From positions 62,001 through 126,000 of the forward strand of contig NZ_BOLS01000003.1 of the NCBI RefSeq assembly GCF_016861785.1: a DNA stretch of 64,000 nt. The letters run 5' to 3'. Position 1 is the first letter of the stretch, and each line of letters opens with the position of its first letter. The notes under the pieces were generated by a model. It was not told where the DNA came from, did not search any database, and was given only the letters and a program-made list of their open reading frames with translations. The DNA is from Lacticaseibacillus mingshuiensis. Lineage in GTDB: Bacteria > Bacillota > Bacilli > Lactobacillales > Lactobacillaceae. Below are positions 1-64,000 of the stretch, piece by piece. The position numbers and the translations under genes are program-made.

Positions 1-90
1 CTCGGCTTGGTGGATGGCGATGCATTTGCCGCAGCCAATCTGTCTGACGTGTTCATGAAGACGCAGGGGCAACTGTACGATTACTTTTAA
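1..90 (+). CDS. C-terminal fragment of an unidentified protein
   Basis: The window opens inside a reading frame whose last 29 codons are open and end at TAA (88-90). The peptide ends in GQLYDYF. It is too short to assign to a family. A strong hairpin terminator lies 20 bases downstream, which supports this being a real gene end. Nothing can be said about function beyond its position facing the adenosine deaminase gene across a noncoding stretch. Confidence 0.55.
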   Translation, partial: LGLVDGDAFAAANLSDVFMKTQGQLYDYF

Positions 91-110
91 TAGAAGAAAA
101 ACGTCAAGAC

Positions 111-171
111 AAAAAATCGGGATCTGAGCGGCAGGGGTAGTTGGCCCTGCACGTACAGATCCCGATTTTTT
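111..171. terminator. Bidirectional intrinsic terminator
   Basis: A perfect 16-bp inverted repeat (111-126 with 156-171) has A-rich and T-rich outer ends, so it gives a U-tailed hairpin on both strands. The loop contains a nested GCAGGG/CCCTGC stem. It can end the plus-strand fragment at 1-90 and the minus-strand transcript proposed from about position 524. Confidence 0.85.
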
Positions 172-524
172 GGTTTTAAGCGTTCGCGTTCGCGGTAAAG
201 CAAACAGGCCGCCGAGGTCCAAATTTTTCGCCAGCCTGTTTGGTGCCGGTGAGCCGCGGTCCTCCCTTTCCCCTTGGGTACAGGAAAGAAAACTGTCTCA
301 TCCTATTCAGTTGCCCTAAGCGCGGTATGTACCCCGGCCGCTGGCTTTAAACTCCGGACTTCCCGTCACGCGTGCATTGATGGTAGGAGGCAGCCCATGC
401 TCCCTAATGTCTGATCTGAACACTATCAATGGTTGCGAGCCGCAAAGAAGCCGGCCGTTCGTCGCTTTTGCCTGGCAGATCAATGACATGCCTGCCGCCA
501 GGTGCGAGCTTCTAAACTTTTAGT
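112..524 (-). ncRNA. Candidate cre-controlled noncoding RNA 1
   Basis: About 410 bases between the partial gene at 1-90 and add hold no credible reading frame with a ribosome-binding site. On the minus strand a promoter (531-560) reads into this stretch, and the terminator at 111-171 closes it. An earlier stop could be the weaker hairpin at about 201-242. Several local stems are visible, such as CCTGGC with GCCAGG near the 5' end, and a CCTCCT stretch that could pair with ribosome-binding sites. I could not match it to RNase P, tmRNA or the SRP RNA. A GGACCGCGG string near 253-262 (reverse strand) recalls a T-box, but the invariant bases are incomplete and no gene follows. Confidence 0.45.
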
Positions 525-530
525 AAGTGA

Positions 531-574
531 AGTATAGATCCGGGTCACAATTTTTGTCAAGTATGCGCTTACAT
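531..574 (-). promoter_or_regulatory. Sigma-A promoter with adjoining cre site (ncRNA 1)
   Basis: On the minus strand TTGACA (555-560) and TATACT (531-536) are separated by 18 bases. ATGTAAGCGCATACT (560-574) abuts the -35 box and fits the cre consensus WTGNAANCGNWNNCW at every position. CcpA bound here would be expected to block or modulate RNA polymerase. The start point would fall near 524. Confidence 0.65.
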
Positions 575-633
575 CTTTTTTGAACTTTTTTCGTGGCCGC
601 GCGAACGGCACTATTTTTCAAAGAATCACTGTC

Positions 634-1662
634 TCAGTCCGCAAGCAGTGACCGATAATCCTCAGTCAGGCGGGCCTGCAGTTGCGCTTTTTCCGCGTCA
701 GCCAAAAATGCGACATCGGCGGCTTGATGATTGATGCGGGCGAAATCCGCGGCGGTCAGGCCGAAGTGTTCCTGGAACAACTCATACTCGCGCGTCAACG
801 TGGTATTGGAAACGGTGCGATTGTCGGTGTTGATGGATAGCGACACGCCAGCGCGTGCGAGCACCGGATATGGAAATTCGGCATAGGTGGCGGCGGCCTT
901 GGTCTGCAGATTAGAGGTCAGGCAGAGCTCGACGGCGACATGTTCGCTGGCAAGTTGCTGGACCATCGCGGGCTGATCGAACAGCGCGGTGCCATGGCCA
1001 ATGCGGGTGGCGCCTGCCGAGAGCGCTTGGTAGACATTTGCCGCGCAGTGACATTCGCCGGCGTGGAAGGTCAGCGGCAGGCCGGCTTTTTTTGCGGCCT
1101 CACTGGCGATGGTCAACACATCAGGCGGAAAATCCGCTTCGTTTCCGGCAAAATCCGCCCCTGCCACACCTTGACCGCGAAATGGGCCGGCTGCCTGAAA
1201 AATCGTGGCGGAAAGTTCTGGGCGACTTTGGCGCATCCCGCAGATCAGGGCCTGGGCTTGAATATCAAACGCTGCCATGCCATCTTGAAGGCCGGCGATC
1301 ACCGCCAAAATCGTGTCGGTGGCAGTCAGGCCTTTGTCCATTGAAAGCTCCGGTGCGAAGCGGACTTCGATGTAGCGCACGTTTTCTGCGGCCGCTTGGG
1401 CCAAAACATCATACGCGGCCAGGCGCAGTGCCTCTTTTGTCTGCAATAATGGGCGTACAAAATCAAACGGCCGCAGATAATCCATCAGGGTCTTTGCATC
1501 GGCGCGCGCCTGCACCAGCTGGCGAAGCGCCTCGTCCGATGCGGGGACGGCGATGGCGGCCATCTTTGCCAATCGCCGCACCATCGGCAGTGACAGCGAC
1601 CCATCCAAATGACAGTGCAACTCGATTTTTCCCAGTTGGCGCAAGGCCTTTTCACTCAACAT
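634..1662 (-). CDS. add: Adenosine deaminase
   Basis: A 342-residue zinc hydrolase that deaminates adenosine or deoxyadenosine to inosine in the cytoplasm (purine salvage). The N-terminal HCHLDGSL carries the first two zinc-binding histidines (H16, H18), HAGE follows in the middle, and SINTDN near the C-terminus supplies the late aspartate. Length is normal for the family. The start was set at the ATG at 1662 because AGGAGG lies 7 bases upstream; the open frame continues 23 codons further without a site. It is divergent from the pyrimidine-nucleoside phosphorylase gene, making a small nucleoside-salvage pair. Confidence 0.93.
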   Translation of the reverse strand: MLSEKALRQLGKIELHCHLDGSLSLPMVRRLAKMAAIAVPASDEALRQLVQARADAKTLMDYLRPFDFVRPLLQTKEALRLAAYDVLAQAAAENVRYIEVRFAPELSMDKGLTATDTILAVIAGLQDGMAAFDIQAQALICGMRQSRPELSATIFQAAGPFRGQGVAGADFAGNEADFPPDVLTIASEAAKKAGLPLTFHAGECHCAANVYQALSAGATRIGHGTALFDQPAMVQQLASEHVAVELCLTSNLQTKAAATYAEFPYPVLARAGVSLSINTDNRTVSNTTLTREYELFQEHFGLTAADFARINHQAADVAFLADAEKAQLQARLTEDYRSLLAD

Positions 1663-1760
1663 AATGTCGCCTCCTGCTAGTAGTGTAGCATATTCTGATT
1701 TGCGCCAACCGCGCGGGTCAATGCGGTACAATACAGATAAGAAAGAAAGGCGGCGATTTC

Positions 1761-3071
1761 ATGCGGATGGTCGATCTGATCACCAAGAAACGCGATGGCA
1801 AAACACTTACCAAAGAAGAGATCACCTGGCTCATTGGCCAGTATGTGGCGGGCGAAGTTCCGGATTATCAAATGAGCGCCTTTTTAATGGCCACTTATTT
1901 TCAGGGGATGACGGACGAGGAGCAGTCCCAGCTCGCGTTTGCGATGCTTGATTCCGGCGACCGCTTGGATCTGTCCAGTATTCCAGGCATCAAGGTCGAT
2001 AAACATAGCACGGGCGGTGTTGGCGACAAGATCAGCATTCCCCTCACCCCACTTGTGGCGGCGCTGGGCGTATCGGTGCCGATGATCTCGGGCCGCGGCC
2101 TGGGCCACACGGGCGGGACGCTGGATAAACTGGAAAGCATTCCGGGCTTTAAGGTCGATCTGACGGAGACTCAATTCATCGACCAGGTCCAAGACGTGGG
2201 CGCGGCGATCGTGTCGGCCAGCGGGGATCTTGCCCCGGCGGACCGGCGCATTTACGCGCTGCGCGATGTGACCGGAACGGTGGAGTCGATTCCACTGATC
2301 GCCAGCTCGATCATGAGCAAAAAAATCGCCAGTGGCACCAACGCCTTAGTCTTTGATGTCAAAGTCGGGGAAGGGGCCTTCATGAAGACCCGCGCCCAGG
2401 CCGAAAAATTGGCCAAGGCCCTGGTGGCGATCGCCAAGGCAGCCGGGGTGGCCAGCGTCGCGCTTTTGACCGCGATGGATCAGCCGCTGGGTGTGACGAT
2501 CGGCAACAGTTTGGAAATCGCCGAATCCGTGGCAATTTTGCGTAACCAAGGCCCGGCCGATGTGCGGCAGCTGACGATCGCGCTAGCCGCCCAGATGCTG
2601 GTTTTGGCAGGCAAAACAGACAGTCTGGAAGTGGCGACCAACCTCGCCGAAGACGCGTTGCGTGATGGACGCGCATTGCGCAAGTTCAAACAGCTGATCA
2701 CCGCACAAGGCGGCGATGCCTCGATCGTGGATCAGCCGCAAACACTGCCGCAAGCGAAATTGAAGGTACCCGTCAAGGCAACGACCAGCGGGTATCTCAC
2801 TAGCATCGACGCCGAGGCATTGGGTACGGCGGTGATGCAACTGGGCGGCGGTCGCGCCAAGCAGGATGATGTGCTGGATCTCGCCGTGGGGCTGGTGCTG
2901 CACAAAAAAGTCGGCACACCCGTCCATGAAGGCGACACGCTGGCAATGGTCCATGCTGACAGCGAACCACAGGAAGCGCTGCTTGAGGCGGTGCGTCAGG
3001 CCTTTGTGATTGGCGAAGCGGCACCGGAAAAGACGCCACTGATTCTGCAGGTCGTGCGGCCGGAAGCGTAA
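1761..3071 (+). CDS. pdp: Pyrimidine-nucleoside phosphorylase
   Basis: A 436-residue enzyme that splits uridine, thymidine or deoxyuridine with phosphate into base and (deoxy)ribose-1-phosphate. The phosphate-binding KHSTGGVGDK is at residues 81-90, followed by the family signature SGRGLGHTGGTLD. Length fits the dimeric thymidine/pyrimidine phosphorylase family. A purine-rich GAAAGGCGG precedes the ATG. TACAAT at 1726-1731 is a plausible -10 element. The Gram-positive form usually accepts both uridine and thymidine, so pdp is preferred to deoA. The 3' end runs directly into an array of hairpin repeats instead of a classical terminator. Confidence 0.93.
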   Translation: MRMVDLITKKRDGKTLTKEEITWLIGQYVAGEVPDYQMSAFLMATYFQGMTDEEQSQLAFAMLDSGDRLDLSSIPGIKVDKHSTGGVGDKISIPLTPLVAALGVSVPMISGRGLGHTGGTLDKLESIPGFKVDLTETQFIDQVQDVGAAIVSASGDLAPADRRIYALRDVTGTVESIPLIASSIMSKKIASGTNALVFDVKVGEGAFMKTRAQAEKLAKALVAIAKAAGVASVALLTAMDQPLGVTIGNSLEIAESVAILRNQGPADVRQLTIALAAQMLVLAGKTDSLEVATNLAEDALRDGRALRKFKQLITAQGGDASIVDQPQTLPQAKLKVPVKATTSGYLTSIDAEALGTAVMQLGGGRAKQDDVLDLAVGLVLHKKVGTPVHEGDTLAMVHADSEPQEALLEAVRQAFVIGEAAPEKTPLILQVVRPEA

Positions 3072-3084
3072 GGGAAAGGGACAG

Positions 3085-3123
3085 AGCGAGACATACTCCC
3101 TAAACGCTCGGCTCCGCACCCTT
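3085..3123 (+). repeat. Right-end fragment of the hairpin repeat family
   Basis: This 39-base piece matches the right arm and tail of the repeat next to it, including CCCTAAACGCTCGGCTCCGC and the terminal GCACCCTT, but lacks the left arm. It looks like the remnant of an older copy at the head of the tandem array. Confidence 0.6.
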
Positions 3124-3138
3124 CCGCAGTTGGGCTCC

Positions 3139-3239
3139 GCCGAGCAGGGGTGGGACATGTAGTCGGCCTGGTCACTCGGTGGCAAGGTGCGCCACCAAGC
3201 GCCCAGGCCGAACTACCTGCCCATCCCTAAACGCTCGGC
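3139..3239 (+). repeat. Hairpin repeat copy 1 (tandem array)
   Basis: A 101-bp imperfect palindrome. Outer arms GCCGAGC/GCTCGGC enclose a second stem (GTAGTCGGCCTGG with CCAGGCCGAACTAC) and an inner hairpin GGTGGC/GCCACC. The flanking linker TCCGCACCCTT..CAGTTGGGCTCC is shared with the next copies. Compared with the other copies, both strands of each stem change together, so the fold is conserved more than the sequence. Confidence 0.85.
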
Positions 3240-3265
3240 TCCGCACCCTTTCGCAGTTGGGCTCC

Positions 3266-3365
3266 GGCCCGCATAGTCGAGGTAGCTAGTTGTCTCGTGC
3301 ACTCGGTGGCTAAGTGCGCCACCAAGCACCCGAGCCAAACTAGCTACTCGACTATCCCGCGGGCC
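3266..3365 (+). repeat. Hairpin repeat copy 2 (tandem array)
   Basis: A 100-bp copy with outer arms GGCCCGC/GCGGGCC, next stem ATAGTCGAG with CTCGACTAT, and the same inner hairpin (GGTGGC/GCCACC). The middle stem is slightly imperfect (TAGTTGTCTCG against CGAGCCAAACTA). It is separated from copy 1 by the 26-base linker that ends in GGGCTCC. Confidence 0.85.
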
Positions 3366-3388
3366 TCCGCACCCTTCAGTTGGGCTCC

Positions 3389-3487
3389 GCGGGGCAGGGA
3401 TGAGACGTCTAGTTGGCTCGTGCACTCGAGGCAAAGTGCGCCTCAAGCACCCGAGCCAAACTAGCCGTTCATCCCTAAGCGCCCCGC
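3389..3487 (+). repeat. Hairpin repeat copy 3 (tandem array)
   Basis: A 99-bp copy with arms GCGGGGC/GCCCCGC, then AGGGATGA/TCATCCCT, CTAGTTGGCTCG/CGAGCCAAACTAG and the inner GAGGC/GCCTC. It ends the array; the typical tail TCCGCACCCTT follows at 3488. The array fills the pdp-cydA gap and could act as a transcript end or as a barrier to read-through. Confidence 0.85.
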
Positions 3488-3545
3488 TCCGCACCCTTCA
3501 GTTCAATTCCCGCTATTTATTTTTACTGAGGTCAAATCCCTTTTT

Positions 3546-3590
3546 ATGGCGCAAGCGTGTATCATTAAGTTGAACGCTTGCGCCATTTTT
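3546..3590 (+). terminator. Hairpin upstream of cydA
   Basis: A perfect 12-bp inverted repeat (3546-3557 with 3575-3586) is followed by five T residues, so it can act as an intrinsic terminator on the plus strand. It lies 85 bases before cydA, after the repeat array. It may insulate the cyd operon from upstream transcription or attenuate it. A TGAAAGCGGTT core, resembling half of a cre site, lies just downstream on the minus strand (about 3598-3610). Confidence 0.6.
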
Positions 3591-3674
3591 GTCTGGTCAA
3601 CCGCTTTCATTCTTTTCGCGCAAGTGAGATGACTTCCCGGCTCGTAGAAAGCCTGGGAGAAGGAGGAAAAGGGT

Positions 3675-5099
3675 ATGCTATTTGCGATAGATGTGCTTGA
3701 TCTGGCACGCTTCCAGTTCGCCATGACCACTGTCTTTCACTTCTTTTTCGTCCCGTTCTCGATCGGCATGGCCTTGGTCACCGCGATCATGGAGACCTTG
3801 TTCGTGCTCAAAAAAGACGAGATGTACAAGAAGATGGCTAAGTTCTGGGGCAAGATCTTCCTACTTAGTTTTGCGGTCGGCGTCGTCACAGGGATCATCC
3901 AGGAATTTCAATTTGGGATGAACTGGTCCGACTATTCGCGCTTCATGGGCGATATCTTCGGGGCCCCGCTGGCGATCGAGGCGCTGCTGGCATTTTTCCT
4001 GGAATCGACGTTCATCGGGTTGTGGATGTTCACCTGGGATCGGTTCAAGCCGGCGCTTCATGCGGTGATGATCTGGTTGGTGTGGCTCGGGACAACGCTG
4101 TCGGCAATCTGGATTCTGGCGGCCAACGCGTTCATGCAGCATCCGACCGGGTTTGCGATCAATTCGGAGACTGGGCGCGTGAAGCTGGTCGATTTTATGG
4201 CGGTGATCACCAATCCGCAGCTGTGGGTCGAATTTCCGCATGTGATCTTTGGCGCGTTCACCACGGCTGGATTTGCGGTCGCGGGGATGGCTGCCTGGCA
4301 GTTATGGAAAAAACGTGACGCGGTGTTTTACACGAAGTCGCTGCGCATTGGGCTGTGGGTCGGCCTAGTCGCGGTTGTCGCGGCGATGGGGATGGGCGAT
4401 CTACAGACGCGCTTCATCATCAAGGACCAGCCGATGAAGTTTGCGGCGACGGAAGGCATCTACAAGGATACCGGTGATCCGGCGGCGTGGAGTCTGGTCG
4501 AGTTGATCGACACCGAAGATCACACCACCAAGGCGAACATCGAGGTGCCTTATCTGCTTAGTATTCTCTCTTATCACAAGCTTCATGGCTCGGTGAAAGG
4601 CATGGACACCGTGAATAAGGAGCTCGAGGCAAAATACGGCAAGGATAAGAATTATTATGTGCCGGTCAAGACGCTATTTTGGTCCTTCCGCGTGATGGCA
4701 GGCGGCGGGATGTTGCTGGCGCTGGTCGCGGTGCTCGGCCTGTTTTTCTCGCGGGCCAAGAACAATTCGCTGGCGCGCAAACGCTGGCTCCTGGTGACAC
4801 TTGGGCTGACGCTGTGGCTGCCGTTCCTCATTAATACATGTGGCTGGCTGATCACGGAGCTTGGCCGGTATCCATGGACGGTCTATGGGCTGTACACGAT
4901 CGCCGATTCGATCTCACCGACGACCACCGCGGGCCAGCTGTGGTTCACCAACATCACGTACTTCCTGATCTTCAGCCTGCTCGGTGGGGTGATGATCTAT
5001 TACTGCCGGCGGGTCCTGTTCCACGGGCCGGATGCCGATCTTGACACGGATTACGGCGTGTCGGCGGATCCTTTTGCAAAGGAGGCGTTCGTCAAATGA
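3675..5099 (+). CDS. cydA: Cytochrome bd ubiquinol/menaquinol oxidase subunit I
   Basis: A 474-residue multi-pass membrane protein, the haem- and quinol-binding subunit of cytochrome bd oxidase that reduces oxygen to water. The N-terminus has RFQFAMTTVFHFFFVPF with the haem-ligand histidine, then FPHVIFGAF, KFAATEGIY of the quinol loop and GRYPW (GRQPW-type) near the C-terminal third. Length suits the short Q-loop type of Firmicutes. AAGGAGGAAAAGG precedes the ATG. It overlaps cydB by four bases (ATGA), so the two are translationally coupled. In lactobacilli this enzyme needs haem, and often menaquinone, from outside. Confidence 0.96.
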   Translation: MLFAIDVLDLARFQFAMTTVFHFFFVPFSIGMALVTAIMETLFVLKKDEMYKKMAKFWGKIFLLSFAVGVVTGIIQEFQFGMNWSDYSRFMGDIFGAPLAIEALLAFFLESTFIGLWMFTWDRFKPALHAVMIWLVWLGTTLSAIWILAANAFMQHPTGFAINSETGRVKLVDFMAVITNPQLWVEFPHVIFGAFTTAGFAVAGMAAWQLWKKRDAVFYTKSLRIGLWVGLVAVVAAMGMGDLQTRFIIKDQPMKFAATEGIYKDTGDPAAWSLVELIDTEDHTTKANIEVPYLLSILSYHKLHGSVKGMDTVNKELEAKYGKDKNYYVPVKTLFWSFRVMAGGGMLLALVAVLGLFFSRAKNNSLARKRWLLVTLGLTLWLPFLINTCGWLITELGRYPWTVYGLYTIADSISPTTTAGQLWFTNITYFLIFSLLGGVMIYYCRRVLFHGPDADLDTDYGVSADPFAKEAFVK

Positions 5100-6109
5100 G
5101 CGGATTACAATTATTATGGTTCCTCCTGTTGGCTGTTTTATTCATTGGCTTTTTCTTCCTGGAGGGCTTTGATTTTGGCGTCGGGATGGCGACACGGGTC
5201 CTTGCGCGTGATGAAAATGAGCGCACGCAGCTGGTGGCGACGATCGGTCCGCACTGGGATGGCAACGAGGTGTGGCTGATCACGGCCGGCGGGGCGATGT
5301 TCGCCTCTTATCCGCTGTGGTACGCGAGCCTGTTTTCCGGCTTTTACATCCTCTTTTTCCTGGTCCTGGTGGGATTGATCGTGCGCGGGGTGTCGTTTGA
5401 ATTTGCCGCGCACGCGGAAACGCCGCGTGGCCGGAATATCTGGCGCTGGGCGCTGTTTGTCGGCAGTGTGGTGCCGCCGTTTTTACTGGGCATGATCTTC
5501 ACGGCGATCATGCAGCCGCTGCCGATCGCCAATGACAACGGGGCTTACAACGTGTATGCGACGTTTGGCGACCAGGTCAACTTGTTGACGGTGGTCGGCG
5601 GCGTGGCGGTGACGCTGCTTTGCTTGATGCACGGGCTGAATTTTATTCGGCTGAAAACGACTGGGCCGCTGCGTGATCGCGCGCGCCGGCTGAATGCGAA
5701 ACTCGCGTGGGTGCTGTATGCCGGCGAGGCGGTGTTTGCGGTGTTGGTCTTCGTCTTCACCGACTTTTTCCAAAAACGGCCGGTGTCCACGAGCTTGATC
5801 GTGATTCTGATCGTCTGCGCCGCGGTGGTCATGCATGTCGGGGCGCTGCAAAATAAGGAGCTCCTGTCCTTCATCGGCAGTGGGCTCAGTCTGTCGCTGG
5901 TGGTCGGGCTGATCTTCAACGGGCTGTTCCCGCGGGTGCTGATCGGCGTGGATCCGGCGAATTCGCTTCTGATCAAAAACGCGTCGGCCAGTCCGCTCAC
6001 CCTGTCGATCATGACTGGGGTGACCTGTGTGCTGCTGCCGATCGCGTTGGCTTACTTCATCTGGGCGTATGTCGTGTTCCACAAACGTATCGCGCCGCTC
6101 AATTCATAG
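5096..6109 (+). CDS. cydB: Cytochrome bd oxidase subunit II
   Basis: A 337-residue integral membrane protein that pairs with CydA. The N-terminal FFLEGFDFGVGMATR and GNEVWLITAGGAMFASYPLWY are characteristic of subunit II, and several long hydrophobic helices follow. The start overlaps the cydA stop as ATGA. It ends 10 bases before the first ABC gene, within an apparent four-gene operon. Confidence 0.96.
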   Translation: MSGLQLLWFLLLAVLFIGFFFLEGFDFGVGMATRVLARDENERTQLVATIGPHWDGNEVWLITAGGAMFASYPLWYASLFSGFYILFFLVLVGLIVRGVSFEFAAHAETPRGRNIWRWALFVGSVVPPFLLGMIFTAIMQPLPIANDNGAYNVYATFGDQVNLLTVVGGVAVTLLCLMHGLNFIRLKTTGPLRDRARRLNAKLAWVLYAGEAVFAVLVFVFTDFFQKRPVSTSLIVILIVCAAVVMHVGALQNKELLSFIGSGLSLSLVVGLIFNGLFPRVLIGVDPANSLLIKNASASPLTLSIMTGVTCVLLPIALAYFIWAYVVFHKRIAPLNS

Positions 6110-6119
6110 GAGGCGCAGC

Positions 6120-7931
6120 ATGATCGATAAACGCTTGATGCGTTTGCCGGGAATGCGCGCGGTGATGATGATGCTTGCCGGGCTGACGCTCGTGCAAGCA
6201 TTTGTCATTTTAGGGCAAGGCCACTTTTTGGCACTTGGCATCGTGCATTCTTGGCATCTGAAAACACTCGCCGGACTCTGGCCACTGATCGGCTGGTTTG
6301 CGGCGGCGTATGCGCTGCGGCAGGGGCTGACCTGGCTGAAAAATCGGCTGGCGGGGCATTTTGCGGCGAAAACGGCCGGCCAGCTGCAGGAAGAGTTGAT
6401 GGCGCATTTGTTCGCGCTTGGCCCGCGGGCGGTGGCGGATGCGGGGACTGGCAATGTGGTCACCATGGCGCTGGATGGTATTCCCGAAACACAAAATTAT
6501 ATTGAGCTGATCTTGATCAAGATTCTGAATATGATGATCATTCCGGTCGTGCTTTTGGTCTACATCTGGGTGCAACATCCCGTGGCGGGCATTGCGCTAC
6601 TGCTGATGTTTCCGGTGATCATTTTATTCATGATCATCCTCGGTTACGCCGCGCGTGATAAGTCCGAGACTCAATACGCCGGCTTTCAGCAGATGAGCAA
6701 CCACTTCATCGATTCGCTGCGCGGGCTGAAGACCCTACAGCTGATGGGCATTTCCCGGCAGTATGCGGATAATGTCTATCAAGTCTCCGAAAGTTATCGC
6801 AAGCAGACCATGGGCGTGCTGAAGATCGCGATGCTGTCGAGCTTTGCGATGGACTTTTTTGCGACGCTGTCGATCGCGGTGATCGCGGTGTTCATGGGGG
6901 TCGACTTGCTGGCCGGCAAGCTTGCCTTGTACCCGGCGATGGTCGCGTTGATTCTGGCGCCGGAATATTTTATGCCGATTCGCGAATTCGGCAGTGATTA
7001 CCACGCGACCCTGAATGGGAAAAATGCGTTGACGGCGATCTTAGCGGTGCTCGCGGCCCCGCTGCCGACACAAACGGATGCCTTGAAGACGCTGCCGGCC
7101 TGGACGAGTGCAAGCACCGTTTCCGCGCAGGACCTGTCGTTTCAGTATCCGGGCAAACGCGCAGGCGTCACAAATGCGACGTTTCGTTTTCAGGGGTTTG
7201 AGAAAGTGGCCATCATCGGTGCCAGTGGGGCGGGCAAATCCACCTTGTTGAATCTGCTGGGCGGTTTTTTGCAGCCGAATATCGCTGCGGCAGATGCGGC
7301 TGCGAATGCGACTGTGGCACTGGGCGCGGAAACGTCTGGGAAGGCGAACGCCACCCCTTTTGCCATCAATGGCCAGCCCTTGCCGCATCTTGCCCAAGAA
7401 AACTGGCAGGCCCATCTCTCGTATATTCCGCAACAACCGTATATTTTTGCGGATTCGATCGCGGCCAACATCCGCTTTTACCGGCCTGATGCCGATGATG
7501 AGGCAGTGCAGCAGGCGGCCGAAGCGGCGGGGATCCTGGCGTGGATTCAGACGCTACCGACCGGTTTTGCGACGTGCATCGGCGAAGGCGGCCGGGGCAT
7601 CTCCGGCGGCCAAGCCCAGCGCATTGCCCTGGCCCGCACGCTGCTTGATACGGACCGCTCGATCTGGCTGTTCGATGAACCGACCGCGCATCTGGATATC
7701 GAGACTGAGGCCGCGCTCAAAGAGACCATGGTGCCGCTATTTGCCGGCCACTTGGTGATCTTTGCGACGCACCGCTTGCACTGGTTGAACCAGATGGATC
7801 GGGTGCTTGTGATGCAGGCGGGGCAGGTGGTCGCACAAGGCCGGCCAGCCGACTTGGCCCAAACGTCTGAGGCGTATCGCCAATTGGTCCATGAAATGCG
7901 AGGTGACTTCGATGCAATGGCTGAAAAATGA
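6120..7931 (+). CDS. cydD: Thiol reductant ABC exporter, CydD-type subunit
   Basis: A 603-residue fused membrane and ATPase half-transporter. It has about six N-terminal membrane segments, then Walker A GASGAGKSTL, signature GISGGQAQRIALARTLL and Walker B WLFDEPTAHLD. CydDC exports cysteine and glutathione and is needed to assemble cytochrome bd. AGGAGG lies 9 bases before the ATG at 6120; the frame is open 31 codons upstream but inside cydB. An Ala-rich insert lies just after Walker A. The CydC and CydD names are swapped between species; here the first gene is called cydD. Confidence 0.92.
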   Translation: MIDKRLMRLPGMRAVMMMLAGLTLVQAFVILGQGHFLALGIVHSWHLKTLAGLWPLIGWFAAAYALRQGLTWLKNRLAGHFAAKTAGQLQEELMAHLFALGPRAVADAGTGNVVTMALDGIPETQNYIELILIKILNMMIIPVVLLVYIWVQHPVAGIALLLMFPVIILFMIILGYAARDKSETQYAGFQQMSNHFIDSLRGLKTLQLMGISRQYADNVYQVSESYRKQTMGVLKIAMLSSFAMDFFATLSIAVIAVFMGVDLLAGKLALYPAMVALILAPEYFMPIREFGSDYHATLNGKNALTAILAVLAAPLPTQTDALKTLPAWTSASTVSAQDLSFQYPGKRAGVTNATFRFQGFEKVAIIGASGAGKSTLLNLLGGFLQPNIAAADAAANATVALGAETSGKANATPFAINGQPLPHLAQENWQAHLSYIPQQPYIFADSIAANIRFYRPDADDEAVQQAAEAAGILAWIQTLPTGFATCIGEGGRGISGGQAQRIALARTLLDTDRSIWLFDEPTAHLDIETEAALKETMVPLFAGHLVIFATHRLHWLNQMDRVLVMQAGQVVAQGRPADLAQTSEAYRQLVHEMRGDFDAMAEK

Positions 7932-9639
7932 TCACTGGGTCAAGCCAGATCTCAAGCGCTACCGCTGGCTCCTGTTTTGGTCGCTGGCGCTGGGCATTTT
8001 AACGTTCATGGCCGCCGGGGCGTTGATGTTCACCTCGGGCTACCTGATCGACTTTTCCGCGCGGATGCCGTTGTTTGCGGCGATCTATGTGCCGGTGGTC
8101 CTGACGCGGGCGTTTGGCATCGGGCGGCCTGTGTTTCAATATCTGGAGCGCCTGACCAGCCACAACTGGGTGCTCAAGGTGACGAGTCACATGCGGCGAA
8201 AATTGTACCAGGTGCTGGAAGGGGATGCCGCGTTCCTCCAGGCACATCATCAAACCGGGGACCTGCTGAGTCTGCTGGCGGATGATATCGGCCACATCCA
8301 GAATCTGTATCTGCGCACCGTTTTTCCCGCGGTCGTGGCCGGTGGTCTGACGCTGATCGCGACGCTGCTCTTGGGCTGGTTTGACTGGCTGTTTGCCCTG
8401 TGGATCGCGCTCCTTCTGTTGGTGCAAATTCTCTTGTTACCATGGTGGAGCCTGCTGGTGGAAAAACGGCGCAAGTCCGCGCAAAAACGGCTCAATCAGG
8501 AAGCCTATGTCGCGCTGACGGACAGCGTGATGGGCCTGAGCGATTGGGTGATCACGCATCGCCAGGCGGCTTTTGTCGACGGGGCGGTCGCCAAACCCCG
8601 ACAGCTGGCGGCCTCGATGCAGCGCTCAAAGCAGTTCCAGTGGGTGCGTGACCTGATCGGTGAACTATTTTTCGGCCTGATCGCGGTGTCGTTTCTGGTG
8701 TGGACCAGCAAGTATTGGACCGGCGGCAAACTGATCGCCGATTGGGTCGGCAGTTTCGTGCTCGTAGTCTTTCCGCTGAACCAGGCATTTTCCGGGGTCG
8801 CGCAAGGCGTCAGCGAGTGGCCGACGTCGCGCGATTCCCTGGCGCACTTGAATGCCCTGACGCCGGTCACCCGACCGCTGCCAAAGCAGCTTCCGGCCCC
8901 GGCTGACGTGGGGACGCTGACGCTGTCGCATCTGAATTTTCGCTATGACCAAGCCAGTGCGCCCCTGATCACGGATCTGTCGCTGACCATCCACCGCGGG
9001 GAAAAATTGGCGATTCTAGGTCCCAGTGGGATGGGCAAGACGACCTTGCTGCAGCTGGTCCTCGGCGATCTCACACCAACGCAGGGTGAAGTCGCGCTGG
9101 CTGGGGTCAATGTGCTGGCTTATCAGGCGCAGCGCAGTTCGCTGTTTGCGGTGCTCGATCAAAGTCCGTTTCTATTTAATACGTCGATCTTAAACAACAT
9201 TCGGCTCGGCAATGAGCAGGCCAGCGACGAAGACGTGGCGGCAGCATTGCAGGCCGTTCAGCTGACCGACCTGATCGCCCAGCTGCCGCAAGGGGTCAAC
9301 ACGCCGATGGCCGAAAGCGGCTTTGATTTTTCCGGCGGCGAGCGGCAGCGCATGGCCTTGGCCAGGATTCTGCTGCAGGATGCGCCGATCGTGCTACTGG
9401 ATGAGCCCACGGTCGGCCTCGACCCTCTCACCGAACAAGCGCTGCTTGAGACAATGTTCACGGTGCTTCGGGATAAAACGGTGCTGTGGGTGACCCATCA
9501 TTTGCAGGGCGTCTCGCGCTGTGATCAGGTGATCTTCCTTGAAGACGGTGTGCTGACAATGGCCGGGGCGCCGCGTGAGCTCGCGGCCACCAATGCGCGT
9601 TACCGGCGGCTGTATGCGCTGGATGCGGGCGAAGCCTAG
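7912..9639 (+). CDS. cydC: Thiol reductant ABC exporter, CydC-type subunit
   Basis: A 575-residue second half of the CydDC heterodimer, with membrane segments at the N-terminus, Walker A GPSGMGKTTL, signature FSGGERQRMALARILL and Walker B IVLLDEPTVGLD. The ATG at 7912 is preceded by AGGTGA and lies 20 bases inside the end of cydD, so translation is coupled. It is the last gene of the cyd operon, closed by the terminator at 9651-9691. Confidence 0.92.
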   Translation: MQWLKNDHWVKPDLKRYRWLLFWSLALGILTFMAAGALMFTSGYLIDFSARMPLFAAIYVPVVLTRAFGIGRPVFQYLERLTSHNWVLKVTSHMRRKLYQVLEGDAAFLQAHHQTGDLLSLLADDIGHIQNLYLRTVFPAVVAGGLTLIATLLLGWFDWLFALWIALLLLVQILLLPWWSLLVEKRRKSAQKRLNQEAYVALTDSVMGLSDWVITHRQAAFVDGAVAKPRQLAASMQRSKQFQWVRDLIGELFFGLIAVSFLVWTSKYWTGGKLIADWVGSFVLVVFPLNQAFSGVAQGVSEWPTSRDSLAHLNALTPVTRPLPKQLPAPADVGTLTLSHLNFRYDQASAPLITDLSLTIHRGEKLAILGPSGMGKTTLLQLVLGDLTPTQGEVALAGVNVLAYQAQRSSLFAVLDQSPFLFNTSILNNIRLGNEQASDEDVAAALQAVQLTDLIAQLPQGVNTPMAESGFDFSGGERQRMALARILLQDAPIVLLDEPTVGLDPLTEQALLETMFTVLRDKTVLWVTHHLQGVSRCDQVIFLEDGVLTMAGAPRELAATNARYRRLYALDAGEA

Positions 9640-9650
9640 ATTCAAAAAAA

Positions 9651-9691
9651 TCAGCCCCGAGTCGCTTGCGATGTGCAACGCTTGGGGCTGA
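9651..9691. terminator. Bidirectional terminator between cydC and the prenyl synthase
   Basis: TCAGCCCC (9651-9658) pairs with GGGGCTGA (9684-9691). Seven A residues precede it and a T-rich stretch follows, so it serves both convergent genes. Confidence 0.8.
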
Positions 9692-9717
9692 CTTATTTTG
9701 GCGACTTGGTTCACATC

Positions 9718-10686
9718 TTATTGCTGGCGCGCAAGCAGGGCTTGAGTCAAAGCCAAGAGGTCGCGTTTGACAGCGGTGTCTGGAAAAATGGCGAGGGCGG
9801 CCAGGGCCTTTTGTGTGTAGCGGGCGGCCAACTCAGCAGCTTGCGGCACCCCACTTTCAATGATGCGGGCCGCGGCCTGGGCTTGCACCTGGACATCGGT
9901 CTGGGCCTGAACCAACAGGGGCAAGAGGCTCGGGTCGGCTTGCAGCGCATAGATCGCGGGCAAGGTCGCCACGCCATTTTGCAAGTCCTCGCGCTTGGGC
10001 TTTTGCAGGCGGTCGTCGCCAGTCAGATCCAGCAGGTCATCCGTCATTTGAAAGGCCATGCCAAGCAGGCGGCCGTAGCGTTTGGCGGCTTGCTGTTCGG
10101 CGCGCGTGGCCCCAGACAGCAGGGCGCCTTCGTAGCAGGCCAAGGCGAACAGGGCCGCGGTCTTGCCACTGATCTGGCGCAAATAGCGGTGGACGGTCGG
10201 CATGCTGAGCGGTTCGGGCGGCTGCGCATTTTGGTCGAGCTCGCCGAGGAAAATGCGGTGCATGCTGCGGGCATTGACGCCCACGGTCCGAACATTGGGT
10301 GCGGCTTGAGCCAGAAGCTCAAAGTAAACGGAAAACAGCAGGTCGCCTGCATAGATCGCGTTGCGGGCGCCCACGGTTGGCTGCAAGGTGGCCTGCCCGC
10401 GGCGCGTGGCGGCGCCATCCAGCACGTCGTCATGAATCAAGGTGGCCAGGTGCAACGCCTCGATCGCCGCCGCAGCCGTCACCAAATCGGGATTGTCAGC
10501 ATCATGGAAACGCGCTAGCATGAACATAAGGCCGCTGCGCAACATTTTTCCACCCGCGGCGATCTGGGTCTGAACGATCGTTTCGACCGCCGGCACACGC
10601 AAATGCGCCCGCGCGGCAAGTAGGCGCTGGGCGGCTTCAAGATGCGGGGCAATGTCTGGGTAACGGGACCAAAGACGATGAATCAT
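9718..10686 (-). CDS. Polyprenyl diphosphate synthase (quinone side chain)
   Basis: A 322-residue all-alpha prenyltransferase that extends isoprenoid diphosphates to the long tail of menaquinone. The first aspartate motif is LIHDDVLD and the second MTDDLLD; GGKMLRSGL near the N-terminus binds isopentenyl diphosphate. The start was placed at the ATG at 10686, with AGAGGT upstream; 24 extra in-frame codons have no site. It is divergent from menA, 62 bases apart, so the two could share control. It is the equivalent of HepT/IspB, and a second synthase (dmkB) lies in the EET locus. No small HepS-like subunit gene is present nearby. Confidence 0.88.
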   Translation of the reverse strand: MIHRLWSRYPDIAPHLEAAQRLLAARAHLRVPAVETIVQTQIAAGGKMLRSGLMFMLARFHDADNPDLVTAAAAIEALHLATLIHDDVLDGAATRRGQATLQPTVGARNAIYAGDLLFSVYFELLAQAAPNVRTVGVNARSMHRIFLGELDQNAQPPEPLSMPTVHRYLRQISGKTAALFALACYEGALLSGATRAEQQAAKRYGRLLGMAFQMTDDLLDLTGDDRLQKPKREDLQNGVATLPAIYALQADPSLLPLLVQAQTDVQVQAQAAARIIESGVPQAAELAARYTQKALAALAIFPDTAVKRDLLALTQALLARQQ

Positions 10687-10748
10687 CAGACTGGACCTCT
10701 TTCGTAGGAATTGTTTATTGGCGCGGGTCAGGTGAGGGAGGAACCAAC

Positions 10749-11663
10749 GTGACACCAAGACTCTTTTTCGAGCTTGTCGAGATCAAGGCAAAAACAGCCT
10801 CGGTCTTTCCTTTTTTGATGGGCACCCTTTATGCATGGTATCATTATCGCATGTTACACCTGCCTGAGCTGGTGATTTTTTTCATTGCGATGCTTCTTTT
10901 CAACATGGCGGTCGATGCAAACGACAACTATCAAGATTATAAGCGTTCTCAGCGCACGCAGGCCCATCAGTTTCGAGAAAAGACAAATATTATCGGGGCC
11001 AATCATCTGGACCCCGGGCGCATCTTGGCGCTGATCATCGGCATGATGACCGTGTCGGCGGCGCTGGGGCTGTGGATGGTCAGTCGGACTGGGTGGCCGC
11101 TGCTGTGGCTGGGATTGTTCAGCTTCGCGGTCGGCTACTTTTATGCAGGCGGGCCACGTCCGATCTCGACGACTCCGCTAGGCGAATTTTTCTCCGGCTT
11201 CACGATGGGGTTTGTGATCTTCTTGATCGCCGTGTACGTCAACGTGTTTTCAGTTGCGGACTTCGACTGGGCGCTGATCGGCCGCGTCTTTTTGGCCAGC
11301 GGATTGGCGCAAGGCGCGATCGCGGCGTTGATGCTTGCCAACAATATTTGCGATGAGGTCGAGGACCGGGAGCTGCAGCGCCGCACGATCGTCTTTTATC
11401 TGGGCAAGCAAAACAGTCTGCGCTTTTTCACCTTGCTGTATGTGGGCGGCTTTGCGATGCTGACAGCGGCTAGTCTGCTGGGTATCTTGCCTCGGCTGAC
11501 GCTTTTGGCGTTGGTAACGGTGCCGCTGGTCTGGCGCAACGTGGCTCAGTTTTGGCAAAAGCAGGTCAAAAAAGAGACCTTCATTCTGGCTGTTAAAAAT
11601 CTGTTTCTTACGACGCTTGCACAGGTGCTCGCCATGGCCTTGGGCGTTTGGGTCAATATCTAA
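10749..11663 (+). CDS. menA: 1,4-dihydroxy-2-naphthoate polyprenyltransferase (MenA-type)
   Basis: A 304-residue UbiA-family membrane enzyme that attaches the prenyl tail to dihydroxynaphthoate, giving demethylmenaquinone. Both aspartate-rich motifs are present: NDNYQDYK and NNICDEVED. About eight or nine hydrophobic segments follow. It starts with GTG at 10749 after GAGGGAGGAA. Its position next to the cyd operon and a polyprenyl synthase suggests that it supplies quinone for cytochrome bd. No other men genes are in the window, so the naphthoate precursor may be scavenged. Confidence 0.9.
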   Translation: MTPRLFFELVEIKAKTASVFPFLMGTLYAWYHYRMLHLPELVIFFIAMLLFNMAVDANDNYQDYKRSQRTQAHQFREKTNIIGANHLDPGRILALIIGMMTVSAALGLWMVSRTGWPLLWLGLFSFAVGYFYAGGPRPISTTPLGEFFSGFTMGFVIFLIAVYVNVFSVADFDWALIGRVFLASGLAQGAIAALMLANNICDEVEDRELQRRTIVFYLGKQNSLRFFTLLYVGGFAMLTAASLLGILPRLTLLALVTVPLVWRNVAQFWQKQVKKETFILAVKNLFLTTLAQVLAMALGVWVNI

Positions 11664-11671
11664 GGAGAAAA

Positions 11672-12769
11672 ATGATGGCACTTCATCCTCGTAATATCAC
11701 GATTCGCCGCTTTGCCAAACGTGACCTCGGCGCGTTTGCCCAGTGGGTGCGCCCGCAGATCACCGGCGCGACGCTGAATCTGGCGCTGATCACTGACACA
11801 CATGACCGCACCCAGTTCAGTCGGACATTTTACGGACCGAACGGGTTTTGGCATGTGCAGGAGCAGCACTGGCTCGCCGGCGAGCTGCCGATCGACTGGC
11901 GCGTGCATCTCGGCGACTTGGTCGATGGCTCCGAGCCGTCTTTTCTCACCTTGTGGCGCTTAAAGAATATCATGAATGACTACAAGGCGGATAGTTTGCC
12001 GTTTGTGATCGCCAAGGGCAACCATGATGACAACGATAAATACGCGGAAAAGAACCGCCGCTTTTCCGGCAGCTTCCATCCCTGGGTCTTCAACGAAAAT
12101 GTCTTTTTGCCGATGAAGGCGCAAGTGGGCGGGCCATTCGTGTCCCTGCATGGCCTTTCCGTGTTCGATCAAGGCACGTTGCGCGTGATCACCCTCAACA
12201 CCAGCGACATTCCGGTGCGCTGGGTCGGCGGCCGGAAAAATTATGACCTGAAGAAGACACTGGGCGTCACGGCCGGGCAGTTGCAAGAGCTTGCCGATGC
12301 ACTGGCCGGGGCGGGAAGCCGCAATGTGCTGATCATGGCGCATGCACCGGCGATGACCCGCAGCGGCAAAGTCGGGCTACGCTTCAATGCCCGGCAGCTA
12401 CATGAATTGCTGCGCGCCTATAACGAAAAATTGAGCGGCCGGTTGAATTGCGGGAGTGATCCGGATTTTGGCGGGCAGGTGCGGTTTGATTTTGCCGAGA
12501 CCAGCGGCCAGGTGATCGCGTATCTTGCCGGTCACTGGCACACTGAAGAGGATTTTGCCGTCAACGGCATTCATTACAGCCTGCAAAATGTGTCGGCGTT
12601 GATGGGCCGCAATCACGCGTTGACGACGCGCTTTAACCGCCGCCAGAACCGTGTGATCGCCACACCAAGCGAGTACGCTGGATATGTGGTCAGCATCGAT
12701 GATCAAGCGCGATTGCTCAGTATTTTTGGCTATGGGGCGGCAGCGAAAACACGGCGCTTCCGGTATTGA
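11672..12769 (+). CDS. Calcineurin-like metallophosphoesterase
   Basis: A 365-residue protein with the metallophosphatase motifs in order: DTHD, GDLVDG, GNHDD, then AHAP and GHWH. These bind the two-metal centre. There is no signal peptide and no membrane segment, so it is probably cytoplasmic. The substrate is not known. AAGGAG precedes two adjacent ATG codons (11672 and 11675); the first was taken. It starts 8 bases after menA and is probably cotranscribed with it. Confidence 0.85.
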   Translation: MMALHPRNITIRRFAKRDLGAFAQWVRPQITGATLNLALITDTHDRTQFSRTFYGPNGFWHVQEQHWLAGELPIDWRVHLGDLVDGSEPSFLTLWRLKNIMNDYKADSLPFVIAKGNHDDNDKYAEKNRRFSGSFHPWVFNENVFLPMKAQVGGPFVSLHGLSVFDQGTLRVITLNTSDIPVRWVGGRKNYDLKKTLGVTAGQLQELADALAGAGSRNVLIMAHAPAMTRSGKVGLRFNARQLHELLRAYNEKLSGRLNCGSDPDFGGQVRFDFAETSGQVIAYLAGHWHTEEDFAVNGIHYSLQNVSALMGRNHALTTRFNRRQNRVIATPSEYAGYVVSIDDQARLLSIFGYGAAAKTRRFRY

Positions 12770-12863
12770 GGCGGCGCGTTCGGCACGGGGCCTGTATGGA
12801 CGGCTGGCTTTGAGGACCGTGTGGGACTGGAAAAAGATTGACCCGTTCAACCAAAAAAATAAC

Positions 12864-12902
12864 GTGTAAGCGCTTGCTAAAATAGTGGGTGCCTGCTATA
12901 CT
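12864..12902 (+). promoter_or_regulatory. Promoter with overlapping cre site (ncRNA 2)
   Basis: TTGCTA (12874-12879) and TATACT (12897-12902) are 17 bases apart. GTGTAAGCGCTTGCT (12864-12878) overlaps the -35 box and fits the cre consensus at 14 of 15 positions. The start point would be near 12909. This arrangement is typical of CcpA repression. Confidence 0.65.
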
Positions 12903-12908
12903 AAAGTC

Positions 12909-13513
12909 AGAGTTAAGGAAGCAATACTCGGTAAGAACCACAGCAAGCGCGTGAATTCTCGACAGTCGTTCAACACGGTATCACTGACCCGAGGATGGTT
13001 CTCACGCAGTAGCCAACGGTCCGATCTTGGCCCGCGGCTCCTCAAAGCTAAGCACCATTTAACGCCTGCTGAGAAGTAGCCGCGATGGTCGGGCGTAGTG
13101 TAAGCGCCTCGTTCCAAGAATGTTGCTCATGCATCAGTTACAAGATCTAGGGTTACAGTGCCACATCAGTAGCTCTGAGTACCAAGTTCAAGTTCCACAG
13201 CATCATCGATCTAAGCTCCAAGAATCAAGTGCCATAACCGTTTCATCTAACCAAATTGGAGGTGTGAGTCTAATAACAAGGCTCATTGATCCAAGCGCAA
13301 CGGCAGAACGTCATTAGATGGCTAAATAGGGTGGCGCAACCGGTCCACCAAACAACGCGAAGTTATCTCGCAACATCAACTATAACGTCCGCCCACGCGT
13401 AAAAGTGAATATAGAGGTGTCGTCGAATCACATTATCAATGATTTTATCAGCGCCGAGCGCATCCTTAACTTAGGGCCTAACTTGCTAAGTACGCAAGTT
13501 GGGTCTGTTTTTT
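12909..13513 (+). ncRNA. Candidate cre-controlled noncoding RNA 2
   Basis: About 600 bases run from the promoter at 12874-12902 to a terminator hairpin (13474-13505) with seven T residues. The longest frame inside, 64 codons, has no convincing ribosome-binding site or recognisable protein. From about 13110 to 13470 the base composition is visibly richer in A and T than the flanking genes, which may mark foreign or decayed sequence. Alternatives are a long untranslated leader that terminates early, or the remains of a lost gene. Confidence 0.45.
13474..13513 (+). terminator. Intrinsic terminator of the noncoding stretch
   Basis: GGCCTAACTTGC pairs with GCAAGTTGGGTC (one G-U and one mismatch) around a short loop, followed by a run of seven T residues. 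It lies 120 bases upstream of the protease pseudogene, so it closes the noncoding transcript, not an upstream gene. Confidence 0.8.
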
Positions 13514-13634
13514 TGCCGTCTGACTCAGGCGGCACCACTCGCCGGGCGGGCCTGACCAGCTAAAGCGGGTTGGGCAGGTCGGGGCGCAAGTGGTCGTCTC
13601 GTAGTTTTGCCATCGATGATTGGGGGAATCGGAG

Positions 13635-14850
13635 ATGAATCGACGTCTTTTTCAAGTCTTTGTGGCGTGGTTCCTTGTGAGCAGCTGGCCGCTGGCGGGA
13701 ATGCAGCCTGTCAGCGCAACGGCCGGCGCGCCTGTCAGTGGGGCGGTATTGCCCCAAGCGGCGGTGACGACGCCGATCGTGAATGAAAGTGTGATCGGCA
13801 AGGATACCCGCACGGTGGTCGCCAACACGATGCAATTTCCGTATCGGGCGATCGCGTTTTTGAAGGTGTATTTTCCAAAATTAGGTGGCGGGATGTATGT
13901 GCAAGGGACGGGCACGTTGATCGGCGCGGAGACCGTTTTGACAGCTGGCCATGTTCTCTATGATGCACGCTATGGCGGCTGGGCTCAGCGCGTCGAGGTG
14001 ATTCCCGGCTACGACCGCGGCAAGGCACCTTATGGCATTGCGCGAAGTAGCCGGCTATTTGTGCCAGCCGCTTATGTGGCGACGCCCAATGACGCAGATC
14101 GGCAATCAGACAGGGACCCTGACATTTGGGACCGGCGCTTCCGTGGGTCAGCGCGTGACCTTGGCCGGCTACTCACAGGATCTGAAAGGTCAGCTGGGTG
14201 TCGCCACGGGGCCGATCACCTCGATGTGGTCGCCGATGCTGGCGCAATATCAGTTGCCGACCAGCCCCGGCGCCAGTGGTAGCGGTCTCTTCACGGCGCA
14301 AAATCGCGTGGTGATCGTCCACACGTCCGCCGGGGTCGGCTATAACCAAGGGGTGGTCATCACGGCCGCCGTTTACAAGGTCCTGGTGGCTTGGCGCAAC
14401 ACGCTGGCGAGCACCGCCATGGGGAAGACTGGCGTCGCAACCAAAGCTGGCTGGACCATTTGGCAGGACCTGAAGTTTTCAGAGAAGGTGCGTGTCACCA
14501 CGCTCGGTCTGCGCGTTCGGCTGGTCAGCCAGACGCTTCACCCAAATGGGGCGATCTATTATCGCCTCAACACCGCCGCCGGGCAATTTCTTGGCTATGT
14601 CAACGCCGGCGCGATACGGGTGGTCACGCCGACCACGATCGCACGGACCATGGTCGTGGTCAGCCGCAACGCGTCTCGCTGGCAGAATTTGTTTTATACC
14701 AAAGCGCTGGGGTCCACGGCGCGTTATTATGGGCGTACCGTTTATGTGGCCACGCGGTACAACAATGGCGTGGCCAAGTATTACTCGGTGTACACGAAAC
14801 GCGGCGGCACCTGGTTGGGCTATCTCAATACGGTCGCGTTGCGGGGATGA
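13635..14850 (+). pseudogene. Frameshifted secreted trypsin-like serine protease
   Basis: Two overlapping frames together encode one secreted S1/V8-type protease of about 400 residues. The first frame starts at 13635 and has a signal peptide, the activation region and the catalytic-histidine motif TAGHVLYD. It loses homology after residues near AAYVATPNDAD (about 14095). The second frame resumes at about IGNQTGTLTFG (14101 onward), carries the catalytic-serine motif SPGASGSGL, and ends with two GW/SH3b-like wall-binding repeats (each with LGYVN or LGYLN). The break falls where the catalytic aspartate strand should be, and the residue is missing from both frames. A small deletion there explains both faults. 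A sequencing error is the alternative. Confidence 0.75.
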
Positions 14851-15036
14851 GGCGGAAGGTCTGCCTCTGTGAAAAAGCCATGTAAATGTAATCGATTTCA
14901 TCAAACCGTAAAATTCGTTACACAACATTTGCACAGAGAACGCCGTCCCATCAAGTCGGCAAAACAAATGTTCGGTAGTCAATTTTCACTCGCCTCGTTT
15001 ATACTGTGGGCACCAAATAGGAAAGGGGGTGAGGCA

Positions 15037-15573
15037 GTGGATCAAAGGCAACTCGAATTAGTGCAACGCGCCGTTTCTGACTCGGATGCGTTCAGCGAAT
15101 TGTTCGAGCAATACAAGCCGATGGTGCTCGGGGTGCTCAAAGGGTATCGCCTGCAGGGAATGACACAAGAGGACTGGCTGCAGGAGGCGCGCATCGCGAT
15201 GCTCAAGGCGGCTCGCCATTTTAACGGACGCGCGGGCTCGCAGTTTGGACCGTTTTACAAACTCGTCTTGGTGTCGCACATTCGCTCGCGGCTCCGGTAT
15301 TATTTTGCCCAAAAGCGCAAGGCGGATGCCAATGCGGTGCTGATCGGGGACACGCCGGCGCTTGATGTGATCACGGCGCGCCCGACGCCAAAGCAGATCG
15401 AGGACCGGATGCTGATCAGGGTCACAATGGACGGCTTTTTGCTGACACTGAATGAAGCTGAGGTGCGCGCATTACTCGACGCGATCTCTGTGCGCGATGC
15501 GAAAAAAGATCGTGTGCTGCGCCGGACGCGCGAGAAACTGAGCAACTATCTGCAAGAAGATGGGCCGCCGTGA
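15037..15573 (+). CDS. sigH: RNA polymerase sigma factor, SigH/ComX type
   Basis: A 178-residue sigma-70-family protein. Region 2 is recognisable as FEQYKPMVLGVLKGYRLQG, then EDWLQEARIAMLKAARHF. Region 4 at the C-terminus is short and weak, as in ComX/SigH proteins. The start was set at GTG 15037 because AAAGGGGGTGAGG sits just upstream; the open frame extends 56 codons back through noncoding sequence. TATACT at 15000-15005 is a likely -10. In relatives this factor drives late competence genes. In Bacillus sigH is followed directly by rpmG-secE-nusG; here the EET locus lies between. Confidence 0.78.
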   Translation: MDQRQLELVQRAVSDSDAFSELFEQYKPMVLGVLKGYRLQGMTQEDWLQEARIAMLKAARHFNGRAGSQFGPFYKLVLVSHIRSRLRYYFAQKRKADANAVLIGDTPALDVITARPTPKQIEDRMLIRVTMDGFLLTLNEAEVRALLDAISVRDAKKDRVLRRTREKLSNYLQEDGPP

Positions 15574-15590
15574 CTGATTCGGTGGGACAC

Positions 15591-15618
15591 AAAAAGGGGA
15601 AGCACGCGGCCTCCCCTT
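15591..15618 (-). terminator. Terminator of the dmkB operon
   Basis: AAGGGGA (15594-15600) pairs with TCCCCTT (15612-15618), followed on the minus strand by a T run. It ends the leftward EET operon and separates it from the convergent sigH. Confidence 0.75.
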
Positions 15619-15624
15619 ACATAA

Positions 15625-16602
15625 TCAATTTTGCCGGCTCAACAGCTGTTGGGTCAGTTGCACCAAGGTATCCTTTGCGGCGCCAGCGGGCAGTTTTGCG
15701 AGGCCAGCCAGAGCCTTGTCAGTGTAGGTCTGGGCCATGGCCTGCGCCTTTGCCACCCCGTCATGGGCGGACATCAATGTGGCGATCTGGCGCATGTCTT
15801 CAGGCTGCATCGTCTGTTTTTTCGCCAGAAGCGGTCGAAATGCGGCACGGTCGTCGTTCATGGCGAGAATCAGCGGGGCGGAGTAAACGCCTTGCTTGAT
15901 GTCCTCGTGCACCGGTTTGCCAAAACTGGTCGCGTCGCTGGTGTAATCGAGGATGTCGTCGCGCAGCTGAAACGCGATGCCGATATTCAGGCCGATCGTC
16001 TCGGCGCGTTTGGCGAAGGCCAGGCTGTTGCCGCCTTCGTAGGCCCCGATGAAGCAACTCAAGGCAAAAAGTTGCCCAGTTTTGCCCGAGACTTGATGTA
16101 AGTATTGATCGATCGTGATGTCGTAGTTATAGCGCGTGGCCATTTGCGCGAGCTCACCGTTGAGGATGCGCTCCATGCTGGTACCATCCTTTTGGACACT
16201 ACGCAGCGAGCTGGCGTATTGGGCCAGCAGTTTGAAACACACGACAAACAGATAATCACCTGCGTAAACTGCGACGTCGGGGCCGAATTGGGCCGCGACC
16301 GTTTTTTGATTCCGGCGGGTCGCGGCGCGGTCGATGATATCGTCATGCACCAAGGTGGCCGTGTGCAACGTCTCAACGGCGGCAGCCAGCGCGATCATTT
16401 TCTCGCGATCTGTCTCCTTGAACTGGGAAAAAAGCAGGCAGTAGGCAGGCCGCAACAGCTTGCCGCCTGCGTTGATCATTTGGAGCAATGCCTCTTTCAC
16501 CGGCACGCTATCGGGGGCGATCTTGGTCTCGATCAGGTCGAGCGTTGCGACCAGTTCCGGTGCCAGGGTTGGATAGTCCGCCCACATTGGGTGAATCTGC
16601 AT
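15625..16602 (-). CDS. dmkB: Polyprenyl diphosphate synthase of the EET locus
   Basis: A 325-residue trans-prenyl synthase with first aspartate motif LVHDDIID and second FQLRDDILDY, plus GGKLLRPAY for isopentenyl diphosphate binding. In Listeria and Lactiplantibacillus DmkB makes the side chain for the demethylmenaquinone used in extracellular electron transfer. It sits two bases after eetB in the order eetA-eetB-dmkB. It is clearly diverged from the synthase at 9718-10686, so it is not a recent copy. Confidence 0.9.
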   Translation of the reverse strand: MQIHPMWADYPTLAPELVATLDLIETKIAPDSVPVKEALLQMINAGGKLLRPAYCLLFSQFKETDREKMIALAAAVETLHTATLVHDDIIDRAATRRNQKTVAAQFGPDVAVYAGDYLFVVCFKLLAQYASSLRSVQKDGTSMERILNGELAQMATRYNYDITIDQYLHQVSGKTGQLFALSCFIGAYEGGNSLAFAKRAETIGLNIGIAFQLRDDILDYTSDATSFGKPVHEDIKQGVYSAPLILAMNDDRAAFRPLLAKKQTMQPEDMRQIATLMSAHDGVAKAQAMAQTYTDKALAGLAKLPAGAAKDTLVQLTQQLLSRQN

Positions 16603-16604
16603 GA

Positions 16605-17168
16605 CTAAGTCTCCTTCTTCTTGCGACGGCCGCGATCAAAACGCAGCCGCTGCAGTGTGTCGACATGTTCGAATAAAAAGTTTGCGGCAACGCCGACTGC
16701 CAGCCCTGCCAGAATCCCCATAAAGGAAAGAACCGGCAGATAAAGCATGACTGTCCAGCTCTGGGCGATCCAACTGGCCACGGTCAGCTGCCCGACGTTG
16801 TGCAAGATCCCGCCCGCCGTGGAGATGCCGATCATGCTGACGCGTTTTGGCCCGAGCTGTTTGATCAGCAGCATCCCACACCAACTCAGTAAGGCGCCGG
16901 CGCCACTGTATAAAAAGGTCGACAGCGTGCCGCCAAGTAGGGTGGTCAAAACCAAGCGAAGCACCATCAGCAAAAAGCTGTCCGGGACCGACATGGTAAA
17001 CAGCGAGACGATCGTGATCAGATTGGCGAGGCCCAGTTTTGCCCCAGGCGCAAACGCAAACGGAAACGGAATCATGCGCTCGAGCAGGCCGATGATGACG
17101 CCTTGTGCGCACAGCAGGGCGATGTAGATCACCTGTCTGGTGCGTTCGGGCCGATAAACGCGGGTCAT
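16605..17168 (-). CDS. eetB: EetB, membrane protein of extracellular electron transfer
   Basis: A 187-residue hydrophobic protein of the Gx-transporter (heptaprenyl synthase component I-like) family, with about five membrane segments and a Gly-rich PFAFAPGAKLGLANLI stretch. A very basic tail (RGRRKKK) ends it. In FLEET loci EetB acts with EetA in the membrane to pass electrons from quinol toward the flavin carriers; the mechanism is not settled. It starts inside the eetA stop (ATGA overlap), which indicates translational coupling. Confidence 0.9.
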   Translation of the reverse strand: MTRVYRPERTRQVIYIALLCAQGVIIGLLERMIPFPFAFAPGAKLGLANLITIVSLFTMSVPDSFLLMVLRLVLTTLLGGTLSTFLYSGAGALLSWCGMLLIKQLGPKRVSMIGISTAGGILHNVGQLTVASWIAQSWTVMLYLPVLSFMGILAGLAVGVAANFLFEHVDTLQRLRFDRGRRKKKET

Positions 17169-17608
17169 TCTGTCACCATCCCGCCTGTGTTGTTGCCGCT
17201 GCTGGCCGTGGTGCTCTTGATCTCGATCAGCAGTTTATGTGGCAAGCAGACGATGGTTTGACCGGGCCGACTGATCTGGCCTTCGCGCACGCAGACCTGA
17301 TCCTTGCAGTTGGCCTCTTTGATCGCGATCTTCGAGCCGGTCGCGACGATCTCGTTCCATTCGTCGCCATCGTTGTAGCGAAAACGTGTGGTGCCCTTGT
17401 GGCCGGTGAGCTTTAGCCGGTAGACCTCTTTGCCGTCATGCGTGACAACGGCGGTGTAGACGGCGGGCTCAGTGCGGGTCGCTTTTTCCTGCGCCTGCTG
17501 CCGGGCAAACACGACATAAGGAATGAATGCGGCAAGCATGAGGGCGACCACAATGATCACGTCGAAAGGGCGGATCATGTGCAAATATTTTCGAATGCCA
17601 TGGTCCAT
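17165..17608 (-). CDS. eetA: EetA, NusG domain II protein of extracellular electron transfer
   Basis: A 147-residue protein with one N-terminal membrane segment (residues about 12-35) and an external NusG-II-like domain. The C-terminal half has CKDQVC and GQTIVCLPHKL, the three-cysteine pattern typical of EetA. The start was set at the ATG at 17608 (AAGGAGGG upstream); an alternative start 8 codons earlier overlaps that site. A terminator hairpin lies between ndh2 and this start, with no room for a promoter, so expression must rely on read-through or a promoter inside ndh2. Confidence 0.9.
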   Translation of the reverse strand: MDHGIRKYLHMIRPFDVIIVVALMLAAFIPYVVFARQQAQEKATRTEPAVYTAVVTHDGKEVYRLKLTGHKGTTRFRYNDGDEWNEIVATGSKIAIKEANCKDQVCVREGQISRPGQTIVCLPHKLLIEIKSTTASSGNNTGGMVTE

Positions 17609-17634
17609 CCTTCGTCCCTCCTTTTTTGCCAATG

Positions 17635-17665
17635 AAAAAGTCCTGAGGCCAGTCTACCTCAGGAC
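17635..17665 (-). terminator. Intergenic terminator between ndh2 and eetA
   Basis: GTCCTGAGG (17640-17648) and CCTCAGGAC (17657-17665) form a perfect 9-bp stem. On the minus strand it is followed by five T residues (17635-17639). It lies between the ndh2 stop and the eetA ribosome-binding site, only about 30 bases before eetA, so it should reduce eetA-eetB-dmkB transcript relative to ndh2. Confidence 0.8.
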
Positions 17666-17715
17666 CTTTCTAGCGGGCAAGGGGCATCGAGGCCACTTGC
17701 TTGCGGGCAGCTGAC

Positions 17716-19620
17716 TTACTTCATGACCGAGCTGCCATAAAGTGCTTTAGGTTTCCCATACCGCCACTTGCCAAAGACCTTCTGCAGGTAAGGAACCACC
17801 CACTTGTCGAGCCCGAAGCTGCGGCCTGAACCGTTCATGACGGCGATGGCCATCGGGATCATCCAAATGTTGACCCAGTAGAACATCCCGCTCAGGCAGA
17901 AGATCGCGGTGAAGGCAACGGAGACGGCGCCGCTCAGCCAAGTGAAGAGGCCAGCGACAAGCGCCAAGCCGATCAGCACTTCGATGACGGTCATCGACTT
18001 TTGCATGAAGAAGGCGACTTGCTGGTTTGGAATCAGCGTCTTGGTGATGCTGTACATCCAGTTTGGCATTTGATCAAAAACCATCATCGGATCCTTGCCA
18101 TATTGATAGGAAAGGGAGAAGACAGCCTTAGCCGCTTCCTTGGTGGCATCAGCCGCTGCGCCAGACGCCGCGCTTGTGGCATCAGCGCCGGCTGCGGATG
18201 CACCACTGGTCGCCGCTGGCTGGAGCCAGGAAAATGGCAGGCGCAGCTTATCAACGAACCAGGATTCGCTGGAACTGAAGATCTTCGGCCAGCAATCCAC
18301 CAACCACATCAGACCCAAGAAGATACGCGCCGGCACCGCCCAGAGCACATTGCCTTGACGGGAAATGTGGCCGCGCATCAGGTTGCGGTCGTTGCGGGTA
18401 CGGAAGAACTCGTGCATGAAGTATTGGAACAGATAGTAGCCGGAGAAGATCTGGACGAAGTAAAGCATGTTGACAAGATGCTTCATCAACATCGCGAAGA
18501 ACCCGGACAGATGCAGCCAGCCCATGATGTTGGCCACACCGTAACGGGAGCCAAGGGAGACCATGAAGCCAGAATAGGAAGCCTTGTAATCCGTGTCACC
18601 GGCTTGGCCAGCCATCTTCTTTTCGATGTTGGTCAACGCGGTCTGGGCACTGGCTTCGGCGCCTTGAACGATCTGAGGTTCGCCGCGATCTGAATTGCCA
18701 GCGAAGAAGGAAACGTCACCGACGACATAAACGTTCGGGTCGTCTTGGCTCTCCATGTGAGAGTTGACCACGATGCGGCCGGCGCGGCCCTGGGTCAGGC
18801 CAAAATTCTTGGCTTGGTCGGTGGCCTTGACGCCAGCGGTCCAGATCAAAGTCGAAGTTGGGAAGGTCGAGCCGTCTTTCAGATCGACATAGTCTTCGTG
18901 AACGCCGATCACACCGGTGTTTTTCATGACCTTGATGCCGCGCTTGATCATGTAGCGTTCGGCCTTATCAGCATCGCTGCGGTCGAGCATGTTCATGATC
19001 GTTGGGGCCATTTCCATCAAAGAGAAGGTGATCTCTTCAGGGTCGATCTTATTTTCCTTGGCCAGCACATCGCGCCAATCGCGAAGCTCGCCAATCGTTT
19101 CGGTCCCGGTGAACCCGGAGCCAACGACAACAATGGAAAGCAGAGCCTTGCGCTTGTCGGGATCTTGTTCGACCGCCCCGCGGCGAACAACGTCTTCAAT
19201 ATGCGCCTTGAGCTGAATGGCCTGTTCCCATGAACCCAATGTGAAGCCATTCTCTTTGACCCCAGGGGTGCCAAAATCATTTGGCTCCGAGCCGATGCCG
19301 AGCATTACATAGTCGTAGGGATAAGCACCGTGTTTGGTCTTGACGACCTTATTTTCGCGATCGATGTTGGTGACCGTGTCGGTGACCAAGTTGACGTTCT
19401 TGCGGCGACAGAAGAGACGCTGCAGGTCGTATTGAATCGCATCTTCAGGTGTTCGATCGGCTGCGATCTCATGTAGCTCGGTCATATAGGTGAAATACGA
19501 GTGACGGTCGATCAAGGTGATGGTGACATCTTGGTCTCGCTTAAAATGTTTTGCGAGTCGCTTCGTTGCGTAAACGCCGGCAAACCCCGCGCCGACAACA
19601 ACGATATTTTTTTGCGCCAT
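17716..19620 (-). CDS. ndh2: Membrane-anchored type II NADH dehydrogenase of the EET locus
   Basis: A 634-residue protein that feeds NADH electrons into the demethylmenaquinone pool. The N-terminal two thirds are a type II NADH dehydrogenase: GAGFAGVYA binds FAD, GSGFTGTE is the NADH site, and VVGDVSFF is the C-terminal FAD motif. The C-terminal third holds several membrane segments, the EET-specific extension. An Ala/Ser-rich stretch of about 30 residues (from about 485) is probably an exposed loop. The ATG at 19620 has AAGGAG upstream. It is divergent from pplA. Confidence 0.93.
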   Translation of the reverse strand: MAQKNIVVVGAGFAGVYATKRLAKHFKRDQDVTITLIDRHSYFTYMTELHEIAADRTPEDAIQYDLQRLFCRRKNVNLVTDTVTNIDRENKVVKTKHGAYPYDYVMLGIGSEPNDFGTPGVKENGFTLGSWEQAIQLKAHIEDVVRRGAVEQDPDKRKALLSIVVVGSGFTGTETIGELRDWRDVLAKENKIDPEEITFSLMEMAPTIMNMLDRSDADKAERYMIKRGIKVMKNTGVIGVHEDYVDLKDGSTFPTSTLIWTAGVKATDQAKNFGLTQGRAGRIVVNSHMESQDDPNVYVVGDVSFFAGNSDRGEPQIVQGAEASAQTALTNIEKKMAGQAGDTDYKASYSGFMVSLGSRYGVANIMGWLHLSGFFAMLMKHLVNMLYFVQIFSGYYLFQYFMHEFFRTRNDRNLMRGHISRQGNVLWAVPARIFLGLMWLVDCWPKIFSSSESWFVDKLRLPFSWLQPAATSGASAAGADATSAASGAAADATKEAAKAVFSLSYQYGKDPMMVFDQMPNWMYSITKTLIPNQQVAFFMQKSMTVIEVLIGLALVAGLFTWLSGAVSVAFTAIFCLSGMFYWVNIWMIPMAIAVMNGSGRSFGLDKWVVPYLQKVFGKWRYGKPKALYGSSVMK

Positions 19621-19674
19621 GGATACACACTCCTTAGTGTAGATGATGCCAGATAATGGCTGATTGCATGACAA

Positions 19675-19704
19675 ATTATACCCTCTAATTGCGTTCATTG
19701 TCCA
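19675..19704 (-). promoter_or_regulatory. Promoter of ndh2
   Basis: On the minus strand TGGACA (19699-19704) and a consensus TATAAT (19675-19680) are 18 bases apart, 55 bases upstream of the ndh2 start. It faces away from the pplA promoter. Confidence 0.65.
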
Positions 19705-19744
19705 CGCCTTCACGAGGATTGATACCGTTTTCTGTGAAATTGAT

Positions 19745-19925
19745 GTAAGCGTGTCAAAAGCGCGCGCTTATCGCAACCGCAAACGGTGCCATAAAAATGA
19801 GAAACCGCTCATAATCGAATGGCTATTGTTGCTTTTTGCACATGCTGTGAGTACACTTGGTTTGTGTGAAATGTAACACAAGGGGCAACAAGTGTTGCAA
19901 AAAAAGGCGCAAAGGGGAAAACACC
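19745..19925 (+). promoter_or_regulatory. pplA promoter with palindromic operator candidates
   Basis: TTGCTT (19829-19834) and TACACT (19852-19857) are 17 bases apart. Just downstream, TTGTGT/ACACAA arms (19862-19881) form a 20-bp dyad resembling a Rex redox-repressor site, though the half-sites are not the standard TTGTGAA. A second palindrome, GCAACA-AG-TGTTGC, lies at 19885-19898, before the ribosome-binding site. A two-mismatch cre-like site (ATGTAAGCGTGTCAA, about 19744-19758) lies upstream. Redox or carbon control of the EET operon is therefore plausible. Confidence 0.5.
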
Positions 19926-20852
19926 ATGAAGTTAAGTAAAGTATTCGCAACTGTCTCCGTACTCGCAGTGTCTGTTTTGACATTGTCTGCATGTGGGAGC
20001 AGCTCATCCAGTGACTCGAGCTCCAAAGCAAGCAGCTCGAAAGTTGAGAAGTCCTCGTCAAGCAAGACCGAGGAATCCTCAGAAGCCAAGCAGACTGCTG
20101 GCGGGGCGCTGAAGGACGGGACCTACAAGCTTGAAGAAGCTGACTTCTCTCACGGCTATAAAGTGGAGATGTCGATCACTGTCGCAGACGGCAAGATCTC
20201 TGATTCGACCTATGACTATGTCGACAAAGATGGCAAGTCCAAGCAAGATGATGCCGACTACGAAAAGCAAATGAAGAAAGTCAACAACGTCGGCCCGAAG
20301 GAATACATTCCTGAACTCAAGGAATCCCTCGACAAGAACGGCACGAATGTTGGCGCCATCGACGTTGTGTCCGGTGCGACCGATTCATCCTTGACCTTCA
20401 AGAACTATGTCCAGCAACTGATCCAGGCTGCCCAAGCTGGAAGCACGGACACGATCAAGATCGACAACACCGCGAAGATGAAAGACGGCACTTACACGCT
20501 TGAGGAAAAGAACTATTCTCACGGCTACCGTGTCCACTTTGAGATCGTGGTTGCTGGCGGGAAGATCACCGAAAGCAAGTACGACAACATCGACAAGGAT
20601 GGCAAGTCCAAGACCGATGATGCGGCTTACGAAAAGCAAATGAAGAAAGTCAACAACGTCGGTCCTAAGGAGTACACCAAGGCCCTCAACGAATCTTTGG
20701 TCAAGAACCAGGAACCAGCCAAGGTCGAAGTTGTTTCCGGTGCGACGAGCTCCTCTGACTCCTTCATCCTTTATGCACAACAGTTGATCAACGCTGCTCA
20801 GGCTGGCAACACCAACACGATCGAGATCGACAACATCGTTTACGGCGAATAA
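19926..20852 (+). CDS. pplA: PplA, FMN-bearing extracellular lipoprotein
   Basis: A 308-residue surface lipoprotein that carries covalently bound FMN and shuttles electrons to external acceptors. Residues 1-23 are a lipoprotein signal with lipobox LSAC (C23). A Ser/Lys/Glu-rich spacer runs to about residue 60. Two FMN-binding domains follow, with flavinylation motifs SGAT at T152 and T274. The domains share long near-identical blocks such as YEKQMKKVNNVGPKEY. The ATG at 19926 follows AAAGGGGAAAA; the frame is open 23 codons further but through the operator region. The flavin transferase is the next gene. Confidence 0.95.
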   Translation: MKLSKVFATVSVLAVSVLTLSACGSSSSSDSSSKASSSKVEKSSSSKTEESSEAKQTAGGALKDGTYKLEEADFSHGYKVEMSITVADGKISDSTYDYVDKDGKSKQDDADYEKQMKKVNNVGPKEYIPELKESLDKNGTNVGAIDVVSGATDSSLTFKNYVQQLIQAAQAGSTDTIKIDNTAKMKDGTYTLEEKNYSHGYRVHFEIVVAGGKITESKYDNIDKDGKSKTDDAAYEKQMKKVNNVGPKEYTKALNESLVKNQEPAKVEVVSGATSSSDSFILYAQQLINAAQAGNTNTIEIDNIVYGE

Positions 20853-20897
20853 CAGTCGCGACGCGCAACTTAACTCGCGATTCATAGTACGGCGAAG

Positions 20898-20925
20898 CAG
20901 GGACAAAACCTCGGTTTTGTCCCTG
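20898..20925 (+). terminator. Hairpin after pplA
   Basis: CAGGGACAAAACC and GGTTTTGTCCCTG form a perfect 13-bp stem with a two-base loop. The trailing sequence TTCCTATG is only weakly T-rich, so termination may be partial. This would give more pplA than fmnB transcript. Confidence 0.6.
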
Positions 20926-20954
20926 TTCCTATGTCTAGGGAAAATTGGCGGCGG

Positions 20955-21014
20955 ATGCAGCGCGGCTGGCTAGCCTAGCTGCTCGACCATAAACGCGCAC
21001 CTTCGCACCCTTTT
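20955..21014 (+). repeat. Partial hairpin repeat (right half)
   Basis: The segment has the right-half features of the repeat family: GGCTAGCCTAGCTGCTCGACCATAAACGCG-type sequence followed by the tail TTCGCACCCTT. The left half is absent. It lies between pplA and fmnB, inside the rightward EET gene cluster. Confidence 0.5.
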
Positions 21015-21072
21015 CTTTTTGGTCAAACGCCGGTATATTTAAATCGATAATACGCGTGGGAGGCGCACTCGA

Positions 21073-22146
21073 GTGAAAAAAAGATGGCTCAAACAAGCAG
21101 CACTGGCGCTTATCGCGCTAGTCATTTTACCGCTGGCGGCCTGCAATCAGGCAAAACCGGCGACCAAGGCACCGGAGTTGGTGAAGACCCCGTATCAGGA
21201 CACCCAGTTTCTGATGGGGACCGTGGTGACCTTGCGCATTTATGACAAAGGCAAACAGCCCGTTCTTGAAAAGGCGTTCGATCGCATCAAGGAGCTGGCT
21301 GATGCGATCACCGTCAACCAAAAAGGCTCGCAGGTCGATGCGGTCAACGCCGCAGCCGGCAAGCATGCGGTGAAAGTCGACAAGGACGTTTTTGACCTGA
21401 TCACTTACGCCAAATCATACAGTGAACAGTCCAATGGGAGCTTTGACCTCGCGATCGGGCCAATCACCAGCTTGTGGCACATTGGCTTCGCGGACGCCAA
21501 AAAGCCGACCCAAAGCGAGATCGATGCCCGCCTGCCGCTGGTCCATTATCAAGATGTGACCCTGAATGCTGCCAAGCGCACCGTCTATCTGCAAAAAAAG
21601 GGGATGGCGATCGACCTGGGGGGCATCGCCAAGGGTTACATCACCGATCAAGTGGTCAAGGTCCTCAAGAAAAATGGGGTGACCACCGCGATCGTTGACC
21701 TCGGCGGAAACATTTATGTGCTCGGCCACAGTCCCAAGGCAAAAGACGCAGATTGGACGGTCGGCATCCAGGATCCCAAACAGACGCGCGGGAGTTCACT
21801 TGGGACGATTCCGGCCAGCAATAAGACCATCGTCACCTCTGGCATCTATGAACGGTATCTGAAGGTCGATGGCAAGATTTACATGCATCTGATGAACCCA
21901 AAGACGGGTTATCCATTCGACAACAACTTGATGGGGGTGTCGATCATCACGAAACATTCCGTTGACGGGGATGCGCTGTCGACGGCCACATTCGACAAGG
22001 GGCTCAAGGATGGCTTGGCCTTCATTGAAAAACGCAAGGACACCGAGGCGATCTTCATCACCAAGGACAAAAAAGTGTACATCAGCAGCGGGCTGAAAAA
22101 GACGTTCAAGCTGATCACCGGCCTTGGCTACACGATGGGCAATTGA
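21073..22146 (+). CDS. fmnB: FAD:protein FMN transferase (FmnB/ApbE)
   Basis: A 357-residue lipoprotein of the ApbE family. It transfers FMN from FAD to Thr in SGAT-type motifs outside the cell, here on PplA. The N-terminal signal ends in lipobox LAAC. Family motifs are visible: FLMGTVVTLR at the start of the domain, MAIDLGGIAKGYITD, VDLGGNIYVLG and HLMNPKTGYP, with DALSTATF near the end. It begins with GTG at 21073 after GGGAGG. A promoter-like GATAAT lies near 21046. Confidence 0.93.
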   Translation: MKKRWLKQAALALIALVILPLAACNQAKPATKAPELVKTPYQDTQFLMGTVVTLRIYDKGKQPVLEKAFDRIKELADAITVNQKGSQVDAVNAAAGKHAVKVDKDVFDLITYAKSYSEQSNGSFDLAIGPITSLWHIGFADAKKPTQSEIDARLPLVHYQDVTLNAAKRTVYLQKKGMAIDLGGIAKGYITDQVVKVLKKNGVTTAIVDLGGNIYVLGHSPKAKDADWTVGIQDPKQTRGSSLGTIPASNKTIVTSGIYERYLKVDGKIYMHLMNPKTGYPFDNNLMGVSIITKHSVDGDALSTATFDKGLKDGLAFIEKRKDTEAIFITKDKKVYISSGLKKTFKLITGLGYTMGN

Positions 22147-22245
22147 TCGGGTGTCATTTTTCTAACGCATATATTATAGAAGAAAATCATTTGCCGGCCG
22201 GTCGGCAGATGCTGGAGGCAACGCGACAACAAGTTGGGGGTCAAC

Positions 22246-23199
22246 ATGAGTATTCGTGCATTTTGGGAGTTAGTTGAGGGACCGACAAAATTGGCAAGTA
22301 TCTTGCCTTTTTGTGTGGGGACCTTGTTTGCGGCCGTGGTGTTAGGACAGGTCAATTGGGTCAACAGCACCCTGTTTTTCATCGCGATGCTGTTGTTTGA
22401 CATGACCACCACCGCGATCAATAACTGGATGGATTATCGCAAGGCAAAAGACGACCAGTATCGACAAACGGTGAACGTGATCGGGCGCCGGCAGTTGCCG
22501 ATTGCCTTGGTGCGAGCCGTGATCTGGGGGATGCTGGCGGTGTCCACCGCGCTGAGCTTGGTGTTGGTCTGGCGCACGGACTGGCTGTTGCTGCTGGCAG
22601 GCGGGGCGTGTTTTGTGGTCGGCATTTTCTACACATTTGGGCCGCTGCCGCTGTCTCGCATGCCGCTGGGCGAACTTTTTTCCGGGGTGGTGATGGGCCT
22701 GGGCATTCCCGGTATTGCCGCCTATGTGACCGCGCGCACAACGCCATTTTTGCAGCTGACGTTTGCCTGGCCAAACCTGGCGCTGGCTGGGGATTGGCCG
22801 GCGCTGGTCGCTTTGGCCTTCGTCTGCGTCACGCCAATGGCCACGATCGCCAATGTGATGCTGGCCAACAACATGTCTGATCTCGCAGAGGACACCGCCA
22901 ACAAGCGCATGACCCTGCCGATGTATCTGGGGCCAGCCAACAGCCGACTGCTGTACACGCTGCTGGCATACGGCGGCTATGCAGCAGTGGCGCTGGCGGT
23001 TGCAGTCGGCCTGCTGCCGTGGCCGACGCTGGTGGCACTGGTGACGCTCCCCTGGGCGATGCGCAATACGAACCGCTTCCGGCATCGCCAGGACAAGCGC
23101 CTGACGTTCAAGACCTCGCTGTACAACTTGCTCCTTGAAAATGGCGGGCTGATCGCCGGTCTTTTGCTCAGCCTGCTAGTGAAGGGAGGGGTGCGCTGA
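22246..23199 (+). CDS. dmkA: DmkA, demethylmenaquinone prenyltransferase (copy 1)
   Basis: A 317-residue UbiA-family membrane enzyme that makes the quinone used by Ndh2 and EetAB. Motif 1 is INNWMDYRKAKD and motif 2 NNMSDLAED. Eight or nine hydrophobic segments are evident. The ATG at 22246 has GGGGGT upstream; four earlier codons lack a site. It overlaps the next gene, a close paralogue. Both share blocks such as IFYTFGPLPLSRMP/IFYTFGPVPLSRIP, so the pair arose by duplication. Confidence 0.9.
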   Translation: MSIRAFWELVEGPTKLASILPFCVGTLFAAVVLGQVNWVNSTLFFIAMLLFDMTTTAINNWMDYRKAKDDQYRQTVNVIGRRQLPIALVRAVIWGMLAVSTALSLVLVWRTDWLLLLAGGACFVVGIFYTFGPLPLSRMPLGELFSGVVMGLGIPGIAAYVTARTTPFLQLTFAWPNLALAGDWPALVALAFVCVTPMATIANVMLANNMSDLAEDTANKRMTLPMYLGPANSRLLYTLLAYGGYAAVALAVAVGLLPWPTLVALVTLPWAMRNTNRFRHRQDKRLTFKTSLYNLLLENGGLIAGLLLSLLVKGGVR

Positions 23200-24161
23200 T
23201 GGATGAGGAAACCGCATACCGGCCGCTGACCTGGCCACTTTTTCTGGAGTTGATTCGGTTGCCTGCAAAAGCAGCGAGCCTGCTGCCATTTTTGCTCGGG
23301 GTGGCTTATGCAAAACTCGCATTCGGCCAGCTGGATTGGGTCAACACCTGTCTGTATTTTGTCGGGCAAATGAGCATCGCGCTGTTTGTCACCGGCTTCA
23401 ACAATGTGCAGGATTACTACAAGGCAAAAGACTTACAGTACCGGGCGACCCAGAACATCATCGGCCGCGAGCATCTGTCTCCGGGGCGGATGCTGGCCTT
23501 GATGGGGGCGTTTCTCGCGCTGGCGGTGGCCATGGGTTTGGCGCTGGTCTGGCGGACCAATTTGAGTCTGCTTTTGATTGGTGGCGCCGGAATCTTCGTG
23601 GCGATCTTCTACACCTTTGGCCCGGTGCCGTTGTCGCGGATTCCTTGCGGGGAGCTGCTGGCGGGGCTGTGTGAAGGCTTTGGCACGATCTTCATCGCGT
23701 GCTTTGTGAATATCACCCCGCGGCCGGTCGATCTGACTTTCACAGTGAGCCACTTTGTCTTGTCCGCTGATCTGGGTATGATCCTGCAACTCCTGCTGGT
23801 CGCTCTGCCGATCGTGATTCTGGATGGCACCGTGATGTTTGCGGACAACATCTGCGACATCGACCAGGATATCCGCAATCAGCGCTTCACTTTGCCGTAT
23901 TACCTGAGCAAGGAAAAAGCACTCCGCATCTACCCATGGTTGCCGCGCCTGGCTTTTGTCTGTGTGGTGCTGGCCGTGCTGCTTCGGCTACTGCCGTGGC
24001 CACTTTTGGCGGTGCTACTGCTTTGGCCCTTGGTGCGGCGCAATACGCAGCGCTTCATGGCAAAACAGAGCAAGCGGGAGACGTTCAATACTGCGATCTC
24101 GTCGCTGCTGTTGGTGGCGAGCGGGGAAGTGGTGCTGATGGTGGTGGCGATCTTGTTGTGA
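23199..24161 (+). CDS. DmkA paralogue, UbiA-family prenyltransferase (copy 2)
   Basis: A 320-residue UbiA-family protein whose ATG overlaps the stop of the first copy by one base (TGATG). Motif 1 is FNNVQDYYKAKD and motif 2 DNICDIDQD, so the metal-binding aspartates are kept and the enzyme is probably active. It is diverged from copy 1 and from menA at 10749. It may prefer a different prenyl length or aromatic acceptor, or form a heterodimer. Known FLEET loci generally have one dmkA, so the function of the second is open. Confidence 0.85.
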   Translation: MDEETAYRPLTWPLFLELIRLPAKAASLLPFLLGVAYAKLAFGQLDWVNTCLYFVGQMSIALFVTGFNNVQDYYKAKDLQYRATQNIIGREHLSPGRMLALMGAFLALAVAMGLALVWRTNLSLLLIGGAGIFVAIFYTFGPVPLSRIPCGELLAGLCEGFGTIFIACFVNITPRPVDLTFTVSHFVLSADLGMILQLLLVALPIVILDGTVMFADNICDIDQDIRNQRFTLPYYLSKEKALRIYPWLPRLAFVCVVLAVLLRLLPWPLLAVLLLWPLVRRNTQRFMAKQSKRETFNTAISSLLLVASGEVVLMVVAILL

Positions 24162-24172
24162 GCACTGGGTCT

Positions 24173-24205
24173 CCCGCGGGCCTGCGCACCCTTCAGTTGG
24201 GCTAC
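24173..24205 (+). repeat. Right-end remnant of a hairpin repeat
   Basis: CCCGCGGGCCTGCGCACCCTT followed by the linker CAGTTGGGCTAC matches the right arm and linker of copy 2 of the tandem array. It lies directly before a complete copy, so two repeats once stood here. Confidence 0.5.
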
Positions 24206-24303
24206 GCGGGGCAGGGGGGAACGTCTAACTGGGCCTGTCACTCGGGGCGAAGAGCGCCCCAAGCGCCAGGCCCAAGTTAGCCGCTCACCCCTAAGCGCCC
24301 CGC
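24206..24303 (+). repeat. Hairpin repeat copy 4
   Basis: A 98-bp copy with arms GCGGGGC/GCCCCGC, middle stem CTAACTGGGCCTG/CAGGCCCAAGTTAG and inner stem GGGGC/GCCCC. The middle stem differs from copy 3 on both sides while pairing is kept, which is direct evidence of compensatory change. It separates the second dmkA from rpmG. Confidence 0.85.
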
Positions 24304-24381
24304 TGCGCACCCTTCAAATACTTCATAGTTGTCTCACTCGCCTTTTTTTGATATGCTGAAGTGCGAGTATGGAGGTTCAAC

Positions 24382-24531
24382 ATGTCTGTAAAAAAAGTAG
24401 CGATGGCGTGCAGCGTCTGCGGCCGGCGTAATTACTATGTGCCGGAGAACAAACGGCGCACCGAGCGTCTGACCTTGAATAAATTCTGCAAGTACTGCGG
24501 AAAAGTGACCGAACATAAAGAAACGAAGTAA
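24382..24531 (+). CDS. rpmG: 50S ribosomal protein L33
   Basis: A 49-residue zinc-ribbon ribosomal protein with CSVC and CKYC pairs, so it is the zinc-binding form. GGAGG lies 8 bases before the ATG. Its position directly before secE and nusG is conserved in Firmicutes and identifies it as the rpmGB-type copy. Confidence 0.95.
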
Positions 24532-24544
24532 ACGGAGGGTCATC

Positions 24545-24715
24545 ATGAAGTTTATCAAAAGTGTTGTTGCTGAAATGAAAGCTGTCACTTGGCCGACAGC
24601 AAGTGAGACCCGCCGCGATACGACGACGGTGGTCATCACGTCCTTGCTTTTTGCGATCTATTTTGCGCTGGCCGACTGGGCGATCTTGGCTTTGCTCAAC
24701 GCATTTGTCTTTTAG
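24545..24715 (+). CDS. secE: Preprotein translocase subunit SecE
   Basis: A 56-residue single-pass membrane protein with the family's VTWPT motif before the hydrophobic segment. It is part of the SecYEG channel. CGGAGG precedes the ATG, and the gene follows rpmG after 13 bases. Confidence 0.95.
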   Translation: MKFIKSVVAEMKAVTWPTASETRRDTTTVVITSLLFAIYFALADWAILALLNAFVF

Positions 24716-24743
24716 TTGAAAAATCGGGCGAGTCTGCTATACT
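24716..24743 (+). promoter_or_regulatory. Promoter before nusG
   Basis: TTGAAA (24716-24721) and TATACT (24738-24743) are 16 bases apart, starting at the first base after the secE stop. The start point would be near 24750, immediately before the terminator hairpin. Confidence 0.65.
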
Positions 24744-24753
24744 TGCCTTAGCG

Positions 24754-24786
24754 AAAAAACCGCTGCACATGCGCAACGGTTTTTTT
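24754..24786 (+). terminator. Terminator between secE and nusG
   Basis: AAAAAACCG pairs with CGGTTTTTT around a short loop containing GCAC/GTGC-like bases. It ends secE transcripts. Because the promoter at 24716-24743 fires just ahead of it, nascent nusG RNA is too short for it to terminate normally; the hairpin would become the 5' end of the nusG message. Confidence 0.8.
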
Positions 24787-24814
24787 ATTTGCAACTAAAC
24801 AAAGGAGCTTAACG

Positions 24815-25360
24815 ATGGCTGAATCAGCAGAGAAACAATGGTATGTGCTGCATACCTATTCCGGTTACGAAAATAAGGTCAAGACGAACCTCGAGAGTCG
24901 CGCCACCTCGATGGGCATGGACAACAACATTTTCCGTGTGATCGTGCCTGAAGAAGAAGAGCACGAAATGAAAAATGGCAAGGACAACGTCAAGATGGAA
25001 AAGACGTTCCCGGGCTATGTGCTGGTCGAAATGGTCATGACCGACGAAAGCTGGTTCGTGGTTCGAAACACGCCAGGCGTCACCGGATTCGTTGGCTCTC
25101 ACGGGGCAGGCTCCAAGCCAGCGCCGCTGTTGCCGGAAGAAGTCTCCTCAGTGCTGCACAGCATGGGGATGGCCACCGCCCGCACCAATGTGTCCTATGA
25201 AGTGGGCGAAACAGTCACGATCATCGCCGGCGCATTTTCCAGCATGACCGGCAAGATCACCGCCAACGACGCCGACAAGCAAAAATTGCGCGTCACCATC
25301 AATATGTTTGATCGCGAAGTCGCCGCCGAACTCGACTACGACCAAGTGGACAAACTGTAA
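24815..25360 (+). CDS. nusG: Transcription termination/antitermination factor NusG
   Basis: A 181-residue RNA polymerase-binding factor. The N-terminal NGN domain starts WYVLHTYSGYENKV, and the C-terminal KOW domain has FSSMTGKI. AAAGGAG precedes the ATG. It is followed two bases later by a DUF915 hydrolase gene, which separates it from its usual partner rplK. Confidence 0.96.
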   Translation: MAESAEKQWYVLHTYSGYENKVKTNLESRATSMGMDNNIFRVIVPEEEEHEMKNGKDNVKMEKTFPGYVLVEMVMTDESWFVVRNTPGVTGFVGSHGAGSKPAPLLPEEVSSVLHSMGMATARTNVSYEVGETVTIIAGAFSSMTGKITANDADKQKLRVTINMFDREVAAELDYDQVDKL

Positions 25361-25361
25361 A

Positions 25362-26195
25362 ATGGCTTGGCTCATTCTGATCGGGTGTCTCGCGTTCGGC
25401 GCGGCACTCGATTTTTATATGCTTGGGCGGCCGCAAAAAAAGCGCGAAGCAGCTATCGGTGATCACACACCGACGTTATTTGTGCCGGGGTATCTCGGCA
25501 ACCGCCTGTCGTTTGGCCATATGCTTAGGCGCCTGCCGATCGACAAACAAGTCGTGGCGGTCGTGACGCGCAGCGGGCGGGTGCGATTGCGCGGCCATCT
25601 TCAACTCGGCCCGCATGTCGGCGTGCAGGTGCTGTTTGCCGATAAGCGCATCCGGCCTCGGGCGCAACGCGAGGGCTTGATGCGGGTGGTCGCTGCCTTG
25701 CAGAAGCAGGCGGCTTTTTCTGAGATCAATCTGGTCGCGCATTCGATGGGCGGGGTGACGGCGCTGCTCTACACGATCAGTCGGCCGCCTGTGCCGGTCG
25801 CGGCGCTGGTGTCGATCGCCGCGCCGTACAATGACCTGGAAGTCGCGAAGAACACGCCGATCTTGGATTGGCATCTGACTGGCACTGGCCCCGAGCAAAC
25901 GGCACCGGTGTATGATTTTTTCCAGGCCCACCGCGCGGATCTGCCGGCGCAGTTGCGCTGGTTGAACATCGCAGGGGACTTGTTTACCGGCAGCCTGGCC
26001 CATGATGGCGTCGTCGGCGTGAATTCAAGTTTTGCGGTTCGCTTTTTAGCTGAAAATACGGTGGCGGATTACCGCGAGGCGGTGGTCCGCGGCCCCAGAG
26101 CGGCACACAGCTTATTGCATGAAAATCCGGTGGTGGCTCATGACATCACCACCTTTTTGTGGGGACCGAGGCAGCTTGCTGCAAAGACGCGCTGA
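25362..26195 (+). CDS. Alpha/beta hydrolase, DUF915 family
   Basis: A 277-residue protein with one N-terminal membrane segment (residues about 2-18) and an alpha/beta-hydrolase domain. TLFVPGYLGNRLSF precedes the nucleophile elbow AHSMGG, and an Asp/His pair lies toward the C-terminus. The family resembles lipases and acyl hydrolases, but the substrate is not known. The ATG at 25362 is one base after the nusG stop; no separate ribosome-binding site is seen, so translation may be coupled. A second DUF915 gene lies at 50064-50942. Confidence 0.8.
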   Translation: MAWLILIGCLAFGAALDFYMLGRPQKKREAAIGDHTPTLFVPGYLGNRLSFGHMLRRLPIDKQVVAVVTRSGRVRLRGHLQLGPHVGVQVLFADKRIRPRAQREGLMRVVAALQKQAAFSEINLVAHSMGGVTALLYTISRPPVPVAALVSIAAPYNDLEVAKNTPILDWHLTGTGPEQTAPVYDFFQAHRADLPAQLRWLNIAGDLFTGSLAHDGVVGVNSSFAVRFLAENTVADYREAVVRGPRAAHSLLHENPVVAHDITTFLWGPRQLAAKTR

Positions 26196-26235
26196 CCGAT
26201 TTTTCCGTCAGGTCGTGTCCCGCCGTTGAATCCGC

Positions 26236-26264
26236 TTGAAGTTTGGCGGCTTTCATGGTAATCT
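26236..26264 (+). promoter_or_regulatory. Promoter of rplKA
   Basis: TTGAAG (26236-26241) and TAATCT (26259-26264) are 17 bases apart, about 90 bases before rplK. Confidence 0.6.
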
Positions 26265-26351
26265 ACTCAGGTATGTTTTTGCATACGCGTGGGAGGTCAA
26301 AATCAACTTGGCCATCATCACCACATCACGGACTTAAGGAGGTTATGTTTC

Positions 26352-26777
26352 GTGGCTAAAAAAGTAGCAAACATCGTTAAACTCCAGATCCCTGCTGGTA
26401 AGGCAACTCCGGCCCCGCCAGTTGGCCCAGCACTGGGCCAGGCTGGGATCAACATCATGGGCTTCACCAAGGACTTCAATGCGCGGACCGCAGATCAGGT
26501 CGGCATGATCATCCCTGTTGTGATCACCGTGTACGAAGATCGTTCCTTCGAATTCATCACTAAGACCCCGCCGGCAGCAACCCTGCTGAAAAAGGCCGCT
26601 GGTGTTGAACACGGCTCCGGTGAACCGAACACCAAGAAGGTCGCCAAAGTGACCAAGGATCAGGTTCGCCAGATCGCGGAAACGAAGATGCAAGACCTTA
26701 ACGCCGCAGACGTTGAAGCTGCGATGCGCATGGTTGAAGGGACTGCACGCTCGATGGGCTTTGAAGTCGAGGGCTAA
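26352..26777 (+). CDS. rplK: 50S ribosomal protein L11
   Basis: A 141-residue protein with the expected length and start sequence [20 protein letters not shown]. It forms the GTPase-associated centre with 23S rRNA. It starts with GTG at 26352; AGGAGG lies about 10 bases upstream, and the earlier frame has no site. It is cotranscribed with rplA. Confidence 0.97.
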
Positions 26778-26861
26778 TGTCCGGATCATCGGCGAAAGCT
26801 GAATGAATCAAGTGGAAGGGCTCCGGCCCGTTGACCACATTTGCAAGGAGGAAAATCCAGA

Positions 26862-27551
26862 ATGGCTAAAAAAGCAAAGAAGTATCTCGAAGCGTCCAAA
26901 CAGGTCGACGCGACTAAGACTTACACGCCGGAAGAAGCAGTTGATCTCGTGAAGAAGATCGATTTTGCCAAGTTCGACGCAACGGTTGAAGTTGCTTACA
27001 ACCTGAACATCGATGTCAAGCAGGCGGACCAGCAGATCCGTGGCGCCGTTGTCCTGCCAAACGGGACCGGTAAGACTCAAAAGGTCATCGTGTTTGCGGA
27101 AGGCCCGCAGGCACAACAGGCAAAGGATGCCGGTGCTGATGAAGTTGGCGGCGACGACTTGGTTCAAAAGATCCAAGACGGCTGGCTCGACTTTGATGTT
27201 GCCGTTGCGACCCCGCCAATGATGGCGAAGGTTGGTCGTTTGGGCCGTGTCCTTGGCCCGAAAGGCTTGATGCCTAACCCGAAGACCGGCACCGTGACCA
27301 TGGATGTCACCAAGGCGGTCAACGACGTCAAGGCAGGCCAAGTGGCATACCGTGCTGACAAAGCTGGTATCGTTCACGCCCCAATCGGTAAGGTCTCCTT
27401 CGACACCGCGAAGTTGCTGGAAAACTTCAAGACGATGAACGACGTGATCACCCGTGCACGTCCTGCATCTGCGAAGGGCCAGTACATCAAGAGCTTGACC
27501 GTGACCTCGACCTTTGGCCCTGGCGTCACAGTCGACAGCAACGCCTTCTAA
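26862..27551 (+). CDS. rplA: 50S ribosomal protein L1
   Basis: A 229-residue L1-stalk protein with the family signature [15 protein letters not shown]. The ATG at 26862 has AAGGAGG upstream. It is the second gene of the L11-L1 operon and is followed by a strong terminator. Confidence 0.97.
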
Positions 27552-27566
27552 GGTCGTTTGCAAAAA

Positions 27567-27593
27567 GTCGTCGCCACGTGCGACGGCTTTTTT
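27567..27593 (+). terminator. Terminator of rplKA
   Basis: GTCGTCGC (27567-27574) pairs with GCGACGGC (27580-27587), followed by six T residues. Confidence 0.85.
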
Positions 27594-27604
27594 ATTTTCT
27601 CCGG

Positions 27605-27755
27605 TTGACGCGTCTGACCTGGAATGTTACACTCGTTTTTGTGTTAATTCACTCTGCCTAAGACTCAGGTGGCGCAAGCCTTAATTATCCTGCCGAGGTG
27701 GTATCGGTTCAACAGATACCTCTATGTCTTGGTAGACATGGAGTTTTTTTATACC
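27605..27755 (+). promoter_or_regulatory. L10 leader and promoter of rplJL
   Basis: A promoter (TTGACG 27605-27610, TACACT 27628-27633, 17-base spacing) feeds a leader containing the conserved L10-leader core, GACTCAGGTGGCGCAAGCC-type sequence, and GCCGAGGTGG. It ends in a terminator-like hairpin CTCTATGTCT/AGACATGGAG (27720-27743) with seven T residues. L10(L12)4 binding to this leader is known to control its own operon in Gram-positive bacteria. Confidence 0.85.
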
Positions 27756-27792
27756 TAAAAGAACTTCGATCAACTAACAGGAGGTGAATCAA

Positions 27793-28299
27793 ATGAGTGA
27801 AGCGATTCAAGCACAAAAAGCCGAGATCGTCAAAGGTGTTTCCGAGCAGTTCAAAGCCGCATCCAGTGTTGTTGTTGTCAACTACCGCGGCTTGACGGTT
27901 GCCCAGGTCACCGACCTGCGCAAGGAGTTGCGTGATGCAGGGGTCAAGATGGAAGTCATCAAGAATACCTATCTGCGTCGTGCTGCTGACGCCAACGGCT
28001 ACGAAGATCTCGACGAGGTCTTCACTGGCCCGACTGCTGTTGCCTTTTCCAACGACGATGTTGTCGCTCCTGCCCGCATCATGAAGAAATTCGCGGACAA
28101 GATCGAGGCATTGGAGATCAAAGGCGGCATCATCGAAGGTAAGGTTGCCACGCTTGACCAGATCAATGAACTGGCCAGCTTGCCAGATCGCGATGGGCTG
28201 CTTTCCATGCTGCTCTCCGTTCTGCAGGCTCCGGTACGCAATGTCGCATACGCGATCAAAGCGGTTGCCGAAAGCAAGGACGAACAGCCTGCTGCCTAA
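27793..28299 (+). CDS. rplJ: 50S ribosomal protein L10
   Basis: A 168-residue stalk-base protein; [21 protein letters not shown] is typical of its N-terminal rRNA-binding domain. The ATG at 27793 was chosen because AGGAGGTGA lies 7 bases upstream; an alternative GTG three codons earlier lies within that site. It is regulated by the L10 leader. Confidence 0.96.
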
Positions 28300-28362
28300 G
28301 CGTTACGTTTTATATTCCCGCCGCATTGCGGCATAATTTCATTTTAATTGGAGGAAACAAAC

Positions 28363-28731
28363 ATGGCTTTAGATAATGAAGCAATCATCAGCCAGCTCAA
28401 AGAAGCTTCCATTCTTGAACTGAATGATCTTGTAAAAGCAATCGAAGAAGAATTTGGTGTCTCCGCTGCTGCCCCTGTTGCAGCTGCAGCTGCTGGCGCC
28501 GGCGATGCCGCTGCTGAAAAAGACAGCTACACCGTTGAACTGACCGAAGCAGGCCAGGAAAAGGTCAAGGTCATCAAGGCCGTTCGTGAGATCACTGGTC
28601 TCGGCCTGAAGGATGCGAAGGGCCTCGTTGATGCTGCGCCTTCCGCAATCAAGGAAGACATCACCGAAGACGAAGCAAACAAGATCAAGGCTCAGCTTGA
28701 AGAAGTTGGCGCAACGATCACCCTCAAGTAA
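28363..28731 (+). CDS. rplL: 50S ribosomal protein L7/L12
   Basis: A 122-residue acidic stalk protein: N-terminal dimerisation helix, Ala-rich hinge (residues about 36-50) and a C-terminal domain ending in [15 protein letters not shown]. The ATG at 28363 follows TTGGAGGAAAC. A small GCCGCATTGCGGC hairpin sits between rplJ and rplL and may tune the higher L12 ratio. Confidence 0.97.
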
Positions 28732-28756
28732 TTTTATTGATTACTTGAATCAGAAC

Positions 28757-28803
28757 ACGCGCACCGCATGCCAGCAATGGCGGCGGTTGCGCGCGTTTTT
28801 TTG
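28757..28803 (+). terminator. Terminator of rplJL
   Basis: ACGCGC (28757-28762) pairs with GCGCGT (28791-28796) with further pairing inside, followed by seven T residues. Confidence 0.85.
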
Positions 28804-28857
28804 TACCTGGAATTCGCGAAGATCGACATCATCTCGTTCTTTTGATGGCCAAATGAC

Positions 28858-28886
28858 GGTACAAATACGGTACAAGTATGGTACAA
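28858..28886 (+). repeat. Three 11-bp-spaced GGTACAA direct repeats
   Basis: GGTACAA occurs at 28858, 28869 and 28880, exactly one helical turn apart. The surrounding 28808-29122 interval holds no gene. Such phasing is typical of tandem binding of a response regulator to one face of the helix. TATAAT at 29088-29093 is the likely -10 of mprF, about 200 bases downstream, so a direct role at that promoter is uncertain. Confidence 0.5.
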
Positions 28887-29122
28887 GTCCACTCTAACCC
28901 GGAATACTTCGATAAGAGGGCGAAAAACTCAAGTGCGCCGTAAGCTGTACCGTTGCTGAGTCACGCGATGTTTTACTCAGCGGGAAAGCTGTCCGCGCAT
29001 GCCTCACCGCGATTCAGTGCCTCCCGCGTGACTTTTCACCGGCCAGTGCCTTACGCTTTTGTTACCGTATCGCCCGCCGCTTTTCGATATAATGGTCAGG
29101 ATAAGAAACGGAGGAATCGATC

Positions 29123-31759
29123 TTGAAAAAAGTCGCGATGCGCGTGGTCGACTGGGTGCGCGCCCATCTCACACTGCTGAAAGTGCTGTTCGTGCTTTCC
29201 GTCTTGGTGCTGGTCTTCTTTGAATTCGGCCGCATTGCCAATGACCTGAATGGCGCCGCAATGAAGGAGAGCCTGGCTTCTCAGGGGCCGCTGTCGCTGC
29301 TATTGATGGCGGGGGTCGGCTTGGTCGCGGTGCTGCCGATGCTCAATTACGATTTCACGATCGTCGAGATGTTGCCGGGGACGTTCAAGCCACGCTACAT
29401 CGTGCGGTCCGGCTGGATCGTCAACTCCTTTACGAACATCCTGGGCTTCGGCGGGTTTCTCGGCGCCAGTCTGCGGGCGAATTTTTACCACAAGGGCGCG
29501 ACGCAAAAACAGATTCTGTTTGCCATTTCAAAGATCGCCTTATTCCTGCTGGCAGGGCTGTCCCTGTGGTCCATGATCGCGCTGATCATGATCTTCGGTT
29601 TTGGCATCGGCAAGATGTACACCGACTACTGGGTCTGGCTGATCGGCGGTGCGGCGTATTTTCCGGTGCTGATGCTGATCACGCATTTGACCAACAAGGC
29701 GTTTTTCGCGGATATGCCACTGGCTCGTCAGTTGCGGCTGACGCTCGGCTCGTTCCTGGAATGGGGCGGGTGCGCGTGGTTCTTCATTATGATCGGCGCA
29801 ATGCTGCATGTGCAGATCAACTTGCTGCATGTGCTGCCGCTGTTTTTAGTTGCCAACGTGATCGGTGTGCTGTCGATGGTGCCTGGTGGGCTGGGTTCTT
29901 TTGACGTGTTCATGCTGATGGGGCTGGGGACGATCGGTGTGGATCCGAACCTCGCCATGGTGTGGCTGCTGTTTTACCGGCTGTTCTACTATGTGATTCC
30001 GTTTGTGATCGGCGCTGTGCTGTTCATCGAAGATGCCGGCCGGCGTGTCAATGAGTTCCTTGAAGGCCTGCCGATGCAGGTGATTCGCAAAGTGGCGTTT
30101 GGCTTGCTTGTCGTCTTTATGTATTTTTCCGCCATTATGCTCCTGCTCCGCGGCGTCATTCCGGAAGCGGCGATGCATAATCACCTGTATACGCGGCTGT
30201 ATCCATACACTTTCTTGTTTCTCAGCCGCGTGACTAACATCGTGATGGCCTTTGTCATTTTCGGGCTGGCCCGCGGGGTGGCGAGTCGCGTTCGCCGCGC
30301 ATTTTGGCCAAGCATGGCGGTGATGGCCTGGGCGCTGATCTGGTCGCTGCATCGCGGGGCAAGTGGTCGCTTCATTGCCTTTTTGGCCATCATTTTGGTC
30401 GCCGGTTTCTTTGCCCGAAAAGAATTGACGCGCGACCGGATGGATTTTCCGTGGGGCAATCGGCTGGTCGATGGGGGTATCTTCGGCCTCACCGCTCTGT
30501 TTTACGGCATTGCCGCGTTTTATAATGCACCGAGCATTCATCACCGGCGGCCGGTGCCGCAAGTCTTTCTCTTTCCGTCTGAGCGGATGTGGTTCACGAC
30601 GCTGGTGGGCGTGATCGCGGCGGCGCTAACGCTGGCGTTGATCTATCATTACCTGTCGCGCCCGCTGAAGACGCTGGATGATCCGTATGATGAAAAACGC
30701 ATCCAGGCGTTGATCGATCGATTCGGTGGCAACGAGATCTCGCATCTGGCGTTCACCCGTGACAAACGCGTGCGCTTTTACCAGGTGGATGGCGAAGACC
30801 GGGTCATGTTCCTGTTTCGTAAAAAAACGGATAAGTTAGTCGTGTTGGGTGAACCGATCGGCGATCCGGCTGAGGTCAAACATGCGATCGGCGATTTCAT
30901 TCGTGCGGCTGACGCACAGAACCTCTCTCTGGTCTTTTACGAGATCACCGAAGAGCTGACGATGTTGCTCCATGAATTTGGATTCGACTTCATGAAATTT
31001 GGTGAGGAAGGCTACGTTGACGTCACCGCCTTCACCTTGGCCGGCACCAAGCGCAAAGGGGAACGGGCCTTGATGCATAAATTTGAGCGCGAGGGCTATC
31101 GCTATGAGTGGCTTCAGCCGCCATTTGCTGCCGCGACCCTGGCGCAGCTGCAGGCCGTTTCCGCCAGCTGGCTCGCGGAGCGCCCTGAAAAAGGCTTCTC
31201 GCTTGGCTTTTTCGATGCGCATTACCTCAACAGCGCGCCAATCGCCGTGATCAAGGACACGGCCGGCCAGATCGTCGCGTTTGCCTCGGCCATGCCGATG
31301 ACGGCCGGGAAGATCACCTCGATCGATTTGATGCGCTCAAGCGAAGAAGCGCCAAGTGGCATCATGGACGCAGTGTTTATCAACCTGTTTGAGCAGGCCA
31401 AGGCGGACGGCTACACCCAGTTCGACATGGGCATGGCGCCCCTAGCCAACGTCGGCAAGTCCGACTACGCGTTTTTGGAAGAAAAGATGGCGCATCTGGT
31501 CTATCGATATGGCTATCGCTTTTATGGCTTCGCTGGGTTACGCTCTTATAAGAATAAATATGTGACCACCTGGGTGCCAAAATATGTCGCGTACCGGAAA
31601 CGCAACTCGCTACTGTTCACGTTGCTGCAGATCTTACTGCTGGTGAACACGCGCGTCGATGCGCCAAAGTCCAATGGCGGCATCTTGGCACGGCGGCTGG
31701 ACTTTATCGATAAAGTTTCCGACTGGGTGAGTCGCGCAGGAAAGCGGGACAATGAATGA
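29123..31759 (+). CDS. mprF: Phosphatidylglycerol lysyltransferase/flippase MprF
   Basis: An 878-residue bifunctional membrane protein. The N-terminal part has about 14 hydrophobic segments (flippase), and the C-terminal 330 residues form the cytoplasmic acyltransferase domain that moves an aminoacyl group from tRNA to phosphatidylglycerol, with FDMGMAPLANVG near its end. The product reduces surface negative charge and protects against cationic peptides. It starts with TTG at 29123 after GGAGG. It overlaps the next gene as ATGA. Whether it transfers Lys or Ala cannot be read from sequence. Confidence 0.92.
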   Translation: MKKVAMRVVDWVRAHLTLLKVLFVLSVLVLVFFEFGRIANDLNGAAMKESLASQGPLSLLLMAGVGLVAVLPMLNYDFTIVEMLPGTFKPRYIVRSGWIVNSFTNILGFGGFLGASLRANFYHKGATQKQILFAISKIALFLLAGLSLWSMIALIMIFGFGIGKMYTDYWVWLIGGAAYFPVLMLITHLTNKAFFADMPLARQLRLTLGSFLEWGGCAWFFIMIGAMLHVQINLLHVLPLFLVANVIGVLSMVPGGLGSFDVFMLMGLGTIGVDPNLAMVWLLFYRLFYYVIPFVIGAVLFIEDAGRRVNEFLEGLPMQVIRKVAFGLLVVFMYFSAIMLLLRGVIPEAAMHNHLYTRLYPYTFLFLSRVTNIVMAFVIFGLARGVASRVRRAFWPSMAVMAWALIWSLHRGASGRFIAFLAIILVAGFFARKELTRDRMDFPWGNRLVDGGIFGLTALFYGIAAFYNAPSIHHRRPVPQVFLFPSERMWFTTLVGVIAAALTLALIYHYLSRPLKTLDDPYDEKRIQALIDRFGGNEISHLAFTRDKRVRFYQVDGEDRVMFLFRKKTDKLVVLGEPIGDPAEVKHAIGDFIRAADAQNLSLVFYEITEELTMLLHEFGFDFMKFGEEGYVDVTAFTLAGTKRKGERALMHKFEREGYRYEWLQPPFAAATLAQLQAVSASWLAERPEKGFSLGFFDAHYLNSAPIAVIKDTAGQIVAFASAMPMTAGKITSIDLMRSSEEAPSGIMDAVFINLFEQAKADGYTQFDMGMAPLANVGKSDYAFLEEKMAHLVYRYGYRFYGFAGLRSYKNKYVTTWVPKYVAYRKRNSLLFTLLQILLLVNTRVDAPKSNGGILARRLDFIDKVSDWVSRAGKRDNE

Positions 31760-32361
31760 CGCAATATTTTGAAAATGATCCGGCGCTGGCCCATGACGAG
31801 CAGACCTTTCAATTTGACTTGGCCGGCCATCAGCTGACCTTCACCACCGACAACGGCGTGTTTTCCAAACATACGGTCGACTTCGGCAGTCGCACCCTGA
31901 TCGACACGGTCATGGCGCAGACGCTGATCGCCGGGCCGGTGCTGGATGTCGGCTGCGGCTGGGGGCCGATCGGGCTGAGCCTGGCCAAAGCGATGCCGAC
32001 GCGCCACGTCGTCATGAGCGACGTGAACGAACGGGCGCTTACCTTGGCAAAGCGCAACGCGACGGCGAATCAGGTCGAGAACGTTGAGATTCTTGAGTCC
32101 TCTGTTTACGACGCGATCGAAGGGTCGTTTGCGGCGATCGTCACCAATCCGCCGGTGCGGGCAGGCAAGGCCGTGGTGTCCGCGATCTTGAGCGGGAGCC
32201 TGGCGCATCTCTTGCCAGGCGGCGAACTGTTCGTCGTTTTGCAGAAAAAACAAGGCGCCCCATCGGCCTTGAAGTTGATGAAGGCGACATTCGGGGACGC
32301 GGTCGTGTTGCAAAAGGCCCATGGCTATTATATTTTGCATGCACAAAAAGCGTCGGTCTGA
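31756..32361 (+). CDS. Class I SAM-dependent methyltransferase (YbxB/RsmC-like)
   Basis: A 201-residue methyltransferase with SAM-binding VLDVGCGWGPIG and catalytic NPPVR. The latter is typical of enzymes that methylate exocyclic amines of bases, as in RsmC. In Bacillus the equivalent gene ybxB follows rplL; here mprF is inserted between them. A 16S rRNA target is likely but not shown by sequence. Confidence 0.82.
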   Translation: MTQYFENDPALAHDEQTFQFDLAGHQLTFTTDNGVFSKHTVDFGSRTLIDTVMAQTLIAGPVLDVGCGWGPIGLSLAKAMPTRHVVMSDVNERALTLAKRNATANQVENVEILESSVYDAIEGSFAAIVTNPPVRAGKAVVSAILSGSLAHLLPGGELFVVLQKKQGAPSALKLMKATFGDAVVLQKAHGYYILHAQKASV

Positions 32362-32420
32362 CTCGCTCGACCGACCTTCATTCTACTTGAAGCGGTGTTT
32401 GCCTAGACTGGGCGACGCCG

Positions 32421-33008
32421 CTATTTTGTTGGCGTGCGGTCTTCGACTGTCAGTGCATCGATGCCACGTTCGATCATCCAGCGAAAACTGTCTTCTTGCG
32501 GCAGCTCTGCATTGTTGAACCAGCCGGAGGAAATATTGATCAATTCCCCGATGATCAGATCGCGCAGCAGTCGGCCGCCAAGCAGGCGCGCACGCTCGCT
32601 GGCCACGACCGCCGCGACCGACTGGGTCAAGAGCGTGCGAAAGGCGGCCACCGGTTCATCTGCGATCGCATCCTCGCTTCGCGGTAAGGCGACGATGAAC
32701 TGACTGAGGCGGGGATGTTCCAGGCAGACCCTGCGGCAGATCAGTGCAAATTCGACTAACGCTTCGCGACCTGTCTTGCCGAACAGATCCGTTTTCAAAC
32801 GCTCGACGAGGCTAGCAACCGTTTGATCGAGAATCGCGTAACTGAGGGCTTGCTGATTGGTGAAGTAGGGGTAAAGCGCCTGCGACTTGGTGCCGAGTTC
32901 CCGGGCGATGTTGGCAAAGCTCACTGCGCTGCCATTGTTGATCAATGCGATGCCGCATTCGATGATGCGCGTTTGAGACAGCACTTGTTTAGACGTAGTG
33001 ACCTCCAA
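32421..33008 (-). CDS. TetR-family transcriptional regulator
   Basis: A 195-residue protein with an N-terminal helix-turn-helix (VSFANIARELGTKSQALYPYF) and an all-helical effector domain. It is divergent from a TauE/SafE permease gene and probably represses it and itself. The start is uncertain: TTG at 33008 has no upstream site, while GGAGG just inside the frame points to a start slightly downstream; a GTG at codon 9 is 16 bases from it. Confidence 0.75.
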   Translation of the reverse strand: MEVTTSKQVLSQTRIIECGIALINNGSAVSFANIARELGTKSQALYPYFTNQQALSYAILDQTVASLVERLKTDLFGKTGREALVEFALICRRVCLEHPRLSQFIVALPRSEDAIADEPVAAFRTLLTQSVAAVVASERARLLGGRLLRDLIIGELINISSGWFNNAELPQEDSFRWMIERGIDALTVEDRTPTK

Positions 33009-33133
33009 AAAAATTTTATGCCGGTATTTACAACTAGTAAATGTGAACTACAATGTGTAATTGACGATGCCATCAGTATACTGCTATTTTCAGATAGCGG
33101 CGGCACCAATTCACAACAAGGGAGATCTTCTAG
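33009..33133. promoter_or_regulatory. Divergent control region with a TetR-operator candidate
   Basis: TTTAC-AACTA-GTAAA at about 33027-33041 is a 15-bp dyad of a size seen in TetR operators. It lies between the regulator and the permease. No other gene is seen in the interval. Confidence 0.45.
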
Positions 33134-33868
33134 ATGATGATCGTTGGGCTGCTCGTGATCGGATTTGTGATCGGGGTCTTTGTGATCTCGATGGGCGGCG
33201 GCGGGGCCGCATTTTACTTGGGCGTCTTGACGGCGATTTTTGGCCTTGATCCGCACACAGCGGCAGCCACCTCGCTGGTCACCGCGCTACCATCGCTCGC
33301 ACTTGGGGCTTTCACTTATTATCGTCAAGGCAAGGTGAACGTGAAGCTCGGCAATCAGATGCTGCTGGCGGCGTTGCCAGCGGTGATCGTCGGCTCGCTG
33401 GTTGCACCCTATATCCCGCAAACGATCTATAAATGGGTGATTGGCCTGATCTTAGCTGGACTTGGTGCGAACATTCTCTTTCAAAAAAACGGCGGTGCCC
33501 CAAAGCAGCAGCGGCGCTGGCTGGCCAGTTTATTCGGCGTGCTCAGCGGGCTGATGGTCGGCATCGCGGGGCTGTCCGGCGGTGGGCCGATCATCGCAGG
33601 CCTTTTGATGATGGGCCTGGATATGATGGACGCCGCGGCGACGTCTTCATATGTGCTGGTCTTCATGTCGCTGGTCGGCGCGCTGCTGCATCTGACCGGC
33701 GGCGCGGTTGACTGGCATGCTGGGCTCGGCCTGATGATCGGGGCGCTCGGCGGAGCTTTGGTCGCGCCGCACTTGATGACACATCTTACCAGCGGCAAGT
33801 TTGCAAACTATCTCAAGCCATTCATGGCGCTGCTGTTGATCGGGATGGGCATCAAGACGATCATCTGA
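33134..33868 (+). CDS. TauE/SafE-family sulfite exporter-like permease
   Basis: A 244-residue membrane protein with about eight hydrophobic segments in two repeats: GGGGAAFYLGVLTAIFGLDPHTAAATSL in the first half and GLSGGGPIIAGLL in the second. The family exports sulfite or other organosulfonates, but the substrate here is unknown. GGGAG lies upstream of two ATG codons (33134, 33137). It is likely under control of the divergent TetR protein. Confidence 0.82.
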   Translation: MMIVGLLVIGFVIGVFVISMGGGGAAFYLGVLTAIFGLDPHTAAATSLVTALPSLALGAFTYYRQGKVNVKLGNQMLLAALPAVIVGSLVAPYIPQTIYKWVIGLILAGLGANILFQKNGGAPKQQRRWLASLFGVLSGLMVGIAGLSGGGPIIAGLLMMGLDMMDAAATSSYVLVFMSLVGALLHLTGGAVDWHAGLGLMIGALGGALVAPHLMTHLTSGKFANYLKPFMALLLIGMGIKTII

Positions 33869-33873
33869 CAAAT

Positions 33874-33916
33874 AAAAATGCGCGGAGCCGGAAAATCTTG
33901 GGCTTCGCGCATTTTT
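33874..33916. terminator. Bidirectional terminator
   Basis: AAAAATGCGCG (33874-33884) and CGCGCATTTTT (33906-33916) form a stem with T tails on both strands between convergent genes. Confidence 0.85.
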
Positions 33917-34750
33917 CTACTTGCCTTGCACCAGCAGGTAACAAAGCACCAGATCATCCATTTGCTTCAGGGAAAACCCGGTCTGACTCTGAAATTTGTC
34001 GATTCGATATTGCAGGGTGTTACGATGCAGGTAAAGTGCCTTGGCCGCCGCGGTCAAATTGCCCTGATTCTGATAAAGCGCATTGATGACCGGTTTCATG
34101 TCCAGATCATCTTGGTTGATCTGCGCCGTCAGCGTCTTCATGATCGTGCTTCGGCTGCGCGGGTTTTGCGTGTAAAAATTCAACGCGATACTCTGCAGAT
34201 CTTCGAGGCGCCCGCTTGTGCTTTCGGCGAGGCGACTCTCTTCGGCAAAAAGATTCGGCATGTCATCACTCGGCTGCCAAAAATGGCCGACAAAAAGCCG
34301 CGTCTTGGTGCCAAAATCCGTATCGAGCGTGTCCATCATGCCCTGTAGCTCATCAAGGCTCGCTGGCGTTTTAGATTGCGGCTCCACGATCACGCCGCGG
34401 CCTGAGGTGAGGAAAAAGCCTGTGGCCTTGCTCGTGAACAGTGAAATGAAGGCCTCGAGCCAATCTGCCTCGCTGGCCGCCGCTTTTTCAAAGCTCACCA
34501 CAAACTGAAGGAACCGGACCTCTTTTTTGCTCGGAGCCGGGCCTTGGCCTTGCAAATAAAGGGCCCACGGGTGGGTGCTTTTCAGCTGCGGGACCAACGC
34601 GGATAACAGCGCGAGCTCCCGCGGCGATAGATCGCCCTTCGCGACGGCGATCACCTGGCCATCAATTGCCATGGTCATCGTGTCAGCCGGAAATGGCGGT
34701 GCCTCATAGACGGTAAAATATTGCTTGAGTAATGGTAAAATAGTTGTCAA
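33917..34750 (-). CDS. PucR/CdaR-like transcriptional regulator
   Basis: A 277-residue protein with a C-terminal PucR-type helix-turn-helix (GNLTAAAKALYLHRNTLQYR, about residues 230-250), preceded by an unassigned sensor-like region. Such regulators respond to purine or sugar-diacid metabolites. TTG at 34750 was chosen because GAGGGA lies 8 bases upstream; the frame is open 11 codons further. Its effector and targets cannot be read from sequence. Confidence 0.75.
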   Translation of the reverse strand: MTTILPLLKQYFTVYEAPPFPADTMTMAIDGQVIAVAKGDLSPRELALLSALVPQLKSTHPWALYLQGQGPAPSKKEVRFLQFVVSFEKAAASEADWLEAFISLFTSKATGFFLTSGRGVIVEPQSKTPASLDELQGMMDTLDTDFGTKTRLFVGHFWQPSDDMPNLFAEESRLAESTSGRLEDLQSIALNFYTQNPRSRSTIMKTLTAQINQDDLDMKPVINALYQNQGNLTAAAKALYLHRNTLQYRIDKFQSQTGFSLKQMDDLVLCYLLVQGK

Positions 34751-34811
34751 TGATCGTCCCTCACAGAAAAGTTTCACCCCCATTGTAGCATAGGAAGAAG
34801 GCGAGCCTCAT

Positions 34812-35309
34812 ATGGAAAATGAAAACCGGTGGATGGCGCTGGCGTTAGAAGAAGCAAAGGACGCGGCGGCGATCGGTGAAGTGCCGATCGGGGCGGTGAT
34901 CGTGCATGACGGGCAAGTCGTGGGGCGCGGCCACAATCTGCGCGAACATGCCCAGGACAGCACGCTCCACGCCGAGGTCTTGGCGATTCAAGAGGCGTGC
35001 ATGACGCTTCATACATGGCGGCTGGAAGATTGTGACCTGTATGTGACGCTGGAGCCTTGTCCGATGTGCGCCGGGGCCATGATCAACAGTCGCATTCGCA
35101 CCTGCTATTTCGGCGCGCACGATCCAAAAGCTGGTGCGGCCGGCAGTTTGGTCGATCTGCTCAGTGATACCCGGTTCAATCACCAAGTTGCGGTGGTCGA
35201 AGGGGTGCGGGCTCAGGAGGCTGCCGCGCTCTTGCAAACATTTTTCCGCGGCATTCGTCAGCGGCGCAAGCAAAAACAGGCTGGTCAAAAGGCATCAAAG
35301 CAGGTATAA
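34812..35309 (+). CDS. tadA: tRNA-specific adenosine-34 deaminase
   Basis: A 165-residue zinc deaminase that converts A34 to inosine in tRNA-Arg(ACG). Zinc and catalytic residues are visible as HAE and PCPMC. The C-terminus is basic (RQRRKQKQ), as in TadA. The SRP RNA promoter overlaps its 3' end. Confidence 0.95.
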   Translation: MENENRWMALALEEAKDAAAIGEVPIGAVIVHDGQVVGRGHNLREHAQDSTLHAEVLAIQEACMTLHTWRLEDCDLYVTLEPCPMCAGAMINSRIRTCYFGAHDPKAGAAGSLVDLLSDTRFNHQVAVVEGVRAQEAAALLQTFFRGIRQRRKQKQAGQKASKQV

Positions 35310-35310
35310 T
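35282..35310 (+). promoter_or_regulatory. Promoter of the SRP RNA
   Basis: TGGTCA (35282-35287) and a perfect TATAAT (35305-35310) are 17 bases apart, overlapping the end of tadA. Confidence 0.75.
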
Positions 35311-35330
35311 TGTTTTTGCCGTAAGGCCTT

Positions 35331-35404
35331 GAGGCAATGATGGCTCATCGAATCGTGTCAGATCCGGAAGGAAGCAGCACTAAGGTGAGTTCGTCATGTG
35401 CCTC
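35331..35404 (+). ncRNA. ffs: Signal recognition particle RNA (4.5S type)
   Basis: The diagnostic apical loop CAGATCCGGAAGGAAGCAGC is present in the middle. GAGGC (35331-35335) pairs with GCCTC (35400-35404), and ATGATGG-type and CGTCAT stems enclose the loop. The length of about 75 bases is the short bacterial form. It binds Ffh for cotranslational targeting. Position between tadA and dnaX is conserved in lactobacilli. Mature ends may extend a few bases. Confidence 0.9.
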
Positions 35405-35425
35405 TTGTTTTATGCCATTATTCAT

Positions 35426-35452
35426 GGAGTTGCCTGCGGGTGGCTCCTTTTT
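35426..35452 (+). terminator. Terminator of the SRP RNA
   Basis: An imperfect GGAGTTGCC/GGGTGGCTCC stem is followed by five T residues. The remaining 200 bases to dnaX hold no gene; TACACT near 35611 is a possible -10 for dnaX. Confidence 0.6.
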
Positions 35453-35652
35453 CTATGGTCGGGGCCGGTGGCAACCTATTTTTCGTCTGAGGGCTGGTGA
35501 CCTGGGCCAAGGGGGCGACAGTTGTCCACTGGGTCTGGCGGCATTCTCCGGCTTATTTGCCACTGGCGATTTTCCGGCGACACCGGGTCGAGTAAACCGA
35601 TATTATGGTACACTGAGACAAGACGATTTCATTTTGAAAGGAAGGCGTGACG

Positions 35653-37332
35653 ATGGCATATCAAGCATTGTACCGGGTCTGGCGGCCGCAACAATTTGCC
35701 GACGTGATCGGGCAAGAGGCGATCGTGCGGACGCTGAAAAATGCGCTGATCACTGGGCAGACCAGCCACGCCTACCTCTTCACGGGGCCGCGCGGGACTG
35801 GCAAGACCTCAGTCGCGAAAATTCTGGCCAAGGCGCTGAATTGTGAGCACCTCCAAGATGGCGAGCCGGATAATACTTGCGAGCTGTGCGTGGCCATGAA
35901 CGAAGGGCGCCTGACGGATGTCATCGAGATCGATGCCGCGTCCAACAACGGCGTCGATGAGATCCGCGATATTCGGGACAAGGCAAAATACGCCCCGACC
36001 CAGGCGCGGGTCAAGGTCTACATCATCGACGAAGTGCACATGCTTTCGACCGGCGCGTTCAATGCGCTGCTCAAAACGCTGGAAGAGCCGCCTGCGCATG
36101 TGGTCTTCATTCTCGCCACGACCGAGCCGCAAAAAATTCCGGCGACCATTATCTCGCGGACCCAACGCTTTGATTTTCGCCGAATCACGCCGGAAGATCT
36201 GATCAAGCGCATGGCCTTCATTCTCGACGACAAAGGCATCACTTACGACGACACGGCACTGGCGGTGATCGCCCGGGCCGCGGAAGGCGGGATGCGTGAC
36301 GCCTTGTCCATCCTCGACCAGGTGATGGCGTTTGGCGACGACCATGTCACAACGGAAAATGCGCTGGATGTGACCGGCAGCGCCAGCACCGCCGAGCTTG
36401 GGGTGTATCTGGCGGCCATTGCGAGCCGCGATGTGGCCAAAGCACTGACGACGATCGCGGAGTTGCTGGCGGCGGGCAAGGACGCGGGGCGCCTGATCGA
36501 GGACCTGATCGAATATCTGCGCGACTTGTTGGTCTATCAGGCGGCCCCGAGTTTGATCGATGCGACCCAGGCAGCACTGTTAGATGATGCCTTCAAGGAC
36601 CTGGCCGGCCAGTTGAGCGCCGAACAGCTCTACCACATGATCGATGTGCTCAATGAAACGCAGCAACAGTTGCGCCTGACCAATCATCCGGCGCTGTACC
36701 TGCAAGTCGCAACGGTTCGTTTGGGCGAGCGGCCAGCCGTGAGCGTGCCGGTCGCCCAAGTCGACCCCGCTGGCAGTCAAGAAGTCGCAGACTTGGCGCA
36801 ACAGGTGACGACGCTCAAGGAAGCGCTGGGCCGCCTGACTGCGAAAAGTGCGCCGGCCTCAGCCAAAGGGCCAGCGCGGAAAAAAGGCCCGAAGCAGGTC
36901 GACAAGGCGCACATCTACCCGATTTTGGAAAAAGCCACCAAAGGCGATCTCGAATCGCTCAAGGAGGTCTGGCCGGATCTGCTCAGCATGCTGACGCCGC
37001 CAAAACGGGCGATGATGAACGTCTCAAAGCCTGTCGCGGCCAGTCCGGATGGGGTGATCGTCCAATTTCAGTTCGACATCTTCGTCGCACGCGCCAACAG
37101 CGACGAGACCCTGATGGCGGAGCTGGAAAATGGGCTGGAGCGGCTGACTGGCAAACGACCGGTCATCGTCTTGGTCGAGGCCGTGGACTGGCCGGACATT
37201 CGCAGCACCTATCTGAAAACAAAAGGCGCACCGACGACGCAGACCAAGAAAAAGCCGCAAGCGGATCCGGTCGTGAAAACGATCGGCGATCTTTTTGGGC
37301 AGGCAGACAATATCACGATCAAAAATGATTAA
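35653..37332 (+). CDS. dnaX: DNA polymerase III subunits gamma/tau
   Basis: A 559-residue clamp-loader ATPase. Walker A GPRGTGKTS is at residues 45-53, followed by the zinc-binding cysteines (NCEH..CELC), DEVHMLS and SRTQRFDF. The C-terminal region is the tau extension. The ATG at 35653 follows GGAAGGCGTGACG; the alternative ATG-like start two codons earlier is less well placed. It begins the replication-repair operon dnaX-ybaB-recR-yaaL. Confidence 0.95.
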   Translation: MAYQALYRVWRPQQFADVIGQEAIVRTLKNALITGQTSHAYLFTGPRGTGKTSVAKILAKALNCEHLQDGEPDNTCELCVAMNEGRLTDVIEIDAASNNGVDEIRDIRDKAKYAPTQARVKVYIIDEVHMLSTGAFNALLKTLEEPPAHVVFILATTEPQKIPATIISRTQRFDFRRITPEDLIKRMAFILDDKGITYDDTALAVIARAAEGGMRDALSILDQVMAFGDDHVTTENALDVTGSASTAELGVYLAAIASRDVAKALTTIAELLAAGKDAGRLIEDLIEYLRDLLVYQAAPSLIDATQAALLDDAFKDLAGQLSAEQLYHMIDVLNETQQQLRLTNHPALYLQVATVRLGERPAVSVPVAQVDPAGSQEVADLAQQVTTLKEALGRLTAKSAPASAKGPARKKGPKQVDKAHIYPILEKATKGDLESLKEVWPDLLSMLTPPKRAMMNVSKPVAASPDGVIVQFQFDIFVARANSDETLMAELENGLERLTGKRPVIVLVEAVDWPDIRSTYLKTKGAPTTQTKKKPQADPVVKTIGDLFGQADNITIKND

Positions 37333-37350
37333 AAAGGAATGGTGACGACT

Positions 37351-37659
37351 ATGCGTGGCATGGGCAATATGCAAGGTATGATGAAACAGATGAAGAAGCT
37401 CCAAAGTAACATGACGGCAGCTCAGGATGAATTGAACCGGACCGAATTCACCGCCACGTCGGCTGAAGATATGGTGACCGTGGTCTTCACCGGCGACAAG
37501 AAGCTGAAGGATCTGACCATCAAGCCCGAGGCGATCGACCCTGACGACCCGGACATGCTCCAGGATCTGATCATCGAAGCGGTCAACAAGGCGCTTTCTG
37601 ATATCGAAGAAAAGACACAAAAGACAATGGGCAAGTTCACACAAGGCTTGCCGATGTAG
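37351..37659 (+). CDS. Nucleoid-associated protein YbaB/EbfC
   Basis: A 102-residue DNA-binding protein with the typical [15 protein letters not shown] start and [11 protein letters not shown] near the end. It acts as a dimer on DNA, and its exact role is not settled. GGTGA sits 6 bases before the ATG at 37351; an in-frame ATG at 37339 is too close to AAAGGA. The dnaX-ybaB-recR order is widely conserved. Confidence 0.92.
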
Positions 37660-37669
37660 CGAGGTTAAG

Positions 37670-38269
37670 ATGCAATATCCAGATCCGATCGCAAAATTGA
37701 TCGATAGTTATATGAAGTTGCCGGGTATCGGCAGCAAAACAGCGACCCGGCTCGCTTTTTTCACCATCGATATGAATAAAGAGGACGTCGAGACCTTCGC
37801 CAGCAGCTTGACGGCTGCCAAAAACGACCTGCATTACTGCTCGATCTGTGGCAATATCACGGATGAGGACCCGTGCGCAATCTGCAAGGACCCCAGCCGG
37901 GACCACAAGACGATCTTGGTGGTCGAACAGCCAAAAGATGTCATGAGCATCGATCGCAGCGGGGATTATCACGGCCTGTATCATGTGCTGCATGGTGTCC
38001 TCAGCCCGATCGATGGGCGCGGGCCAGAAGATCTCAACATCTCAAGTCTTTTGCAGCGGCTCAAAGATGACGCGGCGGTGGACGAAGTGATCGTTGCGAC
38101 TAACGCCACGCCAGAAGGGGAAGCCACCGCGCAATATCTGGCTCGTTTGATCAAGCCGGCCGGCATCAAGGTGACGCGGCTGGCACATGGCCTGGCGGTG
38201 GGTTCTGACATTGAATATGCCGATCAGATGACCTTGTTGAAGGCGGTCGAGGGCCGCACTGAGTTATAG
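37670..38269 (+). CDS. recR: Recombination protein RecR
   Basis: A 199-residue protein with a helix-hairpin-helix at the N-terminus ([14 protein letters not shown]), a four-cysteine zinc finger (CSIC..CAIC) and a Toprim domain starting [10 protein letters not shown]. It works with RecF and RecO in gap repair. Length is exactly typical. Confidence 0.96.
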
Positions 38270-38279
38270 GAGGTGCGCG

Positions 38280-38543
38280 ATGTTTTTCAAAGCAAAACCG
38301 GCAATCAAGGAAAATGCGGACCAGGCGCTGATGGATGCCGTGACAGATGTTCGCGGCCGCATGGCGCATCAAAGAAATTTGCTGCGGACCTTTCGCGAGG
38401 TCGATGAGCAGACCCGTGCCAGCCTCGCCCTGCAGGAAGCCCTGTTTGACTTTTTATACCGGGAGGCCCGGGTGCGCAAGGTCTCTGGTGCGATCATTCA
38501 AAAAACGGCGGCCGAGCAGCTCAGCGCGGCAAATGGCCGCTAA
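38280..38543 (+). CDS. YaaL-family protein (DUF2508)
   Basis: An 87-residue mostly helical protein with DQALMDAVTDVRGRM and ALFDFLYREARVRKVS, matching the small YaaL family found after recR in Firmicutes. Function is unknown. TAGGAGGTGCGCG precedes the ATG. Confidence 0.85.
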   Translation: MFFKAKPAIKENADQALMDAVTDVRGRMAHQRNLLRTFREVDEQTRASLALQEALFDFLYREARVRKVSGAIIQKTAAEQLSAANGR

Positions 38544-38551
38544 ACGACGGA

Positions 38552-38577
38552 CGGCCGGGGCGACCCGGCCGTTTTTT
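38552..38577 (+). terminator. Terminator of the dnaX operon
   Basis: CGGCCGGG (38552-38559) and CCCGGCCG (38564-38571) form a GC-rich stem followed by six T residues. Confidence 0.9.
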
Positions 38578-38650
38578 AGTAGACGGGCATGATTTCCGAA
38601 GGCTGGCAGTTTCTTTCACGTCGTTTTTCAAGTAAACTAGGAGTAACTGG

Positions 38651-39316
38651 ATGAGAAATGGGGGCGTTGGCGTGGGCCAATTGATCACTTTTGAGGGACC
38701 CGACGGCGCGGGCAAAACAAGTGTCTTGAACGGGTTGATGCCACGATTGAACGCACATTTGAGCCAGCCGGCCCTTTTGACCCGCGAACCAGGCGGCACA
38801 CCGATCGCCGAACAGATCCGCGAGCTCATTTTGGACCCGGCCAACACCGCGATGGACGCGCGGACTGAGGCGTTGCTATACGCGGCCTCACGCCGGCAAC
38901 ACTTGGTCGAGGTGATCGAGCCGGCGCTGGCGGCGGGGCGCGTGGTGATCTGTGATCGCTTTGTCGATAGCTCGATCGCTTATCAAGGCGCCGGGCGGGG
39001 CATCGGGGAAGACGCGGTGCGCGCCATCAACCTGTTTGCGACAGCGGGCCGGCAGCCGGATCTGACGCTGTACCTGGATGTGCCAAGTGCAGTGGGCCTG
39101 GCCCGCATTAAGGCACATCAAGGCGAGCGGCAATACGACCGGTTGGATCAGGAAAAAGAGGCGTTTCATCTGCGCGTGCGTCAGGCGTACTTGGATCTGG
39201 CGGCCGCTTCGCCGACACGCATTCACACGATCGACGCCACACAGCCGCTGCCGCAGGTGATCGCCGAGTGTCTCAGCGTCCTGCAGCAACATTTAGTCTC
39301 AGATTGGCAGTCATGA
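38651..39316 (+). CDS. tmk: Thymidylate kinase
   Basis: A 221-residue kinase that phosphorylates dTMP to dTDP. The P-loop is GPDGAGKTS, DRFVDSSIAYQG is the nucleoside-binding motif, and the lid is basic. The ATG at 38651 has TAGGAGT upstream; GTG at 38672 would give the more usual length and has GGGGGCG upstream, so the start is not certain. Confidence 0.94.
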   Translation: MRNGGVGVGQLITFEGPDGAGKTSVLNGLMPRLNAHLSQPALLTREPGGTPIAEQIRELILDPANTAMDARTEALLYAASRRQHLVEVIEPALAAGRVVICDRFVDSSIAYQGAGRGIGEDAVRAINLFATAGRQPDLTLYLDVPSAVGLARIKAHQGERQYDRLDQEKEAFHLRVRQAYLDLAAASPTRIHTIDATQPLPQVIAECLSVLQQHLVSDWQS

Positions 39317-39340
39317 CCAGCGATTAAGGAGGGAATCATC

Positions 39341-39670
39341 ATGAAATTGATCTTAGCCATCGTTCAGGATAAGGATAGCAACCTGCTTTCAAGCGAGTTT
39401 ATCGACGCAAACGTTCGGGCAACCAAATTGTCGACGACGGGCGGCTTTTTAAAGTCTGGCAACACCACGTTTTTGATCGGGATCGAAGACGAGCGTGTCG
39501 ATGAGGTCTTGCAGATCATCAAAGACAGCGCCCAGACACGTGAACAGTTCATGACCCCGCCGGTCCACCTGGATACCACCGCGGATAGCACCATGTCCTA
39601 CCCGATCGAAGTGCAAGTCGGTGGCGCGACCGTGTTTGTGCTACCAATCGAACAATTTGAGCGGTTCTAA
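39341..39670 (+). CDS. darA: Cyclic-di-AMP receptor (PII-like, DarA/YaaQ)
   Basis: A 109-residue PII-like protein with the start MKLILAIVQDKD and LSTTGGFLKSGNTTFLIG loop that binds cyclic di-AMP. It forms trimers, and its partner is unknown. AGGAGG precedes the ATG. Its place between tmk and holB is conserved. Confidence 0.93.
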   Translation: MKLILAIVQDKDSNLLSSEFIDANVRATKLSTTGGFLKSGNTTFLIGIEDERVDEVLQIIKDSAQTREQFMTPPVHLDTTADSTMSYPIEVQVGGATVFVLPIEQFERF

Positions 39671-40650
39671 TGGGTGCTTTTGATATTGCGACGCTGCAGC
39701 CCAAGCTGGTTCATCAGTTTGCCTCAGTGATCGCGCGCGGGCAGTTGTCGCAGGCCTATGTATTTAACGGTGCAAGCGGAACCGGCAAGCATGACTTGGC
39801 CGCGTGGATCGCCTTGCGCCTTTTTTGTGAACATGTCCAGAAAAATGGTGAGCCGGATTACACCTGCAGTGAATGTCAGCGGGTGCTGACGGGCAATCAT
39901 CCGGATGTGGTGATCTTGCAAACGGCCTTGCGCAGTCTGAAGGTCGATGATATTCGCGACATGAAGGCGGAAATGGCGAAAACAGGCGTCGAGCGCAATC
40001 AGCGTGTGTTCATCATCGATGATGCGGATAAAATGACCGCCCAGGCCGCCAACAGCCTCCTGAAATTTTACGAGGAGCCGGTGCCGGGGATGGTGATCAT
40101 CCTGACCACCACCGCGAAAAATCAGTTGCTGCCGACCATTTTGTCACGGGCGCAAGTGATCAATTTTCCGCCGCCACGTCGCGAGACCGTGATCGCCGCG
40201 CTGGATCAAAGTGGCGTTGCGCCTTCGCTTGCCGCAGTGGCTGCGGCCTTGAGCGCGGATGTGCAGACGGCCCAGACCGTGGCAGCTGATGAGACGTTTC
40301 AGCAACAGGTGGCGAAGGTCCAGACTGTGATCGGGCTGGTCGCCGCCCATGACGACGAGGCCTTTGTGCAGGTGCAAACGACGCTGGTGCCGCTCGCACC
40401 AAAGCCGGCCGATCAGCAGGTCCTGCTGTCGCTGATTGCGCTTGTCTACCAAGACGCGTTGAACCAACATTTTCACGCGAAGGTGCCCGCGACGTTCGGT
40501 GGCCCCTTGATCGAGCTGCTGGCGGACCAGTCGGAAAAACAGCTGGAAGGTGCCTTGAGCGCGGTGCTCAAGGCGCAGGTCCAGCTCAGCCAAAACGTCA
40601 CCTTTCAGTCCACCACGGAGCAGTTGATACTCACTTTGTTAGAAGGATAG
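39670..40650 (+). CDS. holB: DNA polymerase III subunit delta prime
   Basis: A 326-residue clamp-loader subunit with a DnaX-like N-terminal domain. The modified P-loop is GASGTGKHD, with H in place of the usual Lys-Ser/Thr pattern, as expected for a non-hydrolysing subunit. CEH and CSEC form the zinc site. The ATG overlaps the darA stop by one base. Confidence 0.93.
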
Positions 40651-40652
40651 AT

Positions 40653-40991
40653 ATGGAAAAAAAAGCGCTATACGACGGCATCGTCAAATTGGAGCAGCAA
40701 ACGTCCAGCATCCTTGCCCAACTCGGGGCGATCAAGGCCGAAATGGCAGATGTCTTGGCCAAAAATTCGGAGCTTGAAATGGAGAACCAGCACCTGCGCG
40801 AGCACTTGCAGGCGATGGAAAATAGTCCCGAGCATCGCTCCAACGGCGATGTTGAACTGTCCAAATCCAAGCAGAACCTCGAAAGCCTGTACGAAGAAGG
40901 ATTTCATGTCTGCCCCTATTATTACGGTCAGCGGCGAATCGATGATGAACCCTGCGCCTTTTGCGTGGATATCATCTATGGTGAGCAATAA
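40653..40991 (+). CDS. yabA: Replication initiation control protein YabA
   Basis: A 112-residue protein with an N-terminal coiled coil (about residues 5-60) and a C-terminal zinc domain ([12 protein letters not shown]). It binds DnaA and DnaN to limit re-initiation. It begins two bases after holB and overlaps the rsmI start by one base. Confidence 0.93.
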
Positions 40992-41860
40992 TGCAGCGCG
41001 TGTCGAGTTTTGCCGCGCATGAGAGTGGGACGCTTTATTTGGTGCCGACGCCGATCGGCAATCTGGGTGACATGACGCAGCGCGCCATCGACACGCTCCA
41101 GGCCGTTGATCTGATCGCCGCTGAGGACACGCGCAACACGCAAAAGTTGCTCAACCGGTTTGACATCGCCACCAAGCAGATCAGTTTTCATGAACACAAT
41201 ACACAGGCGCGGATTCCGGAGCTCTTGGCCCGCCTTCAAGAAGGACAGAACATCGCCCAACTATCCGATGCCGGCATGCCGTCCATCTCAGATCCGGGCA
41301 AGGAATTGGTGCACGCAGCGATCGAGGTTGGCGTGCCGGTCGTGCCCCTGCCTGGCCCGAATGCCGGATTGACTGCATTGATCGCGTCCGGATTGGTGCC
41401 ACAGCCGTTCCTGTTTTACGGTTTTTTGCCGCGAAAACAGGGGGAGCAGCGCACGGCACTTGAGGCGCTGAACAACGAGCGGGCCACCATGATCTTTTAC
41501 GAATCACCATTTCGAGTGGCGAAGACGCTGACGATGATGCAAACAGTGTTCGGCGACCGCCAAGCTGTTTTGGCCAGGGAACTGACCAAGAAATTCGAGG
41601 AGTTTTTGCGTGGGACGCTTAGCGAATTGGCGGCGGCGATGTCGGAAGAGGCGCGCGGCGAATTCGTGATCTTGGTGGCCGGTGCACCGGATGAGCCGCT
41701 GCAGGCGCCTGACTTACCGCTAAAGGCGCAAGTCGAGGCTGCCATTGCAACCGGGGCGCGGCCGAATGATGCGATCAAGACAGTGGCCAAACGCAACGGG
41801 GTCAAGAAACAAGTCGTCTACAACGCCTATCACGAGTTGGATGAGGGGGATGCACAATGA
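40991..41860 (+). CDS. rsmI: 16S rRNA (cytidine-1402-2'-O)-methyltransferase
   Basis: A 289-residue SAM enzyme with TLYLVPTPIGNLGDMT and LPGPNAGLTAL, the hallmark motifs of the RsmI family, and DAGMPSISDPG between them. It methylates the ribosomal P site. It overlaps the following thioesterase gene by four bases. Confidence 0.95.
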   Translation: MQRVSSFAAHESGTLYLVPTPIGNLGDMTQRAIDTLQAVDLIAAEDTRNTQKLLNRFDIATKQISFHEHNTQARIPELLARLQEGQNIAQLSDAGMPSISDPGKELVHAAIEVGVPVVPLPGPNAGLTALIASGLVPQPFLFYGFLPRKQGEQRTALEALNNERATMIFYESPFRVAKTLTMMQTVFGDRQAVLARELTKKFEEFLRGTLSELAAAMSEEARGEFVILVAGAPDEPLQAPDLPLKAQVEAAIATGARPNDAIKTVAKRNGVKKQVVYNAYHELDEGDAQ

Positions 41861-42588
41861 ATTACGAAGAGCCATACCGAGTCCCAGTGTATCTGGGCAA
41901 TCAAAAAGGGCAGATCTCGCTGGCCAGCGCGGTGGACATCGCGCTGATGGGGTCTGAGCACCAGCTCGATCAACTCGACGCCGGCATTGCGGCTTTAGCC
42001 AAACACGGCGCAGGCTGGGTGATCACGCAGTACGAAATGACGATCAACCGGATGCCAAAGGCCGAAGAGCAATTGACCTTGGGAACCGCCGCCACGACTT
42101 ACAACAAATTGATGACGTATCGCGATTACTGGATCAAGGATGAGGCTGGCAACGAGCTGATGCGGTTCACTGGGGCGTGGGTGATGATGGACCTGACGAC
42201 GCGCAAGCTGATTCCCGTAATCGCCGATTTTGCGGCGCGTGTCGGCGCGCCGTTTGACACCCACGTCAAACGCTTTCCGCGGCTGGCCAAGCTGAGTGGT
42301 GAGGTACAGGCGGTGCCATATCGTGTGCGGTATTTTGACATCGACGAGAATGGCCATGTGCACAACACTCGGTACTTAGACTGGATGGAAGATTCGCTCG
42401 GGGCAGATTTTCTCAATTCGCATGAATTGACCGGCGCCAGCATCAAATATGCCCGGGAGGTTGCTTATGGGACGCAGCCCGAGGCGCAATTCACCGTCAG
42501 CGCGGATGGCCTGGAAACGGCGCATCAGGTGGTCACGGATGGCGTGGTGAACGCCGAAGCCCAGCTGCGTTGGCGCGACCGGCACTGA
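41857..42588 (+). CDS. Acyl-ACP thioesterase
   Basis: A 243-residue double hot-dog protein of the FatA/FatB-like family. The N-terminal hot-dog has the WVITQYEMTINRMP strand, and the second has YFDIDENGHVHNTRYLDW, containing the catalytic-type Asn-His residues. It would release fatty acids from acyl carrier protein. Position after rsmI is common in lactobacilli. Confidence 0.88.
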   Translation: MNYEEPYRVPVYLGNQKGQISLASAVDIALMGSEHQLDQLDAGIAALAKHGAGWVITQYEMTINRMPKAEEQLTLGTAATTYNKLMTYRDYWIKDEAGNELMRFTGAWVMMDLTTRKLIPVIADFAARVGAPFDTHVKRFPRLAKLSGEVQAVPYRVRYFDIDENGHVHNTRYLDWMEDSLGADFLNSHELTGASIKYAREVAYGTQPEAQFTVSADGLETAHQVVTDGVVNAEAQLRWRDRH

Positions 42589-42602
42589 GTTCGCACCGGC
42601 CA

Positions 42603-42654
42603 AAAAAGCACCACAGGCACACGCACATTGCTGCGGTGTCCTGTGGTGCTTTTT
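42603..42654. terminator. Bidirectional terminator
   Basis: AAAAAGCACCACAGG (42603-42617) and CCTGTGGTGCTTTTT (42640-42654) form a perfect 15-bp stem between convergent genes. Confidence 0.9.
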
Positions 42655-42686
42655 GAATGGCGAAAAATTAATCCGGCTCATCGGCC

Positions 42687-43328
42687 TCACAGAACCAGCG
42701 TCATGCCAGCCAGTGAACTGGCCGCAAAAGTCGCCGGATCTTTCACTGTTTTGCCAAAATTATCGATCAGGCCATGCAATTCCTGCGCGTCGTGAAGTGG
42801 CCAGGCGTCAACTTCGTGTGTCTTGGCCTTGAAAGCGCTGTATGTTGCGGTGGGCTGGCCGAGCCAAGTGAATAATCGCCTTGCGTAGGTGTCGGCGACA
42901 AATACCGACTGGTCGAAAACAAATAGTAGCATGGCATCCGCTGTTTCCTGACCGATGCCGGGTAGCGCAAGAAGCTGTGGGCGCAATTGGTCAAGCGGGG
43001 TCTGGGCGATCGCGGGCAGGTCAAAATCGCGACGTTTCAGCCAGGCAAACAGCGCGAGGAGGGCCCGACTCTTATTTTGGTAAAACCCACTTGGGCGAAT
43101 CTGCTCGATCAGTGCTTCTTGCGACATGGCCGCAAGTTTTGCTGGATCAAATTCGGTGCTGGCGCGTAAATTCGCGAGACTCTTTGCGACATTGGTCCAG
43201 TTGGTGTTTTGCACCAAAATGGCGCCGACAAGAATCTCGTATTTTGAGTCGGCGGGCCACCAGCCAGACGGTCCTTGTTGCGCGAGCTTGTGGTACAGCG
43301 CCGGCAATGTGAGCTCAGCTAACGGCAT
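42687..43328 (-). CDS. HhH-GPD DNA glycosylase (endonuclease III-like)
   Basis: A 213-residue base-excision protein with helix-hairpin-helix LPGIGQETADAML and the catalytic-type aspartate in VADTYARR. The lysine of bifunctional endonuclease III is replaced (GIGQET), so it is probably a monofunctional glycosylase. The four C-terminal iron-sulfur cysteines are absent. Substrate unknown. It overlaps the end of the asparaginase gene by 14 bases and is probably cotranscribed with it. Confidence 0.82.
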   Translation of the reverse strand: MPLAELTLPALYHKLAQQGPSGWWPADSKYEILVGAILVQNTNWTNVAKSLANLRASTEFDPAKLAAMSQEALIEQIRPSGFYQNKSRALLALFAWLKRRDFDLPAIAQTPLDQLRPQLLALPGIGQETADAMLLFVFDQSVFVADTYARRLFTWLGQPTATYSAFKAKTHEVDAWPLHDAQELHGLIDNFGKTVKDPATFAASSLAGMTLVL

Positions 43329-44286
43329 TGTTCACGTACCGCGCGAGTTGGGCGCCGGTCTTGCCACCGGACAACCCGACGATCAGTTTGATGCGTGCTT
43401 TTTGGCCGTTCAAACCCTGGCAGAAGATCACGCCCATTTGTTTGAGCTGCACGCCGCCGCCTTCGTAATCGTAAAAGTCTTCCGCCACGCCGTTGAAACA
43501 GCGAGAGACCAGAACTATCGGGACGCCGCGGGCAAGCAGGCGGCCCAGCGCTGGGAGACTGGCAGGTGGCAGATTGCCGGCGCCCAGCGCCTCGATCACA
43601 AGGCCGTTGGTGTTCTCTGGCAGTGCGTCGAAAAGTGTGCCGTCCATGCCGGCGTATGCTTTGAGCAAAAAGACGTTCTCAACCACATGATCGATCGGGC
43701 AGGCGCGATAGTTGATCAGCTCCTGGAAGAAGCGGACGCCATTTTTGGTGACCAAGCCGATCGGGCCAAAAGTTGGGGTGCGGAATGTCGCCACGTTAGT
43801 CGTATGGGTTTTCGTCACAAAACGCGCGGTGTGCACCTCATCGTTCATCACGACCAGGCACCCTTTGCCGCGGGCCCCATCACTGGCCGCCGTGCGAATG
43901 GCAGAAATAAAGTTGTAGCTGCCATCGGTGCCGATCTCGTTGGCTGAGCGCATTGCCCCGGTCACAACGACCGGAATCGTGCTGTCCAGGGTCAGATCGA
44001 GAAAATAGGCAGTCTCCTCCAGCGTGTCGGTGCCGTGAGTGACCACGACGCCATCGATGCCATCGTCTTCCGCCTGATGAATGCGCAAGGACAGGGCGAG
44101 CATCTTTTCCGGGGTGATGTGCGGGGAAGGCAGGTTGAAAGCCTCTTCGGTGATCAATGTGACATTGGCCGGCATTGCCGCGTCGATCGCCAAAAGTGGA
44201 TTGGTCTCGCTGGGCAAAATGGCGCCGCTTGCATCTGCGTGCATCGAGATCGTGCCACCGGTATGTAGCACAAGAATTTTTTTCAT
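43315..44286 (-). CDS. ansA: L-asparaginase (type I)
   Basis: A 323-residue amidohydrolase converting asparagine to aspartate and ammonia. The first active-site Thr is in HTGGTIS and the second in VVVTHGTDTLEET. No signal peptide, so it is the cytoplasmic form. The ATG at 44286 follows AAGGAG; 20 earlier codons lack a site. Confidence 0.93.
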   Translation of the reverse strand: MKKILVLHTGGTISMHADASGAILPSETNPLLAIDAAMPANVTLITEEAFNLPSPHITPEKMLALSLRIHQAEDDGIDGVVVTHGTDTLEETAYFLDLTLDSTIPVVVTGAMRSANEIGTDGSYNFISAIRTAASDGARGKGCLVVMNDEVHTARFVTKTHTTNVATFRTPTFGPIGLVTKNGVRFFQELINYRACPIDHVVENVFLLKAYAGMDGTLFDALPENTNGLVIEALGAGNLPPASLPALGRLLARGVPIVLVSRCFNGVAEDFYDYEGGGVQLKQMGVIFCQGLNGQKARIKLIVGLSGGKTGAQLARYVNNAVS

Positions 44287-44435
44287 TGCGCAAGCTCCTT
44301 TTTTCGGGTTTGCTCTGAGCTTATGCCGTACCGCCAAAAAACGCAAGCGGTAGGCGTCTGAATCGCCGCTGAGTGGGCGGTGAAGTCGCGATGAGGGTCA
44401 TCCCATTTTCATGGCACAGCGGCAAAACACGAATA

Positions 44436-44464
44436 TTTTCTTTTCATGAAGGCTGCGGTATGAT
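44436..44464 (+). promoter_or_regulatory. Promoter of folT
   Basis: TTTTCT (44436-44441) and TATGAT (44459-44464) are 17 bases apart, about 15 bases before the riboswitch. Confidence 0.55.
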
Positions 44465-44484
44465 GAAGCCGCACCAAAAAATAA

Positions 44485-44605
44485 AGGAGTAGGTTGCCGT
44501 GCGTTAAGTGCCGCTGGAACGGAATGTGAACAGCGGACGAAGGCTTTGGCCGCGGTACGGCAGCCGCATTCGCCTATTGGGTTAGGCGTCTCCTACAAAG
44601 GGAGA
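44485..44605 (+). promoter_or_regulatory. Tetrahydrofolate riboswitch
   Basis: The THF-riboswitch core is recognisable: GGAGTAGG at the 5' end, GCGTTAAGTGCCG, AACGGAATGTG and GGACGAAGG, then CTCC at the 3' end. GGAG (44486-44489) pairs with CTCC (44590-44593) to close the aptamer. The same TCTCC (44589-44593) can pair instead with GGAGA (44601-44605), which is the folT ribosome-binding site. The sequence thus shows the translational switch directly, although which state folate favours should follow the known family (off when bound). Confidence 0.88.
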
Positions 44606-44613
44606 TTGTCATC

Positions 44614-45144
44614 ATGCAACAACCTGTTTTATCTTTGTCTAGTCCCAAAATGTCCACCCGCACCGTGGTGTACATGGCCATGTTCATGGTATTTTCCGTG
44701 ATCTTGAGCCGATTTTCGTTTGGCAACACGTGGCTTCAGATCTCGCCAGCGTTTCTGGCGACGGTTCTGATGGGGTATTACCTTGGCCCATGGTGGGGCG
44801 CGGTCGATGCTGCATTTGCAGATCAATTCAAGACCATTTTGTTTTCGCCAGGGAGCAATTTTCCCGGCTTCACATTGACCGCCGCCGTGGCCGCGATTCT
44901 GTATGGCCTGTTTTTGCACGAGCGGAAGGTCAGTCTGGTTCGCACGATCATTCCGTTCGTGTTGGTCATGGTGATCGCCAACATTTTTCTGAACACGCTG
45001 TGGCTGAATATCATGGGCACGCCATGGCAGGGCATCATCGGCGTTCGGACGGTCAAGAACCTGATCGAGCTGCCGATCAACGTCGCGTTGGGTTATGCTG
45101 TTTTGAAAACAGTCGAGCGGGTCAAACCGCATATTGCGTTTTAG
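44614..45144 (+). CDS. folT: Folate ECF transporter substrate-binding subunit
   Basis: A 176-residue S component with about five or six membrane segments and [17 protein letters not shown], the motif that contacts the shared ECF module. It captures folates. The ATP-binding and T subunits are not in this window and are presumably shared. Its riboswitch supports the folate assignment. Confidence 0.92.
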
Positions 45145-45152
45145 TACCACAC

Positions 45153-45178
45153 GCCGGGGCGATGGCCTCGGCTTTTTT
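45153..45178 (+). terminator. Terminator of folT
   Basis: GCCGGGGC (45153-45160) pairs with GCCTCGGC (45165-45172), followed by six T residues. Confidence 0.85.
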
Positions 45179-45270
45179 AATGCGCGGCGCAGCGATACTG
45201 AACCGTTGCCCGTCTTTGCATCTTCGCAGGTTGTGTTACAATCAACAAAGATATGATGGGAGGACTTTTC

Positions 45271-46002
45271 ATGAAGCTGCTGGCGTTAGATACATCTGAG
45301 CAGGCGATGAGTGTGGCGGTCATGGAAGATGCGACACTACTGGCCGAGACCACCCTGAACCGGCGGATGAAAGATCACAGCGAGCAATTGCTGCCGACAA
45401 TTGAAAGTTTGCTGGCGGCCAGCGGGCTTGGCGCAGACGACATCGATCGGTTCGTGGTGGCGGCGGGTCCCGGGTCCTATACGGGATTGCGCATCGCGGT
45501 CACGACGGCTAAGACGTTTGCCTCGACCCTGCATAAAGAATTGGTCGGCGTTTCGAGTTTGGCAGCGCTGGCTGCTGGTGAGCGCCACACGTCAGAGCTG
45601 ATCGTCGCCTTGATGGATGCCCGGCGTGGAAATGTTTTTGCCGGCGGGTATCAATGGACGGATGATGGCCGGCTCAAAACGGTGATCGCGGATCGACATC
45701 TTGCACTGACTGAGGTGTTGGCACAGATCGCCGCCCTCGGTCAGCCAACTGTTTTCACCGGCCCGGACGCTTTGAGCATGCGGGAAACGATCGTCGAACA
45801 ACTTGGGAGTCTCGCGCGCTTTGCGGATCCGGTCTCGGCCTTGCCGCGTGCCAGTCGGTTGGGCGCCTTGGGACGGATCGCGGCGCCTGTCGCAGACATC
45901 GATGCTTTCGTGCCGCGCTATCTGCGGCTGACAGAAGCCGAGACCACCTGGCTGAAAACACATCAAGAAGCAGGACATGAGCCTTATGTTGAGAAAGTTT
46001 AG
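45271..46002 (+). CDS. tsaB: tRNA threonylcarbamoyladenosine protein TsaB
   Basis: A 243-residue ASKHA-fold protein that dimerises with TsaD to make t6A37 in tRNA. LLALDTSEQAMSVAV and VAAGPGSYTGLRI are characteristic. The ATG at 45271 follows GGGAGG; six upstream codons lack a site. It is the first of three coupled genes. Confidence 0.95.
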   Translation: MKLLALDTSEQAMSVAVMEDATLLAETTLNRRMKDHSEQLLPTIESLLAASGLGADDIDRFVVAAGPGSYTGLRIAVTTAKTFASTLHKELVGVSSLAALAAGERHTSELIVALMDARRGNVFAGGYQWTDDGRLKTVIADRHLALTEVLAQIAALGQPTVFTGPDALSMRETIVEQLGSLARFADPVSALPRASRLGALGRIAAPVADIDAFVPRYLRLTEAETTWLKTHQEAGHEPYVEKV

Positions 46003-46522
46003 ATCATGGTTTGACCGCGGCGGAGAAGATGATCTGTTGTTTGAACCCCAAGTGGTGACAATCAAGACGCGGGTCTATCATCTGCGTAAAATGTCGACCG
46101 ATGATATCGATGCGGCGTTGGATCTTGAGCGCCGCATTTATGCGGAGACGCCGTGGGACCGCGTGGCCTTCATCTCCGAGCTCCGCAAAACCGCGCATTC
46201 GCTATATGTTGTGGCCGAAACGGAAGATGGCCAGTTAGCCGCCTATGTCGGTTGCTGGTTCAGTAAAGACGAGGCCCACATCACCAATATCGCCGTGTCG
46301 CCGGTTTTTCAGCATCAGGGACTCGGTCGCTTTTTGATGCAGGAAATGATCGATCGAGCGATCGCAAGTGGGGCGACGAAAATGACGCTTGAGGTGCGAA
46401 CGGACAATGTGGTGGCCCAGGCGCTGTATCATGCGCTGGGCTTTAAGGATGGCAAGATCAAGAAGGGGTACTATGTGGCGCATCACGAAGACGCGATGGA
46501 CATGTGGTTACCTTTGAATTAG
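45977..46522 (+). CDS. rimI: Ribosomal-protein-alanine N-acetyltransferase RimI
   Basis: A 181-residue GNAT acetyltransferase; the acetyl-CoA loop is reflected by VSPVFQHQGLGRFLM and ALYHALGFK. It overlaps tsaB by 26 bases. An N-terminal extension of about 30 residues precedes the core. The ATG at 45986 is an alternative start. The S18 target is inferred from context. Confidence 0.9.
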   Translation: MSLMLRKFRSWFDRGGEDDLLFEPQVVTIKTRVYHLRKMSTDDIDAALDLERRIYAETPWDRVAFISELRKTAHSLYVVAETEDGQLAAYVGCWFSKDEAHITNIAVSPVFQHQGLGRFLMQEMIDRAIASGATKMTLEVRTDNVVAQALYHALGFKDGKIKKGYYVAHHEDAMDMWLPLN

Positions 46523-46534
46523 AAGGGGAAAAAG

Positions 46535-47566
46535 ATGGCTGAGCGGGAATTGATTTTAGCTTTTGAAAGTAGCTGCGACGAAACGTCTGTGGCGGTGATC
46601 GAAAATGGTGAGACGATCTTGAGCAACATCATCGCCACCCAGATCAACTCGCATAAACGTTTCGGCGGGGTCGTGCCAGAAGTCGCGAGCCGCCATCATG
46701 TTGAGCAGATCACCGAATGTATCGACTTAGCCATGGCCGAGGCCAAGGTGACCTTTGACGAGCTGACGGCGGTCGCAGTCACATATGGCCCCGGCTTGGT
46801 CGGCTCGCTGTTGATTGGGGTGACTGCGGCAAAGGTCGTTGCCTTCGCGCATCATCTGCCGCTCATTCCCGTCAATCATTTGGCCGGACACATTTACGCA
46901 GCGCGTTTTGTCAAGCCACTGGTCTATCCGCTGTTAGCGCTGGTGGTCTCCGGTGGGCATACGGAGCTGGTGACTGTTTCGGCCCCCGGCGAGTTTGCCA
47001 TCATCGGGGATACTCGCGATGATGCCGCAGGGGAGGCTTACGACAAGATCGGGCGTGTGCTTGGCATTTCGTACCCGGCAGGCAAGCAGGTCGATGCGAT
47101 GGCACATCTGGGCAAAGACACCTTTGATTTTCCACGCGCGATGGATCAAGAAGACAACCTGGACTTCAGCTTCAGTGGGTTGAAGTCAGCGTTTATCAAC
47201 ACGGTCCATCATGCGGATCAATTGGGGCAAGCGCTGGATAAAAATGATCTGGCGGCGAGCTTCCAGGCCGCGGTCACGGATGTTCTGACGCACAAGACGA
47301 TCAAGGCGCTTCAGCAGTATCCGGTTCAGCAATTGATCGTCGCCGGTGGGGTCGCGGCCAACCAAGGCTTGAAGGAAAAATTGACCGCCGCGCTGGCCGA
47401 GGCGTTTCCAAGCGTAGATGTGATCGTGCCGCCACTTCGGCTGACCGGCGACAATGCCGCGATGATCGGGGCCGCCGCGCACATCGAATTGGCAAAAGGC
47501 CACTTCGCCGATGCGACACTGAACGCGGTGCCGGGATTGGATCTTCCGCAGGCGAGTGAGGCCTGA
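46535..47566 (+). CDS. tsaD: tRNA threonylcarbamoyladenosine transferase TsaD
   Basis: A 343-residue metalloenzyme with the family start [14 protein letters not shown], metal-binding HHVEQ and NHLAGH, and VVSGGHTEL. It completes the tsaB-rimI-tsaD cluster for t6A. GAAGGGGAAAAAG precedes the ATG. Confidence 0.96.
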
Positions 47567-47580
47567 AAGTATGGGAACAA

Positions 47581-47618
47581 AAAAATGCAGCACCGGTGAA
47601 AATCGGCGCTGCATTTTT
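47581..47618. terminator. Bidirectional terminator after tsaD
   Basis: AAAAATGCAGC (47581-47591) and GCTGCATTTTT (47608-47618) pair; T tails exist on both strands. It can also end the minus-strand transcript proposed from 48013. Confidence 0.85.
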
Positions 47619-48013
47619 CTATGGCTGGAAAATTTTGCGTGGTTCGAAAATTTTTTCGAAAAGTGGATTTGTTCTCGTCGAACCCACGACAAAGAGGCCC
47701 CGAAAGGCCCCAATTTTGATTTTATGCGATTACGTGACTGCAGTGCCCTATGTGACCGCCAGCATGCGACCAACTGGCGGGACCCTTTTCACCTTGGCGG
47801 GTAACGGCGATGGAACTGTCGCTACCTCTAGTCACTATAGTAGTAATGGTGACCGTCGTGGCTTTATACCACTTGAACTAAGTCAGCGGACCTCGCCCAA
47901 GTGGCCCCGGGAAAAGCTGATGATGCTCGGAACCCGGCGCACCGGGTGGATCTCCGACTAATTGTACAGGGGAGCAGTAGGTTAGCAAGGCCTACACCTG
48001 CAATCGAGAATTC
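47600..48013 (-). ncRNA. Candidate cre-controlled noncoding RNA 3
   Basis: The 550 bases between convergent tsaD and pepF have no credible gene. A minus-strand promoter with an embedded cre-like site (48020-48048) points into the stretch, and the tsaD terminator closes it, giving about 410 bases. The RNA would have a CTCCCC stretch near its 5' part and several GC stems. It shares the promoter-cre-terminator plan with the candidates at 112-524 and 12909-13513, but no obvious primary sequence. Confidence 0.4.
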
Positions 48014-48019
48014 TACTTT

Positions 48020-48048
48020 ATTTTAGATGGTAAGCGGTTTCTTGTCAA
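48020..48048 (-). promoter_or_regulatory. Promoter with internal cre-like site (ncRNA 3)
   Basis: On the minus strand TTGACA (48043-48048) and TAAAAT (48020-48025) are exactly 17 bases apart. Between them, read on the plus strand, GGTAAGCGGTTTCTT (48029-48043) fits the cre consensus with a single clear mismatch in its outer half. Binding there would block the promoter. Confidence 0.55.
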
Positions 48049-48142
48049 CAATCTGAACCGCCACTCGAAAGCCGCACCGCGCAGACAAGAACCGCGCCAG
48101 GACGCGGTTTCCGGCCATCCGCAGACAGTTGCGACCCCCAGT

Positions 48143-48174
48143 TTGGCGAATCGTTCATTTTATTGGCGAATCGT
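48143..48174 (+). repeat. Direct repeat beside the pepF stop
   Basis: TTGGCGAATCGT occurs at 48143-48154 and 48163-48174, 20 bases apart. The second copy abuts the pepF stop codon. Purpose unknown; it could be two turns of a protein-binding site or a slippage duplication. Confidence 0.5.
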
Positions 48175-49973
48175 CAACTTAACAGCGCTTCGAGTTGACT
48201 AAGTTGGGCCTCAAATGTCGCAAAGGCTTCCTCGAGATAATCGGCCTTGGTGACATCGATCCCAGCATTTTTCAACACATCAACCGGCGTCTGCGAGTCG
48301 CCAGCGGACAGGAACTGCTTGTATTGCGCAGCGGCAGCGTCGCCTTCCGTCAAGATGCGGTGGGCAAAACTAGTCGCGATCGCCTTGGATGTCGCGTACT
48401 GGTACATGTAGTAGTTATAGAAGAAATGCGGAATGTGAGCCCAGTAGGCTTTCGGCCAATCATTCGGAGTCACGGCCGGCCCGGCGTACGCGGCATCGAT
48501 CTCATCCCACTTCGTCGTCAGGGTTTCCGGAGTCAGCGGCGTGCCGTTCGCCTCTGTTTCGTACATGAATTGCTCAAATTCGGCGAATTCCGCCTGCCGA
48601 TACAGTGTGCCAGTGAAATCACTGACGGCCTCCGTCAACAGGTAGATCTGTTTTTCCTTGTCGTCCTTGGTCTGCTCAAGCATGTATGCATTCAGGAGAC
48701 TTTCGTTGGTCGTCGAGGCGATCTCAGCGGTGAAGATCGGATACCACGAGTTCCATGGCAACTGATTCTCATCCGAGTAGACACTTTGCATCGCGTGGCC
48801 ACTTTCATGGACCAGGGTGCTCATGTCGCCGTATGTGTCCGCCCAGTTGAGCAAAATATACGGATGGGTGCCATTGGCGAAGTTCTCAAAGCCACCAGAA
48901 GTCTTACCCTTGGTCTCAAGAACATCGACCCAGCGCCCATTAAATTCAGCGCGCAGATGAGCTAAATAGTCCTCGCCAAGTGGGGCCAGGGCCTTCAGCG
49001 CCGTGGCTTTGGCTTCCTCATAGGTCGGCGCGATCGGCGGCTTTTTTCCGGTCAACGGCACGCTGCCATCATAGCCGTACATCGGGTCGAGCCCCAGCAC
49101 CTTTTTGCGGAGGGCATAATACCGATGCAGCAGGTCCAAATGCGCGTGTGTCTGTTCGATCAAGGTGTCGTATACGGATTCTGGCACCGCGTTGGCCGCC
49201 AGATCCATCTGCCGGGCGGAGTCGTAATGCCGGATCTTCGCAATCGTATTTTGCGCGTGCATGTGGTCGTTCAGCGTCTTCGCGAAGGTAAAGCGATGGT
49301 CATAATAACTGGTCTGGAATTGTTTGCTGGCGATACGGCGGACGTCACGCGGCGCAGAGGTCGCGATCGGCCCCATCAAGCCCTTGGTCAGCGCCTGCGT
49401 CTTGCCATCATAGTCGATCTGGCCAAATGTCAGGTCGGAGTCATCCAGCGTTTCTTGAATCGCACCGGCGCTATTGAGGCTCGAGCTGAGTTGGGCCAGC
49501 AGGGCTTCTTGTTCTTGCGGCAACACATGGCCGACCTGTGTGCGAATCTTGGCAAGCTGGCGCGCGTAATCCGCGAGTTCTGGCGTGTTGTTCTGAAATT
49601 CGGTCAGGGTCGCCTCATCCAGCGCCACGATGGCCGGTGCGAACCAGGCCGTCGCTTGGTCAAAGGCCGTCCCGACCGCCTGGACATCCGCCCAATCCTG
49701 AAGGCCGGTCGCGTCGGTCGTGTCCTGCGCATTTTCCAGTTCCGCGTACAAATAGGCGCGGGTCAACTTTACCAGGGCATTGAAATAATCACGCACTGCC
49801 TTGAGAAAATGGTCCCCGTCTTTGGTGAACTCGTCGGCTTGGGTCGCCAAATCGGCCCCGAGTTGCTTCAAATCCGCCAACGCGGCCGCAAAATCCGCCG
49901 GTGTTTCGAAAAGATCCTGCAAATTCCAAGTGAGCGCCAGTGGTGCCTCACTCCGTTTCAACTGATCTGCCAT
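48174..49973 (-). CDS. pepF: Oligoendopeptidase F
   Basis: A 599-residue cytoplasmic zinc metallopeptidase of family M3 that trims peptides of about 7-17 residues. The zinc motif HESGH lies about two thirds along, followed by the downstream Glu ligand region (FTAEIASTTNESLLN). Length is typical. No clear terminator follows; an AACCGCG/CGCGGTT hairpin without T tail is at 48090-48109. Confidence 0.94.
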   Translation of the reverse strand: MADQLKRSEAPLALTWNLQDLFETPADFAAALADLKQLGADLATQADEFTKDGDHFLKAVRDYFNALVKLTRAYLYAELENAQDTTDATGLQDWADVQAVGTAFDQATAWFAPAIVALDEATLTEFQNNTPELADYARQLAKIRTQVGHVLPQEQEALLAQLSSSLNSAGAIQETLDDSDLTFGQIDYDGKTQALTKGLMGPIATSAPRDVRRIASKQFQTSYYDHRFTFAKTLNDHMHAQNTIAKIRHYDSARQMDLAANAVPESVYDTLIEQTHAHLDLLHRYYALRKKVLGLDPMYGYDGSVPLTGKKPPIAPTYEEAKATALKALAPLGEDYLAHLRAEFNGRWVDVLETKGKTSGGFENFANGTHPYILLNWADTYGDMSTLVHESGHAMQSVYSDENQLPWNSWYPIFTAEIASTTNESLLNAYMLEQTKDDKEKQIYLLTEAVSDFTGTLYRQAEFAEFEQFMYETEANGTPLTPETLTTKWDEIDAAYAGPAVTPNDWPKAYWAHIPHFFYNYYMYQYATSKAIATSFAHRILTEGDAAAAQYKQFLSAGDSQTPVDVLKNAGIDVTKADYLEEAFATFEAQLSQLEALLS

Positions 49974-50063
49974 GATACCCCTCTTTTCATTTTTCTCATA
50001 TCGTTCTCATCCTAGCATATCTGGCCTGTCAGTGAAACGGGGCGTAACTTGGCCGTGCCGGAT

Positions 50064-50942
50064 TCATTTCCAAATGAAGTCATCCACGGCTTCGGCCACC
50101 TGGGCGTTTTCGTGCAGCGCGCTGTGTTGGGCGGTTTTGCCGGTGAAAATGCGTGTCGCGTACAAAGTAGCGGTCGGCACCAAATACCGCAGGCTGCGCG
50201 CACTTGCGACCGGAACCCGGCCATCACTTTCGGAGCCGTCTTTGAGGTCGCCAATCAAATTGAGAACTTCAACGCCTGCTGGCCATTGGTTGCGGCGAGC
50301 GGCCATTTGCCGATAATCTGGCGTTTGGTATTTCGGTCGGCCATCTTTGGCAAAAACATTATGCGTGAACTGCGCGCCGGTCGCGTTGCCCGTGATGCCG
50401 GTGAGCGCAGCATCCCCGATGTTTGGGTCCACAATGCCATTGATCGAGGGCGCGATGGCAACGTAATGCACGAGTTGCGGCTGGCCAGGCTTTTTCCCAT
50501 CACGCAGCTCATACGCCAGGGTCGCGTTGTTGCCCATGGAATGCGCGACGATGCCGATCTTCGTGACGCCATAGCGCTGCTTCAAGGCGCGTGTCACATT
50601 CCGGAGCCACAATCTCAGGTGTGCGGGGTCAGGGTCGCGATTCTGCTGAAAAATCACCTGCACAAGTGGCCGCGTCGCAGTTTGAGGCCAGCGCCCGGTA
50701 AAATGGACTTTCCCGGATCCACTGACAGTGGCCACTAACGCCTTGGTCGCGCCGGCATGCGTCACTGCATAATTGATCAGAAAATTGGTCGAGCCTTTGC
50801 CCCCGCTGTAGCCATGAACATACAGCACTGTTTCCGGCGCGGGACGCGCTGTGTTTTGCCGACTGGGCTGGCAGCCAGCCAGAAACAAGAAGCCCAGCGC
50901 CAAAACCAGCGCAGCGCGCCATTTTTTCCCCAAAAGAATCAT
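50064..50942 (-). CDS. DUF915-family alpha/beta hydrolase lipoprotein
   Basis: A 292-residue lipoprotein: signal peptide with lipobox LAGC, then VLYVHGYSGGKGS, nucleophile elbow AHSMGN and a C-terminal His region (SALHENAQV). It is therefore on the outer face of the membrane. Substrate unknown. The ATG at 50942 follows GGAGGTGGG; 39 upstream codons are open but without a site. It is a distant relative of the DUF915 protein at 25362-26195. Confidence 0.85.
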   Translation of the reverse strand: MILLGKKWRAALVLALGFLFLAGCQPSRQNTARPAPETVLYVHGYSGGKGSTNFLINYAVTHAGATKALVATVSGSGKVHFTGRWPQTATRPLVQVIFQQNRDPDPAHLRLWLRNVTRALKQRYGVTKIGIVAHSMGNNATLAYELRDGKKPGQPQLVHYVAIAPSINGIVDPNIGDAALTGITGNATGAQFTHNVFAKDGRPKYQTPDYRQMAARRNQWPAGVEVLNLIGDLKDGSESDGRVPVASARSLRYLVPTATLYATRIFTGKTAQHSALHENAQVAEAVDDFIWK

Positions 50943-51062
50943 GTGCCCACCTCCAGTTGCGCCCATGATACCCGCGGCCGGGTGTGAAAACAAGCAAACA
51001 GCCTTGACCTTTGGCCCTGCGCAATGGCTATAATCGAAGGCATAGACAAACGGAGGCAAATT

Positions 51063-51758
51063 ATGACAGGGACCCTTTTCAATACGGTGATGATCATCGT
51101 CGGCAGTGCAGTCGGGGCGTTATTCAAGCGCGGCATGAACGAGACCATCGCGCGCGACCTGATGACCGGACTGGGCTTGGCGGTCGTGTGTCTCGGGCTG
51201 AACACGACGATCAGCCACATGGGCGCCAGCCATTATCCCGTCCTCTTCATCGCCAGTCTTGCGATCGGCGCGGTGATTGGGAGCGCGCTTCGCTTAGAGG
51301 ACCGCTTCGATCACCTGTTGGCGCGGTTTGACCACGAGGCTGGCGGGCCGTCTTTGGCACAGGGGCTGGCGACTGGCATTTTGCTCTACTGCATCGGGAC
51401 GCTGTCGATCGTCGGGCCAATGCAGGCCGCGCTCAAAGGCGACCAGACGTTTTTATTCACCAACGGCATGCTGGACGGCATCACCGCGATGGTCCTCGCC
51501 TCGACGTTTGGCATCGGCATGATCGCCGCCGCGCCAGTCCTTTTTTGCTGGCAAGGCGCGATCTTCGGGGTAACGCTGCTGGCCAGTGACGCGATCTCCA
51601 GCGCCATGATCACGGAACTAACGATCACCGGCGGCGCGCTGATCTTGGCGTCCGGCCTCGGCCTGCTGAAGATCAAAGACTGTCATCCCATGAATCTCCT
51701 GCCTGCGCTGGCGGTGCCGCTGGTGGTCGTGCCGATCTTGCAGGCACTGGGTCTTTGA
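51063..51758 (+). CDS. DUF554-family membrane protein
   Basis: A 231-residue membrane protein with about six hydrophobic segments and the family's VGSAVGALFKR start and CIGTLSIVGPMQAALKGD motif. Such proteins are proposed transporters, and function is not established. The ATG at 51063 follows CGGAGG. Confidence 0.85.
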   Translation: MTGTLFNTVMIIVGSAVGALFKRGMNETIARDLMTGLGLAVVCLGLNTTISHMGASHYPVLFIASLAIGAVIGSALRLEDRFDHLLARFDHEAGGPSLAQGLATGILLYCIGTLSIVGPMQAALKGDQTFLFTNGMLDGITAMVLASTFGIGMIAAAPVLFCWQGAIFGVTLLASDAISSAMITELTITGGALILASGLGLLKIKDCHPMNLLPALAVPLVVVPILQALGL

Positions 51759-51791
51759 TGAAAATCGAATTCAATGAAGGAATGTGAAAAA

Positions 51792-52634
51792 ATGAGAACG
51801 ATCGCAGTTTTATCTGATTCGCATGGCAATTACAGCGCGCTACAGGCTGTGTTAGCAGATGCCAAAAACCAAGGCGCGACCGATTATTTGGTGGTTGGCG
51901 ACATGGTCAACCGCGGGCCGCGGCCCCATGAGGTCACGGCGGCGCTGCAGGCGCTACATCCCCTCGCCTGGGTGATCGGCAATCACGAGGAAGTCTATCA
52001 AAGCCTGCTCGCGCACCAGTTCAAGGGATTTGAAGACAACGCCAAGGCGATCATGGCCGTGGTGACCTCCGGGTATGACCGAAGCCAACTGTCCGCCGAT
52101 GAATTTCGCTTTTACGCCAGCCGGCCGCTGCAACAAGACGTCGATATTGATGGCTTGCTTCTGTCTGTTTTTCACGCGACTCCAACCAGCTGCCGCGGCT
52201 CATATACGGCTCCAGATGCGCCGCAGGATCATTTTGATAGCCTATTTGACGGCTCTAATGCCCTGATCGCCTTGTACGGGCACACCCACCAGCCACTTTT
52301 GCGACCGACGACCCATGGCCAACTCGTGTTGAATCCAGGCAGTATCGGCCAGGCGGTCACCATTAATCTACGGTTGGCTGGCGCAAAGGCCGAGTACGGG
52401 CTCCTGCGCATCGATGACGGCCACTTCGCCGGGTGGGAGCAGCGCAACGTCCCTTACGACCTCGCCCAGGAAATCGAATGGGCTAAAACCAGTGACCTGC
52501 CATACGCCGATCTGTATCTCAAGCTGATTCAAACAGGCGGCTTCACCTACAATCGCCCGGCCGTCGCCGCAGATAACCTGGCAAACGACTTCTTGCGCCA
52601 AGCCCAGCAACTAATAGAAAAAGACCCGTGGTAA
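51792..52634 (+). CDS. Metallophosphoesterase
   Basis: A 280-residue calcineurin-like phosphoesterase: DSHGN, GDMVNRG, GNHEE, then GHTH and NPGSIG in the usual order. It resembles YfcE-type enzymes with a C-terminal extension. Substrate unknown. The ATG at 51792 follows AAGGAATGTG; an in-frame ATG at 51774 is the alternative. It ends just before two hairpin repeats. Confidence 0.85.
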   Translation: MRTIAVLSDSHGNYSALQAVLADAKNQGATDYLVVGDMVNRGPRPHEVTAALQALHPLAWVIGNHEEVYQSLLAHQFKGFEDNAKAIMAVVTSGYDRSQLSADEFRFYASRPLQQDVDIDGLLLSVFHATPTSCRGSYTAPDAPQDHFDSLFDGSNALIALYGHTHQPLLRPTTHGQLVLNPGSIGQAVTINLRLAGAKAEYGLLRIDDGHFAGWEQRNVPYDLAQEIEWAKTSDLPYADLYLKLIQTGGFTYNRPAVAADNLANDFLRQAQQLIEKDPW

Positions 52635-52649
52635 AAGAAAGGGTGTGAA

Positions 52650-52747
52650 AGCCCGCGGGATGGTCGGTCGGGTAGCTTGGCTCGGGTGCTTGAGGCGCTC
52701 TTCGCCTCGAGTGCACGAGTCAGCTAGACGATCCGACCATGCGGGCT
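52650..52747 (-). repeat. Hairpin repeat copy 5 (reverse orientation)
   Basis: A 98-bp copy with arms AGCCCGC/GCGGGCT, next stem GATGGTCGG/CCGACCAT and inner GAGGCG/CGCCTC. Read on the minus strand it matches copy 2 of the first array. The flank GGGTGTG is the complement of the family's CACACCC tail. Confidence 0.85.
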
Positions 52748-52770
52748 GGAACCCGACTATAGGGTGTGAA

Positions 52771-52867
52771 AGCCCGCGGGATGGTCGAGCAGATAGGCTA
52801 GCCTGGCGCTTGGGGCGCACTTAGCCCCGAGTGACGGGCGTACCTATCTGCCTCGACCATGCGGGCT
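52771..52867 (-). repeat. Hairpin repeat copy 6 (reverse orientation)
   Basis: A 97-bp copy with arms AGCCCGC/GCGGGCT, then GATGGTCGAG/CTCGACCAT, CAGATAGG/CCTATCTG and inner GGGGC/GCCCC. The CAGATAGG/CCTATCTG stem is unique to this copy yet fully paired. Confidence 0.85.
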
Positions 52868-52880
52868 GGAACCCGACAAA

Positions 52881-52921
52881 AGGGTGTGGAGGGGCGCGTT
52901 TAGGGGTGAGCAGTTCTCACC
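52881..52921 (-). repeat. Partial hairpin repeat
   Basis: AGGGTGTGGAGGGGCGCGTTTAGGGGTGAG-type sequence matches one end of the family (arm plus AACGCG and CACCC tail), with no matching second half. It ends the short reverse array. Confidence 0.5.
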
Positions 52922-52950
52922 GCAGAAATTTCACACGCGTCATCCGACAC

Positions 52951-53009
52951 AAAAACGGTCCAGCGCAACTCGTTCACATTCCGTGCGAGTTGCGCCGAAC
53001 CGTTTTTTT
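52951..53009. terminator. Bidirectional terminator before the deformylase
   Basis: AAAAACGGT/ACCGTTTTTTT and CGCAACTCG/CGAGTTGCG form a long nested stem between convergent genes. Confidence 0.9.
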
Positions 53010-53011
53010 CG

Positions 53012-53422
53012 TCAAATCAACTTGCCAGCGAGATGATCGCATTCATGCTGGATCACTTGCGCGACAAATCCGGAGAACGCCTGCGTACGGGCGACGCCAC
53101 CACGATCTTTGAACGTGACCGTGATCGCCTGATACCGGGTCGCGGGTCGCTCGCCGAGCAAGGATAGGCAGCCTTCTTTTGTCTCGTAACGCCCGCTTTG
53201 TTTGATGATCTGCGGAGCGACCATCACCACTGGCAAGACGCCAATAAACAGCACGATCATCGCTTTATTGACGCCGATCATATTCGCGGCCATGCCGACG
53301 CAATGGTCTTGATGCGCAAGCAATGTGTCCACCAAATTTTGTGCCAATTGGTCATCCGGCAGCCCAGTCGCCGGAGCCGGTTGACTCAAAAAAGTTGGAT
53401 CTTTCATGATCTGTTGCTTCAT
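53012..53422 (-). CDS. Divergent peptide deformylase
   Basis: A 136-residue deformylase-like protein, shorter than the usual 180. Motif 2 (EGCLS) and motif 3 (HECDH) are intact. Motif 1 reads GMAANMIG, in which the conserved Gln of GxGLAAxQ is Met. The zinc ligands are all present. Loss of the Gln makes ordinary deformylase activity doubtful; it may be a secondary or altered-substrate enzyme. The ATG at 53422 follows AGGAGG; 35 upstream codons were discarded. Confidence 0.82.
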   Translation of the reverse strand: MKQQIMKDPTFLSQPAPATGLPDDQLAQNLVDTLLAHQDHCVGMAANMIGVNKAMIVLFIGVLPVVMVAPQIIKQSGRYETKEGCLSLLGERPATRYQAITVTFKDRGGVARTQAFSGFVAQVIQHECDHLAGKLI

Positions 53423-53433
53423 CAGCTTGCCTC

Positions 53434-54063
53434 CTAGAACAATGCGCCGACGATTGCCTGGCCAGCGTGGAAAATCAAAACGACCCCATAGCCCATGACG
53501 ATGAACCCCGAAATAATATTGACCCACATCAGTAGCCGCCGCGGCAATCGATTTTTCAATAGGCCGATCAAGGTCGTGATGGCGACGAACCAGATCGCCG
53601 TCGATGTGATAATGCCGAGCAGAAACGGAATCGCCTGTGCGGCAGTCAGCGTGCTGCGCAAGGCGCCGAGGGTCACGCTAGTATCGACCAACGCCTGGGG
53701 ATTGGCAAACGCGACGATCCAGGCTTCGCCAAACGCCTCTCGCAAGGTCAACACCTGGCTGTCGTTACCAAATTGGGCGCTGTGCGCGCTCCGCAAGATG
53801 CCCCAGCCCATCCAGACCACGACCGCCCCGCCGATCAGCATGATCGTCACCTTGAGCACCGCGTTACTGGCGATGATCGACCCGAGGCCCAAGAACGCCA
53901 CAGCAGTCAGTGCCGTATCGGCGACCCAAACGAAAAACGCGATCAGAAACGCGCGGCGCAATCGCTGACTCATTGCCTGATTGAACATGAATATATTTTG
54001 CATCCCGATCGAGCTGACCAATGCAAAGCTGACGAGCATTCCCCGTAAATAGACCCCTGCCAT
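53434..54063 (-). CDS. LysE/ArgO-family amino acid exporter
   Basis: A 209-residue membrane protein with about six helices, SSIGMQNIFMFNQ at the start and FANPQALVDTSVTLG in the middle, as in LysE/ArgO exporters. It likely exports a basic amino acid. GGGGAGG precedes the ATG. A hairpin with a T run lies in its leader, so expression is probably attenuated. Confidence 0.88.
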   Translation of the reverse strand: MAGVYLRGMLVSFALVSSIGMQNIFMFNQAMSQRLRRAFLIAFFVWVADTALTAVAFLGLGSIIASNAVLKVTIMLIGGAVVVWMGWGILRSAHSAQFGNDSQVLTLREAFGEAWIVAFANPQALVDTSVTLGALRSTLTAAQAIPFLLGIITSTAIWFVAITTLIGLLKNRLPRRLLMWVNIISGFIVMGYGVVLIFHAGQAIVGALF

Positions 54064-54080
54064 GTTGCCTCCCCAAATTC

Positions 54081-54141
54081 AAAAAAATAGCATCCGCCAT
54101 GCGCTTATGGGAGACCCCCGTATCTGCGCGCATGCGAATGC
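54081..54141 (-). terminator. Attenuator-like hairpin in the exporter leader
   Basis: On the minus strand GCATTCGCATGCGC pairs with GCGCATGGCGGATGC (one bulge) and is followed by seven T residues, 18 bases before the exporter start. It lies between the promoter (54196-54224) and the gene, so it can stop its own transcript. The leader of about 110 bases could hold a sensor, but I recognised no riboswitch class. Confidence 0.65.
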
Positions 54142-54195
54142 CTGACCCACCGACCCGATGATCGATGGGAAAATAGCCATTTAGTCAATAGTCTT

Positions 54196-54224
54196 ATACT
54201 ACTGGTCAACCACGGTGGCGTCAA
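54196..54224 (-). promoter_or_regulatory. Promoter of the LysE-family gene
   Basis: TTGACG (54219-54224) and TAGTAT (54196-54201) are 17 bases apart on the minus strand, about 130 bases before the start codon. Confidence 0.55.
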
Positions 54225-54291
54225 GAACGCCGGCGCGGATCACCCTACTGGCAGGCCAGCGCACGCAGCGCATTGCCCCCGGGCCACTTTT

Positions 54292-54711
54292 TCACGCCAG
54301 CGCACAGCGCATATTCACCTCATGGACGGTCGGCGTGTCGACCACATCCGTCTGGGTGAACCCATGATGTCGATACAGCACCTCGGCGCGCTGATTACCA
54401 CGCGTATACGTCACGGTCATCACTTTTGCCCCGGGCAGTGTGCGCCCGTATGCCTTCAGCGCTTCGAGCACCTCGCCGCCCAAGCCTTGGCCCTGCTGAT
54501 CGTGCCGGATCACCAGCTCCCAGAGAAACAGCGTCTCCTGCCAAGGCGCCAGCAGCGCAAACCCGACCAACTCGCCATCTCGCTGCACATTGAGCCCAAC
54601 CACGCCTGGCTGCATCAGGCGTTCATTGAATTTTTCCGCGGTGCAGACCCACCGCAGCTCCGTTTTGGTCAGCGGCAGGTCAAAATGTGTGGTCGGTGTC
54701 AGGTCAAGCAC
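54292..54711 (-). CDS. GNAT-family N-acetyltransferase
   Basis: A 139-residue acetyltransferase with the acetyl-CoA motif VIRHDQQGQGLGGEVL and AEVLYRHHGF. GTG at 54711 is preferred, since GGAGGG lies 7 bases upstream; an ATG at 54726 overlaps that site. Substrate unknown. It is divergent from gatD. Confidence 0.78.
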   Translation of the reverse strand: MLDLTPTTHFDLPLTKTELRWVCTAEKFNERLMQPGVVGLNVQRDGELVGFALLAPWQETLFLWELVIRHDQQGQGLGGEVLEALKAYGRTLPGAKVMTVTYTRGNQRAEVLYRHHGFTQTDVVDTPTVHEVNMRCALA

Positions 54712-54865
54712 GGCGCATCCCTCCATATTCTTGTCTGGCTTCAGTATAAAACACGCTGCCGGGAAAAACACGCGGGTTGTATTTTCATTAAAGCGAAGGC
54801 GCCGGCGTCGACCCATTCGCCTTCCTGTGGTATCATTGCGTCAAACCTAAAAGGGAGCGACGCAG

Positions 54866-55537
54866 ATGGCAACGATTCGAATCGCCTATCTATATGAAGA
54901 CCTGATGAACACCTATGGCGACAGCGGTGACGTGAAGATCTTGCGCTACTGGCTGAATCAGGCCGGCTATGACGTGCAAGTCGACGATGTCTCACTGGAT
55001 CACGAGTTCAACGCCAGCGACTACGACTTTGTCTTTTTCGGCGGCGGCCAGGATTATGAACAGACCGTCGTTGCCAAAGACCTGTTTCGGCATAAAAATG
55101 AGCTGGCGAAATTCATCGATGCCGGCAAACCGATGCTGGCGATCTGTGGGGGCTATCAGCTGCTGGGCGACTATTATGAAACGTCTGATGGCACCGTTAT
55201 CAAGGGCCTCGGCATCCTGCCACTGCACACGATCTTCAAGGCGGACAGCCGCATGATCGGCGACACCGAATTTCAAACGGAATTCGGCCTAGTCCGCGCA
55301 TTTGAAAATCACAGCGGCCGCACCTATTTTGACGACAAGGAAAAATTGCAGCCCCTGGGCAAAATGGTCGAGGGTTATGGCAACAACCCCGAAGACGGCG
55401 TTGAAGGCATGCGCTACAAAAATACGATCGGTAGCTACGCCCATGGGCCAATTTTGCGAAACGAAAACATCGCCAAAGCAATCACCGAAATGATCATCAA
55501 AAGCCACGACGAACGGGTCGGCCAAGCAACGGCCTAG
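54866..55537 (+). CDS. gatD: Lipid II isoglutaminyl synthase, glutaminase subunit GatD
   Basis: A 223-residue class I glutamine amidotransferase. The catalytic Cys is in AICGGYQLLG and the His in SYAHGPIL, as in GatD. With MurT it amidates D-Glu of the lipid II stem peptide. MurT is normally encoded directly upstream, but here a GNAT gene on the other strand is next, so no partner is visible. The terminator downstream makes it a single-gene unit. Cobyric-acid-synthase-like sequence is the family's origin. Confidence 0.87.
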   Translation: MATIRIAYLYEDLMNTYGDSGDVKILRYWLNQAGYDVQVDDVSLDHEFNASDYDFVFFGGGQDYEQTVVAKDLFRHKNELAKFIDAGKPMLAICGGYQLLGDYYETSDGTVIKGLGILPLHTIFKADSRMIGDTEFQTEFGLVRAFENHSGRTYFDDKEKLQPLGKMVEGYGNNPEDGVEGMRYKNTIGSYAHGPILRNENIAKAITEMIIKSHDERVGQATA

Positions 55538-55553
55538 CCCATCTCGCGCGCAC

Positions 55554-55604
55554 AAAAAATCCTGTCTGCACGCTGGTATTGACCAGCTGCAGACAGGATT
55601 TTTT
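55554..55604. terminator. Bidirectional terminator
   Basis: AAAAAATCCTGTCTGCA and TGCAGACAGGATTTTTT form a perfect 17-bp stem between gatD and the convergent oxidase-like gene. Confidence 0.9.
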
Positions 55605-55611
55605 GATTCGG

Positions 55612-56016
55612 TTAATCTTCGACGATGACCGTCCCAGCATTCGGGCCAGCATCGAGCTTGATGATGCGATGCACATCGATCACAACGGCCGCGATCGCTG
55701 CTGGCAGATGACGGGCCTGCGCAAACGCCTGAGCGTCGTCGAAGATCTTGCCATCCTTATGAATCTCGACCGTGCCTTCGAAACGGAAACCCTTCAGCGC
55801 CGGCCGATCGACTGTCGCAACGGCGACTTTGCCTGAGGCCTGCAGATTGTGCCAAGCATGACGACCAGTCTCCTCGTTATAGATCAATTGATGATCGGAG
55901 AATACACGCAATGTGCCTTTAGGGCCGACTTGCGGGTTGCCATCTTCATCGGCAGTCGCCAAAAAGTTGAGCTGGGCGCCGATCATGTCTTTCATCTCTT
56001 GTGTCAATGTTGCCAT
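55612..56016 (-). CDS. Pyridoxamine 5'-phosphate oxidase-family flavoprotein
   Basis: A 134-residue split-barrel protein with FLATADEDGNPQVGPKG and AWHNLQASGKVAVATVD, matching the flavin-binding family. Members are FMN- or F420-dependent reductases; the substrate is unknown. A small cluster of flavin proteins follows (flavodoxin, lactate oxidase). Confidence 0.82.
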   Translation of the reverse strand: MATLTQEMKDMIGAQLNFLATADEDGNPQVGPKGTLRVFSDHQLIYNEETGRHAWHNLQASGKVAVATVDRPALKGFRFEGTVEIHKDGKIFDDAQAFAQARHLPAAIAAVVIDVHRIIKLDAGPNAGTVIVED

Positions 56017-56063
56017 GTCACTCAGATCCCTTCATCAAAATCAGATGTGTCTTGACAGTTTTT

Positions 56064-56249
56064 TCAGGAATGCGATGGCCACCAGAGTGCGATCAAAATG
56101 GCGATCAGCGCCCCGCCGGATAACCCGGCAAAACCGACAGCAAACGGATTCGGCAGCGGCTCAGCCAACAGCCAGGCGATCAGCGCCACCAATCCTGCCA
56201 GCAGAGCCACTAACCCCACCGTGAGCCATCGCCGTTTTGCCCCACTCAT
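56064..56249 (-). CDS. Small two-helix membrane protein
   Basis: A 61-residue protein with two hydrophobic segments (residues about 9-28 and 37-56) separated by EPLPNPFAVG. It overlaps the upstream 78-residue gene as ATGA, which supports a real, coupled gene. Family not recognised. Confidence 0.55.
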   Translation of the reverse strand: MSGAKRRWLTVGLVALLAGLVALIAWLLAEPLPNPFAVGFAGLSGGALIAILIALWWPSHS

Positions 56250-56482
56250 AGATGGGCCAAAATCGTGTATTTACTTGCCGGCACGTCGCCGTAATCATTT
56301 GCATTCAACATGCCTGCCGCCTCATAGAAGACGGCGAACTCGCCGCTATCATCTTTGCCAACGACCAGGCCTTGGTCGGTCGGGTGATCGACCTTGAAGA
56401 CCTCGGCACTGCGGCGGGCGGCTTGAAAATCATGGTCACGGGCAACCGCGTCACCCGGATTGAAAAATACGATCTCATCCAT
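56246..56482 (-). CDS. Small acidic protein of unknown function
   Basis: A 78-residue soluble protein with VFFNPGDAVARDHDF and FYEAAGMLNANDYGDVP. AGGCAGGGACAAGAC precedes the ATG. It is 39 bases after the flavodoxin gene on the same strand, probably one operon: flavodoxin, this gene, the small membrane protein. Not recognised. Confidence 0.6.
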   Translation of the reverse strand: MDEIVFFNPGDAVARDHDFQAARRSAEVFKVDHPTDQGLVVGKDDSGEFAVFYEAAGMLNANDYGDVPASKYTILAHL

Positions 56483-56521
56483 GTCTTGTCCCTGCCTTTC
56501 AAATTGACTTGCGCAACTGGG

Positions 56522-56983
56522 CTACGCTGTGACCTCTTTGATCTTGGCCACAACATCTTTGGTGAGTGTTGCAAACAACGGCACGTCTTCTTCGTCTACG
56601 CCTTGCTCGATCTTGATCGTCTTTGCCCCGCGAATCGCCCCGCTACCGCGCAACGCGCCGGAAAACAGATCCGGTGCGGTGTTGTAATCCTTGCCGTAAA
56701 ACAGGTCGCCAGTGCCGGCAATACCGAACACCAAAGGCTTTTGACTGTAATCCGTTTGGGCCAGATCCGCGAAGAAATCCTCGGACTCCTCGGGAATCGT
56801 GCCGCCGGACCAGGTATACGTCGAGATGATGATGCCGTCGTACGCTTTCAATTTTTCCGCGGCGGTCTGTTGCATGGTGCCAACGTCGACTTCAGCGCCT
56901 GCGTGTTTGAAAAATTGTTCGAGTAGCCGGGCCATCCCCTTGGCGTTCCCTGTGATCGATGCGTATAGAATCAAGACTTTCAT
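56522..56983 (-). CDS. Flavodoxin
   Basis: A 153-residue FMN protein. The phosphate loop ASITGNAKG is at residues about 8-16, followed by STYTWSGGTIPEE, and AGTGDLFYG near the FMN ring. It carries electrons at low potential; the partner is unknown. The ATG at 56983 follows GGGGTGAG. Confidence 0.9.
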   Translation of the reverse strand: MKVLILYASITGNAKGMARLLEQFFKHAGAEVDVGTMQQTAAEKLKAYDGIIISTYTWSGGTIPEESEDFFADLAQTDYSQKPLVFGIAGTGDLFYGKDYNTAPDLFSGALRGSGAIRGAKTIKIEQGVDEEDVPLFATLTKDVVAKIKEVTA

Positions 56984-57055
56984 TGCGCTCACCCCTTTAC
57001 TTCAAGTATACCTTGTCAGGCATGGGTGTAAAAGCTTTCAGAACTGATGGGTGGA

Positions 57056-57147
57056 AAAATCGGGGGCTGGGACGCAAACGCCGTAGCAGGTCACGCGTAC
57101 GAGCCAAGCTACCCGCCCGACCATACCCGCGGGCTTCCACACCCTTT
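57056..57147 (+). repeat. Partial hairpin repeat (right half)
   Basis: ACGAGCCAAGCTACCCGCCCGACCATACCCGCGGGC-type sequence and the tail TTCCACACCCTT match the right half of the reverse copies; the left half is degraded. It lies directly at the lactate oxidase 3' end. Confidence 0.55.
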
Positions 57148-57149
57148 TA

Positions 57150-58265
57150 CTAATCCGCGTAATTAAAGTGGGTCAGTGGGGCGTGCTTCACGTCTTCGAT
57201 CGTCCTGGTGCCTGCGAGCTGCATGGTGATCGTCAGTTCATGGTCAAGTTGCTCGAAGACGCTTTGGACGCCAAGCGCACCACCGAGGGCCAGGCCGTAG
57301 ATCGCAGGCCGGCCGATCGCGACCAGGTCGGCGCCCGCTGCCAGCGCCTTGAAGACGTGGGAGCCGCGCCGCACACCGGAGTCGAAGATGATCGGCACTT
57401 GATGGTTGACCGCCTTGGCGATCGCTGGCAAAACGTCAAACGAGGCCGGGCCACCGTTTAGCTGACGCCCGCCATGGTTGGAAACGTAAATGCCAGCCGC
57501 ACCGGCGCCGATCGCCCGCAGCGCATCTTCAGGCGACTGCACCCCTTTGACGATCACTGGCAGATCTGTGTAAGCCGCGATACGGCGAACATCATCCTCG
57601 CTGATCTTCTGTGCTGCAGAAGCGTAGATCTCGCCAATACCCTTGCCTTTGCCATCACCTTCGGAAAACTTGGTGAGGTTAGCCATCGGAATCGGGAACT
57701 GGAAGTTGTTGACGATATCCTCTTCACGATAGCCATCAACAGTCGCATCGGATGTCAAAAGAATCGCTTTCGCGCCGGCTTTTTTCGCTTCATCCAGCAA
57801 GCTCTCATTGAACGTCCAATCCTTGCTCATATACAGCTGGAAGAACTGAGGCGCGCCTTCGCCCGCCGCCGCGGTGTCTGCGATCGAGGTCGAGCTGTAA
57901 GTACTCTGCGCCATCAAGCCGCCGACTGCCGCCACGCCGCGCGCAGTGTCTTTTTCGCCTTGGCTGTGGGCGAGGCCCTGGGCTGCGGTTGGGGCCATCA
58001 TCACAGGCGTCTTGAGGGCGATGCCAAAAATACTGGTGGATAGATCAGGCTGCTCGATATTTGACAGGACTTTCGGGACGATCTGCGCGTGACTGAACGC
58101 CTTGGTGTTTTCCGCCAACGTCCATTCATCTTCGGAACCGCCGACAATGTAGCCGAAGCCGCCCGCCGGAATGATCTTCTTCGCCTCTGCCTCAAGACTT
58201 GGCAGGTTCAAGATATCAAGTTTCTTTTCGTTATCGCTTTGTTCATAGCCATTCACAATTGTCAT
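57150..58265 (-). CDS. lctO: L-lactate oxidase (FMN alpha-hydroxyacid oxidase)
   Basis: A 371-residue FMN enzyme that oxidises L-lactate to pyruvate and hydrogen peroxide. The active-site block SNHGGRQLNG with catalytic His is intact, as are IVKGVQSPEDALRA and FDSGVRRGSHVFKALAAGADLVAIGR. AGGAGG precedes the ATG. Its place in a flavin cluster supports aerobic lactate use. Glycolate or other hydroxyacids are alternative substrates. Confidence 0.88.
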   Translation of the reverse strand: MTIVNGYEQSDNEKKLDILNLPSLEAEAKKIIPAGGFGYIVGGSEDEWTLAENTKAFSHAQIVPKVLSNIEQPDLSTSIFGIALKTPVMMAPTAAQGLAHSQGEKDTARGVAAVGGLMAQSTYSSTSIADTAAAGEGAPQFFQLYMSKDWTFNESLLDEAKKAGAKAILLTSDATVDGYREEDIVNNFQFPIPMANLTKFSEGDGKGKGIGEIYASAAQKISEDDVRRIAAYTDLPVIVKGVQSPEDALRAIGAGAAGIYVSNHGGRQLNGGPASFDVLPAIAKAVNHQVPIIFDSGVRRGSHVFKALAAGADLVAIGRPAIYGLALGGALGVQSVFEQLDHELTITMQLAGTRTIEDVKHAPLTHFNYAD

Positions 58266-58356
58266 GATGATTGCCTCCTACAACAATGATTGTCTTAACC
58301 ATATCACTTACTAAAAAGAAGTTAAAGGATTTTCGCTTACTTTTCCGCAGAAAAAC

Positions 58357-58385
58357 AAAAAGCGGCCGCCTATAGGGCAAGCCGC
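58357..58385 (-). terminator. Terminator of the 99-residue gene
   Basis: GCGGC (58362-58366) and GCCGC (58381-58385) form a stem with extra internal pairs. Five T residues follow on the minus strand. Confidence 0.6.
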
Positions 58386-58407
58386 ATCACTGATCGTGTC
58401 AGGGCGA

Positions 58408-58707
58408 TCAACTGACCGTCAACGTTTCGTCAACATGTAAGAGGTAATGAATGGCCGCAGCCAGATCATTCTCCGAGAAAAAGCGAATATCCGCCTGTGC
58501 ATCGAGCCGGTCGATCTCAATGACCGTCTCAAAGCCACCAAAAGGACGGAGCACTTGGTGAAGCCAGGCGTCCCACACCTCGGTGATCAGTCCGCGTTTA
58601 TTTTGCAGATTGCGGTGGATGATCACATTTTTATTTTCCCAGACCCGCACCTGCAGCGGGGTGGTCTGGGCGGCGGCCAAGTCTTTCAGATAGGCAAATC
58701 GGTCCAT
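58408..58707 (-). CDS. Hypothetical protein (99 residues)
   Basis: A soluble alpha/beta-like protein with VRVWENKNVIIHRN and WDAWLHQVLRPFGGFE. AAAGGA lies 11 bases before the ATG at 58707, a rather long spacing. It has its own terminator. Family not recognised. Confidence 0.6.
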   Translation of the reverse strand: MDRFAYLKDLAAAQTTPLQVRVWENKNVIIHRNLQNKRGLITEVWDAWLHQVLRPFGGFETVIEIDRLDAQADIRFFSENDLAAAIHYLLHVDETLTVS

Positions 58708-58857
58708 GCAGATCACAGTCCTTTCGTCATGACCCACGTCTCTCATACCTTTATTATACAAACGCACGTTCGATTTTGCAAGTCATGAGACTTTAAGTGC
58801 GCGCTTGCGCCAAAATTCGGTATACTAAGAGAGTAGCTTATCGAGGAGGGATAGATC

Positions 58858-59064
58858 TTGACTGAAAAAGACCAACTAAGCGAGTTCGCGCGTGAGATCA
58901 TCGACTTTCAACGCAAAAACGACCTGACGGATGCGGAAATGGCGCTGAACAGCCATGTCTCAGTGGAGCACATTCACAACATCAAGGCCATGCGAGAAGC
59001 GCCGGACCCGACCATTGTGGCCAGCCTTCGCGATTACATGGAACACAAACCAAACGGCAAGTAA
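58858..59064 (+). CDS. Small helical protein, LBP_cg2779-like family
   Basis: A 68-residue protein with FAREIIDFQRKNDLTDAEMA and HVSVEHIHNIK, suggesting a helix-turn-helix-like fold; it matches a small family confined to lactobacilli. It starts with TTG at 58858 after AGGAGGG. Function unknown; DNA binding is only a guess. Confidence 0.72.
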   Translation: MTEKDQLSEFAREIIDFQRKNDLTDAEMALNSHVSVEHIHNIKAMREAPDPTIVASLRDYMEHKPNGK

Positions 59065-59068
59065 AATA

Positions 59069-59104
59069 AACGGCCCGTCTCGACATGAGAGGGGCCGTTT
59101 TGAG
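59069..59104 (+). terminator. Terminator of the small helical protein gene
   Basis: AACGGCCC pairs with GGGCCGTT and is followed by four T residues. Confidence 0.8.
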
Positions 59105-59130
59105 TCTGTGTGCTTATTTGGTTTGAAAGA

Positions 59131-59173
59131 TGGCCAGCTATCTGCTCACCCATCCCACGCACCCGCGCACCCT
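59131..59173 (+). repeat. Right-end remnant of a hairpin repeat
   Basis: GGCCAGCTATCTGCTCACCCATCCC-type sequence and the tail CGCGCACCCTT match the right half of the family. It stands directly before a full copy, as at 24173-24205. Confidence 0.5.
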
Positions 59174-59188
59174 TATTAGTCAGGCTAC

Positions 59189-59289
59189 GCGGGGCAGATC
59201 TGAGGCAGGTAGTCGTCCTGGTCGCCCGATGGCCAAGGACGCCATCAAACGCCCAGGCCGCACTGCCTGCTCAGACCTAACCGCCCCGC
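59189..59289 (+). repeat. Hairpin repeat copy 7
   Basis: A 101-bp copy with arms GCGGGGC/GCCCCGC, then AGATCTGAG/CTCAGACCT, GGCAGGTAG...CCTGG/CCAGG...CTGCC and inner GATGGC/GCCATC. The inner stem differs from all other copies but remains paired. Confidence 0.85.
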
Positions 59290-59298
59290 TTCGCACCC

Positions 59299-59931
59299 TT
59301 ATTCTCCTCGCGGCAGCACGCGCAGGAAGGTGTCGTTTGGAATGCGGATGATCGAGTAGCGTTGGGCAACGTGGCCCACGTGCATCCCGAGGCCGTTGAG
59401 GAATGTCGGCTTGTAGGTCGCCGTGAATGTGGCGATCCAGGCTTTTTCCTCAGTCTTATCCAGCTTCTTGAGCTTTTTCAGCGACCACGGATAGCCCGCC
59501 GCCTGTACATTTAGCGGATCCGTTCCATCGCTGATGGTCGCGTTTCGGCTTGTGATGGCGTATTTTGCGCCTTCGCGCCAATAGGAAAAATACTTGACCG
59601 GGTGATTGCCATTGCCTGACCGCGCCGTCACATAGTAGGAGCGATTCGTGTTGACCTGCAGGACGAGCGGGGCGTAGCTGTAACTACGGCTGACCGTCGC
59701 CTTGTCTGCATAATCGACCTGGCGGAAAAATGAGACCCAGCCCATCCCGACGATAGCGGCCAGCAACACGATCACTTCGAGCGTATCAAGGAGATGGTTG
59801 CGGTGCCGCCATTCTGTTTGGCGTGTGATCACCATTTTAATGTGGCGGTTGCGGATGTTAAAGATCACGAAGATCAAGTAGATCGCCAGTAGCACCCAAG
59901 CGCCAAGGCCGATCAAGTTCCATGCGTTCAT
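59299..59931 (-). CDS. LVIS_2131-like membrane protein
   Basis: A 210-residue protein with two N-terminal membrane segments (residues about 5-25 and 48-66) and an external C-terminal domain rich in Tyr and Asn (SRSYSYAPLVLQVNTNRSYYV). It resembles a lactobacillus family of unknown function. The ATG at 59931 follows AAAGGTGA. It is 6 bases after nox and likely in its operon. Confidence 0.75.
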   Translation of the reverse strand: MNAWNLIGLGAWVLLAIYLIFVIFNIRNRHIKMVITRQTEWRHRNHLLDTLEVIVLLAAIVGMGWVSFFRQVDYADKATVSRSYSYAPLVLQVNTNRSYYVTARSGNGNHPVKYFSYWREGAKYAITSRNATISDGTDPLNVQAAGYPWSLKKLKKLDKTEEKAWIATFTATYKPTFLNGLGMHVGHVAQRYSIIRIPNDTFLRVLPRGE

Positions 59932-59936
59932 TACAG

Positions 59937-61295
59937 TCACCTTTTATTCTGACGATCCGCTTCCGCGACCGCCGCTTGTCCGAGCAAATTGAGGTAGTTC
60001 CATGGCTTATCATAATTCGGATTGAACAACATGTCGACATAGGCCAGGTCATCGATCGTGTTGCGATTTTGAATCATCACCGACAAAAGGTTCGCCGACT
60101 GCGCGATATCATAGGAAGAATAAAGTTGCGCGCCAAGAATCTGGCGGCTTTCTTTGTCCCACACAAGCGCCATCGTCACCGGCGCGGTGGTTGGCATGAA
60201 CTCCGGCCGATAATTATCAGTCAGCGTCACCGTATCCGCCTCAAAGCCGTGATTGCGGGCGCGCTTCAGCGTCATCCCCGTGCACGCCATTGTTTTGTCA
60301 TACAGCCGAAGCGCACTGGTCGCCTGGGTCCCCATGTATTTGACTTTATTGCCAAAAACATTGATCCCCGCCAACTTTCCTTGGCGCACGGCATTTGTGG
60401 CAAGCGGCGCGTAGGCATCACGGCCCGTTGGATTGTAGTGGACGGCCACGGTATCCCCTGCCGCATAAATATCAGGGTCGCTGGTCTGCATATAGTCGTT
60501 CACATGAATCGAGCGGTCCGGATTCATTTTCACCTGGTCGTCCAGCAGTTCAGTCATCGGCTGAAAACCGGTGCAAACGACCGCCAGATCCGCCTGATGC
60601 TCGCCTTTGTCGGTCCGCACATAAACGTGAGTCTCATCGCTGTCAAACTTCAGCGCGACCTCATCGAGGACAACCTCGACTTGATGCGCCTTGAGATCCG
60701 CGGCGATCACGCCGGCCAGCTCGTCATCGACGTAATGGCTAAGCAAGCCGTGGACACCATTGATCAAGATCACCTTGTGGCCAGTATGGCTGTACGCCTC
60801 CGCGAGCTCCACGCCAATGTAGCCCCCGCCGATCACCGCGATCGTCTCCGCATCCTTCGCGCTTTCCTTGATGGCGATCGCATCGTCATAATTTTTGCAC
60901 ATCAATACGCGCGGCAGGCTGACCCCCTGGACCGGCGGCACGACGGGATAACTGCCAGTGCAGAAGATCAACTTGTCGTAGTTTTCCGCAAAAGTCGTCT
61001 GCGTCTGCATGTTTTGCACCTGAAGCGTATGCGTCGCTGCATCGATGCTGAGGACATCATGGCGCATGAACAGACGCACATTCGGGCCAAGCGCCGCCAA
61101 CCCAGGTGCGTCCGCGTAAAACAGCGTCGTTGGATCTTCAACAACGCCTTCAAGATAAAGATAGATGCCGCAGGATAAAAACGAGATATCGCCACGCCGC
61201 TCGAAAACATCGACTGCGGCGTCTGGATGAGTCCGCATAATTTCCTGAACGGCGGCGGTCCCGGCATGTGTACAGCCGATCACTGCGATCTTCAT
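59937..61295 (-). CDS. nox: NADH oxidase (water-forming type)
   Basis: A 452-residue FAD/NADH disulfide-reductase-family enzyme. The redox-active Cys is in SFLSCGIYLYLEG (about residue 42), the NADH site is VIGGGYIGVELAEA, and the FAD site is DIYAAGDTVAV. Single-Cys members of this family reduce oxygen to water; CoA-disulfide reductase is the main alternative. It regenerates NAD+ in air. Confidence 0.9.
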   Translation of the reverse strand: MKIAVIGCTHAGTAAVQEIMRTHPDAAVDVFERRGDISFLSCGIYLYLEGVVEDPTTLFYADAPGLAALGPNVRLFMRHDVLSIDAATHTLQVQNMQTQTTFAENYDKLIFCTGSYPVVPPVQGVSLPRVLMCKNYDDAIAIKESAKDAETIAVIGGGYIGVELAEAYSHTGHKVILINGVHGLLSHYVDDELAGVIAADLKAHQVEVVLDEVALKFDSDETHVYVRTDKGEHQADLAVVCTGFQPMTELLDDQVKMNPDRSIHVNDYMQTSDPDIYAAGDTVAVHYNPTGRDAYAPLATNAVRQGKLAGINVFGNKVKYMGTQATSALRLYDKTMACTGMTLKRARNHGFEADTVTLTDNYRPEFMPTTAPVTMALVWDKESRQILGAQLYSSYDIAQSANLLSVMIQNRNTIDDLAYVDMLFNPNYDKPWNYLNLLGQAAVAEADRQNKR

Positions 61296-61397
61296 AATTC
61301 GTCGTCCTCACTTTACTGGCGGCCTCAGCCGCAACCCAAGTCGATAAAAAGGGTACTCTACCATTATCTTAGCGCACAGACACAGGCAACGCAAAAA

Positions 61398-61567
61398 TAA
61401 GGGGTGCGAAGGACGCGGCATTTAGGTCTGAGGAGCTACTGCGGCCTGAGCGTTTGATGGCGCACTTGGCCATCAAGTGCACGAGACAACCAGATACCTC
61501 GACCATGCGGGCCGCAACCTAACTGAGGGTGCGGATGCCCGCGGAATGGTGAGCAGCTCGCGTGAGG
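61398..61567 (-). repeat. Chimeric and partial hairpin repeats
   Basis: A reverse-orientation copy (61400-61520) has a well-paired inner stem (GATGGC/GCCATC) but outer arms of different subtypes (GACGCGGC against GCGGGCCGC), as if two copies had recombined. A second partial copy follows (61524-61567). This is the only case lying between divergent genes. Confidence 0.6.
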
Positions 61568-61725
61568 CCTCGACATCAATGCACTGAGCATCTTCTGATT
61601 TTTCCCAAGTCTTTTTGCTTTCCAAACCCTCTTCTTTCCAGCTATACTGGCGCCAGAGGTAGCTTTCGGCACTGATACACGTCGCCGCCAAGTCTCACGT
61701 CTTAAATAGAAGGAGGCATCATTGC

Positions 61726-63567
61726 ATGCAGATCGCATTGATTGGCGCTGGTCCCCGGGGCCTGCTCGTACTTGAGCGGCTGGTCGCTCTGCAGCGCGTC
61801 GCACCCCAGCCGACGCTGAGCATCACCCTGTTTGATCCATATGGCATCGGTGGGCGCGTCTGGCAAAGTGACCAGCCCCATGAGCTGATCATGAACACCG
61901 CCGCCCAACAGATCACCCTATTTTACGACCAGACCGTCGCCCATCCTGCGCCGTTCACCCCGGGCCCCAGTCTATATGAATGGGCGCGCGATGAGGCAGG
62001 TGCTTATCTCGCCGGGCGCACTGACCTCGGGCAAGCCAACACACTGGCAGCCGAGGCGGTAACGCTTGGGCCAAATGGGTATGCCAGTCGTGCGCTGTAT
62101 GGCGCCTATCAGCAGTGGTTTTTCGCCAAGCTGACCGCCGACTTACCCAAGCAGTCCTATGTCGACCTCCAGAAAGAGACCGTGATAGCCGTTCGCAAAA
62201 ATGGTCAGCGGTTCACAGTGGCGGCGCATCATGGCGGCGACTTTGATGCGGTCGTCATGGCGCTGGGCAATAGTGCGAATACGCTGACCCGGGAGCAAGA
62301 GACCCTGGCCCAATTTTCAACCGCCAACAACCTCCAATATTGGCCGCCGAACTGGCCGAGCGAACCCGATCTGTCCGCCATCACCACTGAGGACACCGTC
62401 ATTTTGCGCGGGCTGGGCCTGAGTTTCTTTGACTTCACCGCGCGGCTGACGGAGGGGCGCGGCGGCCGCTTTGTTGAAAAAGACGGTCAGCTCGCCTACC
62501 TGCCCAGCGGCAACGAACCGCATCTGTTGGCGGGATCGCGGCGCGGCCTCCCATATCACGCGAAGGCGCGGAATGAAAAAGGCCCGAGCGAACTGGTGCC
62601 TGCGCATTTCTTGACCCCTGCCTATCTGGCCAAAATGCGTGCGCAAAAGCCCGCCAGTAGCAGCTGGTTTTGGGAAGGCCTGCAGCACGAAGCCGAGTTC
62701 ATTTATTATTCGCTTCTATTAAAGGCAGACTATCCCGACCAGTCCGTCATCGATTTTCAGCTGCGCATGCTGGCGGACCCCGAGAAGACCGTGGCCGCGC
62801 TGGCTATCAAGGAAGCAGACCGTCTGGACTGGGCAACGCTGATGACACCACCTAAGCCAGCCGACAATGCGGCGTTTCAGCGTTTGCTGGATGCCCAGCT
62901 GCCTGCGGACATTGAAGCGGCCAAGGCAGGAAGCAAGCATGGCCCGTTAACGGCTGCGCTGGAAGTCTGGCGGGATCTGCGGGATGTGGTGCGGACCGTC
63001 GCAAGTGGCGGGATGCTGACGGATGACCAGTACCTGGATCAATTTTTGCGCTGGTTCAACGGACTCAACGATTTTCTGACCATCGGCCCGCCAGTGGTGC
63101 GCATCGCGGAACTCAAGGCCCTGCGCGATGCCGGCATTGTCACCTTACTGCCGCCACAGATGCAGGTCGCCGGAAAAAAAGGCCGGTTTGAAGTCACATC
63201 CGGGCTCTTCCCGGACTTTCGCGCGCGTGGCACCGTCCTGATCGAGGCCCGCGTGCCCGCCGCCAATGCGCCGACTGCCCAAAACCCGCTGATGCAGCAA
63301 TTACTGCACGATGACATGGCAACGCTTTATGAACTCCAGCTTGCAGGTGATAGACGTTTCCAATCTGGGGCGGTCGTCAACGATCGCCGCACACTGCAAC
63401 TCCTCAACAGCGCTCGAGACACCCAGGGGCTGCTCTTTTTCTGGGGCGTGCCGACCGAGGGGTATCATTGGTTGACCACGGCAAGCCCAAGACCGTATGT
63501 CAATGACGTCGCGCTGCGAGAAGCCGCCAGCATCGCCTCGGTGATCTGGGGGCAAGATCCCGCATAA
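61726..63567 (+). CDS. FAD/NAD(P)-binding protein
   Basis: A 613-residue flavoprotein with an N-terminal dinucleotide fold (LIGAGPRGLLVLERL) and a second glycine motif region (VILRGLGLSFFDF). It matches the large FAD-NAD(P)-binding family common in lactic acid bacteria, related to N-hydroxylating monooxygenases. The reaction is unknown. GAAGGAGG precedes the ATG, and TATACT near 61644 is a possible -10. Confidence 0.82.
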   Translation: MQIALIGAGPRGLLVLERLVALQRVAPQPTLSITLFDPYGIGGRVWQSDQPHELIMNTAAQQITLFYDQTVAHPAPFTPGPSLYEWARDEAGAYLAGRTDLGQANTLAAEAVTLGPNGYASRALYGAYQQWFFAKLTADLPKQSYVDLQKETVIAVRKNGQRFTVAAHHGGDFDAVVMALGNSANTLTREQETLAQFSTANNLQYWPPNWPSEPDLSAITTEDTVILRGLGLSFFDFTARLTEGRGGRFVEKDGQLAYLPSGNEPHLLAGSRRGLPYHAKARNEKGPSELVPAHFLTPAYLAKMRAQKPASSSWFWEGLQHEAEFIYYSLLLKADYPDQSVIDFQLRMLADPEKTVAALAIKEADRLDWATLMTPPKPADNAAFQRLLDAQLPADIEAAKAGSKHGPLTAALEVWRDLRDVVRTVASGGMLTDDQYLDQFLRWFNGLNDFLTIGPPVVRIAELKALRDAGIVTLLPPQMQVAGKKGRFEVTSGLFPDFRARGTVLIEARVPAANAPTAQNPLMQQLLHDDMATLYELQLAGDRRFQSGAVVNDRRTLQLLNSARDTQGLLFFWGVPTEGYHWLTTASPRPYVNDVALREAASIASVIWGQDPA

Positions 63568-63678
63568 GGTGTCGGCACAAGGTGGACCAGTCGGCCGTTC
63601 CCAGAACCGGTCCATGCCGTTTAAACCGCGACCCCATCGCGTTTCTCTCAACCAACAAGAATCCCGGTCTATCAACAT

Positions 63679-63700
63679 CGGTCCCCGGACCGGTGTTTTT
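63679..63700 (+). terminator. Terminator of the flavoprotein gene
   Basis: CGGTCC (63679-63684) and GGACCG (63687-63692) form a short stem followed by five T residues. Confidence 0.65.
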
Positions 63701-63820
63701 GTATACACTAATTTTCGTCCATTGGAAGCGGCTCCGCGCCGATTCTTTTTTGCGGAAAGTGACTGGTATCGCTGTTTTATAATCCCGCCCGGCGCCGTGG
63801 TTTCCACCAAACGCGTGTTA

Positions 63821-63851
63821 CGTTTGACAAACGGCCGGTCAATGGTATACC
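63821..63851 (+). promoter_or_regulatory. Promoter with overlapping palindrome near the window end
   Basis: TTGACA (63824-63829) and TATACC (63846-63851) are 16 bases apart. CGTTTG-A-CAAACG (63821-63833) overlaps the -35 box and could be an operator. The remaining sequence to 64000 shows no gene; the transcribed gene, if any, lies beyond the window. Confidence 0.45.
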
Positions 63852-64000
63852 GGGAAAATGCGTCAAACACGGGCACTCAAAGGAAGATGTTCACACGTTT
63901 CAAAAGATAAACGCTACACTTTTCTTGTTTCTTTTTGCGTATGATTTTCATGAATGGTCAATTATAGCAAAGCGTGTTAATCGGAACCGTGAATCTATTT

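Follow-up and report, generated by a model that had tools for sequence, protein, structure and literature searches.

The window analyzed here is a stretch of 64,000 nt from one contig (C3) of the Lacticaseibacillus mingshuiensis genome (G000; 2.76 Mb in 56 contigs). Downstream of pdp it carries a tandem array of a structured repeat. The first-pass annotation had described three complete copies and a fragment at this place, and we recovered three full units and a stub at 3097-3497; the further copies, the chimera and the partial copies elsewhere in the window were each present close to where they had first been noticed (Table 1). When the stub at the 5′ edge of the pdp array was aligned to the unit, it scored 26, whereas 30 shuffled flanks scored 9-14. 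A terminator-like perfect 13-bp inverted repeat followed by T's (3546-3590) separates the array from cydA; it is also found in the sister species, Lacticaseibacillus yichunensis 33-1 (G021; 90-94% identical in the window's first 20 kb). The window also contains a THF riboswitch (RF01831, 81.5 bits) at 44483-44577, an L10 leader at 27639-27758 and a small SRP RNA at 35320-35417.

Table 1. Units, partial copies and stubs of the repeat in the window. CM, covariance model.
Feature	Position	Strand	Remarks
Stub (unit 3′ end), 5′ edge of pdp array	3097-3122	+	aligns to unit positions 97-122
Full unit 1, class I	3128-3249	+	outer arms GCCGAGC/GCTCGGC; nhmmer 103 bits, CM 140 bits
Full unit 2, class II	3255-3375	+	outer arms GGCCCGC/GCGGGCC; nhmmer 97 bits, CM 129 bits
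Full unit 3, class I	3378-3497	+	outer arms GCGGGGC/GCCCCGC; nhmmer 94 bits, CM 124 bits
Better-folding strand of pdp array (complement)	3085-3500	-	predicted RNA folding energy -254.7 kcal/mol, against -218.2 on the + strand
Partial copy, unit positions 79-122	20968-21011	+	nhmmer
Stub preceding the unit at 24195	24172-24192	+	stub alignment
Full unit, class I	24195-24313	+	nhmmer 72 bits
Full unit, class II	52640-52758	-	nhmmer 72 bits
Full unit, class II	52761-52877	-	nhmmer 63 bits
Stub, 5′ edge of minus-strand array	52881-52913	-	stub alignment
Partial copy, unit positions 68-122	57091-57145	+	nhmmer
Stub preceding the unit at 59178	59136-59173	+	stub alignment
Full unit, class I	59178-59299	+	nhmmer; ends at stop codon of a minus-strand gene
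Chimeric unit, left arm class II and right arm class I	61402-61524	-	sequence; nhmmer 77 bits
Stub preceding the chimeric unit	61526-61558	-	stub alignment

The repeat had been put at roughly 100 bp; we measured approximately 122 nt for a full unit, which reads AGTTGGGCTCCG, then a long hairpin, then CTCCGCACCCT, so that a 101-nt hairpin cassette (positions 12-112) stands between linkers at positions 1-11 and 113-122. BLAST gave 55 matches to the repeat in the source genome, and iterative nhmmer searches over 320 kb (the window plus 34 stretches surrounding BLAST matches, approximately 12% of the genome) identified 119 copies, partials included, in 49 arrays of 1 to 5 units; by covariance model, the genome-wide copy number is at least 119. 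Neighboring units are separated by spacers of 1-8 nt, and 83 of the 137 spacers counted (up to 9 nt) measured 3 or 6 nt. Arrays were grouped by strand, and none in this genome has a copy in the opposite orientation within 1 kb. A CRISPR-like reading, with a constant linker and a variable insert, was given little weight; the inserts are 101-nt hairpins common to several arrays. Inspection of array flanks by eye showed no conserved promoter belonging to the repeat.

At their 5′ ends, 35 of the 49 arrays begin with a truncated unit. For 24 of these, the truncated unit is an adjacent 3′-end stub scoring above all 30 shuffled flanks, and in the remaining 11 the array's first unit lacks part of its own 5′ side. 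The reverse arrangement, a 5′ stub above the shuffled-flank level following the array, was found at none of the 49. These 5′-truncated stubs prompted us to consider target-primed reverse transcription, which was not supported, because one sister-species stub resembles a deletion derivative, one site carries a stub only, and at two loci (L022 and L029) a 5′ piece also lies upstream, the pattern expected from internal deletion.

The first-pass annotation had taken the variable but matching arms to indicate selection on structure. We assessed this on 54 diverse units of the source genome and the sister species, aligned by sequence only, with a structure of 43 pairs. Across these pairs 91.8% of cells were paired, and in the outer helix 95.8%, so that the statement that the outer arms always carry the complement was largely right and slightly too strong. 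Two-sided changes occurred in 29 of the 43 pairs. Tested statistically, this covariation amounted to 394 two-sided cells against 135.5 ± 11 after shuffling, with none of 500 shuffles reaching 394, and sliding the partner by 1-3 columns abolished the signal. When corrected mutual information was computed blind to the structure, the top 10 of 7503 column pairs, and 17 of the top 20, were structure pairs. These results demonstrate that the pairing of the hairpin arms is backed by covariation far beyond shuffled and slid controls, as expected under selection on structure. Given this covariation and the 55 BLAST matches, the copies are not a product of chance. Copies from other species gave 703 two-sided cells against 199 ± 11 after shuffling, in an alignment (A2) that was fitted to the covariance model and whose pair counts are therefore biased in favor of the structure; of the 63 rows of A2, the six lowest are included in this count and were excluded from the wobble, strand-folding and apical-loop counts. 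The apical loop recurs across species.

The two strands of the repeat are not equivalent. The structure includes fixed irregular positions, C50·A70, T31·C90 and the T-N-C mismatches of the linker, and where the strand on which the repeat was first read has fixed C·A and T·C mismatches, the complement has G·U and G·A. In the source genome, mean folding energy was -63 kcal/mol for the strand first read and -75 kcal/mol for the complement, and the mean number of G·U pairs per copy was 0.7 and 4.4, respectively. Using RNA parameters, the complement was the more stable strand in 101 of 103, 53 of 53 and 54 of 56 copies in three sets (208/212 together); with DNA parameters this was so for 103/103 and 57/57 copies in two of the three sets. 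Thus, one strand is predicted to be the better folder in nearly every copy, which would fit RNA and single-stranded DNA alike. At well-paired positions of the strand first read, we counted 33 G·U and 42 A·C combinations in alignment A1 (p = 0.36), and 18 and 41 in A2, whose rows are not independent (p = 0.004). Since the wobble count in A1 is not significant alone, the folding advantage of the complement probably rests largely on the fixed irregular positions. An RNA of the strand first read was rejected as the acting form, as it shows no wobble preference at well-paired positions and its complement folds better. In a further species (G042), where replication strands were assigned from a contig that starts with dnaA with the terminus assumed at half, the folding strand lay on the lagging-strand template in 25 of 71 arrays, the strand first read being leading in the other 46 (Fisher p = 0.018); this is contrary to the single-strand preference of IS200-like transposons. 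The corresponding bias was not significant in G005 (p = 0.19) or G020 (p = 0.51).

The covariance model found matches in 28 of 30 Lacticaseibacillus genomes, from 1 to at least 119 per genome; the copies from other species are widely divergent in sequence and keep the architecture. Outside the genus, 4 of 116 other genomes sampled from the order gave 1-3 weak matches each, in a search whose stricter filters lose weak matches and whose matches were judged by sequence only. Three loci from other genera (L165, L166, and L170) have a similar hairpin layout, AGTCGGGTTC...CACACCCT or its complement, and on this resemblance may be distant relatives. A pattern scan returned at least 72 stretches, 48 from L. 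yichunensis, 2 from L. jixianensis and 22 single matches in unrelated organisms, the last of which we took as chance. With a G042 copy as the only query, similar repeats were found on 14 plasmids of Lacticaseibacillus and Pediococcus. In the three plasmids that were opened (H1, H12, and H14), copies are embedded in mannose-PTS operons, either separating IIB from IIC or preceding DUF956, and these copies may have travelled along with the operons. L. paracasei plasmid pWX3 (L231, approximately 4001-4247) apparently carries two units and pieces between the PTS IID gene and DUF956. Phages gave no match to the window array. The first-pass annotation had found no name for the family, and we likewise found none: no family among the 4227 of Rfam 15 matched the repeat at its gathering score (six sub-threshold microRNA matches were taken as chance), and the titles and abstract openings retrieved on Lactobacillus repeats, VNTRs and structured RNAs contain no description of it.

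Arrays change rapidly between closely related genomes. Within the analyzed loci, unit number, partials included, differed from that of the sister species in 21 of 27 matched arrays; loci of both species were chosen for carrying copies, which biases site conservation towards sites occupied in both. One difference is clean and lies in the T-tract of a terminator-like hairpin, near position 41251 of source-genome contig C8. Here the sister species has 121 nt extra, made up of a unit of 116 nt that runs from AGT to CACCC and an additional TTTTT. TTTTT flanks the extra unit on both sides at this locus only, and precise loss would look identical to insertion. Elsewhere, a site with only a stub in the source genome has two units in the sister species, a third site has a degraded copy in the source genome, and at window position 59178 all that the sister species retains is the unit's 3′ part, at the same stop codon.

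We analyzed the location of arrays relative to genes with a purpose-written hexamer caller, used in a looser version for G042. None of the 49 source-genome arrays and none of the 21 sister-species arrays extended more than 20 nt into a predicted gene, and the description of all copies as intergenic holds for the arrays of the source genome; in G042, 6 of 47 arrays overlapped a gene by more than 25 nt with the looser caller. It had also been stated that most copies lie at 3′ ends of genes. While literally true, this reflects no enrichment, as array gap classes in the source genome equal the background: divergent gaps made up 7 of 45 array gaps and 23 of 117 other gaps of at least 60 nt (p = 0.65), and convergent gaps 8 of 45 against a background of 23 of 117. 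We therefore rejected enrichment at gene 3′ ends. With the strand first read taken as the orientation, 12 of 17 source-genome arrays whose downstream gene opposes them end 6 nt or less from the stop codon of that gene, a closeness that may be partly automatic because ORFs entering the repeat may meet a stop there.

An alternative explanation would be that the repeats are multiplied intrinsic terminators, in which the hairpin and a T-rich sequence end transcription at gene ends. T is common after the unit, the only clean case of a unit with an added TTTTT sits in a terminator-like T-tract, and 7 of 11 relatives lacking the pdp array show, by eye, a terminator-like hairpin downstream of pdp. The window array, however, is followed by its own separate terminator-like hairpin, the plasmid copies stand between genes of one operon, and convergent gaps are used no more than the background predicts, and we consider this explanation very unlikely.

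A functional RNA element, whose hairpins would protect, process or tune mRNAs or be freed as small RNAs from the complement strand, deserves more weight, even if we think it doubtful. REP elements located between cistrons are known to act on mRNAs. Consistent with such a role are the covariation across species (on the alignment fitted to the model), the G·U pairs kept on one strand, the recurring apical loop, and the copies within mannose-PTS operons in the three plasmids opened; in G042, moreover, the distance from the array end to the following start codon is 15-31 nt for 10 of 21 same-direction arrays. Other observations argue against it. In same-direction gaps of the source genome, the better-folding complement strand is antisense to both neighboring genes in 21 of 30 cases and sense in 9 (in G042 it is antisense to both in 21 of 34), the quality of the fold does not vary with gene orientation (p = 0.25), and gap classes equal the background. 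Arrays also turn over quickly, and only 2 of 28 pdp loci have a repeat match downstream (model E-value 0.01). The first-pass annotation had left the choice between an RNA element and a mobilized palindromic unit undecided; the strand orientation in same-direction gaps, orientation-independent folding, background gap classes, array turnover and the one clean unit difference make an element acting on neighboring mRNAs the less favored of the two and a mobile palindrome the favored one.

Comparison of units within and between arrays revealed two tiers in the unit. Among 105 full units of the source genome (91 within-array and 5369 between-array pairs, assessed by permutation), linkers were more alike within arrays than between them (z = 6.3 and 5.6), and so were spacers. 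The hairpin arms tested showed no within-array excess (z = -1.3 to 0.3), and the apical region was mildly more alike within arrays (z = 3.2). Column by column, the hairpin foot (positions 12 and 113) marks the switch, with single inner columns reaching z of 2-3 in either direction. Linkers and spacers thus belong to the array and hairpin arms do not. Spacers also resemble the 3′ flank of their own array (2.84 of 4 bases, against 2.24 ± 0.12). The exchange of hairpins between arrays is only partial, since for 23 of 60 source-genome hairpins the best match lies in the corresponding sister array, where chance predicts 1; 41 of the 60 have a match of at least 90% somewhere. Hairpins of neighboring units tend to alternate in class: with classes I and II assigned from unit position 20 only, class differed in 60 of 89 neighboring pairs in the analyzed loci, compared with 44.7 ± 4.7 after permutation (p = 0.001). 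Neighbors with identical outer arms were no less frequent than expected (16 of 91; expectation 11.1).

These features could be produced by a dedicated exchange system, in which array-specific linkers would hold interchangeable hairpin cassettes and a Lacticaseibacillus factor, recognizing the folded complement strand by its shape, would move the hairpins between sites and keep the classes of neighbors different; we regard this as unlikely. A passive origin, whereby recombination spreads the copies and template switching during replication keeps the arms complementary without selection, is also unlikely. Template switching can make compensatory changes in a single step (PMC8794818). Hairpins do move between arrays here, as passive spread would have it. 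Copying from arm to arm would nevertheless tend to erase C50·A70, T31·C90 and the T-N-C mismatches, which persist in place and form G·U or G·A on just one of the strands.

We compared the family with known repeat systems. REP/BIME elements with their RAYT transposases share with it high copy number, intergenic location, palindromic form, mosaic arrays, alternating hairpin types and compensatory arm changes (PMC2817692). A REP unit is mostly 20-50 nt (PMC12306157), compared with 122 nt here, and REP/BIME arrays alternate orientation, whereas in the source genome hairpin class tends to alternate and no oppositely oriented copy lies within 1 kb of an array. A GTAG-like head was absent from the 122-nt unit, as judged by eye. 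The hallmark of a RAYT is a rayt gene flanked by two inverted REP copies (PMC2817692). We sought a transposase of REP type linked to the repeat without success: at none of the three Y1_Tnp loci were two inverted repeat copies found on either side of the transposase. At the complete locus (L049, 324-1911), an IS605-type TnpA neighbors a TnpB that has OrfB and Cas12f1-like TNB domains; the pair lies approximately 1.3 kb from the nearest copy, with model matches on one side only, and RAYT was rejected as a partner. The stretches around the other two (L050 and L051), cut by contig ends, contain no model matches; these two Y1_Tnp matches lie near contig ends and may stem from a single IS present at breaks in the assembly.

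MITEs such as ERIC (127 bp), RUP and Correia elements (described in part in PMC10969869) resemble the family in size, intergenic sites and a stable hairpin, and perhaps in target duplication, for which the TTTTT on both sides of the unit at one locus is a candidate. They possess terminal inverted repeats, which we did not see by eye in the unit studied here: its ends, AGTTGGGCTCC and CTCCGCACCCT, have no inverted match beyond GGGC/GC(A)CCC, although the whole unit is an imperfect palindrome. The family also differs from MITEs in forming tandem arrays, in which linkers are specific to the array and hairpins are exchanged. No parent IS was found among the Y1 transposases and integron integrases sought. 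Within the same order, the BOX elements of Streptococcus pneumoniae are modular intergenic hairpin repeats built of boxA, boxB and boxC modules, in contrast to the single kind of unit with a varying hairpin that repeats here, and the EFAR repeats of Enterococcus faecalis, also palindromic and intergenic, are similar by description. Integron attC sites function as a folded single strand, conserved in shape and variable in sequence; here, in contrast, there are no cassette genes, and the core site is not conserved between species. An integron integrase was rejected as a partner, as the 13 partial tyrosine-recombinase matches all fell below the cut-off and all 14 control genomes gave matches of the same kind. 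The family thus works like REP/BIME or MITE elements and yet lacks their defining features here, as it has no tie to a RAYT and no terminal inverted repeats by eye.

Taken together, structure that is independent of orientation, site turnover, shared hairpins and one clean difference of a unit plus a duplication are best fitted by a non-autonomous mobile hairpin family. The similar copies on 14 plasmids of lactic acid bacteria also speak for it. We give about an even chance to the reading that these short palindromic repeats, non-coding and arranged in arrays, belong to one family that is found across Lacticaseibacillus and spreads non-autonomously. In such a family, a folded single strand, either single-stranded DNA or RNA of the complement strand, would be recognized by a putative factor acting in trans, and new units would enter beside an existing copy, duplicating a few flanking bases. 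Insertion of foreign whole units alone leaves array-specific linkers unexplained, so that the scheme calls for local duplication or conversion as well. Hairpins could be swapped when recombination occurs through the conserved linkers, and products with unmatched arms would be lost. A use to the host is possible in this scheme and not required.

If this reading is correct, the repeat would be a large, genus-wide family of short palindromic repeats in bacteria that are widely used in food and as probiotics, and would offer many natural compensatory variants of one structure. The difference between local linkers and roaming hairpins would make both the spread of palindromes and the upkeep of arm pairing testable by comparison of strains, and the fast turnover of arrays could serve as a typing marker.
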